Source: Polytrichum commune
Lineage: Eukaryota > Streptophyta > Polytrichopsida > Polytrichales > Polytrichaceae
Length of the DNA stretch: 64,000 nt
Direction: 5' to 3'
NCBI GenBank assembly: GCA_950295325.1
Contig: OX485807.1
Coordinates: forward strand, 43,740,440-43,804,439
The notes under the pieces were generated by a model that worked only from the letters and a program-made list of their open reading frames with translations, searched no databases and was not told the DNA's origin. Numbering within the stretch: the first letter of the stretch is position 1; the number at the start of each line of letters is the position of its first letter. Positions 1-64,000 of this stretch are shown here, piece after piece. A program made the translations under genes and the position numbers.

Positions 1-464
1 GAACAAATACTAGAACTTTGAAATGTTGTCATGGAGGTTTTTGGACTTCCTTGATTTTCAATTTCAAATATATGAAAATCTCGGGCAAAATGTGCTAGTT
101 TCATGATATGACAATTCTCAATTCAAAGTAAAATTTGATGATAAAGCACTCTGGATTGGGAGCAATAAATACATTCTAAGAATGTCACGATTTGTTACAC
201 TACCCTTCAGTAAGAAAAGAAAAAATAAACTTTGGTGTTTGTGTTACAATGTGAATGGCAAAGCTCGCTACACAATTCATATACATATTATTGTGTAAAT
301 TTTGAACTTTAGCATTTGAAACTTGCAACTAGATGTTGCATAAGTGGTCTGCATTGAAATAAAATAAAAATGAAATGAAATAGATTTTAGAGTCCATGAA
401 GCCAAAAGGCTAATGGGATTGAAAGTACATTAGGATGGTTTCATTGGAGATAGTCATTGTATGC

Positions 465-479
465 CACACACACACACAC

Positions 480-527
<48 letters not shown>

Positions 528-528
528 G
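465..528. repeat. Compound (CA)n-(TA)n microsatellite
   Basis: About seven CA units run into a long TA tract interrupted once by a C. A simple sequence repeat that is likely polymorphic. It has no coding meaning. Confidence 0.95.
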
Positions 529-3039
529 GGCACAATACTTCAATAAGCTTAATCTACCAAAGGATTAATTTGTTTTGAATGTATGAATACAACGAGTTGC
601 CAATACCACATTGTTATGATGTATATATGTTGTTTGATTCTTATTCAAATAAGTTAGAAAAAAATGATATGTTTTGGCTACTCTCAAATAACATTATTTA
701 ATCGAGTGTGTACACTAGGTGGGACCGGGAATAATCCAAATCCTATTTGGGATTATGCTTTGTTTATTCTCCTCGCATAGTAAATGCAACATAATAAGCT
801 TGAGTGAAGCAGTGTCATTGGTATTGTTACAATGTAATGACTAATAGTAGTTGAATAATGTCATGCAAGAGTTCTCAAGATACTTCCAACAAGCCATTAA
901 GACCTTTCTCATTATTCGTCCAATGATACGAAGACACATTATATGGGTATCTGAATCTCTTTGCTTCCGGACTATCTACACTCAAAACGTACGAAGTTGG
1001 TTGTAAGATAAATGTACACCTTTAAAGAACATAGTGAAGAAGCTCTTCATTCATGCTTGCTTCCTCTTGAAGCCAACATACATTCTATTTGTGTATACCT
1101 TATCGGTTTTGATGCAAAATGTTTAGTCTCTTGACTGAAAGTGCCATGTGTCACGCAATTGTTGGTTGGAACTTGTGGAAAAAAGTTGATGTGGCACCGC
1201 AATGCATTCAACAAGCACAAGGGCCTGGTTGATAAGGCACTACGAGTATCTATCTATGTTTATGGAATATAATAATCGGTGATACCAATCTAAGGTTGCA
1301 TTGGAATTAGACATTCTAACATGATGCAACAAACCAATCTCACAAGGACAAAACCATATCACTTTTTGGAATGGCACACCAATTCATGTAACAACGTGGC
1401 TTCCTTTGGATTGGGCAAGCCACGTGGCGACCTTTCACCAAAGCTCGGGAAAGACCAAGTTGTGAAGCAAGTGTATATAGTTCACCGTGGGCCTTGTTGC
1501 CAATCTCCAAAAACTATCATTTTGGAAGACTGCGTCAAAGGAAATAGTTAATTACTTGGTAAGCATTAGATTTGGTGGGTGTTTTTTTGCCTCACATGTA
1601 GATATGAAATACTTCACATATTTTGTCCTTAATAAACGAAAACTATACAATAAACAAGAACCCATACATTTACCACTCATATAGGGAAATTTTTGAAATG
1701 CTTAAAACACTTAAAATAAGCACCACATGTGCAAGGCAGGCAACTAACCCTACTCACGTATCAAGGGGGCTCTTGAATAGGGTATATCCAACATGCTCAA
1801 TCTCACGTCAAATAAACATCGATGTTTATTGTTCTTTCCTTTTCTTGCATCACATGTGCTTACATTCGGCACTTGGTGTGGGAATGTTATCTTTTGGAGG
1901 TGACACATGAGATTTTGTAGAGGTTTTGACAAATAGAGTTATGCTAAGTGACACTTTGCTCAAGTTTTGAAACAATTTTGTTGAGCATGTTCATCACTCA
2001 TGTATTGTCCTAGTTGAAGGTCCAGGTTGGGGCTAGTTAGGGTAATTAGTTTGCACTATGTTATTTATATAATTGAAAACTCCATACCTCTTTCAAGGTC
2101 GGCGTGAATAAAGTGTATGTTTGTTATGTTAATGACCCAGTGCCCATTGGACAAAGGCCCACTGGAACAAAACTACTCTCCCCTGCCGAGAATCTATGCT
2201 ATGTATAATTTATTATTGTGGGTTACTAAACGATTCATCATGGGCATATTAGAAATATCAAAAAAGGTAATATTTTTCTATAGTTATCAAGCTAATTTTG
2301 GCTTTGTCAACAATTCATCACTTTGTATGTTGTAAGAAATATCAAGTTGGAATCAAGTGAAACGGACAAATATCCATAAGATTGCATGGCATCGGTCTTA
2401 TTGAAAGTAGAGGAGGTTTGAGCGGGACTACCTAGAGTAAACTAGTGTGTGGTACACTATCGAAGTTATTACCCTAGATTCTTGTACAATAGATTGTGAC
2501 ATAACAAAACGAATGTTTCTTATTTTGCCGACTCGAAGTTCATCAAGTTGGTTCTAAATTTCTCAATAATTCATCACAAAACATAAAGCAAGTGAATTGG
2601 GAGTTACCAAATGGACATATTCCAACATGACTAGATGGACTTCATCTTAAGATTGAACTTCAAGAGAATAGTTACTAAACATATCAACTTACTTTCAACT
2701 TATTTTGAGGCTACTTCATTTGAATGAAAATTATCAATGAATTGTATCTTAACCTCATGTACATCTACAATCACCTTTAATTATACTGCAATGTCCTTAA
2801 GCTCCATAAGATATGTGGGTTTTGTTTGGTTTGTTTCACATGTTCTATAACTTCTACCAATTATATTTACGTAACAACACTCGTGTCGCACTAGCAAATT
2901 TACAATGAACTGTTTGCAAAACCTGGATTGAAAATTGGACCTCCCCTAATTTAGTTATGGTTGTTGGAAGTGCGTGTTTATTGATTACTTAGTTGGATAC
3001 ATAGATCCTCCCAACCATGTTCACTATTGAGTGCAGAGT

Positions 3040-3190
3040 GATTGTTGGTATTTGAAAATGTAGTCCAATCTCTTTTAAACATGTATCTTTATGATGTTTG
3101 CTCTTTGATCCTCACCTAACCACATACCAATCAAATCTAGGGGTCTGATTAAGAAAATGAGCTACTTAAGACCCATCTACCTTACATATT
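3040..3190 (-). repeat. Dispersed repeat family A, partial copy
   Basis: Reverse-orientation fragment sharing the block 'cacctaaccac', a 'ggtgtcc/ggtctga' segment and the end 'acccatctaccttac' with copies near 11.0, 13.8, 25.0, 25.5, 32.8, 39.1 and 41.1 kb. Known only from comparison within this window. Confidence 0.6.
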
Positions 3191-3597
3191 ATAGAAGAAG
3201 AATAACAAAAAATAACAACAATGACAACCTTGTGACTTATCTCATCAACTAATAAGTGTTGGAATGCATTAAAAGGCTATGGGGATTATGGTATGTGCAT
3301 GTACTACCTTACCCCCCAATCCCCGAATCCATCAATTGTGGGAAGATGCTTTTGGGATCACTCTTTCGTACTTGTTGTTTTTATTTCTTTCTTTCTTTTG
3401 AAACTTTTGAAAGTGGTATGTACAAGGCATCATTCAAACCGAGTCATGAGTTCTAGGCCTTTCCTTTCACGGGGACTTTTCAATTCATCTCAAGATTGAA
3501 TTGAACAAGAGGTGTGAGGAGTGAGATGCAAAGGGCAACAATGCTTAGGAGTGACATTGTACATTAGTTAATGGTCGGTATACATTTGCTAGCACAT

Positions 3598-3965
3598 TTC
3601 ATTGCAATAACTAGACTAAACATTGTATTTAGTGTCACCGATTCTATTTGTCTTGCTCAATACTACTTGTAAACCGCCCTACATGTAAACCTACCAATAT
3701 TTGTCTTTCTTGTAAAAAAAATGGGGCATTCTAAATTCACAGTGTTGCAATTATTGTCATTTATTGAGCATTTTTCAATCCAGTTTCCAATCATCCATGA
3801 CAATATTTCATTACAATATTGTTAGGATGCATAATATACCAACTTTTGCTACAAAGATTAACAGTTGGATGAACTAAAAGTGAGTCGAGATGGCATTGTT
3901 TGTAAAGTTGTTAAGAAGAAGTGTCAATAGAAAAGTTATTACAATGACATAAAAAACCATGTAAT
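3598..3965. mobile_element. Family-B MITE-like element (copy 1)
   Basis: A ~370-bp block shares ordered segments with 23925-24297, 38427-38817 and 51790-52175: a terminal stretch around 'tatttagtgtcacc', a middle 'ccatgacaatatttcat' segment and a distal 'gacataaaa...ccat' segment. The palindrome-like ACTAAATA/TATTTAGT ends and the lack of coding capacity indicate a non-autonomous DNA element. This copy is degraded and its exact boundaries are uncertain. Confidence 0.6.
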
Positions 3966-4066
3966 ATTAAAATATAATATATTAATTTACTATGGTGGAG
4001 GAATTATATTGGTATTCTACTATACAACCAACTCATATCATTGGGGGTTGTCATTTTGGAATATTG

Positions 4067-4070
<4 letters not shown>

Positions 4071-4138
<68 letters not shown>
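4071..4138. repeat. (GA)n microsatellite
   Basis: About 33 perfect GA dinucleotides. The frame that spans it encodes an Arg-Glu run and is an artefact of the repeat. Confidence 0.97.
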
Positions 4139-4141
<3 letters not shown>

Positions 4142-5099
4142 GTAGATTGACATATAATGGACGAGCGTTACAGTCTCATGTCAGAGGTGGTGTATTAATA
4201 TCAAAACTCAATTCATCGCAGTTAGTATGCCCTTTCCAAATCAAAATCAATAAAAATCATGTTTAAGGTGAAGTATTCCCTTAACCTATGGCTTAAGTGC
4301 AAACCACAAATCCTAACTATGACTTGCATCAAGTAAAGTGATTCGGAGTGGCATATCCAATGGGAATACTATGTCCATTTTGTTTGAATGTCAACAATGC
4401 AAGGTTCGTTGCAGGTGTGATGTGGAATAAGGGGTCGATTTTTTGTCTTCGAAATTCGTTGAAAATTTATAACACTAAGTAACTCCGATGCCCATCCCAT
4501 GCATACTAGTGGGCATAGCCATTGGACGGCTCCCACCAATATGGGTGGGTAGGGCATTAGTTTATGAAGATTGTTCTCTTTCTAAATCTTGTAAAGCCTA
4601 CTCCCCAACTTGTGTTTGTTTAGGCAAAAAGGGCCACAAGTATAATCCATCTGCATAATTGAGATTATGTCGTTTGTCATGGTTGGAGTTGTCCAAACCA
4701 TCCAAACAATCATAGAATTTTATATGAGTATTTTCATATTTTGGATGAAAATATGGAAAATCATCCACATGTGGCTTCATCACTCCAAAGATTATTACCA
4801 TTTCAGTTTCCTTAAAAATTTGGAAAAAATGGTTGCTACCCCCTTCTGGTTATAGGTGTAATATGCACATGACAATCTACAAATTTAATATAAGGAATCC
4901 TCTTGGTGATACCTCTGTGTAGCACCAAATGTCACGTGATCACACCTCTATAATTTTCACCCAATGATTGCAAGATATGTGATGTGGGCCAATGATGAAT
5001 AATGTGGGCTGCACTAAATCAAATTTGAGATGTAGAAAGCATTGCTTTGGAAACATGACAAAAACCACATTTAGTAACAATGTGAACCAAGTACACGTT

Positions 5100-6232
5100 A
5101 TATTAGCTTCCAAATGCATGGGTGCTACATGTCGAAACAACACAACATTGGGACCAAAGTAGTCTCTTTGGAATTAGCTAAAAGATTAATAAGAAATGGT
5201 TTAAAGAGAGGAGAAAGCCACACCATAAACTTGCTAGAACCACCTACACATCGCAATAGTCTATTAATTCACGATATTGCATGACACAGGGGTCAAACTA
5301 ATCTCTATTGAATTAGCTAAAAGATTACTAAACCTAGTTTTGAGAGAAGACAAAAACTCACACCACGAACATGCTACAACCAACTACATCACATTAGTCT
5401 CCAAGTGCACCATTGGGTGCCACGTGTTGATATGGCTTGGAGGCCAAAAGGCCCACTCTTATGATTAGAGTAGCCCACACTAATTGTGTAACTAGGTAGG
5501 CATTTCACACTACAACTTAGTAAATCTCTCTAATACAAGCTAAGAAGTGAGTAAGAGATGATTTTGGATATAAGACAAAAACTGCACAAGAAACTTACTA
5601 AAACCAGCCCACACATGACATCAAGTAGTCATCAAAAATTGCATCGTTAGATGACACGTGTTGATACAACACCAAAGCCAAATTAGGACAGCCCACTCTT
5701 TCAAATTAGAGTAGTCCACAGTAATTATGTAACTAGTAATGCACTCCACCGTGCAACTTAGCTAATCTCTTCAATATATGAAGCTAAAAGATTAGCAAGA
5801 GATGATTTTGGATATAAGACAAAAGTTGCACTAGAAACTTGCTAAAACCAGCCGCACATCACATCTAGTAGTCTCCAAAAATTGCATTGTTAGATGACAT
5901 GGGTTGATACAACACCAAAGCCAAATTAGGACAACCCACTCTTTCAAATTACAGTAGCCCACACTAATTATGTAACCTGTAATGTACTCCACTATGCAAC
6001 TTAGCTAATCTCTTCAACATATGAAGCTAAAAGATTAGTAAGAGATGATATTGAATATAAGGCAAAAATCACACCAACAACTTGCTAAAACCAACTACAC
6101 ATCAACGTATTAAGTCTCCAAATGCACCGTTGGGTGCCAAGTGTCGATACGACACGGAGGCCAAACTATCAAGGTTCCTCATTCTCTTTCGAAATTAGTG
6201 TAGCCCACACTAATTGCGACACTAGGTAGGTA
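5100..6232. repeat. Tandem array of ~240-bp units
   Basis: About four and a half imperfect units. The landmark 'gccaaa' beside 'cccactctt' recurs near 5442, 5677, 5920 and 6159, with spacings of 235-243 bp. Each unit also carries 'agctaaaagatta.taag', 'acttgctaaaacca' and 'gttgatac.acac'. The centre units are most alike, and the outer ones are more diverged. The array ends abruptly against GC-rich DNA at about 6235. No coding content is seen. Confidence 0.85.
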
Positions 6233-6234
6233 GT

Positions 6235-7419
6235 GTGATGATTCTACACCAGCGAGGGCATCGCCGACGTTGTCGAAGCGATGAGCGGATCCGGGCCGCC
6301 GAGGACTCCCTCACCGATTGGATTCGGTCTTCGCACCTCAACGTGGCGGCCTCATGGATCTTGCGCAAGTTCTTCCTCTCCGCAAATGGACTCCCTCCTC
6401 CGACCATCACAAGTTTGTACAGTATGCCAACTCCTCCTGAGTCAAGTATAATAATGACAATTCAATAAACTTATAAACTACTCGAGCCCATAAGTTCAAC
6501 TCCGAACAGTACTCTCTACTTATTACAAACTCGCAACGGCGATCGGCGAACACTGACGATCCTTCTTGTTCACTTATACGTGCACTCGAAGCGATTCGCG
6601 TGATCGCTTCTGCACGCTTCCCGTTTGTGTCAGCAGTTTTCGTACACTTCCTTTTGTGGTTTACCTGTGGTACATTTTTGGTTTTGCGCTGTTGTGGGGG
6701 ATTAGTTGTGTGTGTTAGGGGTCGAAGGAATTGGGGTTTGATTGAGGAGGGTGAAGGTAGTGGAGGAGAGGGGAAGCAGAGTGACGGTGGATTTTTTATT
6801 CCCATCGTGTTCCAGCTGAGGTGCATTTTTGGTTGAGTGTGAGATTTACCGGAGAGTGGTTGTGTGTTGGCAGGATTTGCCAGATTTACTTGGCGGGATA
6901 GATATGTATATTTGCCGTAACCTGCGCATCACGGATTTCTTTAGTGTAGAGTGGGATTGTTGACTCGCAGGGAGCATGTTTGTTTGTGCGCTTTTGGAGG
7001 TTAGAGAATTGCGATTGGTAAGATTTTAGGTTTAGGATTTGGAGCTCCGGGAGAGGAGCTTGGAAGAATATTGTTAGAAGAAAGGATAGAGGGGGAAGCT
7101 TGCCCGCAGGGGCTTTCCCGCAACGGCGTGGAGGAGGGAGAATTCGCGGGTGAGGCTATCCTCCGCGCCGTCCATCGAGGAGACGGGCCTCGAGGCGGTT
7201 GTCTATGGAGAGCGCCAGCCGCATTACACCACCACCGGCGCTAATAATAATGCTTCCCGAGAGGGCCTGCCATCATACAAGTCCGCAGGGCCAGGAAGCG
7301 GAGGAGGTGGCAGGCCGCCTCGGAATGGCATCCGGGTGGTGGCTGAGAAAGGAGGCGAGAATTTCCACGAAGCCCTAGCAGCGGTGCGTGCTAGCGATGG
7401 AGTCTCCGCAAATGGCAAA
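6235..7419 (+). promoter_or_regulatory. GC-rich upstream region of the Kir-like gene
   Basis: Base composition changes sharply from AT-rich repeats to GC-rich DNA at about 6235. The segment 6235-6420 has open frames on both strands but no recognisable domain, and could be a promoter island or a captured gene fragment. The stretch 6600-7150 looks like promoter plus 5' leader of the gene downstream: it is G/T-rich, and the first exon frame is open from 7090 but lacks an in-frame ATG until 7420. A good donor (gtaaga) lies at 7018 after a short ATG frame starting at 6976, so a leader intron is possible. Confidence 0.45.
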
Positions 7420-10400
7420 ATGGCCAAGCATCAGGATGGCCATGGTGGGGGCGATGATGGTGCCTTGCCACGAGGGAAGAGTACTTCGTGGACGGGCAAA
7501 GTGGAGAACGGGAGACGGACAGCGGAGAATAGCCAATTGCAAAGGACACAGGGTTCAGAAGCTGGGAAGAAAGGTTCGGGTGAATCTTTTGCGGAGGTTT
7601 GGGAGAGATTGACTGTGAAGAATGGAAATAATGCTGATTATCACAACGTAACAACAAATCCTGATGTAAACCTTCCAGAAACCAAGGAGAAAGGAGTGCA
7701 GGTGGGAGCTTCGAATGCAGTAGGAAACCGGCTTGGGAATTCGAGGAGTGATTCTGTGCAGAGGACTGCCAGTTTTAATTTGAAGCTGGATCGGTTATCT
7801 GGGATTGACGAGGGTGATCTTGCTGAGGAATCGGCGGCGTCGACTCCGAGAAGAGCCGATGATCATGATGACCATGCATTTGCGGATGATGGATCGCATC
7901 ACCATGGGGTGAGAGTCGAGTGATTACGTTGCGATGCTTTACATCCATTGATCAGGGGCTAGTCCCACTGTAATAGATTCGTGTGCACTTTTGTGCTCGT
8001 TGTTGTTGTGTGCGTGCGCGTCTATCTTCGTTGAATTCACAAAAACGCAATACTACTAGGGTGTTATAAAAATGGCAGTTGCTGTAAGCTTCTTCACATT
8101 TTAAGCTGGGCTAAGCTGAGGCCCCTTCTACCATAGAGCTGGAGTTGAGAGATTGAGCTTGTAATACTTAGGGGTTTGAGACTGCAAGTATTAAAGCTCA
8201 AACTATTGAGAGCTATCAGGTTTGACAAGGTTTCATCCACAGCTCAACTATTGAGATCTCGACCAATCCTCAAGCTCTCAATGGTTTGAGCAGGTGTAAA
8301 GTGGCCATTCTCAAAGTAAGATATCAAGGGGGCAATGGGACCAAACAAAGTAGAAATTAATGACAAGCCAAAGAATGCTTGAAAGCCCATTGGCTTGGGG
8401 CCCAACGAGATCTCAAACCTCGACATTCATAAGCGACCTTCATGATGAAGCTGAGGATTTTGACTGAGAGCTTGTTGTAGTTGTTCCACATGGGATCCAT
8501 TGAGGCACCATCAAAGTGTTGTGAGGCTGGTAAAAAGTTCAAGCTCTCAAGGGGAACGCTCAAGTGTACAGTGGACTTGAGTGAACTAGCACGAGTAAGA
8601 GGCTCCCTGTCTATGAGAAGGCTTCTTTCTTTGAGCTTTTAACCTCTGCAGTGGAAAGGATTTCGGAGGCTGATATTGTGCATCAAAGTTTGACAGGTGT
8701 TTTGTTGTTGACTGAAATGTTTCAGGCTGATGAAAATCTACCTTCCCCAGGAGGCACCGGGCGATTGCTCCGATCTTCTTCAGCTGCACGAAATAGATGG
8801 CGGCGCCTCAAGCAGACTGTGGCGGTTGCTTCTCAATTTGGTCATTTGAAGTAAATATTCAGTTGCAGAAATCTTTTTGTATGGGACTTGTGTTGACAAG
8901 GCGAGCCTAATTTATCAAATTAGGTTGTAGCATTTTTAGATAGTGGAGAATGATAATGTTTTGGGCAGGTTGCCTTTGTTGTTGTTGTTGTACAATGGTT
9001 TACTGAATAGAGGGGTTACCAATCCCAGGAATAATGCAGCTGATCTTCTCGAGAATGCAGACGACCATCTACAGAGACAAAATAGTAGTGGGGACACTGT
9101 GGTTACAGGCGCAGTAGCTTTTGATGGAGCCAAAACCCCAGCAATACCTCGTAGGAGAGGAAGGAAAGGTATGGATGGTATGCTCGTGCGGCAAGACAAA
9201 AATTTTCTTATCAAAATGCAAGACTCGTATGTGGCGTGTTTGAAGGTTTGTTCCCTCCCCCATCTTATGAGGTCAGACACTGGATTTACAATTTCTGAGC
9301 CTATTGATTCTATTCATTTTTTGTACGGATGATGATGATGTTAGTCCCTAACCATTCAAGAGGCCCTATCTAGGAATCTTCATTCATAAAATTGTGTATT
9401 TGAGCTACATGCTTCCATTTTAGCTAATTGTGTCAAAAGTGACCCTATCTAAAGTTAACTCTATTCTTCAAGTGCACTCTTCAAATCGACTGAATGCCTT
9501 AATGTTGTTGAAAATTTGGGTCTAAATACACAGCCTGGGCCCCACTAGATGCAAATACATACTTAGTATTTCTTATCATCAGTATCCGTATCAGAATTGT
9601 TGTATCTTCTACTGGAGATCAGATAATGCACTAAATTAATTTTCAAACTCATAAATACATGAATATGATTTTAAAACTTGGTGAGTCTTGTAGAAATTGT
9701 ATATATAGGCTGTACATTGAACCCATTTGTCCTCTTAAGGGTTAATGAATCCTACCTGCGAGGGGTTTATCAGATTGCACATTGCCTTTTGAACTAAGTA
9801 TGTATGTATTTATGATTGTATGCACAGATGGCAGATGGTTGTTTTTGTACCTGAAAATTCAAAGATGATGGGTTTTAGGATTATCCAAGATGCCGTTTTA
9901 TTTATTTATTTAATTTTGATGTTGTTTGTCCTGGTCATCAGATGCCTATGGGTCGGTTCCTACTTGGTGTATTTGTGGCACCAGTGTTACTTGGGTTATT
10001 GTTCACTCCTGTATTCTTGCTGGACATGGGAGGTCTTTCCTTCGATGGCTCCAATTTGGCTGAGACATTTCCTGCTGAAAGCCCAGTTGCATCAGCCAAG
10101 CGGCGGTTTTCTGCCGTACTCAATATCTTCCTCTATGCGTATGTCTTCAAACTCTTGATTTTTTGTGGCCCAATGGGGCTTCAACATTTATCTTCAGGTT
10201 GATCGGTTTATTGTTTACCAATGATTCATGTGTGAATTGTTGCATGGGTGGAGACAAAGATTGTTGAGAATTGACGGCACTTTGCTCCAGGTTATCTTTA
10301 TCAACGACATTTGGTGGATCCCCAGTTGCAGCGATGTCACCATTCTGTTTGATGGTGGCTAATATAAATACTCTTATGGCCCAATTTCTTTTTGTCTTTC

Positions 10401-12981
10401 TTAGTGGTGCAGGTGAGCTGCTTTCCCCTTGTTGTTTCAAGCTCAGAATTAGGACATAGCTGTCTAGGTCAATTAGTGACTTCTGTCATGTTCTGCTTTA
10501 AAGTAGCGTGATATGTTTTCTTCCCTAGTCTTCTTGAAACTAATTTCAAATTGTCAGCGATGAAATCAGAACACTAGGAGTGAATATTTAGCAAAGAGGA
10601 GGTTGAATTGTATAGAGCCAATTATTGAGATGTCCTTTCTGAACTACAAAGATTGTTTGCATGTCAACACCATCTATAGCTTTTGGATTCAATTTATTCT
10701 GTGGACCAAGGTGTTTCTGTGGGTATTATGACAGTATTTGCACGAATGTCACAGCCTTCACATCCAGTCAGGTGTTCTAAGAAAGCTATCATCCGCAACG
10801 ATGACTTTCAAACCCTTGAAGGGGAGGAGAAATTCAGGTGAACTGATCACAGATCTGCTGATTGTTGAGGTAGAAGTGTGATGACTATTGTGAACTACAC
10901 TGATCAATATTGAATTTTGGAATGAAGTCAAGGTTTTGTGAAATAATAATTTATAAACTGTACACATATTCTAAGGCAAGCAGGTCTAATTTGGTTATCT
11001 ATCTTAATCAGACACTCAAATTTGAGTGGTGTGTGGTTAGGTGTGGATCTAAGAATGGACACCAAAAAGAAATGTGTTCAAAAGAGATTGGAGTATGTGC
11101 TCAAAATTGCCAACTACTCTAGGTTCACTAGTCAAAATAATTCGGGGGAGCCATCTGATCATTAAAGAAGAATGAGATTCTTCACTTTGATAATGAATAA
11201 GATATTCATATGAGCTCCAAAAATTATGAGGAACTGGCTAAAGCCTCCATTTGGATTTGCTAATCAGAAAGTAACATGTGACTGCACTAATCACATGTTT
11301 AATATCTTTGGAGAAATGGGCTAATCAGAAAAGTAACCATTTAAGACCTGTCTACCTTAGGTAGTGTAGTCTCACATGTATAGGACTTGTAGAGAGGTCT
11401 GTATTGACAAAACTGGTCAAATGGCTTTTGATACGTTTTGCTGCTTTTTCCTTGCAGGGTCTTTGCTGTGCGATTGGTGCTAACTGGTCCTGCTCCTTGT
11501 GAGTTGGTTGATGCAAAGATATGTTTGACATTTCGAATATTTGTCAAGCTACCATCAGGGTCCATGTTTTGTTCAACACAAGATCTTGAACTTGTCCGGC
11601 CTGAGGTAAACCAAGGAATACCAAACAACCTGTTTGATTTTGTGTCTTTTACTGCAGGTTGTATGGGAAGATTCCTGGATGGCCAAGTATTTTGGGCAGT
11701 TCTGAGTAGTTGTAAGTTTCTCGTTTTTATCTGCAATCCTGATTATGGTACTCTGCAGGTCTCGTATTTGCGATATGGTCTGATGGTGAGACACATTATT
11801 GACAGAAAAAGTCCAGTTTATGGTCATACCATGGAATCCTTGATAGAAGGAGATGCTTCCTTTTCTCTTACCGTCATGGGCCTTGAACGCACGTCCATGC
11901 AGCCTATTTTCCATCTAGAGGTGAGTATAGCTAATACTAATGGTTTGTTATTTTCACAAGTTGTTAATTGGAATACGTAATTATTGTACATTGATAAGTG
12001 GGGAAAATGGGGAACTTGATGTTCTAGGCTTTAGAAGTTGCTTAGCACTTGTTTCTGTGGGCCAATCTATAAACCCCAAATCATTTTGGTGAATGGTTTC
12101 ATGCTTTTAATATTGAGAAGTTCAAGTTCTTTCAGTGTTTTGTTCAGTATGTATTTGCAGTGTACAAAAGTAAATATCTTCTAGTCTAGGAGACTTATTT
12201 CTTCTTGACAGGATATTTAAATAGTTACTCAGGTTCACTTATCATGTGGATTTTGAAATTCTGTTGTGCTTTTAGTGTTGGATTTAGAAAAAAATTGAAC
12301 CATCTTGCCCTGGCTTGACTGAATTCGCAGGACTATTTTGTATGTGATAATGATATTGTATGGGATGGAGAATATGAGGAATTTATTCGCATAAATAACA
12401 GTGGACAAAGGGTGTTGGATCACTCCAAGATTGATCTTCTCAAAACTTTTAAGGTGCGATATTCAAGTTTTTTTATCTGATAGAAAGGTTCACGTAGATG
12501 CTAATAAGTGGCAGCAGACTGATGCTTGTTGCTACAGAGTTTCAATTACTTCCTACTTGTGATGTTTCTAGGGTCTGGGGCTTAAGTGTATGTCTTTCAT
12601 AAACATGTAATATGTGAGTTGTTGAAATTAGAGGAGAAGCACTTCTTACTTTATTGATCTTCTTGCACTAGACTTTCTCAATATTTTGAGATTGTTCAGG
12701 CTGCAGGAATGGTGTCGAAGGCAATAACACGGTTGGAGGCAGGTCTTCATAGACAGAAAGATGTTGAGGATAAAGGAAGGCAAAAAGAAGCTGATGTAAA
12801 GGCTCCAGAGTCTGATGCAAATTTAAGTGAAGCTGCTGGAAAGTTAAATGCAGTCGATGGTAAGCCTGTAGATCCCTTACCAGGTTTCCAGCCTGCAAAG
12901 TTCGGGTGGATTGGAGCGCTTCGTACACGCAAGTTATTCAAGTCAAAATCAACCTCTTTCACACGGGCCCCCGATTACTGA
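7420..12981 (+). CDS. Kir/KirBac-type inward-rectifier channel-like protein with TTFGG filter
   Basis: Ten exons: 7420-7908, 8726-8850, 9029-9245 (acceptor could be 8969 or 9011), 9942-10138, 10291-10412, 10735-10837, 11458-11605, 11759-11920, 12331-12453, 12700-12981. All phases close, giving about 655 residues if ATG 7420 is used; the frame is open to 7090, so an upstream start exon is possible. The N-terminal ~230 residues are low-complexity (His/Asp/Gly/Ser). Then comes a Kir-like core: an RRGRK basic stretch, a slide-helix-like segment, TM1 (GRFLLGVFVAPVLLGLLFT), a turret, a pore segment, TM2 and the hallmark VFARMSQPSHPVRCSKKAII. The cytoplasmic immunoglobulin-like domain has LVDAKICLTFRIF, HIIDRKSPVYG and DIVWDGEYEEF. 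The pore reads LSLSTTFGGSPVAAMSP, so the canonical T-V/I-G-Y/F-G filter is absent. In this family a tetramer would conduct K+; whether this one conducts is unknown. The last 94 residues are charged and not part of the Kir fold. Family call is strong, function open. Confidence 0.85.
8095..8655. repeat. Dispersed repeat family E in intron 1 of the Kir-like gene
   Basis: The segment containing 'tgcttgaaagcccattggc' near 8371 recurs near 62231, followed in both by 'caagctctcaa' and an 'atgagaaggcttctttctt/atgagaaggttcctttctt' block. The intron copy also has several 'gagctctcaa/ttgagagct' short inverted motifs. Noncoding, type unknown. It fills most of the 817-bp intron 1. Confidence 0.6.
11030..11370 (+). 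repeat. Dispersed repeat family A, near-complete copy (Kir-like intron 6)
   Basis: Runs from 'gtggttaggtgtgg' through 'accaaaaag', 'aatgaataagatattcat' and 'gagctccaaaaattatgag' to 'aagacctgtctacctta'. It is the same order as the copies at 13760 and 32745, at roughly 300-340 bp. No terminal inverted repeat or poly-A tail was recognised, so the class is undetermined. Confidence 0.7.
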
Positions 12982-13759
12982 ACCTGCAAAAGTGAGGGAT
13001 GATGTGCTCCTTCACTGGTGTAATATTAATTATGTTGAATATTTGCTCGTTGTTGCCTTTGCGATTGCTAGATCAACAATTGAAGACCAGAAAGATGTCT
13101 CCTGCCACCATTTTGTCCTAATAGCAGTTTTCTAATCAGTGAACTTGCTGAGCTATTAATGGTGCACAGGGCCACCCTTGATATTGACATTCAGAATTCT
13201 TGAATAAAGCTCCTGGGAGGTTGTAATATATGCTCATTGAAGGATTTACAACTGGTACTGGGAATGGACATTTACTGAGGTTTGGTTGTGATGGCTTAGC
13301 TAAATGTTGTTTAGTTCTTGTCAAGATCAACCTTCTGTCATGGATATTGTCTATTGTACCTTATGGACGTCAAGTATTTGTTGCAGCTTGGGGAAGTTTG
13401 CTGACTTCAATGCTGGAAGCATCTCAGCGTTTGTTTTGGGACAAAAGCTTGAAATAGGGGTAAAATGCTGTAATGGAAAACTCATTCTTATATACTGAAT
13501 GTTCATAGATTTCATATCTTCCATGTTCTCAAGGTGAGCAAGGCCTCAGCATCCCCAAAATGGTTGAGGCAGGACCAATTCCTAATATGCATGCCTAATG
13601 GTTTTACATCAAATTGGATTCTCCATTTTTTATATTTGAAATAGACGCACAGGACTTGGGGGACATGAGTTGTGTTTCCTAGTGGCCTTTGAATTTCAGC
13701 TTGGATAGTTCGTAGGCAGCCTCTGTATGTAAGGTAGACAATCCTTTTCAGGTTACTTT
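12982..13759 (+). other. Probable 3' UTR and flank of the Kir-like gene
   Basis: Follows the TGA-less stop TAA/TGA region after codon APDY. It contains short open frames only and no second gene. The transcript end cannot be placed from sequence alone. Confidence 0.4.
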
Positions 13760-14075
13760 TCTTTTTAGGACACCTACATTTGGTGTAGCTCCAAGAATAG
13801 ATACCAAAAAGACATATCTTCAAACGAGTTTGGATGCTCCCAATATGATAACCATTCTGGACTTAATAGTCAACATAGCTGTGGGGACCTCTATGACTAT
13901 TTAATGAGCATAAGAATCTTTATTTTGATAATGAATAAGATATTTATATGATCCCCAAAAATCATGAGCAAAGTGAATACAATCTTGATTTGGATCTGCT
14001 AACCATCTTGTATGCATTGTGTGTTCAATATCCTAGAAGTTGGAAAGAATAACCCTTAAAAACCCGTCTACCTTA
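13760..14075 (+). repeat. Dispersed repeat family A copy
   Basis: Shows 'gtagctccaagaatagataccaaaaagacat', 'aatagtcaacata', 'tttaatgagcat', 'aatgaataagatattta' fragments in the same order as the 11030 and 32745 copies, ending 'acccgtctacctta'. Moderately diverged. Confidence 0.7.
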
Positions 14076-16779
14076 TTAATGTTTTGTCCATGACACCAGC
14101 ACCTATTATTGAGTGGAAGGGATTAATGTGAAAACTACGAAAGCCTTGATACAGTTTCCTATACGGTATCACAGTTTCCTCTCTGAGAAGAATTTAACTC
14201 AAAACACTTTCTCTATCATACTGTGCAAGGCAAAGTCCCAATGAACTGAACATGAACGAAAGATTTCAAAAAGAAAAATTCAGACATTTCATGTTTATGG
14301 CTTTCAACTGATCAGTGCAGATGCCAGGCAAGTAAAAGACATTGCAAAATTGTGTCTGCCCAAGCAAAAATACTATGCCTATGCTGGAAAAGAGACTTGT
14401 ATTTATCTACGTATGTCTCTAATTGATGCGCACATCCAAATTCAAATATAAAGGGCAACTCTCTGAGTCTAGTTTTGATCCCGTCTTGACCCTTGAGTTC
14501 ATTGTGAACCCTGTACTCATATATATGGTTGGTGAGCCATCATTCATTAATCCTTCTCACAGCTTTGAGAGGAATTGAAGGCTCCATAATACCATGTGCA
14601 TCGTTATTTCAATCCTAAATCTTGGAGAATCTGATCCCCTCAATCATGTCTATTGAAATGTGTGTGTTCAAATCTTCATTTCAGATCAAACCCCAGAAGT
14701 AGGGTTGGCATCAAAGCTGTTGGCAGACAACATCGCAGAACCGGTCTCTTCTTGTGGTTGTTGCCACTGCAGAAGGCTAATTCGTAGAGTCATTGAAGTA
14801 TAACTCCTCCAGAAATTGTTGCAGTGATTCTTGGTGGTGTCAAGGAGTTAAGAATTTCGACAACCATGGATCAGTCTACATAACCTTTGTTCTTGTGAGT
14901 GTTGTACATGTACGTCAGTTTTGTTGTGGCTTCTTTTCGTAGATGTAGTTTTCTACTCTAGAAGTCTAATCCCAAGGCTGTGAGGTTGCTGGAGGCATCG
15001 AACCCCTAAACGCTCAAGCCTTCACATTCCATTTTCGGGCATTTCCAGCACATGTGTTGAAAATTTATGTTATGTAGCAAAATAGACTTTGTTTTCTTGA
15101 ATTCCAACTGTACGGGCATGAACTAGACTACCATGTATTCTTTTTGAAATTTTTTTGAGTCAATTCGACCACACTCTATGTTAGATTGACATATGAATAG
15201 GGCTTTCATCTGGTGGTGGGTGGGGGGGGGGGGCAACTATAGATAATTTTGAACTTTTTTGTTTCATGCTCGAATTCGGTCATGTCACAAATTGTAGAAA
15301 GTTGGCAACTTTGCCATAATAAGTTATGTGGATGACAAATGAGTTACTTAAAAACTTTTTTTTTTTGAGCAAATTTAGATGAAGTCTGTCACCCCCAAAG
15401 TTGGAGGGGCCACATGATGTCATTTTGCGAGATTTCCCCTTTTTCATGGAGCAAGCAACATGTGCACTCATTCTTTTCCAAATCCATCGGGTCAAATTAT
15501 GCACAACTGTCACCTTGTCCTAACATGAAAATAAATCCACGCAAATTAGGCATCATATGTGAAAGACATTGGCTCTTAAATTTGGGCAGCACATGGAACT
15601 GCCTCCCAAAATAAACAACGCCAACCTAACAAAAAATCCTACATGCTTGGAATACGAGGGTTTCATATGTTATTCTGGCTCACATGATAGTGGGCAACCA
15701 CCCTATACCAATAGATACCTTCCATACATGGAGATTGCCACCTAGTGGGCCGCAAACCCCATCAGAATATTAGGTGGCGACCCTTTTCAAGTTGCATGAG
15801 CATTTAAGGGTTAAGCATATGACCCAATGATTTTTGTTGGTGTTGACGAGTAAGACTAGTAAGAATTTTGATAAGCCTTATACCTACCTTTGTTCTTGGC
15901 AATGTAGCATAGTTCTATTGTTGTGGCTGAATCTTCCTGATAGATCTCTACTCCAGAAGGCTAATCCAAAGGTAGTAGTTTGCATAAGCATTTCTAACTA
16001 TTCTTAGAATCCAACTTTAACATTTGTAACTTTAGTCAAGCCACCATAGTGTGGTGTACATCAATGCATATCCCAGTTATCCTGGTGGCACCACCTTCCC
16101 TAACCCCACGCCACATAGGATCATTGAAGCCCTTGCATGAAACTTGGTAAATTAATAGATCATATGCACCATGACTAGTGGTGCATTTCTTTTTAATTTA
16201 TTTTAAAATACGCATTTTAAAATGCATTTTAAAGTACTCAGAAAATTTTGAGGCATTTTTAAAGTTTTTTATTATAAATTCACAACTATAGTCAATCCTA
16301 GTCAGTAGGGCAAATATAAACACGCTCAACTTCGCCATTTGTTCCATATTACCATATAACATTAGTACATTCAAACTCAATGGCAGTGTCTAAGCCTTGA
16401 GTGTTGCCACATGAACTGACAAATACTAGAATACATAACGCACCACATGGCACACTGGTCAAGTTGTGAATGCTGATTTGCATTTGCAATGTCTTCATTC
16501 TTGGATCAATACTTGGGCAGAGAAGAGCTCGAAGAACTGATCTTAGAAGAAAAAAAATATTTTCGACAATGATTTGTCATAAGGACCTCACGAATTGATG
16601 TCTCCGATAATTTTCAATAAAAAACATAAAAAAACATTTTTAAACATTTTATAATGCTGCCTCCGACCTCTAGAATAAAAAATGCAACACTAATCATGAC
16701 GGATCATATGCACCATGTCCTTGACCACACAAGGCCCATTCACAACTAAGAATCCCTTGCAGTCTGTGCTATCAATTAA
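14076..16779. other. Intergenic region without a recognisable gene
   Basis: No convincing coding exon on either strand. It holds a G12 homopolymer at 15222-15233. Two loosely similar stretches near 14770-14990 and 15880-15990 share 'gaaggctaat' and 'ctttgttctt', which suggests an old unclassified repeat. A short AT-rich stretch with repeated 'ttttaaa' lies at 16195-16270. Confidence 0.5.
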
Positions 16780-17293
16780 GGGCCGCTTTACACTTAGAGG
16801 CCGGACCAATTCGTTGTGTAAGAGGCTTGAAATCCTCATTTGTGATTGGTCAAAAGGCTCAAATCGGCCCCAACCCCTTTACATCTAGAGGCCGGGCCGA
16901 TTTGGTGGTATGATTTTTTAAATTAAAAAATGTATGTTATGACACGGCCCGAGCTCGTTGAATTGGGTGCACCCAAAATGGAAGGCCAATGTCATATTCC
17001 ACTAAAAAAATCTTCTTAAATAAAGTATAATTTTTTAAAGTGAACTAGATCCATTGGATTATGTGGAATCTAAAGGCTCTATCTTAGATTATGCTACATC
17101 CGTTGGATTAGGCTAATTTTTTTGAATCAGCTTGGCTTCTTGGCCCGAGGGCCTTTACATATGGAAAAATTGGCCCCCGGTATAATCTTATTATAATGTG
17201 TAGTAGAGGCCGGCCTCCAACCCAAAAAAGGCTGAAATTTTGTGCAATCGGCCTCAAGGGAAATTGGCCCGGCCTCTAGGTGTAAAGCGGCCC
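16780..17293. mobile_element. PIF/Harbinger-like (Tourist-type) MITE with TAA target duplication
   Basis: The left end GGGCCGCTTTACACTTAGAG and the right end, read in reverse complement, GGGCCGCTTTACACCTAGAG match over more than 30 bp with few differences. The element is flanked by TAA at 16777-16779 and TAA at 17294-17296, the 3-bp TWA duplication typical of PIF/Harbinger. It is 514 bp with no transposase frame. Its termini resemble those of the element at 26122-26606. Confidence 0.88.
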
Positions 17294-17816
17294 TAAGTAT
17301 TCTGGATTGTACTTAATTCATTCTCTATAATAAGTCTGTGACTACAAAATCCTTCATTGATCTTCTCAAAACCTCGAGTGTCGGAGAGAAGAAGTATACC
17401 GGATGAGATGTGGTTAATCCACTCTAGTTTCATCGGAACCGAAACACACTAAAAGTTAAGATGCTGTCTGCATGATAGAGTTGGAGTAGTAGCATTGCAA
17501 GATTAAAGGAACCAGTGAGCTGTGTAGATGATTTGTGGAACTTTGTAGACTTGATGTTGCATCATTGTGAAGACCCAATGATGGCAGCTCGCAAGGTGTT
17601 GGAATCTGAGGTGGATGTGTGCGTACTACTCGGCTTGTGAAAGAATTTGAGTGCTTTGTGCTGCAATTTTCACAGAGACTAGTTCTCCACCTCCGAGATC
17701 ATGGGAAGGGAGGGCAGGAGCAAGAGCATCATCAATTCGCAATACAATTTGGCAAACTGAGGACTCGGTCTAGTATTCTTCGCGTCGGTGTTTGTAAGAG
17801 AATTCAAGCCTGGGAG

Positions 17817-20800
17817 ATGGCGGTACACAATGTCGCCACCTGGAGTCTTCTGAAATGCTATATGAAGTGGCCACCTCCTGCATATTTATGCAACAATGTG
17901 GGGGCTAATTCTGCTCTAGCATTGCGGCCAAATCCTGGGCTTAGAAGCTTCATCATTCAACAAAACCCGATTTCAAGAGGACTTGCGCCTTGCAGCCGGC
18001 AATCTGTTCATGTCAAAGCTTGCTCCTCGGAGGTAATAATATAAGGTCCTTCTTCAGATATTCAGAAATTCTAGAACATAGTGCTGTAATTTCATTGCTG
18101 GATGTTGAATGTCGAATGTTGAACAAGGATGAGAGTTGTAGGCAGAAACTTGGATATGATTTTAGGGAAATGATATTAAGTTTCGAAGTGTCTAGTTCTA
18201 GGGTTTTCAGTCACATTCGAAGGTCTAGGGTTAAATTAAATGTTCTCAAAGGTACAAGACATTCCAACCCACTTCTTGACTGTGCTGCTCTAGGGTCGCT
18301 TCAGAAGGATTAATCTGACTCTAGAAGGATTCTGAGTGATGCAGGCAGCAATCTGGAATCCACTGGACTGTTGGGTTGCTGCGTAGAATGTTGCACAAGG
18401 ATGAGAGTTCTAGGCAGAAACTTGGATATGGTTTTAGCCAAATCATACCAAGATTCTGAATTTCAAGTTCTAGAGTTTTCTGAATGTTTTCAAAGGTTAA
18501 AAACATGTCAATCAACTTCTTGACCGTGCTGCTCCAGGGTGCTCTAGAAGGATAAATTCTGACTCGGTGATGTGCTGCCCCCTCCTCATGACTCCGACAT
18601 GAAAGTGTTGGGTTTTTGCTTGAAGTGCTTGTAACAAGTTCCACAAGGATGAGAACTTTAGGCAGAACTTGGATGAGATTTTAGCCAAATCATTTCAAGT
18701 TTCTAAGTTTCAAGATCTAGTGTTTTTTGATTTGAAGTACTAAGGTTTTTACAATATTTTCAAAAGTGCAAAACATAGCAACCAACTTCTTGAAGAAGAA
18801 TTATTCTGACTCGGAGATGTTTTGCCCCCTCCTCAGGACTCAAACATGAAAGCAGACAAGATTTCGCTACTCAGTGCAGACACTCCAAGAGGCGGTCTCC
18901 CACGATTCCACATTGATGCATTACCAACTATGAAGGTAAACCCACCAATTGCAAGAAATTAATGCTACTACAACTTTCTTCTCAAGTAGTGTTCCCTCAG
19001 CTTTGGGGAGGTCTGAGTTTGTCAGTAGATATGGTATGGTCACTTGCCGCTAACACACAAAAACCGAGCACTCACAGCAGAGGTGGGGACATTCTGGGCG
19101 TGTAGGGTTCGGTGGTTCAAGTGGCAGGGGATGAATTTTGGCACATGACAAGAGTGCTTAGGTTGAATGTTGATGACAGGTACTTAGACAGGCAGCTTCT
19201 TGTTTCTTCTTCTTTTCAAAATGCTTAGTTAAATTGTGTTACACATGCGGTGTGTTGCAGAAGTTCTAGTCAAATTGGACATGTCAGATTCTCGTGATTA
19301 TCACATAACAATGGCATACTTGAATTAGGTTGAATGTTGGATGACTTAGACAGCAGCTTCTTGTTTATTCGTCTGTCCCAAATGCTTAGTTACATAGTGT
19401 TACATAGGCAGCAAGTTGCAGAGGTTTTATTCAAATTGGAGATTTCAGATGCTAGTGAAATGTTTTGCTACCATCTGAATTAGGTTATAATTCTTTGCTA
19501 GTCTACAAAGAGATATTGATATTTGACCTGCAAAAAGGTGGTCCTCAGTTTTTGGCAACTGTGGAAGTTGAGTTCAACATTGTGTAACTGGATTAGCCCT
19601 TGGGAAATGGAAAAATTCCACCTATACATATGTTTAGGTTTTACCACAAATGTGAGGAGCAAGGAAAAACTAGAGCTCATGGGCACCTTATGTTAGATTC
19701 TTAATATGCAATGGATAACATGTTCTCTGAGGGGTCTTTATAGAGCAGTGGGACTTTGATTTGGACTTTAAGAAAGGCTTGCAATTTATGGTTGTGTATA
19801 AATTTGAGGCTAAAGTTGATTAGCATTTGTTTGCAGGATTGAGCTTTTTGATGGAAAAGGTGGTTTAGTCGAAGGTATGTTGTCACGAGTCACAAACAAT
19901 TTTGTGGAAGTTACAGCTGTGACAGGACAACAAGCACTACCAACAGCTGGCTCAAGCTGGCATGTAGCTGCTGCTTTCAGTGGGTCTTCTGTCCATCCTT
20001 CAAAATTGTGATTGAGCTGTTTATCTACCACCTTGTTTACTTATTTCATTTGCAATTGTGGTGGTACCAGGTACCCTAAGTTTAATGTACCTCTGCAGTC
20101 TTGCCAATGAAATAAATAACTTACACTTTGACTTCTTTTCTTCAGTAAATGCAGTATTTGGAAGAAAAGAAAAGAAAAACCCTTCCATTTGTAAATATCT
20201 GCTTACCTGTTTATACATGGAAATGTCTAGAACAGGATATGGCCAACCAATTCATGTCAGCAGTAAGGCTGATGTTTGTTTTTCTTTTCTTTCACCTAGT
20301 TTGGGCCCATGTTGTCCTTGTCCATTGCACTCATGCACATGAATTAATGTCCCGGGCCATCTCCACACCGTCCTTTCAATATGCCATTGTCAACGGCCAG
20401 TCGTTTTGGAACTTTGGAACTGTGATCATTCCTTCCATAATGTATGGGCCTGTGTTGTTGTGGCCCTTTGCACCTGTGCATATGAATTAATGTTGACAAC
20501 CCACTTTTGGAAGTTTGGAACGGCAATTGCATGATTACATGTGCGATCACCGTTCACCTCTTCCAAAATGTATAATAGATAATAGCATTGCCTGAGGTTC
20601 ATCGTAAAATTGTTGTCAAGTGGTCTTGTGACTTCGTCTCCAGGAGCGTACTTAGAACATGCAAACATGCAAAGATTACTCAGTGGAAGTGTGTAATCTG
20701 TACTCGAAATGGCCGTAACGGATGTATGGTCTGGGTAGACTTTTCACCCTTTCTGCTATTGTCTCATCAGGTACCTTGAAGGGTGGGCGGGCAGACTGGC

Positions 20801-23064
20801 TTGTGGAGAAATGCACAGTATGTTGTATCAAAGCCTTTCAGTTAGACACTTGTACCTTGGGCACTTGAAATTCAGACTATAATTTTATGCAAAGCCATTG
20901 CTTTCTTACTGCATGTATGATGCTTTAAGTGAATATAATGTATTTGTAAATACAATTTTGTCATTGAAGTTGAGTTGCTGTAGATACAAATAGTTTGCTT
21001 AGTCTTTTTGACAGTAAGGATTTATTTTCACAACGTACTCAGGGGTGCAGTTGATTTTGACTTCAGGAATTGGGAGCACAGACTCTTACCCCACTGTTAA
21101 CCCAAAGATCAGCTGCTGTTCCTGGACAACGAAATGATCGGTGGCAACGTATCAGCATGGCTGCCACTAAGCAATGTATCCTTCTATCCAAACTTTCTTT
21201 CATACTACCAGATCTGTCATAATTCCAACTCCTGTGCTTTTGAAGGGTTTTTGCACTATTTTGATACCTGGAGGGTATGGGTATTTGAGGGTATTCTTGT
21301 TTTTGATACCATTTGGGTCTATATACAATCCAAGAACCTTCATATATAGGTAAATTACTCTAGTATGAATATGGTATTAGGATGGTATCAAACCAAATAT
21401 TAACTGGGTTCTTAGGATTCTTTCATCTTGTGGTACCCACCAAGTATCAATATCGGACTGCACATTATAATCTAAATACCAGTTCGGTAGGTTCTTTATA
21501 CCATTATTAATGTTTGTATAAATACCATGCATTCACCTATATACTGGTCCAACATTGATCCTGACCTATGGTTTACTCAGCTAAGAAAGCAATATAATGT
21601 GATAAGCAACTTTTTAATTTATTTATCTATTTATCTATTTATAGGCCAAAGGTTGCGCAGTCTGGACTTGCGTGAACCGACTCGCCTGCAATCCTTGCTC
21701 TCAGAGGTATGGACTTTTCCAATATGCTTTCCTTGTGTGAGATCGCATTTAGGAATTTTTGTTCTTTCTACATTTGCAACAACCAGACCAGATTTGAACA
21801 AGTATTGCTCAATTCTTGAAGTAGTGATCATAGGGTTTAGAGTAGTTGGCCAATTTTTATAAATGAGTCCCTTTTGTTGTTCATATAGTGGATTAGAAGG
21901 GCGCCATGGCATGAAACTCTTAACATGTGTAATGCTCCGATATTTTTGACAATGCTCAGACATGATATGCAGTTCAGTGATTCTTACTATGGTTTAAGTG
22001 ACCTGGTGTTTTTTTTCTGAGAAGTAAGGTCAGTTAATTTACCGATAATTGTTTTGGAGCAGGTCGAGAAGTCAGAGGTAGCTTTTCTTGCTGCTGCAGG
22101 GGCAACGCCATTGGTGCAGGTTTTATTAAAAATGCCAAAGAGACCACAAGGGGGACTTTTGTTGATTGGGCCTGAAGGAGGTGACTTTCAACCTCACAAA
22201 CAACTGAAAGGAGTTTTGTGATGTTAATACTTATGGGCACTTTACACCAAAGCTTGAGGGCTTGTGACCATGGAAAGTTTAATTCTCTCTTTCGTGGAAA
22301 ATGCCGAGACCATCCTGCTTCACTTTACACTAGAGCTTGAGGGCCTCAGGGACCAAGTACGTTTGAATGATGAACAAACCTACGTGGAGTCCTACATGGT
22401 AAGCAATGGAAAATGTTGCATGGTCTACTGGGTTAACTTGTGACAAGCTCACCTCGGAGAGGTGGGTCTAACACAAAACTGGGAGACCATGGCACTTAAG
22501 AATCTCACCACCCAAGATCTATTATAACTTTTTCGTGTGCAAAGGCCCACATGAATAGGATGGTAATGAAAGAGCATTTTAGTCAAGAGCCTGGTTGCAG
22601 ACGTGTTCACACTACACTTAGAAGGCCCGCGACCACAGAAAACTTAATTTCAATTTGATATGGTATAGCCATTGGATGCGCTTCAAGGGCCCTCACAATT
22701 TCATGGTCACGGCCCTTGGCCATAGTATATTGTGGTATTAAGTCGAAGACATAGAATCTGCATCAGATACAAAAGGGCTTGGAAACTGAGTTCTTGATGA
22801 TGGAAAGATCTACTTGATGTATATTTTGCACTAGGCTACAATGACACCGTATTTTACCTCAGAAATGTTTTGATTACTATACTGGTAATGAGTTGGAGCT
22901 GTTGGTCTTGTGCAGATTTCACATCAGAAGAATTGGAGTCACTGATCAAAGCAGGGGCAGTACCTGTAGGATTGGGCCAAAGGCGTCTACGAGTTGAAAC
23001 AGCGGCTATTGCCATTCTTTCAACAGTCATGCTCATGGAAGATAGCATTTCATCAGATTCATAA
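17817..23064 (+). CDS. Plastid/organellar RsmE-type 16S rRNA (uracil-N3) methyltransferase
   Basis: Nine exons: 17817-18032, 18837-18935, 19106-19179, 19837-19979, 20771-20817, 21067-21175, 21645-21706, 22063-22180, 22916-23064. Phases close to give 338 residues. RsmE is a SPOUT methyltransferase that uses SAM to methylate N3 of the uridine equivalent to E. coli U1498 in small-subunit rRNA. The first ~80 residues look like a transit peptide (Ser, Arg, Ala and few acidic residues after MAVHNVATWS), pointing to plastid or mitochondrion. Then comes the PUA-like RNA-binding domain (GDEFWHMTRVLRLNVDDR, IELFDGKGG), then the SPOUT knot with KGGRADWLVEKCTELG, AATKQCQRLR, the SAM-loop GLLLIGPEGDFTSEE and the C-terminal LGQRRLRVETAAIAIL. 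No essential motif is missing. Start ATG 17817 is the first Met giving a plausible targeting peptide. Exon 3 uses a TAG acceptor at 19105. The introns carry local duplications and a family-D repeat. Confidence 0.93.
18105..18830 (+). repeat. Threefold local repeat (~250-270 bp) inside RsmE intron 1
   Basis: Units start near 18113, 18389 and 18640, each with 'acaaggatgaga', 'taggcagaa.cttggat', 'caacttcttga' and 'attctgact'. The third unit runs into the real acceptor of exon 2 ('ccccctcctcag'). The second unit carries the same site as 'ccccctcctcat', so its acceptor is lost. Confidence 0.85.
19160..19490 (+). repeat. Tandem duplication (~166 bp) covering the exon 3 tail of RsmE
   Basis: The block 'ttaggttgaatgttg(g)atgac' at the end of exon 3, followed by 'cttagacag', 'cagcttcttgttt' and 'atgcttagtta', recurs at 19326 and downstream within intron 3. 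The downstream copy has lost the donor, so it is a non-functional exon fragment. Confidence 0.8.
22224..22735. mobile_element. Family-D MITE-like element in RsmE intron 8
   Basis: Begins 'tgggcactttacacc' after TTA and shares ordered blocks with 56850-57270: 'gcttgagg', 'aacacaaaa.tggaagaccatggcact', 'tcacactacactt', 'caatttcatggtcacggc'. The start resembles the PIF/Harbinger-like termini at 16780 and 26122. The right boundary is unclear. Confidence 0.55.
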
Positions 23065-23924
23065 CCAGTGTACAACGGAAACTAAAATTGGTTATTCTTA
23101 TTTGCTCTCTTCTGCATGTTTGAGATGTTTTGGTGGCTGACTTTCTCTCTTATAAGGTATTATCATCTCTGCTCATGTTCATCTTCTTGTTGATCCTTGA
23201 ACTGCTCAAGGGGGACCTAGTTGTCAGTCACAATAAAAAAGATACACCATTGACATCCTAAGAATGCAATTATGGAGGGGAACAGATATGTCAAACCCTC
23301 TGTCCTATGGGTAATTTATAGCTGGAATTTTTTCTTCAACAGTATTTGTTGGTGACAGGGGGATATTTTGTTTTGCATGTAGTTTCCACTTGTGATTCAA
23401 GCAGTCTCAACCAATGAGGCCATGATGCGTGGTAATATTTGGGGTTGGAATAGATAGACTTTACAACAATCCTCAGCTCCTTTGCCCATCCCAGGCCCTT
23501 TACTGAGTTAGCAGTCTCTCTTCGGTGCTTTTTGAAGAGTGTCAAGTCTCTCAATCTATAAAATTCAATTAAACAGGACCCACTGGCAAATTGAGAACTG
23601 AAAATTCAGAAGTATTCCTTGTGTACTTGTGTGTAGTTTCCAAATTTCTTGACAGGTGGAAGGTGAACTCTTGAACTTTTGAGGTTTGTTTTTATTGTTT
23701 TTATTTTTTATTTTTTTCGGTTAAGACAAGTGAACCACTTTATTCATTGTTTGGAAAAAATCAAAGCCACTGGGGCTTGGGCAATCATGGTGGAACCAAA
23801 ACAACCCCAAGAAAGGTAAGATGCCTAAACATGTAATACTAGCATGCATTCGGCGTCTTAATGTTCTGCTAGATCTTGTAGCAAATGCAATCTTGGGTTT
23901 TGTGACTGTCAGATTACTACATAA
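23065..23924. other. 3' flank of RsmE; no gene seen
   Basis: Contains probable 3' UTR and AT-rich flank with T-runs near 23690-23720. No recognisable coding frame on either strand. Confidence 0.4.
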
Positions 23925-24297
23925 ATTTGATTTAGTGTCACCAATTCTAATTGTCTTGCTCAATACTAATTGGAAACTGCAGTATAGTGTCACCAACACT
24001 ATATGTTAACCCAACATGATTTGTCATTCCTTAGTAATTTTTTTGTGGAGATTATAGATTTACAGTTGCAATTACTGTCACTTTACGAAGTGATTTGTCA
24101 TCCAAATTTCAATCATCCATGACAATATTTCATCACAAGTTGCTGACAAGAAGAAGGTAGGGTTTTTGGTGAAGGGATGAACTCATCCATCATTCATGAC
24201 AGTATTCGTAAACTTATTCATAAGAAGTGTCATCCAAAAAGTGACCATAGTGACATAAAACACCATTAAATGCTAAATACCATATTTAGTGTAGTTC
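23925..24297. mobile_element. Family-B MITE-like element (copy 2)
   Basis: Ends with 'catatttagtgtag' at about 24297 and begins near 'gatttagtgtcacc'. Inside it shares 'tgtcttgctcaatact', 'caatcatccatgacaatatttcatcac' type segments and 'gaagtgtcat' with the other three copies. Noncoding. Confidence 0.7.
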
Positions 24298-24363
24298 AAA
24301 GAGCTTAGGATTATTCATTGAACTTTGAGCATTATAATTTTATACATGGTTGAATACAACCTC

Positions 24364-24600
24364 ACACTTTTAGGAGTGCATACGGGTCACCAACAACTTC
24401 CAGCTTCTAAATGGGACTTGCATGATGTGATGGTAGCGAATTAAGCAAGTGCAGTGCATGCGATGTCTAGCTGAATGTCATACGGACATCAGCAGCTAAG
24501 TCCATTACCTTGTAATAAAGCATATATGGATTGGTTGAGGAATCGTCTCATCCAGTTAGCAAATGCAAATCACCAAAGTTGTCATTTCTAGTTTTAAAAT
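24364..24600 (+). repeat. Direct repeat pair, left copy
   Basis: A ~240-bp segment from 'cctcacacttttaggagtgcat' to 'gttttaaaattgga' is repeated at 25143-25385 in the same orientation with a few indels. No TG...CA ends were recognised, so calling them LTRs is not justified. Confidence 0.8.
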
Positions 24601-24949
24601 TGGAGTTGATTTCATTTCACAATGGACTCTTTGAGGGACATTCCCAGGCATGGAGAATTTACTATTCCCTCAAATAATATGGACTACACTAATTCCGGAT
24701 CTTTAAACTTGATTCTTATATTAGATCAACTAAAACAATTACTCACAATTGCACATTATTCGAGGGCTTCTATGTTGAATGAATGAGAGGTACACTTGTA
24801 TGCAATAATTTCCTCTTGTCATTGCCAATTGAAAGTCATAGCTCTATGTCAGTCATGTTTTCTAAGGAAAATTTGCAAAATTGAGATTTTAAAAATAAAA
24901 TTTCATCTCATGTCATTTTCCATGTATGAAATCGCCAAAAAATCCAAAA

Positions 24950-25140
24950 TTTTGGCTCCAAGAACAAATACCAAAAAGGCATATGTTTTAAAAAAGACTA
25001 AAACACATGACAACACATGACAAACTGTTGTAGGTTCAATGTTCAACATAATTGAGGGGACCTATATGACCATTTAATGAGCATGGGAATCCTCACTTTG
25101 AAAATGAATAAGATAAGCACTGAAAATTACGAGGAAAGCG
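24950..25140 (+). repeat. Dispersed repeat family A, partial copy
   Basis: Carries 'ttggctccaagaacaaatac', 'gttcaacataattg', 'tttaatgagcatggga' and 'aatgaataagata' in family order. It lies directly before the right copy of the direct repeat pair. Confidence 0.65.
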
Positions 25141-25142
25141 AG

Positions 25143-25385
25143 AACCTCACTTTTAGGAGTGCATGTGGGCCACCAACAACTTCCGGCTTCTAAATCTTGT
25201 TGGGACTTGCATGATGTGATGGTAGTGAATTTAAGCAAGTGCAGTGCATGCAGTGTCTAGCAAACAACAACTAAGCCTATCACCTTGTTATAAAGCACAT
25301 ATGGATCGGTTGGGGAATCGTCTCATCCAATTAGCAAATGCAAATCACCAAGGTTGTCATTTCAGGTTTTAAAATTGGATTTGAG
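25143..25385 (+). repeat. Direct repeat pair, right copy
   Basis: Matches 24364-24600 in order and orientation; see that entry. Between the two copies lie about 540 bp including a family-A fragment. Confidence 0.8.
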
Positions 25386-25469
25386 ATGCCAAACTTATAG
25401 GAGGCCAAAGAGGAGATTTTTTGTTTGACGAAACCCTCATGTGGTGATAGAGTTTGTTTAGGTGATCAC

Positions 25470-25660
25470 ATAGGTCCTCATACTTGTGCTCAACTATGTT
25501 TTCTATTGAACCTAGAATGATGTCCAGAGTTTGAACATAATATCCATATTTTCATCTTAACACATGTCTTACTGGTGTCCGTTCTTAAACAACGAGACTC
25601 CAATATAGGTGTCCAATTAAGAAGAGTGACCACTTACCACGAACACCCTTAGTGCCAAGC
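25470..25660 (-). repeat. Dispersed repeat family A, partial copy
   Basis: Reverse-strand fragment: 'attgaacctagaatg', 'acacatgtcttactggtgtc', 'ataggtgtccaattaag', as at 41105-41285. Confidence 0.6.
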
Positions 25661-26121
25661 AAGACTAGCTAGGTGCAAAGCTCACTCTGATCTATCTAGC
25701 TCAGTGTCTGCACCACGAACTCTGAGATTTGCAATTGCTAAGTTCCATCTTCATGGTCCCATCAAGAAGGAATTTCTATAGTTGTAATTACATTGCACAT
25801 TGTCAAATGTCTTTAAGGTGAGTTAGATCACTATATTCGGTAATCGGAGACTTTTTCATGATTTTGAGGCTATTTAAGAATATAGTGTTTCAAATGAAGA
25901 ACAAGAAAAACACAAGAATATATTCAATGTGACTTAATAAAGTGATTTGCATGGGCCGCACTAACCAATTTGGCACAAATACATGTCATCACAATAAGAA
26001 ATTAAACTAGATATTCAACCTTTTTCATCTATTTTTAGACTTTCCAAAGTCTCTAATTAACAAATATAGTGATTTAGTATTTTGTTGAGGAAGGTGTAGA
26101 CGATCGACCTAGGGGCCCTAA

Positions 26122-26606
26122 GGGGCGCTTCACACTATGGCCGAAGGTCGAGAGGCCATTGATTTTCACCAATCAAATTGCAAAAAACCAAGAGTTCAGC
26201 CTCTCGACCCTTCACACTATGGCCAAAGTCCAAAGGCCGTCGCACTATAAAATGATTGTTTTTTGAAGAAGGCGACGGACTCTTGAAGGAAGTTTGGATC
26301 AGACGGGAATGGAAATCCAAACTATGGTCGAGAGGCCGTCAATTTTTTTTCATTAAAAAATCAACCATTAACAAAATCTTGGCCGTTAGATTGAAGGGAC
26401 TATTTTGAGCAAGGAATAAAGTGGGATGCTCCTTTGAGTTTGGACTTTGGGCTTGGCCTTTGGTGGCTTCACATTATGCCCGACCGAAGGCTCCACTTAT
26501 TATATTTTATTGACTATTTTCAGCCCATTTCTTTGGACTCTCAACAAAGTTTGGCCACTCCATCCCATGGCCTCTCGACTTGGATGGCCATAGTGTGAAG
26601 CGGCTC
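26122..26606. mobile_element. PIF/Harbinger-like MITE with TAA target duplication
   Basis: The left end GGGGCGCTTCACACTATGGC matches the reverse complement of the right end (GAGCCGCTTCACACTATGGC). It is flanked by TAA at 26119-26121 and 26607-26609. It is 485 bp without coding capacity. Internal sub-terminal repeats of 'ggtcgagaggcc' also occur. Terminus type is shared with 16780-17293. Confidence 0.85.
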
Positions 26607-26609
26607 TAA

Positions 26610-27436
26610 AAGTGCATATGACTTTCAGTAGTGCTGCCATCTACCTCAGTCCTAGATACTGAAAAGAGGTACTAATGAAGTTCAAGACTCATGATTCAAT
26701 ATCATTTTGAAATTAAAGTGAATGGAAGAGAGAGAGGGATAGGCTTTATAAGGTTTAATTTAGAAAGAGGACAAGCTTCATAAGTCGAGTAATGGTATAC
26801 ATCCAACTTGAAGAATGGCATTGTAGGTATTGACTTTCACTTCTATAAGACTATGAATTTCATATAATTCATAGCCATAAATTTTCTTGTCATGATGTTG
26901 AAGTAACTCTTAAATATGTAATGCTTCTAGAAAATATTTTAGTAGCTCCAAACCACGTTCTAATTAAAGACATCGATGCCTTGACTGCTATTACCGCCCG
27001 AATAATGTTGGCCCAACTCATTGGGATCCTCCTATTGGTGTACTCTATAATATGGTGAACAAGGTTTATAATCTCGGTAAGACAACATAATTCACATCAA
27101 TTGTTGTCGCATTCTTCCTTGTTGGAGTTTTCATGTTCCTACACTTTCTATTTATTTTGTTTTGGCATTGAGGAAGTTTGGTTTCGAATTTAAGAAGTAC
27201 GTGATCCATAACACTTTGAGCTGAGTGTTAACTAAATAATAGTATGAGGAGATGATGCCCTCCCTCCCATGTCAAGCTTCCCCCAATCTTAAAATTTAGG
27301 GGACCTCTTCAACATTAGTTGAAGCAAGACTTCATCAAGTGTCTTCGGACAATGCACCCCGATGACAACAATTAAAGCAATGGGAAATTTGAGGTGAGTT
27401 CTATAGATATACGAGTAACGTATCTTAAAACATAGT
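26610..27436. other. Intergenic; nothing recognised
   Basis: AT-rich. Short frames only, no domain signature, no inverted-repeat boundary noticed. Confidence 0.4.
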
Positions 27437-27441
27437 GGTTC

Positions 27442-28415
27442 TGTCGCGCACCTCTCCATGAGGAGTGCCCGAAACACCATGGGCACAAGGGGGACCCCGG
27501 AGTGACACCCGGGACTTGTGGCGCCGTTGGTGAGAGGGCCCAAGTGATCCTAGTGTGGGTGAGGGCCCCGGGCGTTGGGAACGCCTCCCACCCACGAAGA
27601 CTAGGAGGCACAAGGGTAAGGCCATAAGTTATGCGTAGCTCATGGCGTGGTGAGTCTAGAAAGCTCAAGAACACATCAATCGGAGGTGTGAGCTAGGAGT
27701 TATGGCCATTTGAGTGGGGCGCTGTCCCGGGACAGCGCCCTGGTACAGCAGTGCCTGGGAGTGATTCCCGGGACTGCCAAGGTTCAAACAGGCATAACTT
27801 CCTCAATACTTGCCCGAATGGGGCAAGTGAGGAGTCCATCGGCATCTACGTGAAGCGTAGATGAAGATGGAGTGGTTGGTTGTTATGATCAGACATCATA
27901 CAAGGAAGTTATGATGGTCTGAAGCTGCTGGGAGGTTCTAGGCCCAGCAGTTAAAGGAAAATGTCCACTTAGCCCCAACTCTTGGTAGAGAGACAAGAGG
28001 TTGGTTGACGGTGGGGTAGGGGCCCCGCGTGAAGTCCTAGAGGCTTATATGGGTGAGGTGGTGTGGCCTCACCCACCCAAGGCCGAACGGCAAGGCCTCC
28101 ATGGGCTTTGGCCTATTGTGAGGCCATAGTTGCCTAGTATGGTGCGGGTTGTTGTAGTGTTGCTCCGGCAACGCGATGATCAACATAGGATTGGACTTCC
28201 ATGGATGGAAGTCCACATTGGGGAAATGGGTTACCGATTAAGGGGTGAGTCCCGAAAGCAAAGTAGGAGGGTTGGTTCCCTCCTATGAACTATTGGTCTG
28301 GGGTAAGAGGAGCTATCCATTAGCATGGCGGAATGCAAAGGGTTAGCGCTCGTAACCTTTGCTAGAATCGAAAATTGGCAAGATGGTCAAGGGGGGGCTA
28401 GCAAGGGTTGCGACA
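27442..28415 (-). mobile_element. Solo LTR (974 bp) with 5-bp target duplication GGTTC
   Basis: Bounded by TGTCGCGC at the left and TTGCGACA at the right, which gives the TG...CA ends and a 6-bp TGTCGC/GCGACA terminal inverted repeat. Flanked by GGTTC at 27437-27441 and GGTTC at 28416-28420. GC-rich compared with its surroundings. A TATA-like box ATATAAGCC lies on the minus strand at 28043-28051, setting the orientation. No gag-pol frame is attached, so it is a solo LTR left by recombination between the two LTRs. A diverged copy lies in opposite orientation at 50946. Confidence 0.92.
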
Positions 28416-28613
28416 GGTTCCAAGGACAATTGTTCAATATATTTGTGAACAGTGACATGGGACACAAAAATACAACCAGATAAATGTGAATAATGACATT
28501 GGATACAAGAATACAACCTATAGCTAAGTACATATGTATTCACATACTTTGAGAAGCAATGTGATTGAAACACCAATTTGAATTTTTATTTTTCATTAAT
28601 GACACGTGTTTAT

Positions 28614-29109
28614 CCCAGGGAGTGCACTATTCATTAAAACCAAGCATCACGTGCGTGCATGCCCCTTATTAAAATACCCTTGTATACATTTTATTTTTGC
28701 TAAAATCAAGCAATATACTTACAAATCTCATTGCTTCAAAATACATTTCCATACATACACAAGGGTCCAAAAATAAATACAGAAATTGTATATAACATGT
28801 GTACAAATGTTTGGAAATGCAAAAATATGGCCCTATTATATGTATAATATCAAATCATAGATTTTTAGGTATAAAGTCGTTACTTAGTGGATGAAAAAAC
28901 ACATGATTCTTGGTCCAGGTCTGACTTGAACGCGTAAACGCGTAAATGCGTACTTTACATATATTTTTCTATAGCCTCATGTATATCTACTTCTTGCTTA
29001 ATAGCAATATGTCTCTTGTACGTACATTTTGTACATGCTTGTTTTAAATAATACCCCTTTTGTGCACCCACGTGTATAAATACAGTACTTGAATAGTGCA
29101 CTCCCTGGG
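28614..29109. mobile_element. hAT-like MITE with 8-bp target duplication GTGTTTAT
   Basis: The left end CCCAGGGAGTGCACTATTCA is matched exactly by the reverse complement of the right end. The 8 bp on both sides, 28606-28613 and 29110-29117, are both GTGTTTAT. The 8-bp duplication and CAGGG-type terminus are typical of hAT elements. It is 496 bp with no transposase. Sub-terminal 'cacgtg' motifs occur near both ends. Confidence 0.9.
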
Positions 29110-29117
29110 GTGTTTAT

Positions 29118-32100
29118 GTCAAGGGCTAGTTCATGCTAGGATCCAATGATATAGTTTCATGTATATATGTATAATTTGATTATGTCCAAAAGTCATGCAG
29201 AAATCTAGAATTGTGTAATACCATAGCAGTGACCCGTGTTCCTAAATAAATAATTATAAATAAAAAATATGAAAACTTTCCAAAATCTTGGAGCCATGAA
29301 GATAAACAATAATTATGTATAGGCTTGGATGATTGAACCTTTTGATGTACGAGCAACGAACTAAATGCAATGTTGTGTTTTCTTAGTCTGATTTAGAGGA
29401 TGAATTTTAAATTCAATTCACTTTTGAACTTTGGGTGGAATTCTTAAAATAATTTACTTCAATTTTATGAAATGCTACCATCCATTTTTTTGTCATTTCA
29501 ATTTTGTCAAACCATTTTTTTTGTCATTTCAATACCTCACTTCTACAGTGCCTAGTTTCAAGGTTGCTAATGGGATACCTCGATTTTCTATGGATTTAAG
29601 TCAATGATCTTGTTAAAGCCAACAAATCCAACTTGATAAAAACACAGCCAACTGAGGATTTCTGCAAGACTTCCCCAACACTAATGTCTTGGAAATCATG
29701 TTTTTGTAAATTGCATCAGGCACTGCAAGCTTGACTGCCATTACCTCACCTATAGCGGCACAATTCTCATCTACATGGGAACTATAAACGACTTGGTGAA
29801 ATGTTGTGGAGCTGCACAACTTTCCACCTACAACAACTCAAGCTATCGTTTATGGGTCATAATCTGTCTGTTCATGGACAACAACCAGATTTTATGGCTG
29901 AAACGGGAGCCTTATGTGGATCGAAAAGCACATGGAAGACTTGCTCTTCACTTGGATGAGCAACTACTTATGATAAAATATATACAACATGAAGAGGAAG
30001 AAGCAAGTTGTAACGCACAAGAGCAATTCTCAAAATGTCATTTTTGGAGCTCCATATATTTGTAAGATGAGGGGATACTATACGATTAGAGTGGGTAGGC
30101 CAGGACATCAATTGGGTTTTGAGCCACACTCATTAGACTTTCAAAATAACCCAAGAAAAAAGTTCCTCTCTCTCCTGCTCGAGACACACTGTGGACATAA
30201 CATTGGAAAATTTTAAAGTATATTGGACAAATTAAACGAAAAAAAAGAAAAAAAGACAAAATGGGATCATGTAAGCCTTAACCATATTGCTTACCCTCAT
30301 ATATGGACACAGATAACATAGGCATTTAGATGTGATCGTGTTATAATAGGACCAAGTACCCTTAAATTTTTTTTGAGGTTTGGTAACCCTTATGTGCGGC
30401 ATAGCCCTCAGTTAATGTTAGATCTTCTCTGAAACATTACTTGTGAGTGTGGGCAGTTTCAGTAACTCATTGTTCTGTTCAGGGACACATTTCTTCATCC
30501 ACAAGGCCTCACAGAACAGAAAACTCCAGGAATAATAAAGAAATTATTACTTGATCAAGACATAAACGCTAAAAGCACTCTTGAACGTCTTCATAACTAT
30601 GAGGTCTTCGTAACTATGAGATTAAGCGGCACATGTTCATCAATGTTGTCCAGTACGTTAATCCAAATGGAATCAAAATATGACAGTAACTTGATTCCAT
30701 AAGATCTCTCACACCTATTACATATGCATCTTGGGCCAGCTGAAGTTGTAGAAAGTGTCTGGGAATTCTTGGATTACTATGAATTATAACTAACAATCGC
30801 TGGTTCAACTGTGGCAAATGCACTACAATGTGAACTACGATTGAATACTGCTCAAGCATACAAATAATCCCGGTTGTGCTTGTCTGTTGCATGCGATCTG
30901 CAACAGTTTGTATTCAGTCATGGTCTTGCTCCATTCTTGAATATATATGAATTTCTGCAACTCACATAACAATACTCAGCGACATGGGCCTTCACAATAT
31001 AACAGTGGGATGCTTGAGAGCTCCGTCTGAATTTGAGTCTCCCTGCGTAGTAGTTCGAACGTCCCACTGTTATATTCCAAGAGCCCACGTAACGAGAGTT
31101 GAAACGTCGAGTAATGTTATGCATCCTGTTCCAAGTCAACCAAAACATTAATCTACATGTCATCAAGAAATGTAGAGATGCATCACAATTAGCATTGCCA
31201 AGCTTTCACAAGGATCATCGTTTCTTATAATATGATCATGTCAGCTCTTCCAGTCGCTTTATACAACTGGTTGGTTGTTTACAAGAGAAGGAAAAAACGT
31301 CGGATTCTTACAAGTACCGATGTGAATGTGAGTTTGTTTTTCTTATGCTAATCATGTTGTTCTAGGGTGCAAGAATCAAGGTATGGCCTTCCTTTTCAGA
31401 GGTGGGCTCGGATTGCTTACACTTATTTCACTCCACCAATATTATACCTTATGGTACTTATTCTCATGATAAATAACATAGAGTGTGTCTTAAACCTAAT
31501 TACACAATCCCCAATTGTGTCTTAAAGCCCTTCCGATAGCATCCTCAAGGGTCAATTTGCACAAATGAATTCATATTTCACCTATTGTCATAACATATAA
31601 TCCCAATCTAAAAGTAGTCATGAAAAAATCATAGAAAATTTGACCCATTAGTTGAAATAATAAAAGCTAGGGGATGGAACACTAATGCTATCATAGTCAA
31701 GATTGTTGCAAGAGTAAGAGATCCACTTTGCAAATGTCCAAATATTTTTTTAAAAGAAAACTAAATATCTCCTCATCTTTTAATACAAGAAAAGCTAGTG
31801 TGATCCCCATACTAGTTTTCCATAAAAGTATAAAAGTAAAATATCTTATGTACCTAGTCTTAAACAAAAACTAAGCTTTATATGAACCAAGCCCTAGTAA
31901 ACCTCCTGAACAACCAAAATGGGTGGGACTCACACAATACCATCTTGTCATATCACATGCCATTTGAGAGTCACCTTCCTTATTAATCAACATTGAAGCT
32001 TGATCATTAGAAACAAGCAAGTGTCAAGGTCAAAAGTGTCACAAGCCTGTCCACTTTGGGTGATTTACCACCTCAAAATACATGTGGTTAAATAAATTGG

Positions 32101-32744
32101 ACAAAAAACCAATATTGAAGAGAAATTTAACTAAGTCCAAGTCCATGTGTATAACATACTAAAATTTTATTATAGGATCCTATAATAAGATTGTATGGTA
32201 ATATTCTCCGATAGAATATGTAGAGTTGATTATGATGATATTATAGTGGTTTTTGTGATTATCCTTCATTATTCAATATTTATTTTTATAGATTCAACAT
32301 CAAAAACATTAAATGGTTGATTTTTTCCATCATATTTCAATAGCATAACATTTAAGTAAGCAACGGGGATTCAAATGTCTTCCATAAAATTTAATTATAT
32401 CAAAAGTGTATTGATGCATCCGCCCATAGAATGGACACAACCAAATAGACCCTATTTACTTAAATTACCATATAAAGCCTAGAGAAGGGAAGGCTCTTGT
32501 TTGCACTTAGCCTATCAAGTTGTGATCATAGCAGCCCTATAGGTACTCAATGCATACTACAATTAATGGCATGGTAACACGTGTCCATTGCCAAACGGAA
32601 TGGTCATGCCATGGCATGGATATCAATTACAACCCGGATAATGTGCTTTCTTGAGACTAGGCATGTCATCAAAATCACTCTTGTCATGAATATTATAGAG
32701 AAGCCTTAAGCAGTTACTTTTCTTAATCAAACACCTATATTAAA
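29118..32744. other. Intergenic; no gene recognised
   Basis: Several open frames under 100 codons on both strands without family resemblance or splice support. A local inverted pair near 30998-31010 and 31057-31072 ('caatataacagtggga' / 'tcccactgttatattcc') could form a hairpin of about 75 bp. Confidence 0.4.
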
Positions 32745-33085
32745 TGGGTTAAATGTGGTTAGGTGTGGCTCCAAGAACAAATAGCAAAAACGTGACATGC
32801 GTTTAAAGAGATCAAACCACATGCTAAAAATATCGTAACCATTCTGGGCTCGAAAGTCAACATAACTGGGGGGAGGGGCTATGTGACCATTTAATAAGCA
32901 CGAGAACCTTCACTTTGACAATGAATAAGATTTTCTTATGAGCTCCAAAAATTATGAGGAAAGTGGCTATGGTCTCGATTCGAATCCGCAAACCATCTCC
33001 TACTAATAGAGTGTTTCACATTATAGGAGGAGTTGAGCTAGTTGGGAAAAAGTGACCATTTAAGGCCCGTCTACTCTACAAGAGC
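32745..33085 (+). repeat. Dispersed repeat family A, best-preserved copy
   Basis: Runs from 'aatgtggttaggtgtggctc' to 'aaggcccgtctactcta', with all internal blocks seen in the other copies, including 'aatgaataagat', 'gagctccaaaaattatgag' and 'aagtgaccattta'. About 340 bp. No coding. Confidence 0.72.
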
Positions 33086-33222
33086 ATACTTGATGATCAG
33101 AATTCACAGATGATGTACAGCTTGAAATTCCATCTTGCTACATGCTTCTTCCTGAAAGTTGAAAGGAAGAATTATGTGAGACGCACCTGGACCTCCATGG
33201 ATTGTTGTAGTTTGGTGAAGAT

Positions 33223-34482
33223 CTAGCTGGGAGGTGGGCAATCTGCAGAGTTTGAATATGGAGGTGGAGGTGAAGATTCAGATGGCCACTTCCACTTGTC
33301 ACCACCCTTCGGTGGAGGTGAAGATTCAGATGGCCACTTCCACTTGTCACCACCCTTCGGTGGAGGTGAAGATTCAAATGGCCACTTCCACTTGTCACCA
33401 TCTTTCGGTGGAGGTGAAGACTTGTCGCCCCAGACAGGAGCCACAGGAATAGTTGGCAGAGGAACGAACGGCACACTGAATGGAGGCATGATAAACTTGA
33501 ACGGGGGAGGAGGAGGAGCGGCTACTGTGCAATCTTTACACTTCGGTGGAGGTGGAGATGATTCCCCGTATGTTGGTGGAGGTGGAGATGATTCCCCGTA
33601 TGTTGGTGGAGGTGGAGATGATTCCCCGTATGTTGGTGGAGGTGGAGATGATTCCTCGTACGTTGGTGGAGGTGGAGACTTGTCCTCATGCTTTGGTGGA
33701 GGTGGCGACTTGTCCTCATGCTTTGGTGGAGGTGGAGATGATTCCCCGTATGTTGGTGGAGGTGGAGATGATTCCTCGTACGTTGGTGGAGGTGGAGACT
33801 TGTCGTCATGCTTTGGTGGAGGTGGAGATGATTCCCCGTATGTTGGTGGAGGTGGAGATGATTCCTCGTACGTTGGTGGAGGTGGAGACTTGTCGTCATG
33901 CTTTGGTGGAGGTGGAGATGATTCCTCGTACGTTGGTGGAGGTGGAGACTTGTCGTCATGCTTTGGTGGAGGTGGAGATGATTCCCCGTATGTTGGTGGA
34001 GGTGGAGATGATTCCTCGTACGTTGGTGGAGGTGGAGACTTGTCCTCATGCTTTGGTGGAGGTGGAGATGATTCCCCGTATGTTGGTGGAGGTGGAGATG
34101 ATTCCTCGTACGTTGGTGGAGGTGGAGATGATTCCTCGTACATTGGTGGAGGTGGAGATGATTCCTCGTACATTGGTGGACTAGGGCTACCATAGCCATC
34201 AGGAGGGGGAGTAGATTCCCACTGGCCACTAGGTGGAGGTGGTGAAAGATCACCAACCCCTCCCCACCCGGGAGAGCTGCATCCCGAACAACCTGCGGGG
34301 GAAGCTGGGGGTGGAGGAGGACAGTCAGAATCAGAGTTGCCGTAGCCGGAATTGTCCAGCAACACCCTCGACGTAGCTAGTGCAGGCGTTACAGCTAATT
34401 GAGCTACAAGAATGACAGCCACCAACACTGCAGCAATGGGGCGGAGAGATTGTGGAGGCGGAACTGCAGGCGCTATCAACAT
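33223..34482 (-). CDS. Extensin-like Ser-Pro4 cell-wall protein
   Basis: One uninterrupted frame of 419 residues from ATG 34482, which directly precedes a hydrophobic signal peptide (about residues 17-35, ending ...TPALATS). In-frame ATGs at 34560, 34548 and 34596 exist; the TATA box at about 34622 makes 34596 unlikely to be transcribed, but 34560 is possible. The mature protein has a CSGC-containing N-terminal part, then about 21 decapeptides of the form SPPPP + TYEES, TYGES, KHEDK or KHDDK, then three SSPPPKxGDKWKWP units and a Cys-containing tail. Ser-Pro4 is the motif hydroxylated and arabinosylated in extensins, and such proteins are secreted to the wall. The Y-x-Y crosslink motif is absent; single Tyr residues alternate with acidic and basic cassettes. 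Best described as extensin-like or a proline-rich hybrid. The repeated DNA makes exact repeat number assembly-sensitive. Confidence 0.85.
   Translation of the reverse strand: MLIAPAVPPPQSLRPIAAVLVAVILVAQLAVTPALATSRVLLDNSGYGNSDSDCPPPPPASPAGCSGCSSPGWGGVGDLSPPPPSGQWESTPPPDGYGSPSPPMYEESSPPPPMYEESSPPPPTYEESSPPPPTYGESSPPPPKHEDKSPPPPTYEESSPPPPTYGESSPPPPKHDDKSPPPPTYEESSPPPPKHDDKSPPPPTYEESSPPPPTYGESSPPPPKHDDKSPPPPTYEESSPPPPTYGESSPPPPKHEDKSPPPPKHEDKSPPPPTYEESSPPPPTYGESSPPPPTYGESSPPPPTYGESSPPPPKCKDCTVAAPPPPPFKFIMPPFSVPFVPLPTIPVAPVWGDKSSPPPKDGDKWKWPFESSPPPKGGDKWKWPSESSPPPKGGDKWKWPSESSPPPPYSNSADCPPPS
33541..34180 (-). repeat. 30-bp coding minisatellite of the extensin-like gene
   Basis: About 21 units of 30 bp, each encoding one decapeptide. 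They are organised partly into 90-bp higher-order units (TYEES-TYGES-KHxDK). Because 30 is a multiple of three, other frames on both strands stay open through it, which produces long spurious frames. Confidence 0.95.
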
Positions 34483-34617
34483 CTTCAAGAAATTAGTACT
34501 ACAGTGGTAACTTGTGTCTACTTCCAACTCCCTTTGAATCCTCTTCATGATGACGAGCATGAAGGTGTTGTAAGACTTGCAGTAGCTGTAAATCATGATG
34601 AAGAGGGAATCGGACCT

Positions 34618-34634
34618 GGAAGCTTATATAGTGC
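34618..34634 (-). promoter_or_regulatory. TATA box of the extensin-like gene
   Basis: The minus strand reads CACTATATAAGC here. Transcription would be expected about 30 bp downstream, near 34590, giving a leader of roughly 110 nt before the preferred start codon at 34482. Confidence 0.6.
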
Positions 34635-34809
34635 ATTGCACAAGCTAGGATCTCGACACCCTGCAACTTTGGAGCCACAAGTCCCATCATGGCAATGCTG
34701 AAAGTGAGTGAGCATGATCTGAACCTGGAGCAATCTCCACCTACGTGCTGAAGATGATCCGGGCCTCCGTGCACTTTAAACCCTTTTGTTGTCGCCAATT
34801 TTCCCAGCT

Positions 34810-36148
34810 GGTATGCAGTCATCATGGTTGTGTTGATAATACGTACCTGTCCATGAGTGATTGTGAACTAGGCAATGGATGCAAGGAGCCATGCCACGGT
34901 TGTTGTGAGTGTCCACCTTACTATGCCGCAGTATTCCCAAGCGGTATGCACTCATCAAGTTTGTGCTAGTAGTAGTAGCCTATACATGAGTGATTGTGAA
35001 CTAGGTATTGGATGCAAGGACTCATGTCATGGGTTGTGGTTGGCGTGCAACTTACCAAGTCGCGGTATTTGCCAGTTGGTATGTAGTTGTCATCATTGTG
35101 TTGATAGTACTTACATGTTCATGAGTGATTGTGAACTAGGCAATGGATGCGAGGAGCCATGCCACGGTTGTTGTGAGTGTCCACCTTACTATGCCACAGT
35201 ATTCCCAAGCGGTATGCAGTTGTCAAGTTTGTGCTAGTAGTACTAGCCTATGCATGTGTGATTGTGAACTAGGTATTGGATGCAAGGACTCATGTCATGG
35301 GTTGTGGTTGGCGTGCAACTTACCAAGTCGCGGTATTTGCCAGTTGGTATGTAGTCGTCATGATTGTGTTGATAATACGTACTTGTCCATGAGTGATTGT
35401 GAACTAGGCAATGGATGCGAGGAGCCATGCCACGGTTGTTGTGAGTGTCCACCTTACTATGCCGTAGTATTCCCAAGCGGTATGCACTCATCAAGTTTGT
35501 GCTAGTAATACTAGCCTATACATGAGTGATTGTGAACTAGGTATTGGATGCAAGGACTCATGCCATGGGTTGTGCTTGGCGTGCAACTTACCAAGTCACG
35601 GTACTTGCCAAATGGTACACAGTCGTCATGATTGTGTTGATAATACGTACCTGTCCATGAGTGATTGTAAACTAGGTAATGGATGCGAGGAGCCATTCCA
35701 TGGTTGTTGTGAGTGTGCACCTTACCATGCCGCAGTATTCCCAAGCGGTATGCAGTCATCAAGTTTGTGCTAGTAATACTAACCTATACATGAGTGATTG
35801 TGAACTAGGTATTGGATGCAAGGACTCATGCCATGGCTTGTGGTAGGCATGCAACTTACCAAGTCGCGGTATTTGCCAGTTGGTATGTAATCGTCATGAT
35901 TGTGTTGATAGTACTTACATGTCCATGAGTAATTGTGAACTAGCAATGGATGCAAGGAGCCATGTCACAGTTGTTGTGAGCATCCAGTTTACTAAGTTGT
36001 AGTACTCCCAAGCAGTATGCATTCATCATGTTTATGTTAGTAATACTAGCCTATACATGAGTGATTGTGAACTAGATATCGGATGCAAGGAGCCATGTCA
36101 CAGTTGTTGTGAGCGTCCAGTTTACTAAGTTGTAGTACTCCCAAGCAT
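34810..36148. repeat. 268-bp dimeric tandem array upstream of the extensin-like gene
   Basis: The marker 'ggagccatg' recurs at 34885, 35153, 35421, 35689 and 35956, a spacing of 268 or 267 bp. Each 268-bp unit consists of two related ~134-bp halves, both carrying 'gagtgattgtgaactagg' followed by 'ggatgc.agga'. The halves differ as 'ggagccatg' versus 'ggactcatg'. A lone half-unit ends the array near 36148, and diverged copies follow at 36408-36700 and 37430-37740. Units near the gene are the most alike, which suggests recent amplification. Unit length is not a multiple of three. Confidence 0.93.
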
Positions 36149-36150
36149 TA

Positions 36151-36407
36151 TGGCCTTATCAACTAAAATGAGCCAATTGGTCCACTCAATTTGATGTAGG
36201 GAACATGATGGGAATGTAATGATTGCTAGTTGGTACAAGAGAATACCTATTGAGGGTTCTTAAAATACAACTCAACCATTCCAATACACCCACACATGTT
36301 TATAAAACCATGCAAATAATCAATTGTAATATAAAAGATCTCATCAATTGTGACGGTACGGATTGTCTCATAATGGCCCAATTGGCTCATTTTAGTTGAT
36401 AAGGCCA
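36151..36407. mobile_element. Stowaway/mariner-like MITE inserted in the tandem array
   Basis: A perfect inverted terminal repeat of 30 bp begins TGGCCTTATCAACTAAAATG at the left; the right end is its reverse complement. Flanked by TA on both sides, the duplication used by Tc1/mariner-Stowaway elements. It is 257 bp and noncoding. It splits one unit of the tandem array: 'cccaagca' before it and 'tttgcattcatcatg' after it together match an unbroken 'cccaagcagtatgcattcat' at about 36007. Confidence 0.92.
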
Positions 36408-38426
36408 TAGTTTGCATTCATCATGTTTATGTTAGTAATACTAGCCTATACATGAGTGATTGTGAACTAGGTATCGGATGCAAGGACTCATGCCACAGGT
36501 TGTGGTAGGCGTGCAACTTACCAAGTCGTAGTATTTCCTAGGTAGTATGCAGTCGTCATGATTGTGATGATAATACTTACATGTCCATGAGTGATTATGA
36601 ACTAGGTGATGGTAATGAGGAATCATGACACAGTGTAGTAGCATCCATCTTACTAAGCTGCAATTTTCCCAGCTATTACGAAGTTGTCATGATTATGCCA
36701 CACCATTCATGGTATTTAGTATCACATGTAATTGACATTCAAATATTTATGGACTAACCACTTGTCAAGAAACAATAAGGGATGTGCACTTTTGGGGACA
36801 AAAACATCAATTAACAACATGAAAAGCAACAATAGAATAACCATTGTACCTCAAATGTTTGTATTCCTTGTTCACCAACCACCATATTTGTGTAGTTTTG
36901 CGATCTAGTGTACGTGATATTGGCAGTTGGAATTGTCCAAAATTCATGCATAAATGCAAATATACTTGAATCCTAGTTATGTATTATTGTGTCATTTACC
37001 CTATTTTGAGGCATATACTAGGTTAAGCTAATGATCAACAAATATATTATTATTGTCACCTCATGACACTTGGTGGTCAAGTGCACTTACTAATATCTTG
37101 GCAAGAGTATGTTCAATAGTGTTATGAGGTGTATGTTTATGTTACACAATGGTCTACAAGTTGACTAAAGTGTACACAAATGACATTTGCCATTAGATGT
37201 TCAATAATAATCTTCCCCATTTGCATACTACAACGCAAAACTATCATCTCAAATATCCCAATGTACTATGCTAAATGTTAGAATATAAAAACAAATTCAT
37301 TGAAAAAAAATCACTTCATAGGTTAGACAAATATCGAATAGGCAATTTGTGGACATGGTGTTTTGAGGCGTCTACTTTAGGCTCTTTGCAAAGTCTACGT
37401 GACACTAAATACCATAAACGGTGTAGTAATACTAACATGTGCACTCAAACGACTTTGAATTAGGTAATGAATGCAAGGAGCCATCCCACAAGCTATAGTG
37501 AACAACCATCTTAATAAGCCACAATGTTCCCAACGGGTATGCAATTGTTATGATTTTGCTAGTACTACTAACTTGTACATGATTGATTGTGAATTAGGTA
37601 ATGAATGTGAGGAGCCATTCCACAGGTTATAGTAGCCATCCAACTTATTAAACCGTGGTACTCTCAATCGGTATATAATCATCATGATTTTGCTCATAAT
37701 ACTAATTTGTACAAGAGTGATTTGTGAACTAGGTGATGGATGCAGCAACCATCTTGACTAATATTTAAGTAAAACTAGACTAAATCCAAGTCCAAGCCCA
37801 AATTATAACATGATATCCACACAACAATGTATGTGATGGTAACGAAACACCCAAGTTGAATGTGTAAAGTAGGAAGGAAGGGAGAAAGACCAGGAGAGGA
37901 AGGGAAGATGGGGGAAGAGGAAAGATAGAATTTTCTCGTTATGCTAAATTTAGTTATATTTCCAATGGTGTGGCATTTCTTTTCTCTTGACTGTTTATGG
38001 AATATTATTAAGAAGGGTTCTTGTTGGAAGCAGAAGTGAATAAGTAGATAAGTAAACATGAATGAATAGTGGCTTATGATATGTCAGCGATCTTCAAAAA
38101 TGCCAAACTCGGCAAAATTCATGAGTTCCACGTTTTCCCAACAAAGTTGCGATCATGTAAAGTGCTCAGCAAGCATGGCACACATGATTGGCAAATGGTA
38201 AGGCACCTATCTGGGGAAAATTCGAAGAGGCATGGCAAACTCAGAAAGCCTGCGCACTCCGAAAGTGCTAAGAATAAGTGAACGAAAGAATGTCACCAAA
38301 CAAAAAGATCCAACATGGTCATGAACTTTCCTGCTGTGCATGATTTCTACACTTTTTGTCTACATGCTGCTATGTTTTTGTCTCTCCACACTAATCATGA
38401 TCCACCCATATAATTCAAGGTGCAAT
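36408..38426. other. Diverged tandem-array remnants and AT-rich DNA
   Basis: Degenerate copies of the 134-bp half-unit occur at about 36420-36690 and 37430-37740. Between them is AT-rich DNA with no recognisable gene. Short frames at 37275-37463 and 38069-38281 have no family resemblance. Confidence 0.5.
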
Positions 38427-38817
38427 AGTACACTAAATATGATATTTAGTGTCATATGGCATTTTATTTCACTATGGTAAATTTTCGGATGACACTTCTT
38501 ATGACGAAGTGAACAAATATTGTCATGGATGATGGATGAGCTCATCCATTCGCCAAAACTCTTCCTTCTCTTGCCAGCAACTTGTGATGAGATATTGTCA
38601 TAGATGGTTGAAATTTGGATGGAAAATCACTTGGTAAGTGACAGTAATTTGCAACACTATAAATCTATAATCCCCCAGAAAATTTACAAGGACTGACAAA
38701 TAATTTTGGGTTAATATTTAGTGTTGGTGACGCTACACCGTGGTTTACAGTCAGTATTGGGCAAGACAATTAGAACAGATGACACTAAATACCAAAGTTA
38801 GTGGAGTTTGAAATGTG
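38427..38817. mobile_element. Family-B MITE-like element (copy 3)
   Basis: Left end CACTAAATATGATATTTAGTG, itself nearly palindromic, and right end 'gatgacactaaatacca...ttagtg'. Contains 'tcatggatgatggatgag', 'aaatcacttggtaagtgacag' and 'gtgttggtgacgctac' blocks also found in copy 4 at 51790 and, reversed, in copy 2 at 23925. About 390 bp. Confidence 0.75.
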
Positions 38818-40391
38818 TTGTCATGAGTTCATCAGAAAACAAGAAGATCCATACTTGGCAGAGTTCCTTGGTTTAAATCTAAGGACATCCAGATGTTTTG
38901 CTTGTGGACATTTGTTTCAGGGGACAAGCTTGCATGCTGACATGACGTGCGTGTTTCATGTTTTTTCACATGTATTGTAGTAACTTAGTCCTCCACCACT
39001 ATGTAGATGGTCATTGGTAGATGGGGTATGTGGACCTCATGTGGTCACTCTTTATCGAGCACCTAAAGCTCTGTGGTATATGGCAAGGCTTGTAGTTAAG
39101 AAAGACACCAAAAAGACGCGTGCTACAATGAGATTGAATTATGTGCTTGAGATATATACACCTATTTGGATTTAATAGTGAACACAATTGGGAGAGTCTT
39201 CATACCACTTCAAGAGAAAGAGATCTTCCCATTTTGTGTCAAAACACCAATTCTGAAACTTGAAATGCCCAACTTCTGTGGTTAGTGATTGCTCACTGGA
39301 TGAAAGAAATTCCAAGCCAATTTATCTGTGGAGTCAGAGTGCCCACAATAGGTCCACATACCTTAGGTTGACCGAGGTTGTACACAGACACATCTCCACA
39401 GCTACATGCAAATTAGTGTGATGAAAAAATAACCTACGCACAATGGCACATTTGTGCAGTTTCATCCAAGCTTTTCTCCACCTATCATACTTGCATACGT
39501 GATTGATTTAGTGTGTGCACATTGTCATTGATTTGGTTTTAGACATGAAAGTAAATTGCCAACTTATTCATGTACTTGGTGTAAAACACCAAGCCTTTTC
39601 TTCCTTATGATTGGTTTCAGCATTTGATTGCCTTTGAGTTCACAGTGACCACAATGGTTTTACACACTAGTAGGCAGAATTTTCATTGACTGCAGTATTA
39701 ACTACAAACTACACGTCTTTAGTCAGAGCTGGCAATTATGGTGGGAGTGAGTAAGAACCTAAGATGGAAAACTTACAGCAACCATGTTTCCTCACATTTT
39801 TGGCCATGACCTTTATTCTAAACATCAATCAAACTACTACTATAATGTCCAAATTAAGATCACTAAACACATGCTCATTTCTATTTAATGCTCCAAATAA
39901 CACATGAAGTGAGTTGGATGTCAAGAAGTGTTAATTGGTGTCGATTGATGTCCACAGATAGGATACATTTGAACTTTGAAAGTTCAATTGACCACATTTA
40001 GTCAACAAGCATGTTACAACCAGTAATACAGGAACTAAGGACACAATGAGATAGCAAGTTGCGTGAGCAAATTTCTAGTGTTTTTGGTCTTTGCAAGTCA
40101 TTGAAAAATGTGCCAGCAATGCCTCTAATTTTTTCCTTCTAAACACAAGATATATTTACAACTAATCACGCCTAACAGTCTCATAATTTCTAAACCTACT
40201 CCTCATAAACCCGTAAAGTGTGCACAATAACGTGAACACGTATTTTGTGGGTCGGGAATCACTGCTTCTGGTTGATTCTTCATTTTCACAGGTAAAGAAT
40301 TCCTCGTTATACATGTGAACCCAAGCAGTGTAAAGGTATCACCTCTAGGGCGGTCATCCATAATCAATGGATTTTTTCACACCATCAATAT
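38818..40391. other. Intergenic, 3' flank of the RING gene
   Basis: Holds a partial family-A copy near 39030-39190 ('gacaccaaaaagac', 'aatagtgaacacaattggg'). No coding frame recognised. The 3' UTR of the RING gene probably occupies the part nearest 40391. Confidence 0.45.
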
Positions 40392-43300
40392 TTACACATC
40401 GAATACTGGCATGCGCTCCACAATGGTGTTCCGACAAACGGGACAGTGTTTGCACTTCTCTGAGCAAAAGCTGCATGCACAGAGATAAAATTTACTTGAG
40501 AAATAATAGCTCATAAGTGAATCAGCAGTAGGCATCATTGCAGTATATATTAAAAAAATCGTGACATAAATGTACAAGAAAAACTACTTACCTGCATAAT
40601 ATCCGGTGTCGGCAGGGCATAAGAACTACACTTATGTCTCTTTCAAAACAAACTCGGCACAACACTTTCTCCTGCAGCTCAATGGAAAAAACAGCCATAA
40701 GAACCTACAGGCCTGAACTTGCAGCAATTGTTTCACTGAAAATCCCCGCTCAACACCACCCAAGGAATGAGAACATATGGTTTCTACTTACATTTTGCAG
40801 GCGATCATACTCTTGTTGTTGATGTTTGGTTATTTCTGCTTGCTCACCAAGAACTGCTTGCAGTCTCCACACCTACACAGATAGATCACCATTTCAGACT
40901 AAGGTGGGCGGGCCTTGTTTGGTTACTTTTTGCTGTTTGCTACCTTCTACTACTCGGATTCAAGAGGTTAAAATTTCTGTGCGTCCGCAAATGTATCTGA
41001 AGAAGCCAGGAACAATCCCACAAATTCTTGGAGCTGATCTCAATTTTTATAAATCATCAAAATCCACTGACAGTGAGCCATAAAAAGGCCACAAAGGTCC
41101 CCCCCCCCAAATTATGTTGACTATTGAACCTAGAATGGTGAACAAATTTTGAGCACACAGTCCGATCTGCTTTAAACACATGTCTTTATGGTGTCTGTTC
41201 TTAGATCTGCACCTAACCACCCTCCACTCAAATATAGGTGTCCAAATAAGATAAGTAACTAATAGGCCCGCTTACCTTATAAAAACATAGACAATACACA
41301 TCCAATGCAAGTTTAAAACATTCCCATGAATCCATTCCAACTAACCCCAGTGAGTAATTCATGCATCACCCATCTCAAAACTTAAAAATATCCCTTGCAG
41401 CCTGGTCAGCTTCACTGGTGGTGAAAAAAATAGAGGTATTCTACAATTAGGACAAGATCACAAATAAATACCATGGCACCTAAAGCGCCATGTGTATAAA
41501 TTTAGACTTGATAAAAGAAGTGCCTAAAACATAACAAAAAATCCATCCCACGTATTGAGACTACTGAACTGAAGTTTATGGGCATGAACCCATGACAAAT
41601 TGAGACAGATATTACCTCTTCTGCAAGGTCCCGTCTTGCCATCTTCTTTACCACCTCAGGTGCAAGTCCACTGAAAGTGTTGTAGCTGTCGATTCATCCA
41701 AGTTAATGGTGTTATAAAGTTTGATCTTCCCATCAACACATCAACCTACATGAGATCTAAATAAGGCTCCCTAATATATATATATATATATACGACCATA
41801 GTACCTTATCAGGTTCTTGACTGTAGGTGCCACATATCAAGCAGTGGTTGGTTGAAGCATGTCAAAAATTGATGTGGCAAGCAAGGTGTCTTCAATTTTT
41901 TACCCAACTTACCTTGTAGCTTCAGACTGGAAGAGTCGGGCATGCTCTTCCCTGCTGGTCTCATCTATTGACCACCACCCAAGGAGCCTGTAAATATTGA
42001 GAGCCAACTGTAAATACTAACACCTTCCAAGTGTGAACATGCACAGTCCAATCGCAAAAATATCAAACAACCACCTATGAACTCCGTGACTGAGCCTAAT
42101 ATGTTCACCTAGCAGCACCTTGAAAAAAGTGTACCCTTGAATCCTCCAGAACTGCAGTCAATATTTAATTTAGTGTGGCATTAGATGCAATGTGCCACAT
42201 GTTTATTGTGGTTCACATTATTATTCAAATTCTTGGATATTGATGTGCCATTGTCTTATTATAACTTACTGAAGCCTCTTTTCCATATAGAAACTAATAT
42301 TTGTGTTCTAATAGTAATCACCCACATTAATCTATGCTCATGATTGATTATGTGGCCCATAATAATTAATGTTCATTGTCCTGGGTCAATGATGAATAGT
42401 GTGGCCCACATTAAATCAGATATATAGTGTAGAAAATGGGACAACTCCAAAAAAGGGAGAGCCTACCGTGAACCATGATGAAGAAACCCACAGCAATCAT
42501 CTGATTTCGTGAAGTAAGCCAAACGACGGGCACCACTTGATTCAGAAAGACGTAGTGTAAACCATAGCTGCTCTAGCAGCCTTAGCAATGCATAGCAAAC
42601 AGCAACACCCTGAACTAATAGAAGTGGCGAGAAAAGTACAATCACAGGAATGTGGCGAGCCTTCTCTGGTGTCCCCTGCAAAAACATTTGTGCCAGAAAA
42701 TCAATCTCCTAAGATGCAACTGGAGAAGTTATTATCATTAAACTCAATAAGCAAATACAGGTAGGTAGTGTTGCTAAATTCCCTGCATCCTGACCTGTAT
42801 AGTAATGAGCTTGTCATGAATTGCAAAATTGAACATGACATGAAAAATCAAAATTAACACTTACTACATGTATTCAATGTACAAGTTCTATCAAGAATGT
42901 GGTTATCCTCTAACTCAACTTGACTTTTGGTCGGCAGTTGGTTGTTTTGCATACAACACCTTCCATAATTGGTAAGTTTTCAGTGCATGCTTGGGAGTAG
43001 TGTGGAAGTTTAAACGAACAACATTCTATGTTGATTCATGGTCGAACTCATTCTAGCATGCCAAGAGGTGCTAAAGGGAGTTTGGCCCTCAATAAACCAA
43101 AATAGGTTGCTATCCATTCGGATCCAACACTACCTCTGAGCACGGACCACAAGTGGAAAAAAATTATTGATTTTGTTTGCACAAAAACCAATGGAAGATC
43201 ATAGGGGACAAAAACACCCGACAAAAGGACTTGTTGAGTTGAAGGATAGCACTATTGCAGAGGTAAATAAAGTATTCAAGTGCAAATCCCTCCAATGCAG

Positions 43301-46300
43301 TCTAACATGACTCTACATATTAAGGAATATGACTCCATACCTCCAACTTCATACAAAGGAGGATCTGGAAGAGAAGTATTGGCAATTTGAGTAGATGACC
43401 CCCTATGTCTTGACGCCCGCACATATTATCCCCATTATCATCGTCATCAGATCTTGAAGTGCTCCCATCTTCTGTAGTTTCGGTTCCCGGTCTTAATAAA
43501 GGAGAAGAGGAAAATGTTGGGAGGCCTCCTGGACCTAGTTGGGGCGGTCCGTCATGTTGAATACTAGGGTTTGACCACTTAGTGCACACCAAGAATGAAA
43601 AGCACTCCGCAATGCTGTGCATATACAAGAGTGAAAATTGCATCAGTTGCTGCGAGAAGTTTGACAAGGAAAAAATATGGGCATCTTGAAAAGATTACAC
43701 AAAAGCACTACCTTCAACAGGTGCATACATACCATGAAATTGCCTTTGCCGCATGTAATCATGCTTTAGGTTTAACTCAAGCATCCATTTTTGTTAGGGT
43801 TCATAAGAGTTTCTATAACTCAATGGAACTTTTTGTTGGGAGTTGATCCCCTATGATTTGCCATTTGTTGTTTCGCATAAAATTCAATACTTTCTTTCCA
43901 CTTGTGGTGCATTCTCAGAGGTAGTGTTTAAAAACGAATGAAGAGCAACCTATTTCAGGTCATTGAGGACCCAACTCATTTTAAGACATCTTGGCATGCC
44001 AGAATAAGTTTGATCCTCAATGAACCAATAAAAAATGTTCTTCGTAAAACCTCTACACTGCCTCCAAGCCTGCACCGCACTTACCAAACATGGAATGTTC
44101 TGTACGTAAAACAACCAACTCCCAACCAAAAGTCATGTTGAGTTAGAGGATAACTCTAGAATAGTCTATTGAAAGTGGAATTCAGGTATTAATTCAAATC
44201 AATTACCCTAGGGTCAACTTCCAAAGTGAGGGAATAAGGTGAGTTGTGCACTTTGGCTGGGAGGGGGGACAAGGTTGAGTTTAATGAAAAGAGCCTCCAC
44301 AAAACACAGCCAACCTTATTTTTTGAAGACTCCCCAGTTTTTTGGAGCTTTTAAAATTTGCAAATACTCTGGCCTCTAGTGCCAGGATATGTACAGCAAA
44401 ATGACAGCTGAAAGGCACGAAAGAAGTTGACCCAAGGGTGTCCTTAAACAGAGCATTGGTAATTAGAATGTATAGATGTTAGTTTCTCTTCAAATGCTGC
44501 AGCATCCCAGCAAATGTTAAAGTAAGATGCCCTTCTTCCTTAGACGAGTCCGTTGATGAAAAAAAAAAAAACATAATCTTTGGTAAATCTCAAGAATTTA
44601 ATGACACAGATACGGGAAAAAGCAGGTCTTATGATTACTCTTTACATAGCCTTTCCAATGCACATATCAAAAGAATATTTAGAACAAGGGGAAAGCTGAA
44701 TCCTGTAGGAGATTGCAAGTACAAAGCTTTATAATTCATACATCCCTCAACCTTTGAAGCCTATGAAAGTATCCTTCTCAGTGGAAATTGACAGTATACA
44801 TATCTAAATGTCATTTACAGTAGAAATTGAGCTCAATACCAAAATATTATTGCTATCAAGCATGATTGTTAAGAGAAATATGACGTACCCGAAATTGATA
44901 AACAAATCCCACCAACCTAGGGCCCCCACATCTCCTGCACTTGCAACAGCAGACATTAGAACGGCAGGAATGGCTGATGCAAAACTTCCATGTGCTGTAC
45001 AGAACCCTTCATGAGTGTGTCAAACAACAGATGTTTCATTAAAACAACTTGTACCATGAGAGGAAGCTATCAATTCAGCAAAGTAGAAATGTAAGTATTA
45101 CCACTAAGTTTCAGGAGAGTAAACATGGTGGCAGCCATAAAAAAGACCATAGACACAGCAACCCAAAAATGCTGCACACAAGAGATAGAATATGTCAATT
45201 ACCAGGCACAAAATTTTAAATAAGTGTAAAGGTGTTTCAACGTGGTGACGTGGGCCAACGATTGGCTCAAGTGCCAGCTGTCTGCTATATTAAATGCATT
45301 AATCAGCAGTAACAAGAACAGAAAACACGATTTGATGTACATCAATGATACTGGATCATAACAACAAAAAGATGAGCCAAGAACACCTTCAGAGAAGATT
45401 GAACTAAGTGAAACAAATCATATCTTACAGGAAGTGTTTCCCAAATAGCTTCATCAGTCATGCTCTCCTCATCACCTGGCATAAGTGCTCTGCACATTCT
45501 GCACAAACCCAGTCATTTAGCATCTTTTGCTTGGTCTTTAGATTACATTCTAGCTGCCTGATAGAGTTATCCTCTACGTCGACATGACTATTGGTTGGGA
45601 GTTGGTTGTTTTGCAAACCACACCTTCCATTTTCAGTAAGTTTTTTGTGCATGCTTGGAGGTAGTAATTTGAATAAAGTCCATTCTATATCAGTTCAGTG
45701 AGGGTCAAACTCATTTTGGTAATCCAAGAGGTGCTATAAATGAGTTTGGCCCTCAATAAACTGAAATAGGTTACTCTTCATTCAAATTCAAACACTACCT
45801 CCAAGGATGCACCATCACAAGTGAAAAGATACTATTGATTTTGTATGCATGACAACCAATGAAATTGATTTTGAAGTCTGGGAAGCCAAAAAGGCTGATG
45901 GGACTGAAAGTACAACCAATGGAAAATCATAGGGGACCGACTCCCAACAAAAAGTTGAACTGACTTAGACATAACTCTGATGCTACAGAACACACTCCTA
46001 ATCAGCTTACTCTTCTTAACACTGGCCACTTGAGACCACCCAACCTAACACTGTTGTACATCAAAAGTATGTTATGTAAAATACTAGGAAGCATCTTCCT
46101 GATGAGCTAGATGCAGAAAAAATCTAGAGGTAGTTCTTGGGTCAGGAAATAAACCTGAAGTTATCAATAAGTATAACAGCTTGGAATGCAAGCAATGGAA
46201 GAAAAACGACCTTCAAACTCACAGCTGGTGTATCATGCACTGGATCCCGCCCAACCAAAAAGACAAAGCTCAATATCGAATAAAACCTGCTCTCTCGGGC

Positions 46301-47666
46301 ATTTCCAACTGGGTTCCAAACACACCTTGCACTTTGATCTTTATTCCAACGTTGTAAATGTGTTAAGTCAGAGAAGAAGACTCTGGTTACAATGTCCTCA
46401 GTTGAAACGTCTGTGAAGATTTGACAAGGTTTATGTGAATCAACTGCCTTTAAAATTGAAACGTTGATAAATCAATACATTACCTTCTCGTGTATCGAGA
46501 TAGCAGCAGAGTAGCAACTCAAAAGCAATAATCAGTGGAATGGCAACTACTGTGTGACATGGAGACCACTGCACCACAGGAAGGATCATTGGTAAGGTCA
46601 TTTCAAGTCTTCAAGAAATGTCTCCACAAGACTGAGGTTCAATGCCCTCTCTGTAGATTGTGATGTGTCAAGCACACTACTTTCATAACCTGCTCAGGTG
46701 AAAACATGTCAACCATTCTTTTGCGAAATAACAGACTCAAATCAAATCAGCAAAGACGTACATCTGTGAGAAGGCAAGAAACCCTAACCCGACACAAAAA
46801 AAAAAACTCTTGGATATAACAAAAGATGCAACACGTACATGTCGATCACGCGGTGGTGTGGGAGCTGGCATAGAAAACCGGCCTCGAGAAACTATTCCAT
46901 GGAACACCCAGAGTGGAACAAACACCCACCTGACAAAAAAACAAATGATGCATCATCTCTTCAATTCCACTCTCTGGCGACAAAAAGGTGAACTTAACAT
47001 CTCACAGTTAGGAACCTAATACCTAGAACCTTAAACCTGGACAAAGATCTGGTGTTTCCACCCTCAACGAGAAAGAAGACAGCAAAGTAATGCACCAGAC
47101 TTCCCCAAGAACTCTGGTATGAGTGGTTTCAAATAAACATTCTAGATGAAACCTGCATGTAAATTTCCTCAATTAAATCCCAAACGAGGAACGATACCTA
47201 CAAGCTGACACTAAGGGCCTCAAATTAATGTTTTTTCTTTGTCTACGAGTCTCTCTTTTTCGGCCTGTGCCCTAAAACCGCCTCGACGTTCTTTCCAAGA
47301 TGCTTGGGACGGAAGAGCAAAACAAGGTTCCAATCTTGATAACCTATCCATCACTAAAGACATAGTCTCTGCGAATTGAAAATCAACTTCCACAGAGCTT
47401 TACTGCAAAAATTCTGGTTCGGCTATCATGGAGAATTGAAGTGAGAAAAAGTCGAGGTGAAAGCAATCACCCCGGACAACATAACAAGTGCCCCTGCATT
47501 GCCATATTCTTCAATTCGGAGGTTCAGGGTTTTCAGTAGCAAGCACTTACCACCATGAGATATGTAATGACGATGTTATCTTGGCAACAAGCAGACATGA
47601 GAAACAGAGCAGGAAGCTATGGGCGGCCACCGCCTGAAGCATCCCTGCTATCCTGGCCCACGTCAT
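40392..47666 (-). CDS. Multi-pass membrane C3HC4 RING-finger protein (TMEM185/Fragile-X-F-associated type)
   Basis: Fourteen exons on the minus strand, 5' to 3': 47551-47666, 46839-46929, 46484-46568, 46155-46224, 45429-45498, 45102-45171, 44889-44934, 43341-43614, 42467-42675, 41913-41987, 41616-41685, 40792-40872, 40592-40671, 40392-40470. Every phase closes, giving 471 residues, close to the ~466 of the Arabidopsis family (At1g73950, At1g18470). Start MTWARIAGMLQAVAAHS aligns with the family start. About eight membrane segments, with family motifs LWVFHGIVSRGRFSMPAP, MCRALMPGDEE, WETLPHFWVAVSMVFF, AECFSFLVCTKWSNP, DIGGHLLKLPILLFQ and GFLHHGSR. The C-terminus is a C3HC4 RING (C-x2-C, C-x-H, C-x2-C, CPVC) ending in MPVFDV, expected to act as an E3 ubiquitin ligase facing the cytosol. 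An acidic linker (SDDDDNGDN) separates the membrane domains. Introns are loaded with MITEs. Substrate unknown. Confidence 0.94.
41105..41285 (-). repeat. Dispersed repeat family A, partial copy in a RING-gene intron
   Basis: Shares 'gttgactattgaacctagaatgg', 'acacatgtctttatggtgtc' and 'cacctaaccac' with the other reverse copies and ends 'aggcccgcttacctta'. Confidence 0.65.
42901..43255. mobile_element. Foldback MITE family F, copy 1 (RING-gene intron)
   Basis: Left end 'ggttatcctctaactcaact' followed by 'gttggttgttttgc'. The distal end is a diverged inverse. The interior reads partly as its own reverse complement around 'agtttggccctcaataaacc'. Copies 2 and 3 lie in other introns of the same gene. 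Confidence 0.75.
43806..44159. mobile_element. Foldback MITE family F, copy 2 (RING-gene intron)
   Basis: The right terminus, in reverse complement, reads 'tagagttatcctctaactca' and matches the left ends of copies 1 and 3; the left terminus 'agagtttctataactcaatg' is a diverged version. The inner pair 'gttgggagttg' / 'caactcccaac' confirms a long terminal inverted repeat. About 354 bp, no coding. Confidence 0.8.
45563..45978. mobile_element. Foldback MITE family F, copy 3 (RING-gene intron)
   Basis: Left 'agagttatcctct' and right 'gacataactct' form the inverted ends, with 'ttggttgggagttggttgtt' inside the left arm and 'actcccaacaaaaag' inside the right arm. About 416 bp; longer than copies 1 and 2 because of extra sequence in the right arm. 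Confidence 0.78.
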
Positions 47667-48900
47667 GTTGATGATTCTTGTTCAATAACTTCAGAAAAAT
47701 CCACTCTTCAACACAACCTTCAACATAATCTTCACATAATCTTCAACATCCAGAACCTCCTCCGACGCTCGCACCCCTCACCATCATTTACATCATCACC
47801 CTCCCAACCCTCCGAAGCAATTTTAACAATCATCGAAACCCCAAGCTGGCCAATTCATCGAGCAAAAACTCACAGAATCCCCTTCGCCCTATCACTACTC
47901 AGCAGCGAAATTTAGGTGCCCCCACAGCAGAAAATTCCCAACCCCAACCTCTCAATCTCCGCCCCTTCCAAAATCCCGATCCTTCAATTCAACACACCTG
48001 CTGCTGTCCCCGTCAACCCAATCAATCCCCCAAGCATAAAAGATTCCCTGAATGAGTCGACGAGTCCGCTGATGACGATGCATCACCATCAGCACCTTGT
48101 TGCCAGGTCCCTTTCCTTCAAGATTATGATGGAGGAAACATTCTTCGGCCTGCTCAGTGGCAGGGCGGTCAGCAGCTCTTGTATTCTTGAATCTTTCTGT
48201 TCCGTTCTGGTCTCCCAGGGCTCTTGTCCGGGAGGGTGCCGATGATGATGACGACGATGCTAATAATGACGGTGAGAAATTTTTGGGAGGGAGTGGGATA
48301 ATGATCACACATACTTCTTCTGGCAGATGGTGGGCCATGATGCGGTTCATACACTGGGTTTCCGGGTATCATCAGGTTATACGAGGGTATCTAGTTTCCA
48401 CACCGTGTCAGAACTGGAGGCAGAGTTTCCCCGGAGCCACTCTCTCGCGCTCATGGTACCCACTACATACGATGGCTCTGTTGAATTCAGATAGCACATC
48501 GGTTTGTATCGGATTATTGAAATTCACGGGACTCCATGATTGTCTGCAAAAATCCAGACCCAAAAACCAGGATTCTCTTCTGTCAGCAGCCCCAAATGTA
48601 GGCGAGTTTGGAGCTGTTCGATCCGACACGAGCACTTCAGACACTCTCTCATGCACCTGGCTGCATGAGCATCCATGGTACCAGAACTGAAACCCCAATT
48701 TCGTGCCGTGTCAAAAAATCTCTTCAAGAAGGTGCTGATGATGAATTGGAAGAGTTCAAAGAGCCTGGGCACCGACCGACACATGCGGCACATCATCAGC
48801 AGCGACCCGAATTTGCAAATGGATCAGATCCGCAGCTCATCCTGTTGATTATCAGTGCTAGGAGAGTTTCCACTTCTTTGATTTTGTTATGATTTCATGT
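47667..48900 (-). promoter_or_regulatory. Upstream region of the RING gene (5' leader and promoter)
   Basis: C-rich and then GC-richer DNA directly upstream of the start codon at 47666. It contains overlapping open frames on both strands (up to 177 codons, + strand 48157-48690, with an Asp run). None resembles a known family, and they overlap each other, so I treat the stretch as leader/promoter. A small unrecognised plus-strand gene cannot be excluded. Confidence 0.4.
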
Positions 48901-50945
48901 TGTGATGGGAGAAAATTGGGTCATATTTTACCAGTGGTTTGAGTGTCAGCCCGTATTTAGATCTTCAGGTCGTCCCACCGTGTAAGGGTTAATGTTATTT
49001 TTAACGCAACATGTGCAGTTCGAGATGATACAGTAATCTCTGCTTAAGTACACACTTTGAACCGAGCGTACTTTACTCATATCGCTTTCTAGACCCTCTG
49101 ATTCAATGAATCGCAACAAGATACAGATGAAAGATGAGGCAACCCGCTTGACCGAATATGAAAGTGCTACTGATTTCAAAAGCTTTGAAGCTCTACCCAA
49201 ACACTGTCCTTGACATCGATGACCAATGGCTTTGCTCTGACGCTCGAACGGGAGCTGGACATATGTATGACGAATTGCGACGATCATTTGAGACGTTTCA
49301 GCGAAACGTTAATATGCGGACATTGACTGTCGAACGTAAAAAATTCATGCATTTGTGACAAATGACTTTGCATGACATGTTCAAACAATAAAGTATGAAC
49401 CCTGATTTTTGTCCAAAAAATTTTGCACTTGACCAGGATGCGTACTTACTTAAGCGGGAGATTACTGTAAATATCGGTTCGAGCTTACTGAAGGATTCAA
49501 ATTACAAGATTATCCCAGAGTTATTACCATGATGCAGCTTAGAATTGAGCGAGTTGTGGCATTCAAACAGCCATTTCTTGATATTTCTGGCCATGTCTAT
49601 TGTTGTATTAATGTAACGTTGATTTAGACAAATGTCATTGGACTCAACCTTTAGTCCCGATTGGTACAATTAATTGATGAATATTTTAAGCCTTTGAAGC
49701 AAAAGATTTGAGAATCCCGGTTAATATTTAAGGAACATACTACAAATATTATAGTTTCATTCACCTATGATTTTCAGTTACAAGAGTTTGGTGAGACAAA
49801 TCATTCATTGATTGTTGAAAATCCTCAAGTGACTGATGTGAATATGTACCTTCTAGAACATGTGGGTTTTTACCTTCCACAATATATTAGCATCAGAGTT
49901 GGGGGGGGGGCTCAATTAGTGTAAAATGTTGCATATACATGTGATATCCAACATATTTTAGGGGAGTATCAGTATTTTTGGAATATGTTTTGAGGACCCT
50001 ATAATTGCATAATATTGAAATTCAAGCCTTTTGATGGGATAATATCTTAATTGTAAAATTTAGAGCTTTTGTATTCATAAAAATATATTTATCTTAATAA
50101 ATCAAAAACTTTGAAAGTAGAACTAGAAGTAATTAAGGCATTTTTCAATATTTCAATGCATAAAAATATATGTTTGATGGAAGGTCAAAATATAGCAATG
50201 AAAAATATTTTTGGTATACATTTATTGATGAGATGTAGTGTAAAATGGCATCACAAATGGTTCAAGTATGAACCAATAAGGTCTAGCACCTTAACATCAT
50301 TGGTATTTAATGCATGCAACTTAGAGGATGGTTGATATGTCATTGTCATGGTAAAAATTTAGAAGAAGGAGAACTAACATTGTGAAAATGAACCATTTTT
50401 CATAAGACATAACAAAAAGGAAGGTACATTAAAAAAAAACATTGGCATGTGCCTTACAAGGGCTCAAAGGCCCGTTGAACTACGTATGAGTGACATGAGA
50501 CGCCAAAAGGTGGCAAACTCTCCTTGCAATGAGCTTTGAGCACCAACATGGGAGAGTGACGATACTCACAACTTAACCATGTCGCCATTTGCGTAATCAT
50601 TAGTATGCTCCTCCGAAGGGGCTCCCCATCAATTGTGAGGCCTACAAGTGCAAACTTTACCACTAAAAACTTACGGATCTTACAACTTCCAAAAACTAGT
50701 AGCATTAATGGGTGTTTGAATACTCATTGAAGAATGAATAATACAAAACGTCAAAGGTGGCAAGGACTACTTGCACGGGCTTTGAGCCCCATCTTGGGAG
50801 AGATATGATTTGTCTAGAACTTCCTTATACTATAAATGCACGTGGTCATGAGCGTAATCATACAAATGCATTCTAGCTAAACCCTAAACAACACACAATC
50901 GTAAAGAGGCACGAACAAAAAAAAAACACAATCACAATCTATCAT
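48901..50945. other. Intergenic; no gene recognised
   Basis: AT-rich with a G-run near 49903-49911. Two short stretches near 50490-50560 and 50750-50800 share 'ggcaa.a.ctccttgca' and 'gctttgagc.cca', an old local duplication. No coding signature. Confidence 0.4.
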
Positions 50946-51620
50946 TGTCGCAACCCTTGCTAGCTCTCCTTAACCATCTATACCATTTTCATTTCTAGCA
51001 AGGGTCACGAGCGCTAACCCTTCGCATTTTGCCATGTGAATGGTTAGCTCCTCATACCCCGGACCTTATAGTTCATAAGAGGGGAACCAACCCTCCTACT
51101 TTGCTTTCAGGACTCACCTCTTAATCGGTAACCAATTCTTAGACGTGGATTTCCATCCATGGAAGTCCAATCTTATGTTGATCATCGCATTGCAAGAACA
51201 ACACTACAACAACCCGAACCATACTAGGCAACTATACCCTCACATTGGACCACTACTCATGAAGGCTATGCCGTTCGGCCTCAGGTGGGTTCGGCCACAC
51301 CACCTCATCCATATAAGCCTTTAGGACTTTTGGCAAGGCCCTTACACCACCGTCAAGAAACATTTTGTCTCTCTACCAAGAGTTGGGGCCAAGGAGACAT
51401 TTTCCTTTAGCCGTTGGGCCTAGAAGCCCCAATAGCTTCAGAACACCATAACTTCCTTGTATGGTGTTTGATGCTAACAAGCAACCACTCCATCGTCATC
51501 TAAGCTTCACGTAGATGCCGATAAATTCTTCACTTGCCCCATTAGGGCAAGTAATGAGGAAGTTATGCTTGTTCAAACCTTGGCAGTCCCAGGAGCCACT
51601 CCTCGCCTCTAAGGGCGGGA
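50946..51620 (+). mobile_element. Second, diverged copy of the solo-LTR family (truncated)
   Basis: Starts TGTCGCAACCCTTGCTAGC, identical to the LTR start at 28415 read on the minus strand. It follows it collinearly through 'ccaaccctcctactttgctt', 'ccatggaagtccaat', the TATA-like 'atataagcct' near 51313 and 'cttcacgtagatgccg' to 'ccttggcagtccca'. Beyond about 51600 the match is lost in GC-rich DNA, and no GCGACA end or matching target duplication (ATCAT expected) was seen. Opposite orientation to the first copy. Confidence 0.85.
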
Positions 51621-51789
51621 CAGTGTGGGACCTGCGCCTCATTGCCCGCCCACGCAAGTTGCCCGCCGCTCCCCGCGCTCCCCATTGCCCACTTTCCACA
51701 CCCGGGCGATACAACCTCCGATATCCGCCTAGCGTAGTACAGACGTGATACAAAGCTGGACAGAGCCTACTGAGCGAAGCAAGTCGGTT

Positions 51790-52175
51790 TGCTACACTAA
51801 ATATTGTATTTACCGTCATATGATATTTTATGTCATTGTGATAACATCATTATGAATAAGTTTACTGAGACTGCCATGGATGAATGAAATTCGAATTAAT
51901 TCCATGTCAATTTATTTAATATTTTTGGTATATTTTGCATCTTAACATTGATGTAATGAAATACTGACATGAATGAGTAGAATTTGGATGAGAAAACACT
52001 TAGTAAGTGACAACAATTGCAACATTGTAACTCTATAATGTCCAAATATATTTTATAAGGGATGAAAAATAATGTTAGGTTTACGAGTAGTGTTGGTGAC
52101 GCTACGATGATGGTTCATTATTAGTACTGAGTAAAAACAAATAGAATTGGTGACACTGTATACATTTTGTACTAC
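51790..52175. mobile_element. Family-B MITE-like element (copy 4)
   Basis: Left end CTACACTAAATATTGTATTT, interior 'cttagtaagtgacaacaattgcaac' and 'gtgttggtgacgctac', right end 'ggtgacactgtatacat'. Same orientation as copy 3. About 385 bp. Confidence 0.7.
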
Positions 52176-52632
52176 AGAACTTGGGGCCCCAATCCAGTGA
52201 TTTGGGGTCTCCAAGTGCAGAACTTGGGGCTCCAAACGTGAATAAAAAACTAGTATAATCATGGCTACTCAAAAGCGAAGAGTGACGAATGTTGCCCTCC
52301 TTCCTATATTGCTTTGCATTCTTAATATATATGAAAAGTGAAAAGGGGTTTACAAAATAATCTCAAAACTGAGCATATTAAAATAAAATCCATGCATTAT
52401 GTATATAAAATCAAGATATATGAATACAAAGTAATAAGATAATCAATGCGAAATCCAAAACTTAAACCTTATTTCACAAATATTTTACGATCACAATTTT
52501 TGCAATAAATAAAGTTTGCTTCTCATTTTATCAATGTCTTTGTGGCACATATATCACAAATGACCTTAGGTAATTTACAAAAAATAAACTTTTTTTGCTT
52601 GGAGTGTGATAAAAGTATATGGGAGGCCCGTT

Positions 52633-53607
52633 TCAAAAAAAATGTGGAGCACTTTCTTCACCAACTTCGGAAATAACGTGTTTTCTTCCATGGCCCATTC
52701 TTGTATACTTCACATTCTCTTGTATGGAAGAAATAGAACCTTGGAGGGGGAGATCGATTATTTTAGGCCTTTCAAAACTTGAAGGCTCCAAAAATGTAGC
52801 AAGAACTTGCAATTTCCGTTTCATCTCCTCTTCATTATCAACATCTAGAAAAGCTCTACATAGTGAATTGAGTTCATTCAATGAGTTGAGCACCTTCTCC
52901 CGCATTATATCATTTGAAGTAGTTTCTTCCGTTGGTTCATCCACTTGAGATGGACTCATAACATTTATGTTTTTCATGTTGGATTCTGTGGTGTTTTTGG
53001 GCACCCCTCTAAGGGAGCCTAAAACTTGGTTTAACCTCGAAAATTCAATTTGATAGGAGCGGGGAATAATGCAATATGTGTGTTCAACCTGTTGCACAAT
53101 CTTCAAGAGTTGGGGCCATTACCTCCAATCATTGGGCCAACAACATGATGGTGATTTCATGAATCATTACTCCCACCTTACCACCTACAAACATGCAGAG
53201 TGGTCATGCCGGTAATTAATCCGGCTTCAACACACACAAACGAGTTATGAATGGAAAGCTATTATCACAACACTTAACCGAGAGGCTCTGCACACATGGG
53301 AGTTGGAATCCCCCTCGGCGGCTAGGTGAATGATGCCCATCTAGTCTTACATAGATAGTTAGGTTGAAGTGAGAATTTACCTTTGTTGCGCTCCATTCAT
53401 TTTTAAATTAAAGGGTATAAGGTTTAAAAACTTACCGATAAATTTCCATCTTGGTTTGACGATAGTTGGTGCGGAACTCCTACTCCAACGCTCGGCCGCC
53501 CACAACACCAATTCGTCCCTACCAACCTTGGATGGACGAACGTCTTCTCGTAAAGCAGCAAATACCCCTTCGCTTAAATAACCACAACTTTTGCTCACAA
53601 GCTTCAA
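52633..53607 (-). other. Unrecognised minus-strand open frames, possibly a decayed gene or transposon ORF
   Basis: Two frames, 53377-53607 (76 codons) and 52633-53106 (157 codons), have a protein-like composition in AT-rich DNA. The second is Glu/Ser/Asn-rich with LNELNSLCRAFLDVDNEEEMKRKLQ, which could be helical. I do not recognise a family. The surroundings are rich in mobile DNA, so transposon origin is possible. No clear splice connection between them was established. Confidence 0.3.
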
Positions 53608-54486
53608 TTGGAATAAATTTTAATAATCTAGAAAACTAACAACAAGAACTATAACTCAACCAATTATCAAAGCAACTGCATATATCCCTTTAAAAATATG
53701 AGCTTACAAACTCAGCTCTTATATTTTAAGAGGCGGCTGAGATGCCTTCACTAAACCACTTATAATTTTTATACATCAAATTAGATTCCAGCAAGCTTAC
53801 ACATTCTAAAAAGCTAACAATAACACCTATAATACACTTAAATACCAAGAGTTTTATCCCAAGAATAAAACATCCCTAGCCAACCTACCTTAATTTAAAT
53901 GGTTTTTTCCTAAATTTCCTTATTACTAATCTAATGATTTTGCTAAAACACCTCAATTGTGAGCTAAATTGCCGTTGGGGGCAATTTTGAGGCTCACATA
54001 ATTTATATGCAATATTTTTTCCACAAGTTCATCGTCTTTAGGCTCTTCAAAAAATTCTTTGACTATAAATTGCACCCCAAATGTATGCTTGCACGTAGAG
54101 ACCCTATCCGGCCATTTATAATAGTATATTTTTAAAGATACACTACATTAAAAAATATAATTTGTGTCACTTAAGATGTTCATTGCCAACCACCTCCGAA
54201 ACATCCATTGGAGATGATTGATAAGCTTTAAAAATCATTTCTTCTTCTTTTAATCGATGTCGATGAGCTTTGTCATTTCCTCTTCTTATGAATCGCTTTG
54301 AATTACCTACACGTTAAATGTGTAAAATTCAAATTAATATCACATACGATACACATTTATAAATTATGATAATTAAAATTTAAAAAAAAATTATATATAA
54401 AAAAAAAATCAATGAACTTACTTATTCGTTGAGTCATTTTGAATTGATTTAATATTAAGGTTTCATCATTTCAAGACCGTAACATG

Positions 54487-56413
54487 TCTCTAGAACATAA
54501 TAAATTATAATGGGTTGCTAATCTAGGTGAGAAAGTAATAAAAAAATTTGTTGAAAAAACCATTACAACATCTGATGATGTTCTAATCACTATGTTTAGG
54601 TCAGCTTATTTCTTAGCTAAAGAGATAGTCACTTTAATAAAGTTTCCATCTCTTTGTAAGTTACTTTTGAGATCTAAGTCCAATATTACTAAAAGTCTTC
54701 ACCATGATGAAAATTCTTGTGCTGAAATGATGTTCTGTATTTCAAATGTAATTCAGAAAAAAACTATGGATAAAACTGGGGATTTAAATTTTTTTAGGTT
54801 ATTGATTGATGAGTCAACTGATGTGAATGTGATTGGTCATGTTGTAGTTTTTGCCACATTTGTAGATGATGGAGTATTTGTTAGCATTTTTTCGGGTTTG
54901 TTTGAGATTGCAAATGGCAGAAAAAATGTTGATTTTTTTTTTCAGAAGTTGTTGAAATCTGTGAAGGAGTGGGATTTGATCTTTGTAAGTGTGTTTTTTT
55001 TGGATTTGATGGCTGTTCTATAATGATAGGAAGTAAAAGTTGTATAGCAACTAGACTTAAAGAGGTCAGTCCCTTTGTTATTTCAGTTCATTGCATTGCT
55101 GAAATGACCAATTTGGCTACTTTGCAAGCTACTGAATCCAATGAATGTAAGGTTGTATCTTCTGAAGTTGACAAGACTATCAACTTTATTGGGTGCTCAT
55201 TTGAAAAAGTCAAGCAAGAAAAAAACCATTCTTCATGCTATTCAGAAGGAATTAATTGATGCCCAAAAAATACTAAAAATGTTTCACAAGATTATGTGGT
55301 TGTGTATGTCTGAAGCAATCAACACCTTGTATGATTCCCTAGGATCAATCATGTTTTTTTCAGGGATGTGCTAAAGGAGAAAGTGATGATACAATCCCTT
55401 TGCTGTATGAGAAATTGAGGTCCTCTAAAATCATTTATATTTTGTATTTCTTAGCTGATTTGCTTCATGGTTTCTCTATCTTATGTAAGATTTTTCAACG
55501 CAACTATGTGGATGTAACAATATTTGGTTCAATTGTGAGGACTAAAATTGAAAGTATTTGTATGTTGTATATTATGATGAATATTGATCTGAATGAATGT
55601 ACCTTTAATAAAAATACAAGTTATCATGTCATTCCAAATTTTGCCCCCCCTTAATGGATATCTCATGAGGTTGTCAAGTGAAATTAAGGGGGCCAAATTT
55701 CATTTTGTAAATATGATTAGAGATAGGACATGAGTTAACTTGGAAGAAGCTCTTGCTTTTTAGAAAGTAAATGCTGAAGCTGTGTATAGGCTTTAGAGGC
55801 TAGATTTAGTGACAATGATATTATTTCTGCTTTTAGTGTTTTAAATCTTTCTAACATGCCTTCAAAGAGGTCATGGGGTGTCACAGAGTTGGAGCTTCTT
55901 TCGAAACGATATGGTATGTAAAGAGACTTGGACGGTAAAATTATTTCTCCCCTTGTTGATTCAGATACATGTAGAAAAGAGTTTTTTAATTTCAAATTGT
56001 AAGCTAGTTTGGATTGGAATAAAAAAACCTTTGAGAGCATTTGGGCTATGGTAACTTGGAATAAACATTTGCAAGTGAAATATGCCAATATTCTTTTGCT
56101 AGCTGAGATAGCAAAATGCTAGTGTGTAAGTACAACAACTTGTAAGAGGGTTTTTTTAATCCAAAATGTCATTAAAACAAAACAAAGGAATAGGTTAGGC
56201 ACAAAACATCTTGATATTGTCTTGATGGTTGATTTGGAAGGGCCGCAAGATGATTATGATTATATTTTGGTTGAGGCCATGAAGTTGTGGAGAAATAGGA
56301 CAAAATGGAGGTATTTGTACTCACACCTTGAAAAATATCTTACTGGTCACTCTTTTGAAATTGGTGGAAATGATGATTTACATGATTTTCGATGTTGTAT
56401 TTCATTTTTTTAA
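54487..56413 (+). pseudogene. Decayed hAT-superfamily transposase-like gene (ZNF862/KIAA1586-like)
   Basis: Consecutive fragments in changing frames follow the order of this family. They are: AKEIVTLIKFPSLCKLLLRS and LLIDESTDVNVIGHVVVFATF (54592-55020); after a frameshift, FGFDGCSIMIGSKSCIATRLKEVSPF and SVHCIAE (54969-55259); further fragments to 55654; AFSVLNLSNMPSKRSWGVTELELLSKRYG (around 55830); and the C-terminal dimerisation region with NVIKTKQRNRLGTKHLD followed by EAMKLWRNRTKWR (to about 56310). Stops and frameshifts separate them, so no intact protein is made. The N-terminal zinc finger is not seen. No terminal inverted repeats were located, so it may be either an old autonomous element or a decayed domesticated gene. 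Confidence 0.82.
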
Positions 56414-56849
56414 AAGTTATATTTTGTAATTTTTTTTGAATTTTTTTTTATCAAATCTTACTTCATCGAAATTGCTGAAGGGGAATCCTTGGCCTTTAAT
56501 TGGGAAAGGTTAGGCCAGGTTCAAATCCTGCCAGTGATGATCTTGATTTTTTTACTGCAATTGATTTTGAATTTTTTACAACAGTTAATTCAAAATTGTG
56601 TATGCTAGTTTTTTAGCTGATTGGTTTGGAAACATTAAGGAAATATAACTGAAATGATTTTTTTTCAAAGGTTATGAACTGGATGGTTTACATAAATTGC
56701 AGTTACAACCGAATGACCATCAAAAATTACCGAATGCATGTTGACAAACCAGGAAAATTACCTACTTTGCCTAGAATCTTCCCGAACTGTGCCGTGACCA
56801 TTATACTTCAAGCACTCTCATTCATGGAAAAAGCGGAGCTGGTCCAAGT

Positions 56850-57270
56850 TTGCTTCACACTACGCTTGAGGGACCAATGGAGTATGTGAATGCAACATGG
56901 ATGTAGAGTGTTCATGGATTCCCACATGACAGAAATGGATCGTGTTTCATGGTCACTTGGACGATTTTCCAAAAACCACCTCTTGGAAGTAGGCCTAACA
57001 CAAAATCGGAAGACCATGGCACTCTAAACACTCACAACCGTTGATTTATTCTATTTTATCATGTTTGAGGACATGCATGAACATAAATTCATTAAAATAG
57101 CATTTGATTGAGGGCCCGGTCACATATGGGTTCACACTACACTTGAGGGTCTGTGACCACACTACATGATTTTGGAGGTGTGTTGGGACCAGCCTTTGGG
57201 CACTTTCTTTTGGGCTCTTACAATTTCATGGTCACGGCTCTTGGCTCGTGTGTGAAGTGCCCATAAGCGA
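56850..57270. mobile_element. Family-D MITE-like element (copy 2)
   Basis: Shares 'taacacaaaatcggaagaccatgg', 'ttcacactacacttgagg' and 'caatttcatggtcacgg' with 22224-22735. It ends 'gtgtgaagtgcccaTAA', the inverse of the TTA-tgggcactttacac start of the first copy. The left boundary is unclear. Confidence 0.6.
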
Positions 57271-58199
57271 CAAGCGAGTCACCAGGTGGCAGCCAACAAG
57301 GCACTCACGACCATGGCTGAGCCACCTGGGATGGGATTACATATTAAGGAACGGGCGTTGGGAGCGTCCCTAGGGGATGTAAATAGAATCAGCAAGGCGA
57401 GCCAGTTAGGGAAAGCCACGTGGATTCCGTTTACATCCCGTAATCGCGCGACCGGCGTCCGTTACCTGACGTGATTGGAAGTTGCGAATATTCATCCAAC
57501 TCGTCATGGTTTTCATCCGGTTTCATCCTCCGTGCCAGTTGAATCTCAGGAGGATTATTACGGAACGTAAGGAGCGCAAGAGATGCGCGTAATGTTGAGC
57601 AACCTATAGCTACGTGGCATATCCGTGGCCGTCCGATGTGATTTCCCCCGTGGGTTGAGATTCCTCCGCTTTCCACGACCGCGCCCTCCGTCGGAGCGCG
57701 CACAAACACAACGGGGATGCTGGGAATTCGCTCTGCCCAAGCAAATCCTTCATCCGACCACTTCTTCACTTCTTCTTCACTCCTACCTCCTCCCCATTTG
57801 CGTCGAAACCTCGTTGCATTCTCCCGCACCGCTGCATATTGTTAAACTACTATTTCCTAATAATCGTCTGCAATTCCTCCTGTCGCCAAACGGTAGCCTA
57901 AAGGCTTGGATTATCTCCCACTACATATTTTCGCAAATTTTTGAGCGACGGATTCTGTTTGGTGCTTCGATTGCCGTAGGTTTTAAAGTTTCCCACGTTT
58001 GTAATCTCGTTTCTGTGAGATTTTCAAGTAGGTAGCTAGTTGTTTGGTGTGTGAGAGGTGAGCAACAAAATGACAATTGCGGAATTTGACGCACGGTTAT
58101 TATGTCGATCTTTGTGAGAGCTCCCGGGGTGTATTTCGACGACACAGGGTTTAGTTGCTGACTGGCCGAGTTATAATCATCGCTGCGCTATAATCGGTG
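57271..58199 (+). promoter_or_regulatory. Upstream region of the PH1-type gene
   Basis: GC rises after about 57270. The stretch holds probable promoter and 5' leader of the gene starting at 58200. The overlapping open frames on both strands between 57430 and 58035 have no recognised family and are not credited as genes. Confidence 0.4.
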
Positions 58200-61100
58200 A
58201 TGGAGAGTCTCACAAGCTATTTTACAGGGAGGAGTAGCGATGCGGAGACCAAGGTGATAATGAGCCTCACTTCAATTAAGTTATTATCTATTTGAGTTTT
58301 ACAGCTATTGTTATTCGTTTCTCAATCAAGGTTCTATCCGGGGAGCGCGTGAGAGAGGAAGAGAAAGTGTATATGTTGTACTTTATTAGGGTTTCTCATG
58401 AGGAGACATATAAGTTGGACTACGTAGAGCTTGTAGTATGCTCTGCCATGTGGAAATGTTATCTCTCGATTGATAAGAAGGAGACTGCTCTCAGTTTTGT
58501 CCTAAGTGGTCTTATGGCAGCTTAAAATGAAGGAATATTGTTCTTATAGTGAGCTTTTTTGTATTAGTAAACAATAGATCATAAAGTCTACCTAACATCA
58601 ATCAAGTTGATATCTACTTGAGGTTTGCAGCTATTGTTATTCATTTATCCATTAAGGCTCTATCCGGGAAGTGTGCGTGAGAGGAAGAGCAATTGTCTAT
58701 GGTGTACTTCTTTAGGGTTTCTCAAGGATCGTTTACACTAGTGGTGGTTGTGGTTGTGGGCGTGGTTCACTTTCTTTGGTTCTATTTCTGTGGTATGGCT
58801 TGCGAGGTGGGAATGGTATCTCTTGATTGATGAGGAGAACATGGCTCTCAAATTAATTTTATTCGCCTTATGGCATCTAAAAGTAAGATTTTTTTCTTTT
58901 TTTAATCAGGAAATAACAGATCATAAATTTTTACTTGGACTCATACACCTGAAAAGGACGCACTTAACAATCATACCCCTCTCACCTCCTCTTAGCTTTA
59001 AGCTGGTGGGCCAACTGCAAGCAATAGGTTTTGTTGCTGTGGAGTCAGTACGGTTTCCTGGTTTTAGTCAGCTGAGATATTGGTTTAATGCAAAACAATT
59101 TGATTCACATTGATGGGTTCGTCATGTTGCTCAAAGGCACAGGACGGTATCAGTACCATAGTTTAAAGTCATCTGCTTTACTGTTCAATGACAGCCAGGA
59201 TAATAACTTGTCTGTCTTCTCTGGTTTGCTATATGGCTAGGTGGCGGAATCAAAGATTTAGTGGCAATTTACTTCTTTTTTTTGTTTTTTATGTGCATAA
59301 CCTGTTGTAAATTGTCTCTGGTAATTTATATTTATGCAGTAGAATTATCTACATTCTAAATCTACATTCGAAATCATGACTTGGAGTGGTTCCTGGGACG
59401 AATTGCTGCCTATATCTATTTCGCTCTGATGTGTCAAGAGGACTTTTCTTGAGATACCAGGATGAAATCACTTTGGACAGCAACTTGTGCCAAGTAAAAG
59501 CTGAAATGAATTCTCTCCATAAATTTGTACTCCTGAACTAGAGGTCCCAGCAGGCCTAGAGTAGGACAAGAAGGATCTCATCCCCTCATATGTACTACTA
59601 AAGGGAGGATGGAGAGAAGAGCTCGCCCATCAAGAAAGGGACACTTTGGCAGTTACTTTGTGCCCTGTTGTCTGATGTGAGAAGGTGTGGTAAGTCAAAC
59701 TTAGGCATTCATCAGTGGTGTTATGGTTGTTAACATCTGCTTTGGGCATTGACAGATCGAATTTTGGAATAATCCAGAGCGGTCAGGGTGGCTTATGAAA
59801 CAGGGTAATATTTATACACCTTGAATTTGTTGCTCTTTCTGTTTTCTTTCCTCCCTCTGATCTCAAGCACCCAATTTGTACACAAATACTCTTTGTTTCT
59901 TACTTGGGGAATAATTAGTATTGCAAATTTCATCTAAACTTGTAACTCTTGTCTTTATGTGATGCAGGGGAGTATATAAAGACATGGCGGAGGAGATGGT
60001 TTGTGTTAAAGCAAGGCCGCATTTTCTGGTTCAAGGATAATCAGCTTTCTCCTGTAATTACCAGTCCACCTCCTTGATAACAGTTCTTCTTGTGTCCCAC
60101 CAAGCAGAAGAATTTAGTCACACAGGGTTCTTTTTGAGCTATCTTTGATTCTGGTTGGTTGAATTCATGCAGCACTCAAAGTCAAGAGGGATAATTCCAG
60201 TGAGCAGCTGCCTGACTGTGAAGGGTGCAGAAGATGTCCTGAACAAGCAGTTTGCGTTTGAGCTTTCAACAAACAGGGACACCATGTATTTTATTGCGGA
60301 TACAGACAAGGTTTGTTCTAATTCGAAGTCCCCATTCTCTTATCTAAGTGCTCTGTTGGAGTTGATCCAGAACGCTGGCTCTAAGCACAAGACAAAGCTG
60401 TACCTCTTATTGACATGGTCTATCAAGAATGTCCTTTCTTGGTGTGGGTTGTATCAATCAGGAAGATTTACCAACCAAAAAGTTCGTAACGTGTTGTAGC
60501 ACTTCCTCTAATTCTCCTTTTGTCCTCCTTTCTCTGCTTAGTGTTCATACTTGTGTGGTCATTGAGATGTGCTTCTTATCTTTTTTCTCAATGTGTACAA
60601 GTATTTTCTTTCTTTTTGTCTCAAACAGTTAGCAGAAATGACCTGAAGTTTCCTACTGTGCTTTTATATGTTTCCTGGTTGTGTTGTACATACTACAATT
60701 CTAGAGCAGAAAAGTTTTGTCGGGGAATAGTGACTGCTGTGCATGCTTGAATAGTTGAGAGCTAATTATGGAACCACCTTGTTCTTGGTGAAAGGTCAGG
60801 TGCCTACATGACCCTGTATTTCACTTACACAGCATTTATCCCAGGATCCCGGTTTGTTTTACAAGGTGTTATTGTGTCTAAAAGCTGATTGTTTTTGATG
60901 GTTTGTGGCACTCTACTCTTTCCTGTTCTAGTTCCAGGTCTTTGACCTTAGAATACTATCTCTTTGTTTCTTTTTGGTCATCTGACATATATCTGGGTTT
61001 CTTCATCAGTGGGGTCAACGTCAAGTCTTAAATGTGCTAGGTCTCTTTTCTTAGACTGTAGATTTCAGACTTAGCAGTGAATAACTGGGCAAAAAACTAA

Positions 61101-61481
61101 ATTTTAGCAGTCAAAGAGGATCTATTTCATTTAAATAACATATGGTTTGCAGGCAACTGGAAATCTTTGTCAACCAAAGTACAGTGATATTATCAAACCT
61201 GATGGAGGCATACATTCTGATATTACTGACTATATGTGGTATTAAACGACCTGGGGTAATGAAAATGTCATTGAGACCAACCTGGAGAGATACGTGGGCT
61301 AATTATCATCAGGACTCAAGTGTCTCACTTTATCCACAGCTAAGAAAGCATAAACTCATTGTTTACATTTGTACAGGAAAAGGAGGACTGGATCAACTCA
61401 ATTGGACGTTCTATTGTACGTCATTCCAAGTCCGTCACAGATGATGAGGTCTTGGATTATGACAGCAGGCGTGCTTCATAG
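58200..61481 (+). CDS. PH1-type single pleckstrin-homology-domain protein
   Basis: Five exons: 58200-58253, 59756-59804, 59968-60053, 60173-60310, 61377-61481. Phases close for a 143-residue protein; Arabidopsis PH1 has 145. Starts MESLTSYFTGRSSDAETK, followed by IEFWNNPERSGWLMKQG, which opens the PH domain (about residues 27-130). Then YIKTWRRRWFVLKQGRIFWF forms strands 2-4 with the basic phosphoinositide-binding loop. Then come CLTVKGAEDVLNKQFAFEL, TMYFIADTDKEKEDWINSIGRSIV (the conserved Trp of the C-terminal helix is present) and the tail SVTDDEVLDYDSRRAS. Known relatives bind phosphatidylinositol 3-phosphate; Arabidopsis PH1 acts at late endosomes and affects sorting of the metal transporter NRAMP1. 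No key residue appears lost. Intron 1 (1502 bp) contains a local duplication. Confidence 0.95.
58277..58900 (+). repeat. ~325-bp tandem duplication in intron 1 of the PH1-type gene
   Basis: The block 'cagctattgttattc' followed by 'ctatccgggga' and 'gtgagagaggaagag' at 58303-58365 recurs at 58628-58690. Later landmarks 'ttatctctcgattgat' / 'gtatctcttgattgat' and 'cttatggca' / 'cttatggca' keep the same spacing. Copies are about 75-80% alike by eye. Confidence 0.75.
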
Positions 61482-62225
61482 AAGCAAAGCATCACTTCTG
61501 ACATATATCACTAGGGAAATCAGTTGAGTGCACAATATCAAAGATGTCTTGCACAGAACAAGCTCTGGGTATGGAACAAATTGAACCCCTTATGTATGAA
61601 GGGCTTGACGTAGTGAACTTTGAGCTCTTGGGAGATATGAGTGTAGGGAGAGAAGACTTATCTTTGTATACTGGAGGAGTGCTGGCAACCCGCCAGTGTG
61701 TTATAGTGGGCTGGCCATTGTTCATCAAGTGAAAGTCTTCTCCCTTTTGAGATCCAGTGATGTGACTGGAGGATGATCACCTTCAGGTAATCTTTACAGA
61801 TATGGACATAGACAATGTTGAAGCCTGAAACGGAGGGAAAGCTGCGACCTAGTGGGGTTTGTAGATATTGTACCCAGAAGGTTACCCCTTGGTTATCTTA
61901 ATGATATCTCCAGTGCTATAGTCACACAGGAGGAAGTAGTGTTGCTTTTGAAGAATAATTTATACTGAACGCTGTACTCAAGTCTGCCACTTTGAATGGA
62001 GGTTCCAACATAGCTGATCAAAGCATTGATGTATATGTTTGTCAAATGAATGCAACTTGCTGTGTCCTTGGAAAAGGATGCTACAATCATTGAGCTGGAT
62101 ATCTTTGCTGGAATTTTGCTGCTGTTTCTTGTTCAAAAGAAACTGCATTTGCTATCAACTTCTGGGGTTATTTTATTTGTCAACTTCTGGGGTTGTAAGG
62201 ATTATGTAGACCTATTTCATGACAA
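61482..62225 (+). other. Probable 3' UTR and flank of the PH1-type gene
   Basis: Only short frames follow the stop codon at 61479-61481. No second gene is seen. Confidence 0.4.
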
Positions 62226-62405
62226 ACCAATGAATGCTTGAAAGCCCATTGGCTTGGCCCACAAACTGGGCTCAATTAAAATATCAAGCTCTCAAGTTGC
62301 AAAGGTCAAGTTGGACTTCAAGGAAGCAACTGTGAGGAAGAGTACGTCTTCTTGCCGCTAATGAGAAGGTTCCTTTCTTCAAGCTCTCAACCTTTCCAGC
62401 ATAAA
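62226..62405. repeat. Dispersed repeat family E, copy 2
   Basis: Matches part of 8371-8655: 'gaatgcttgaaagcccattggc', then 'caagctctcaa', 'tgagaaggttcctttctt' and 'gctctcaacctttccagc'. Noncoding. Confidence 0.65.
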
Positions 62406-64000
62406 GGGGGCTATGTTTGAAAGGTATTTTCAATTCTGGGTTGTACACTTAGGATTGCTCACGTGTGTGATCTTCAGAGTTTGACTTTGCTGCATAGGTA
62501 TTTATGGTAGGCGTATGCAAAACCAACACTCAACCTAAAGCTAACATTGTGTACAAGTGTCATACATTTGATGCCCCTGACAATTACTGTGGTTTTTAAT
62601 GTTGTCTTTAGGTTGAGTGTTTGTTATAGGTATGTGTACCTTACACGGATATTGAAGCATGCAGTACTTAACAAAGCACACACTATCATTGGCGAGAGGG
62701 AATAATTGTATCCATCAAAGTTTCTCAGTTAGGAAGGCAGTTGGGAAGTCAGATCTGAGATGAACAATATTTGTTGCATAACCCATCAAGTTGCTCTATT
62801 GTTCTTCTATTCAAAAGTGGTTTAATGCAAAATTTTATATTAAAACCACATAGTTTTTTTTCACTTTAAAAGCTCTACTTCAAGTGAAAAACATAATACT
62901 CATTTAATCAATTGACTCTAACGGTACCTACACTGGGATGGAGGTGATGATTCTCTCACACAACATGCTCTCCTGTGCGACCTTTCATTGAGTCAGTTCT
63001 CGATAAATATTGTAAGCTAGGCAGCTATGGGTTGTTGGTTCACTACCATCAAGGGAAGTTGTGGAAAGATGTGCGAAACATATAGGCAGTTTGTTTTGTC
63101 GACAACAACATTTCCAAATAAAATCACTTGTATACATTTCTTTTGGTTTGGATTAACATGTCTTTTATTAGTCAGTCATTAAATAGTGGGCCCTTAGATG
63201 AAACTATTGTAAATAGTTTATTAAACACACACACAAACAAAGCCTAGGCACATATACATCATCTTAGATAGTACCTTAGGAAGCAACCCAATATAAATAT
63301 TGGAAAGATATTATTTAGGAATTAGATAATTCATCTTCCTCGATGTCTCGCAAACTACAATTTGCTTCTTGGCCATTGACAACATATACAACGACAAACG
63401 CAAACATGTTCAACGAAGTTCAAGAAGATATGACACAAAAAATTGATTACAAAGATCCCTTACGTGCATTAATATATACCATGTATGGATGGGTTGAACA
63501 CTCACAATTATTCAGTTAAATAGAAACCAATCCCATTATGGTCAGTTTCAAATTCGGTATTGGAGTGCAATGGAAATAAAGAAAATATCATACCTCAAAC
63601 ATTACAGAGGAGCTTGGGATGGTAGGTGGGAGTGAGATCTAGCTTTCACAACAATAATATGGATAGAATGTAGCTTTGCGCTTTATTCCAACATGGCTAT
63701 AAAATACACAAACAACATTTATGTTGTGCAAATAGGAAAATCGGAGAAGAAACACGCCCAATGAAATTTATAACTGGCGAACTCCTCCAATCAACCAACA
63801 TAGGAAAAACATCGGGAGCACTCCCGATGGTTTTCCATATGAAGTGTAATGTTGAACTTCATAGAGCCATTTGGGATTACATTTTCTTGTAAGTTGCATA
63901 AATCTTATGGCTTACTAATACATGGTAATCATTTGATGATTATAAACTTGTACTTTAAGATATTAATATTATTTTTTTTGTCTTAATGAGCAATGTTGTG
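62406..64000. other. Window end; no gene recognised
   Basis: AT-rich, short frames only. Around 62525-62625 a pair 'accaacactcaacctaaagct' / 'tttaggttgagtgtttg' forms an inverted repeat of about 100 bp overall. Confidence 0.4.

Follow-up and report, generated by a model that had tools for sequence, protein, structure and literature searches.

The Kir fold with a replaced selectivity filter is already known from bacteria and from a trypanosome. NirBac1.1 and NirBac1.2 are bacterial Kir homologues with replaced P-loops, which assemble into stable oligomers and conduct monovalent cations almost indiscriminately; Na+, K+ and Rb+ permeate with little preference, the anionic lipid POPG activates the channels, and close NirBac relatives may bear unrelated P-loops (PMC4607889). 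TbIRK of Trypanosoma brucei has the filter GGYVG in place of the K+ signature, yet shows a pK/pNa of >7, and its mutation G132A reduced the selectivity for K+ over Na+ (PMC5429665). The filter of cyclic-nucleotide-gated (CNG) channels, TIGETPPP, has been placed in NaK (PMC5052707). In plants, the TM-P-TM protein KCO3 has been termed Kir-like (PMC8619664), and originated through a deletion in TPK2 (PMC3410407). An inventory of K+ transporters in a moss and a lycophyte, published in 2012, sought TPKs by their characteristic pore-forming region, and states that TM-P-TM K+ channel genes appear to be absent from both P. patens and S. moellendorffii (PMC3410407). The table of plant K+ and anion channels in a 2024 review has no Kir column, but covers selected channel types only and carries little weight here (PMC11617655). 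No plant report of Kir channels was found in the open-licence literature.

Here we analysed a window of 64,000 nucleotides from the 408-Mb genome of the moss Polytrichum commune. It contains one of four genes that make up a plant branch within the Kir superfamily. Sequence homology shows the Kir fold; in place of the K+ filter stands another sequence, which is kept by selection. The family thus represents a new variant of the replaced-filter Kir, in a plant. The gene lies on the + strand of contig C5, from at or before window position 7090 to 12981, and was modelled with ten exons, of which all nine introns have GT-AG borders. The frame is continuous, as the original prediction had it, over this ten-exon model, for which no start codon was located.

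Exon 1 (7090-7908) encodes an N-terminal region whose frame is open up to the GT donor and whose 5' limit is not placed; it shares 35% identity (E 6e-27) with the first open frame of the paralogue on contig C2. It opens with the motif ARRG..TAW.REN.R..LSS.PS.EETGL (7090-7260), which is common to the C2 paralogue. Because no in-frame ATG precedes this conserved motif in either the window or the C2 open frame, a short 5' exon is probably still to be found. Exons 2 to 9 all have AG/GT borders. Exon 2 (8726-8850) matches the C2 locus over 33 residues (61%). Exon 3 (8969-9245) ends in the stretch LIKMQDSYVACLK (9207-9245), which we take to be the slide helix; in the hhalign alignment, QDSYVACLK of the window protein faces the start of the KirBac rows, D.YH.LL. 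Exon 4 (9942-10138) contains TM1 (GVFVAPVLLGLLFTPVFLL, 9966-10022), the turret and the start of the pore helix, with a hydropathy of 2.37. Exon 5 (10291-10412), 90% identical to its C2 counterpart, provides the end of the pore helix, the filter region and TM2 (CLMVANINTLMAQFLFVFLSGA, 10346-10411). Exon 6 (10735-10837) encodes VFARMSQPSHPVRCSKKAIIR, the linker between TM2 and the cytoplasmic domain, which phmmer aligned to IYARFTRP...FSSRMVI of KirBac. The cytoplasmic Kir domain, as aligned by both phmmer and hhalign, extends over exon 7 (11458-11605), exon 8 (11759-11920; motif VRHIIDRKSPVYGHTMESL) and exon 9 (12331-12453), where it terminates at CDNDIVWDGEYEEF...VLDHSKI. Exon 10 (12700-12981), preceded by an AG acceptor, encodes a C-terminal tail ending in SKSTSFTRAPDY and a stop codon; the tail of the C2 paralogue ends in SKSTSFTREPDW and a stop codon.

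The filter is assembled across the junction of exons 4 and 5. Exon 4 ends at 10138 (ATGC/GTATGT) and exon 5 has the borders CTCCAG/GTTATC and GCAG/GTGAGC; the joined exons read ...FLYALSLSTTFGGSPVAAMSPFCLMVANINTLMAQFLFVFLSGA, followed by VFARMSQPSHP in exon 6. The exon 4-5 junction of the original prediction is real, with GT-AG borders. At the site of the KirBac/Kir signature T-[IV]-G-Y-G, the spliced gene reads LSLSTTFGGSPVAAMSPF, with TTFGGSP (10304-10324, + strand) at the K+ filter position according to phmmer, MAFFT and hhalign, the residue pairing varying by alignment. TM2 and the VFAR motif follow at the distance expected for Kir, as had been claimed.

Homology search placed the window protein among the Kir channels over its whole pore and cytoplasmic domain. 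Alignment by hhalign against 12 bacterial Kirs covered 254 columns, which begin at the slide helix and run to where the cytoplasmic domain ends, with a probability of 99.9 and an E-value of 2.7e-31. A phmmer search with the window protein matched KirBac3.1 at 1.4e-10, and a profile of the four paralogues did so at 1e-14. KirBac3.1 and KirBac1.1 are the best relatives of solved structure across both parts; they share ~21-28% identity with the plant family, and KirBac3.1 has the filter TIGYG. In the phmmer alignment with KirBac3.1 and the MAFFT alignment of bacterial pores, TIGYG faces TFGGS, such that the threonine and the first glycine are kept, the tyrosine is replaced by glycine and the second glycine by serine. 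In the hhalign alignment, of which the profile takes in the shorter GLQPE filter as well as TTFGGSP, the residues TF instead form a two-residue insertion and GGSP faces IGYG. The original prediction that the alignment position is secure is therefore upheld for the filter region, on which the three programs agree, and not for the residue-by-residue pairing, which is less certain. Its central claim, that a Kir-type gene has had its K+ filter replaced, is confirmed by the spliced frame: GYG is absent from the window filter under every pairing.

Profile and pattern searches gave a consistent picture. Two strong hydrophobic helices were found in each of the four members, and the window and C2 genes also show a weak hydropathy peak at the pore helix (1.42 and 1.49, against a cut-off of 1.4). 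The Pfam model IRK_C matched all four at E<=1, the best at 5.1e-7, with the window protein falling under the curated cut-off, and the transmembrane model PF01007 matched none of them among the matches listed. Ion_trans_2 was likewise unmatched at E<=1 in the four members, and a cyclic-nucleotide-binding domain in the window protein (675 residues) and the cores, among the Pfam matches listed; NCBIfam returned nothing relevant for the four cores. Thus, the family shows TM1-P-TM2 and cytoplasmic Kir domain homology, but neither Ion_trans_2 plus the canonical filter of TPK/KCO channels nor the six-transmembrane plan plus nucleotide-binding domain of CNG channels. T-x-G-[YF]-G is missing from all filters, which read TTFGGSP in two genes and STGLQPE in the other two; nor does any of them contain GGYVG of TbIRK. 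A hidden exon that restores T-x-G-Y-G was also sought, and a six-frame search covering window 7000-15000 together with the loci of the three paralogues found no pore-like T/S-x-G-[YFLVIMW]-G. A loose filter pattern gave four chance matches at the four plant loci, all with stop codons nearby and outside any pore-like context, and this candidate is rejected.

When the genome was searched with the window protein, 25 matches reached E<=10; each of four loci accounted for six of them, and the last, a weak one (0.02), fell in a fifth gene, a canonical Kir. Beside the window gene (C5), three paralogues have intact Kir cores. They were spliced by hand, with frames modelled over the Kir core, and the far N-terminal part was modelled in the window gene only; at all four loci the introns have AG/GT borders and the frames are intact over the modelled exons. 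The C2 paralogue (19.03 Mb) reads LSLSTTFGGSPVVALSPF and shares the filter LSLSTTFGGSP with the window gene. The paralogues on C7 (26.19 Mb) and C1 (47.75 Mb) both read LSLSTGLQPELAPLSPY, with the GLQPE-type filter STGLQPELAPLSPY in common. Core identity is 83.5% for C5/C2, 68.2% for C7/C1 and 46.1% for C5/C7. Between C5 and C7, conservation is highest in TM2 (68%) and the P-loop (62.5%), followed by TM1 (47%) and the core (46%), and is lost in the turret (5%); the segments of C2 and C1 follow the same order. A comparison of the three introns around exons 4 and 5 between C5 and C2 turned up a single common 12-base word (E 0.12); a laxer gapped blastn of the whole loci spanned some introns at ~63% identity, e.g. 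window 10288-10839, and some introns of the two genes may thus be similar. One neighbouring open frame was tried for C5/C2 synteny, and no second copy was found in the genome at E<=1e-6.

Both filter types are under purifying selection. By NG86, the C5/C2 core has a dN of 0.112 and a dS of 1.05, and the filter (18 codons) a dN of 0.054 and a dS of 1.43; the C7/C1 core has a dN of 0.222 and a dS of 2.30, and the filter a dN of 0. Saturation is close once dS exceeds 1, and YN00 gave values for only part of the segments; the ratios are therefore rough, but their direction is clear. The two GLQPE copies differ at 14 nucleotides and at no amino acid in the filter stretch. When the observed number of substitutions was placed at random, as few amino-acid changes arose in 0 of 20,000 runs for the C7/C1 filter (17 codons), in 2 of 20,000 for the C5/C2 filter (18 codons) and in 36 of 20,000 for the ten codons of SLSTTFGGSP in C5/C2. 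The suggested dN/dS check thus points to purifying selection on core and filter alike and, together with the three intact paralogues, bears out the claim that the locus is not in simple decay. In favour of a pseudogene, a mis-spliced model or an assembly error are the start codon, which was not located, the IRK_C score of the window protein below the cut-off and the lack of PF01007 among the matches listed. Four loci with intact modelled frames and AG/GT borders, the selection on them and the six-frame search, which found no hidden canonical pore exon at these loci, make such an origin extremely improbable. Sequencing error, assembly error or chance is similarly rejected as very unlikely for the filter itself, given the identical LSLSTTFGGSP in C2, the purifying selection and the outcome of the six-frame search.

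The four plant proteins probably pass ions other than K+, or none. We propose that the window protein acts as a poorly selective cation pore, a best guess which falls just short of an even chance. Homology shows that it retains the slide helix, both transmembrane helices, the pore helix and the cytoplasmic Kir domain; we infer a tetramer, and likewise conduction, its selectivity, the membrane and the ligand. In the T-F-G-G-S-P filter of the window and C2 genes, the retained threonine and first glycine could provide the inner K+-like sites only, and the outer sites would be gone, with the tyrosine and second glycine replaced by glycine and serine and then followed by proline. The resulting layout, T-x-G-x-[ST]-P, would match that of the cyclic-nucleotide-gated TIGETP. 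Such a pore might be gated via the Kir cytoplasmic domain, perhaps by an anionic lipid as in NirBac, and in the GLQPE pair an otherwise shared scaffold would bear a filter of a second design. The KirBac homology across TM1, pore, TM2 and cytoplasmic domain, the two strong helices in all four members, the P-loop and TM2 as the best conserved of the segments compared between the pairs, the purifying selection on the filters and the precedent of NirBac1.1 and 1.2 (PMC4607889) all argue for this proposal. The CNG-like layout, however, depends on the phmmer/MAFFT pairing, from which hhalign departs, and is seen in only 2 of the 4 genes, as GLQPE does not fit it. Moreover, TM2 lacks an acidic residue and so gives no sign of cation attraction there, the loop would also be conserved if it served as a plug or as an interaction surface, and TbIRK prefers K+ despite its missing signature (PMC5429665).

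Alternatively, the protein may have the Kir fold but conduct nothing, and either sense a lipid or ligand or, as a regulatory subunit, join other subunits such as the canonical Kir or a paralogue and silence or retune them. The loss of the K+ ladder, the tolerance of one scaffold for two unrelated filters and the unconserved turret between pairs (5%) are compatible with it, as are the extra N-terminal sequence and the C-terminal tail of C5 and C2 past the aligned KirBac rows, and a canonical Kir in the same genome offers a possible partner. Since a dead pore might lose constraint, the best-kept position of the P-loop and TM2 tells against this reading, which we consider unlikely although worth serious attention. 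Still less probable is that the unorthodox filter selects for K+, as in TbIRK. TTFGGS also has a glycine pair beside an aromatic residue, but its residue pattern is unlike GGYVG and the GLQPE pair has a single glycine. The loss of the last glycine of the K+ signature usually lowers selectivity, which further argues against such a channel. The original prediction had named a non-selective pore, a non-conducting scaffold or a sensor without preferring any of them. Altogether, the NirBac fluxes, the K+ preference of TbIRK and the CNG-like layout lead us to place the non-selective pore first, the non-conducting protein second and the unorthodox K+ channel third. More tentatively, the four genes may represent an unrecognised plant Kir lineage that lost the filter before the four-gene duplications and then fixed TFGGSP and GLQPE, giving Kir-gated non-selective and possibly Ca2+-permeable cation channels that inventories based on the signature have missed.

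Compared to NirBac1.1, 1.2 and 2.1, the plant family shares the Kir plan of TM1-P-TM2 and cytoplasmic domain, the replaced signature and the unrelated P-loops among close relatives; Kir architecture with a replaced P-loop filter is what defines the NirBac type in PMC4607889. NirBac channels are, however, bacterial and have other filters (TTGTD in NirBac2.1), and flux has been measured for 1.1 and 1.2 (PMC4607889), whereas the plant genes, known from sequence, contain introns and encode extra N-terminal sequence; the likeness is drawn from the published description. TbIRK, also set against the family by description, is likewise a eukaryotic Kir relative without TxGYG that was found through a family profile rather than the signature, but it has GGYVG, is K+-selective and belongs to the acidocalcisome. 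TPK and KCO3 are plant pore-loop channels as well, from which the window family differs in having a Kir cytoplasmic domain and no Ion_trans_2 among the matches listed. CNG channels have six transmembrane helices and a nucleotide-binding domain, in contrast to the two helices and Kir domain of the plant family; the resemblance of TFGGSP to TIGETPPP under the phmmer/MAFFT pairing is confined to a short stretch and may reflect convergence or have arisen by chance.

Channel inventories often search by the pore signature, which the four-gene family lacks. A genome-wide search with PF01007 and PF17655 found the canonical Kir only, and automatic annotation could therefore miss the four genes. The genome holds both a canonical Kir and a signature-less Kir family, and inventories of other plants may have overlooked such genes as well. 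If the family conducts, it would offer a natural experiment in which one genome has rebuilt the filter in two ways while the scaffold stayed the same, and it would be a candidate for cation conductances of plants that have no known gene.

The canonical Kir (contig C2, near 27.066 Mb; L001:484-2019, - strand) is one uninterrupted open frame of 511 codons with the filter SMTIGYGG. Its best solved matches are eukaryotic Kir channels, with ATP-sensitive inward rectifier 11 (Kir6.2) at the top (9.8e-37). The genome also contains several SBP-domain genes (16 exon matches), a family which to our knowledge is confined to green plants.

Bacterial Kirs served as a control. The set comprised 60 loci, 36 from a KirBac-led alignment scan of prokaryotic genome contigs and 24 from phylum searches, of which L051 and L053, lacking a pore, were dropped; G-[YF]-G was present in 57 of the 58 readable pores (56 GYG and one GFG). 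The KirBac-led alignment found no loci in viral contigs. Scans of the prokaryotic and viral contigs with the plant alignment, seeded by two short peptide patterns and hence not exhaustive, found no relative. Phylum-wide profile searches, one centred on a cyanobacterium and the other on a myxobacterium, gave hits in 50 of 292 and 72 of 235 genomes, respectively, the centre genome counted in each (best E 1e-22), and all 24 loci read out of the 137 matches listed have G-Y-G. In a tree of 63 rows (58 bacterial sequences, the four plant genes and the canonical Kir, L051 and L053 left out), the plant family of four comes out as a single group supported at 100/100, on a very long branch of 2.79 changes per column; warnings were raised for the long branch of L057 and the composition of C1 and L057. 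With so long a plant branch, the tree is compatible with a source in cyanobacteria, in other bacteria or in an old eukaryotic lineage.

The one exception among the 58 readable bacterial pores, an alphaproteobacterial Kir homologue (L052:1066-1833, + strand), has STLGFNE in place of T-x-G-Y-G and is a possible further NirBac-type channel. Elsewhere in the window, a 466-codon open frame (33226-34623, - strand) and a 322-codon frame of the + strand overlap; the former matched no Pfam model at E<=0.01, and a search for a second copy at E<=1e-6 found none. Several near-repeats like agctaaaagattagtaagagatgatttt...gacaaaa were seen by eye upstream of the gene (5160-6230). The third-to-last upstream frames of the C7 paralogue (L016:5575-6585 and L016:4554-5345, both - strand) contain repeats like VAELPSKVVELPSKIAELPVKV and STAA.V.ESV.STA, which perhaps form long amphipathic helices.
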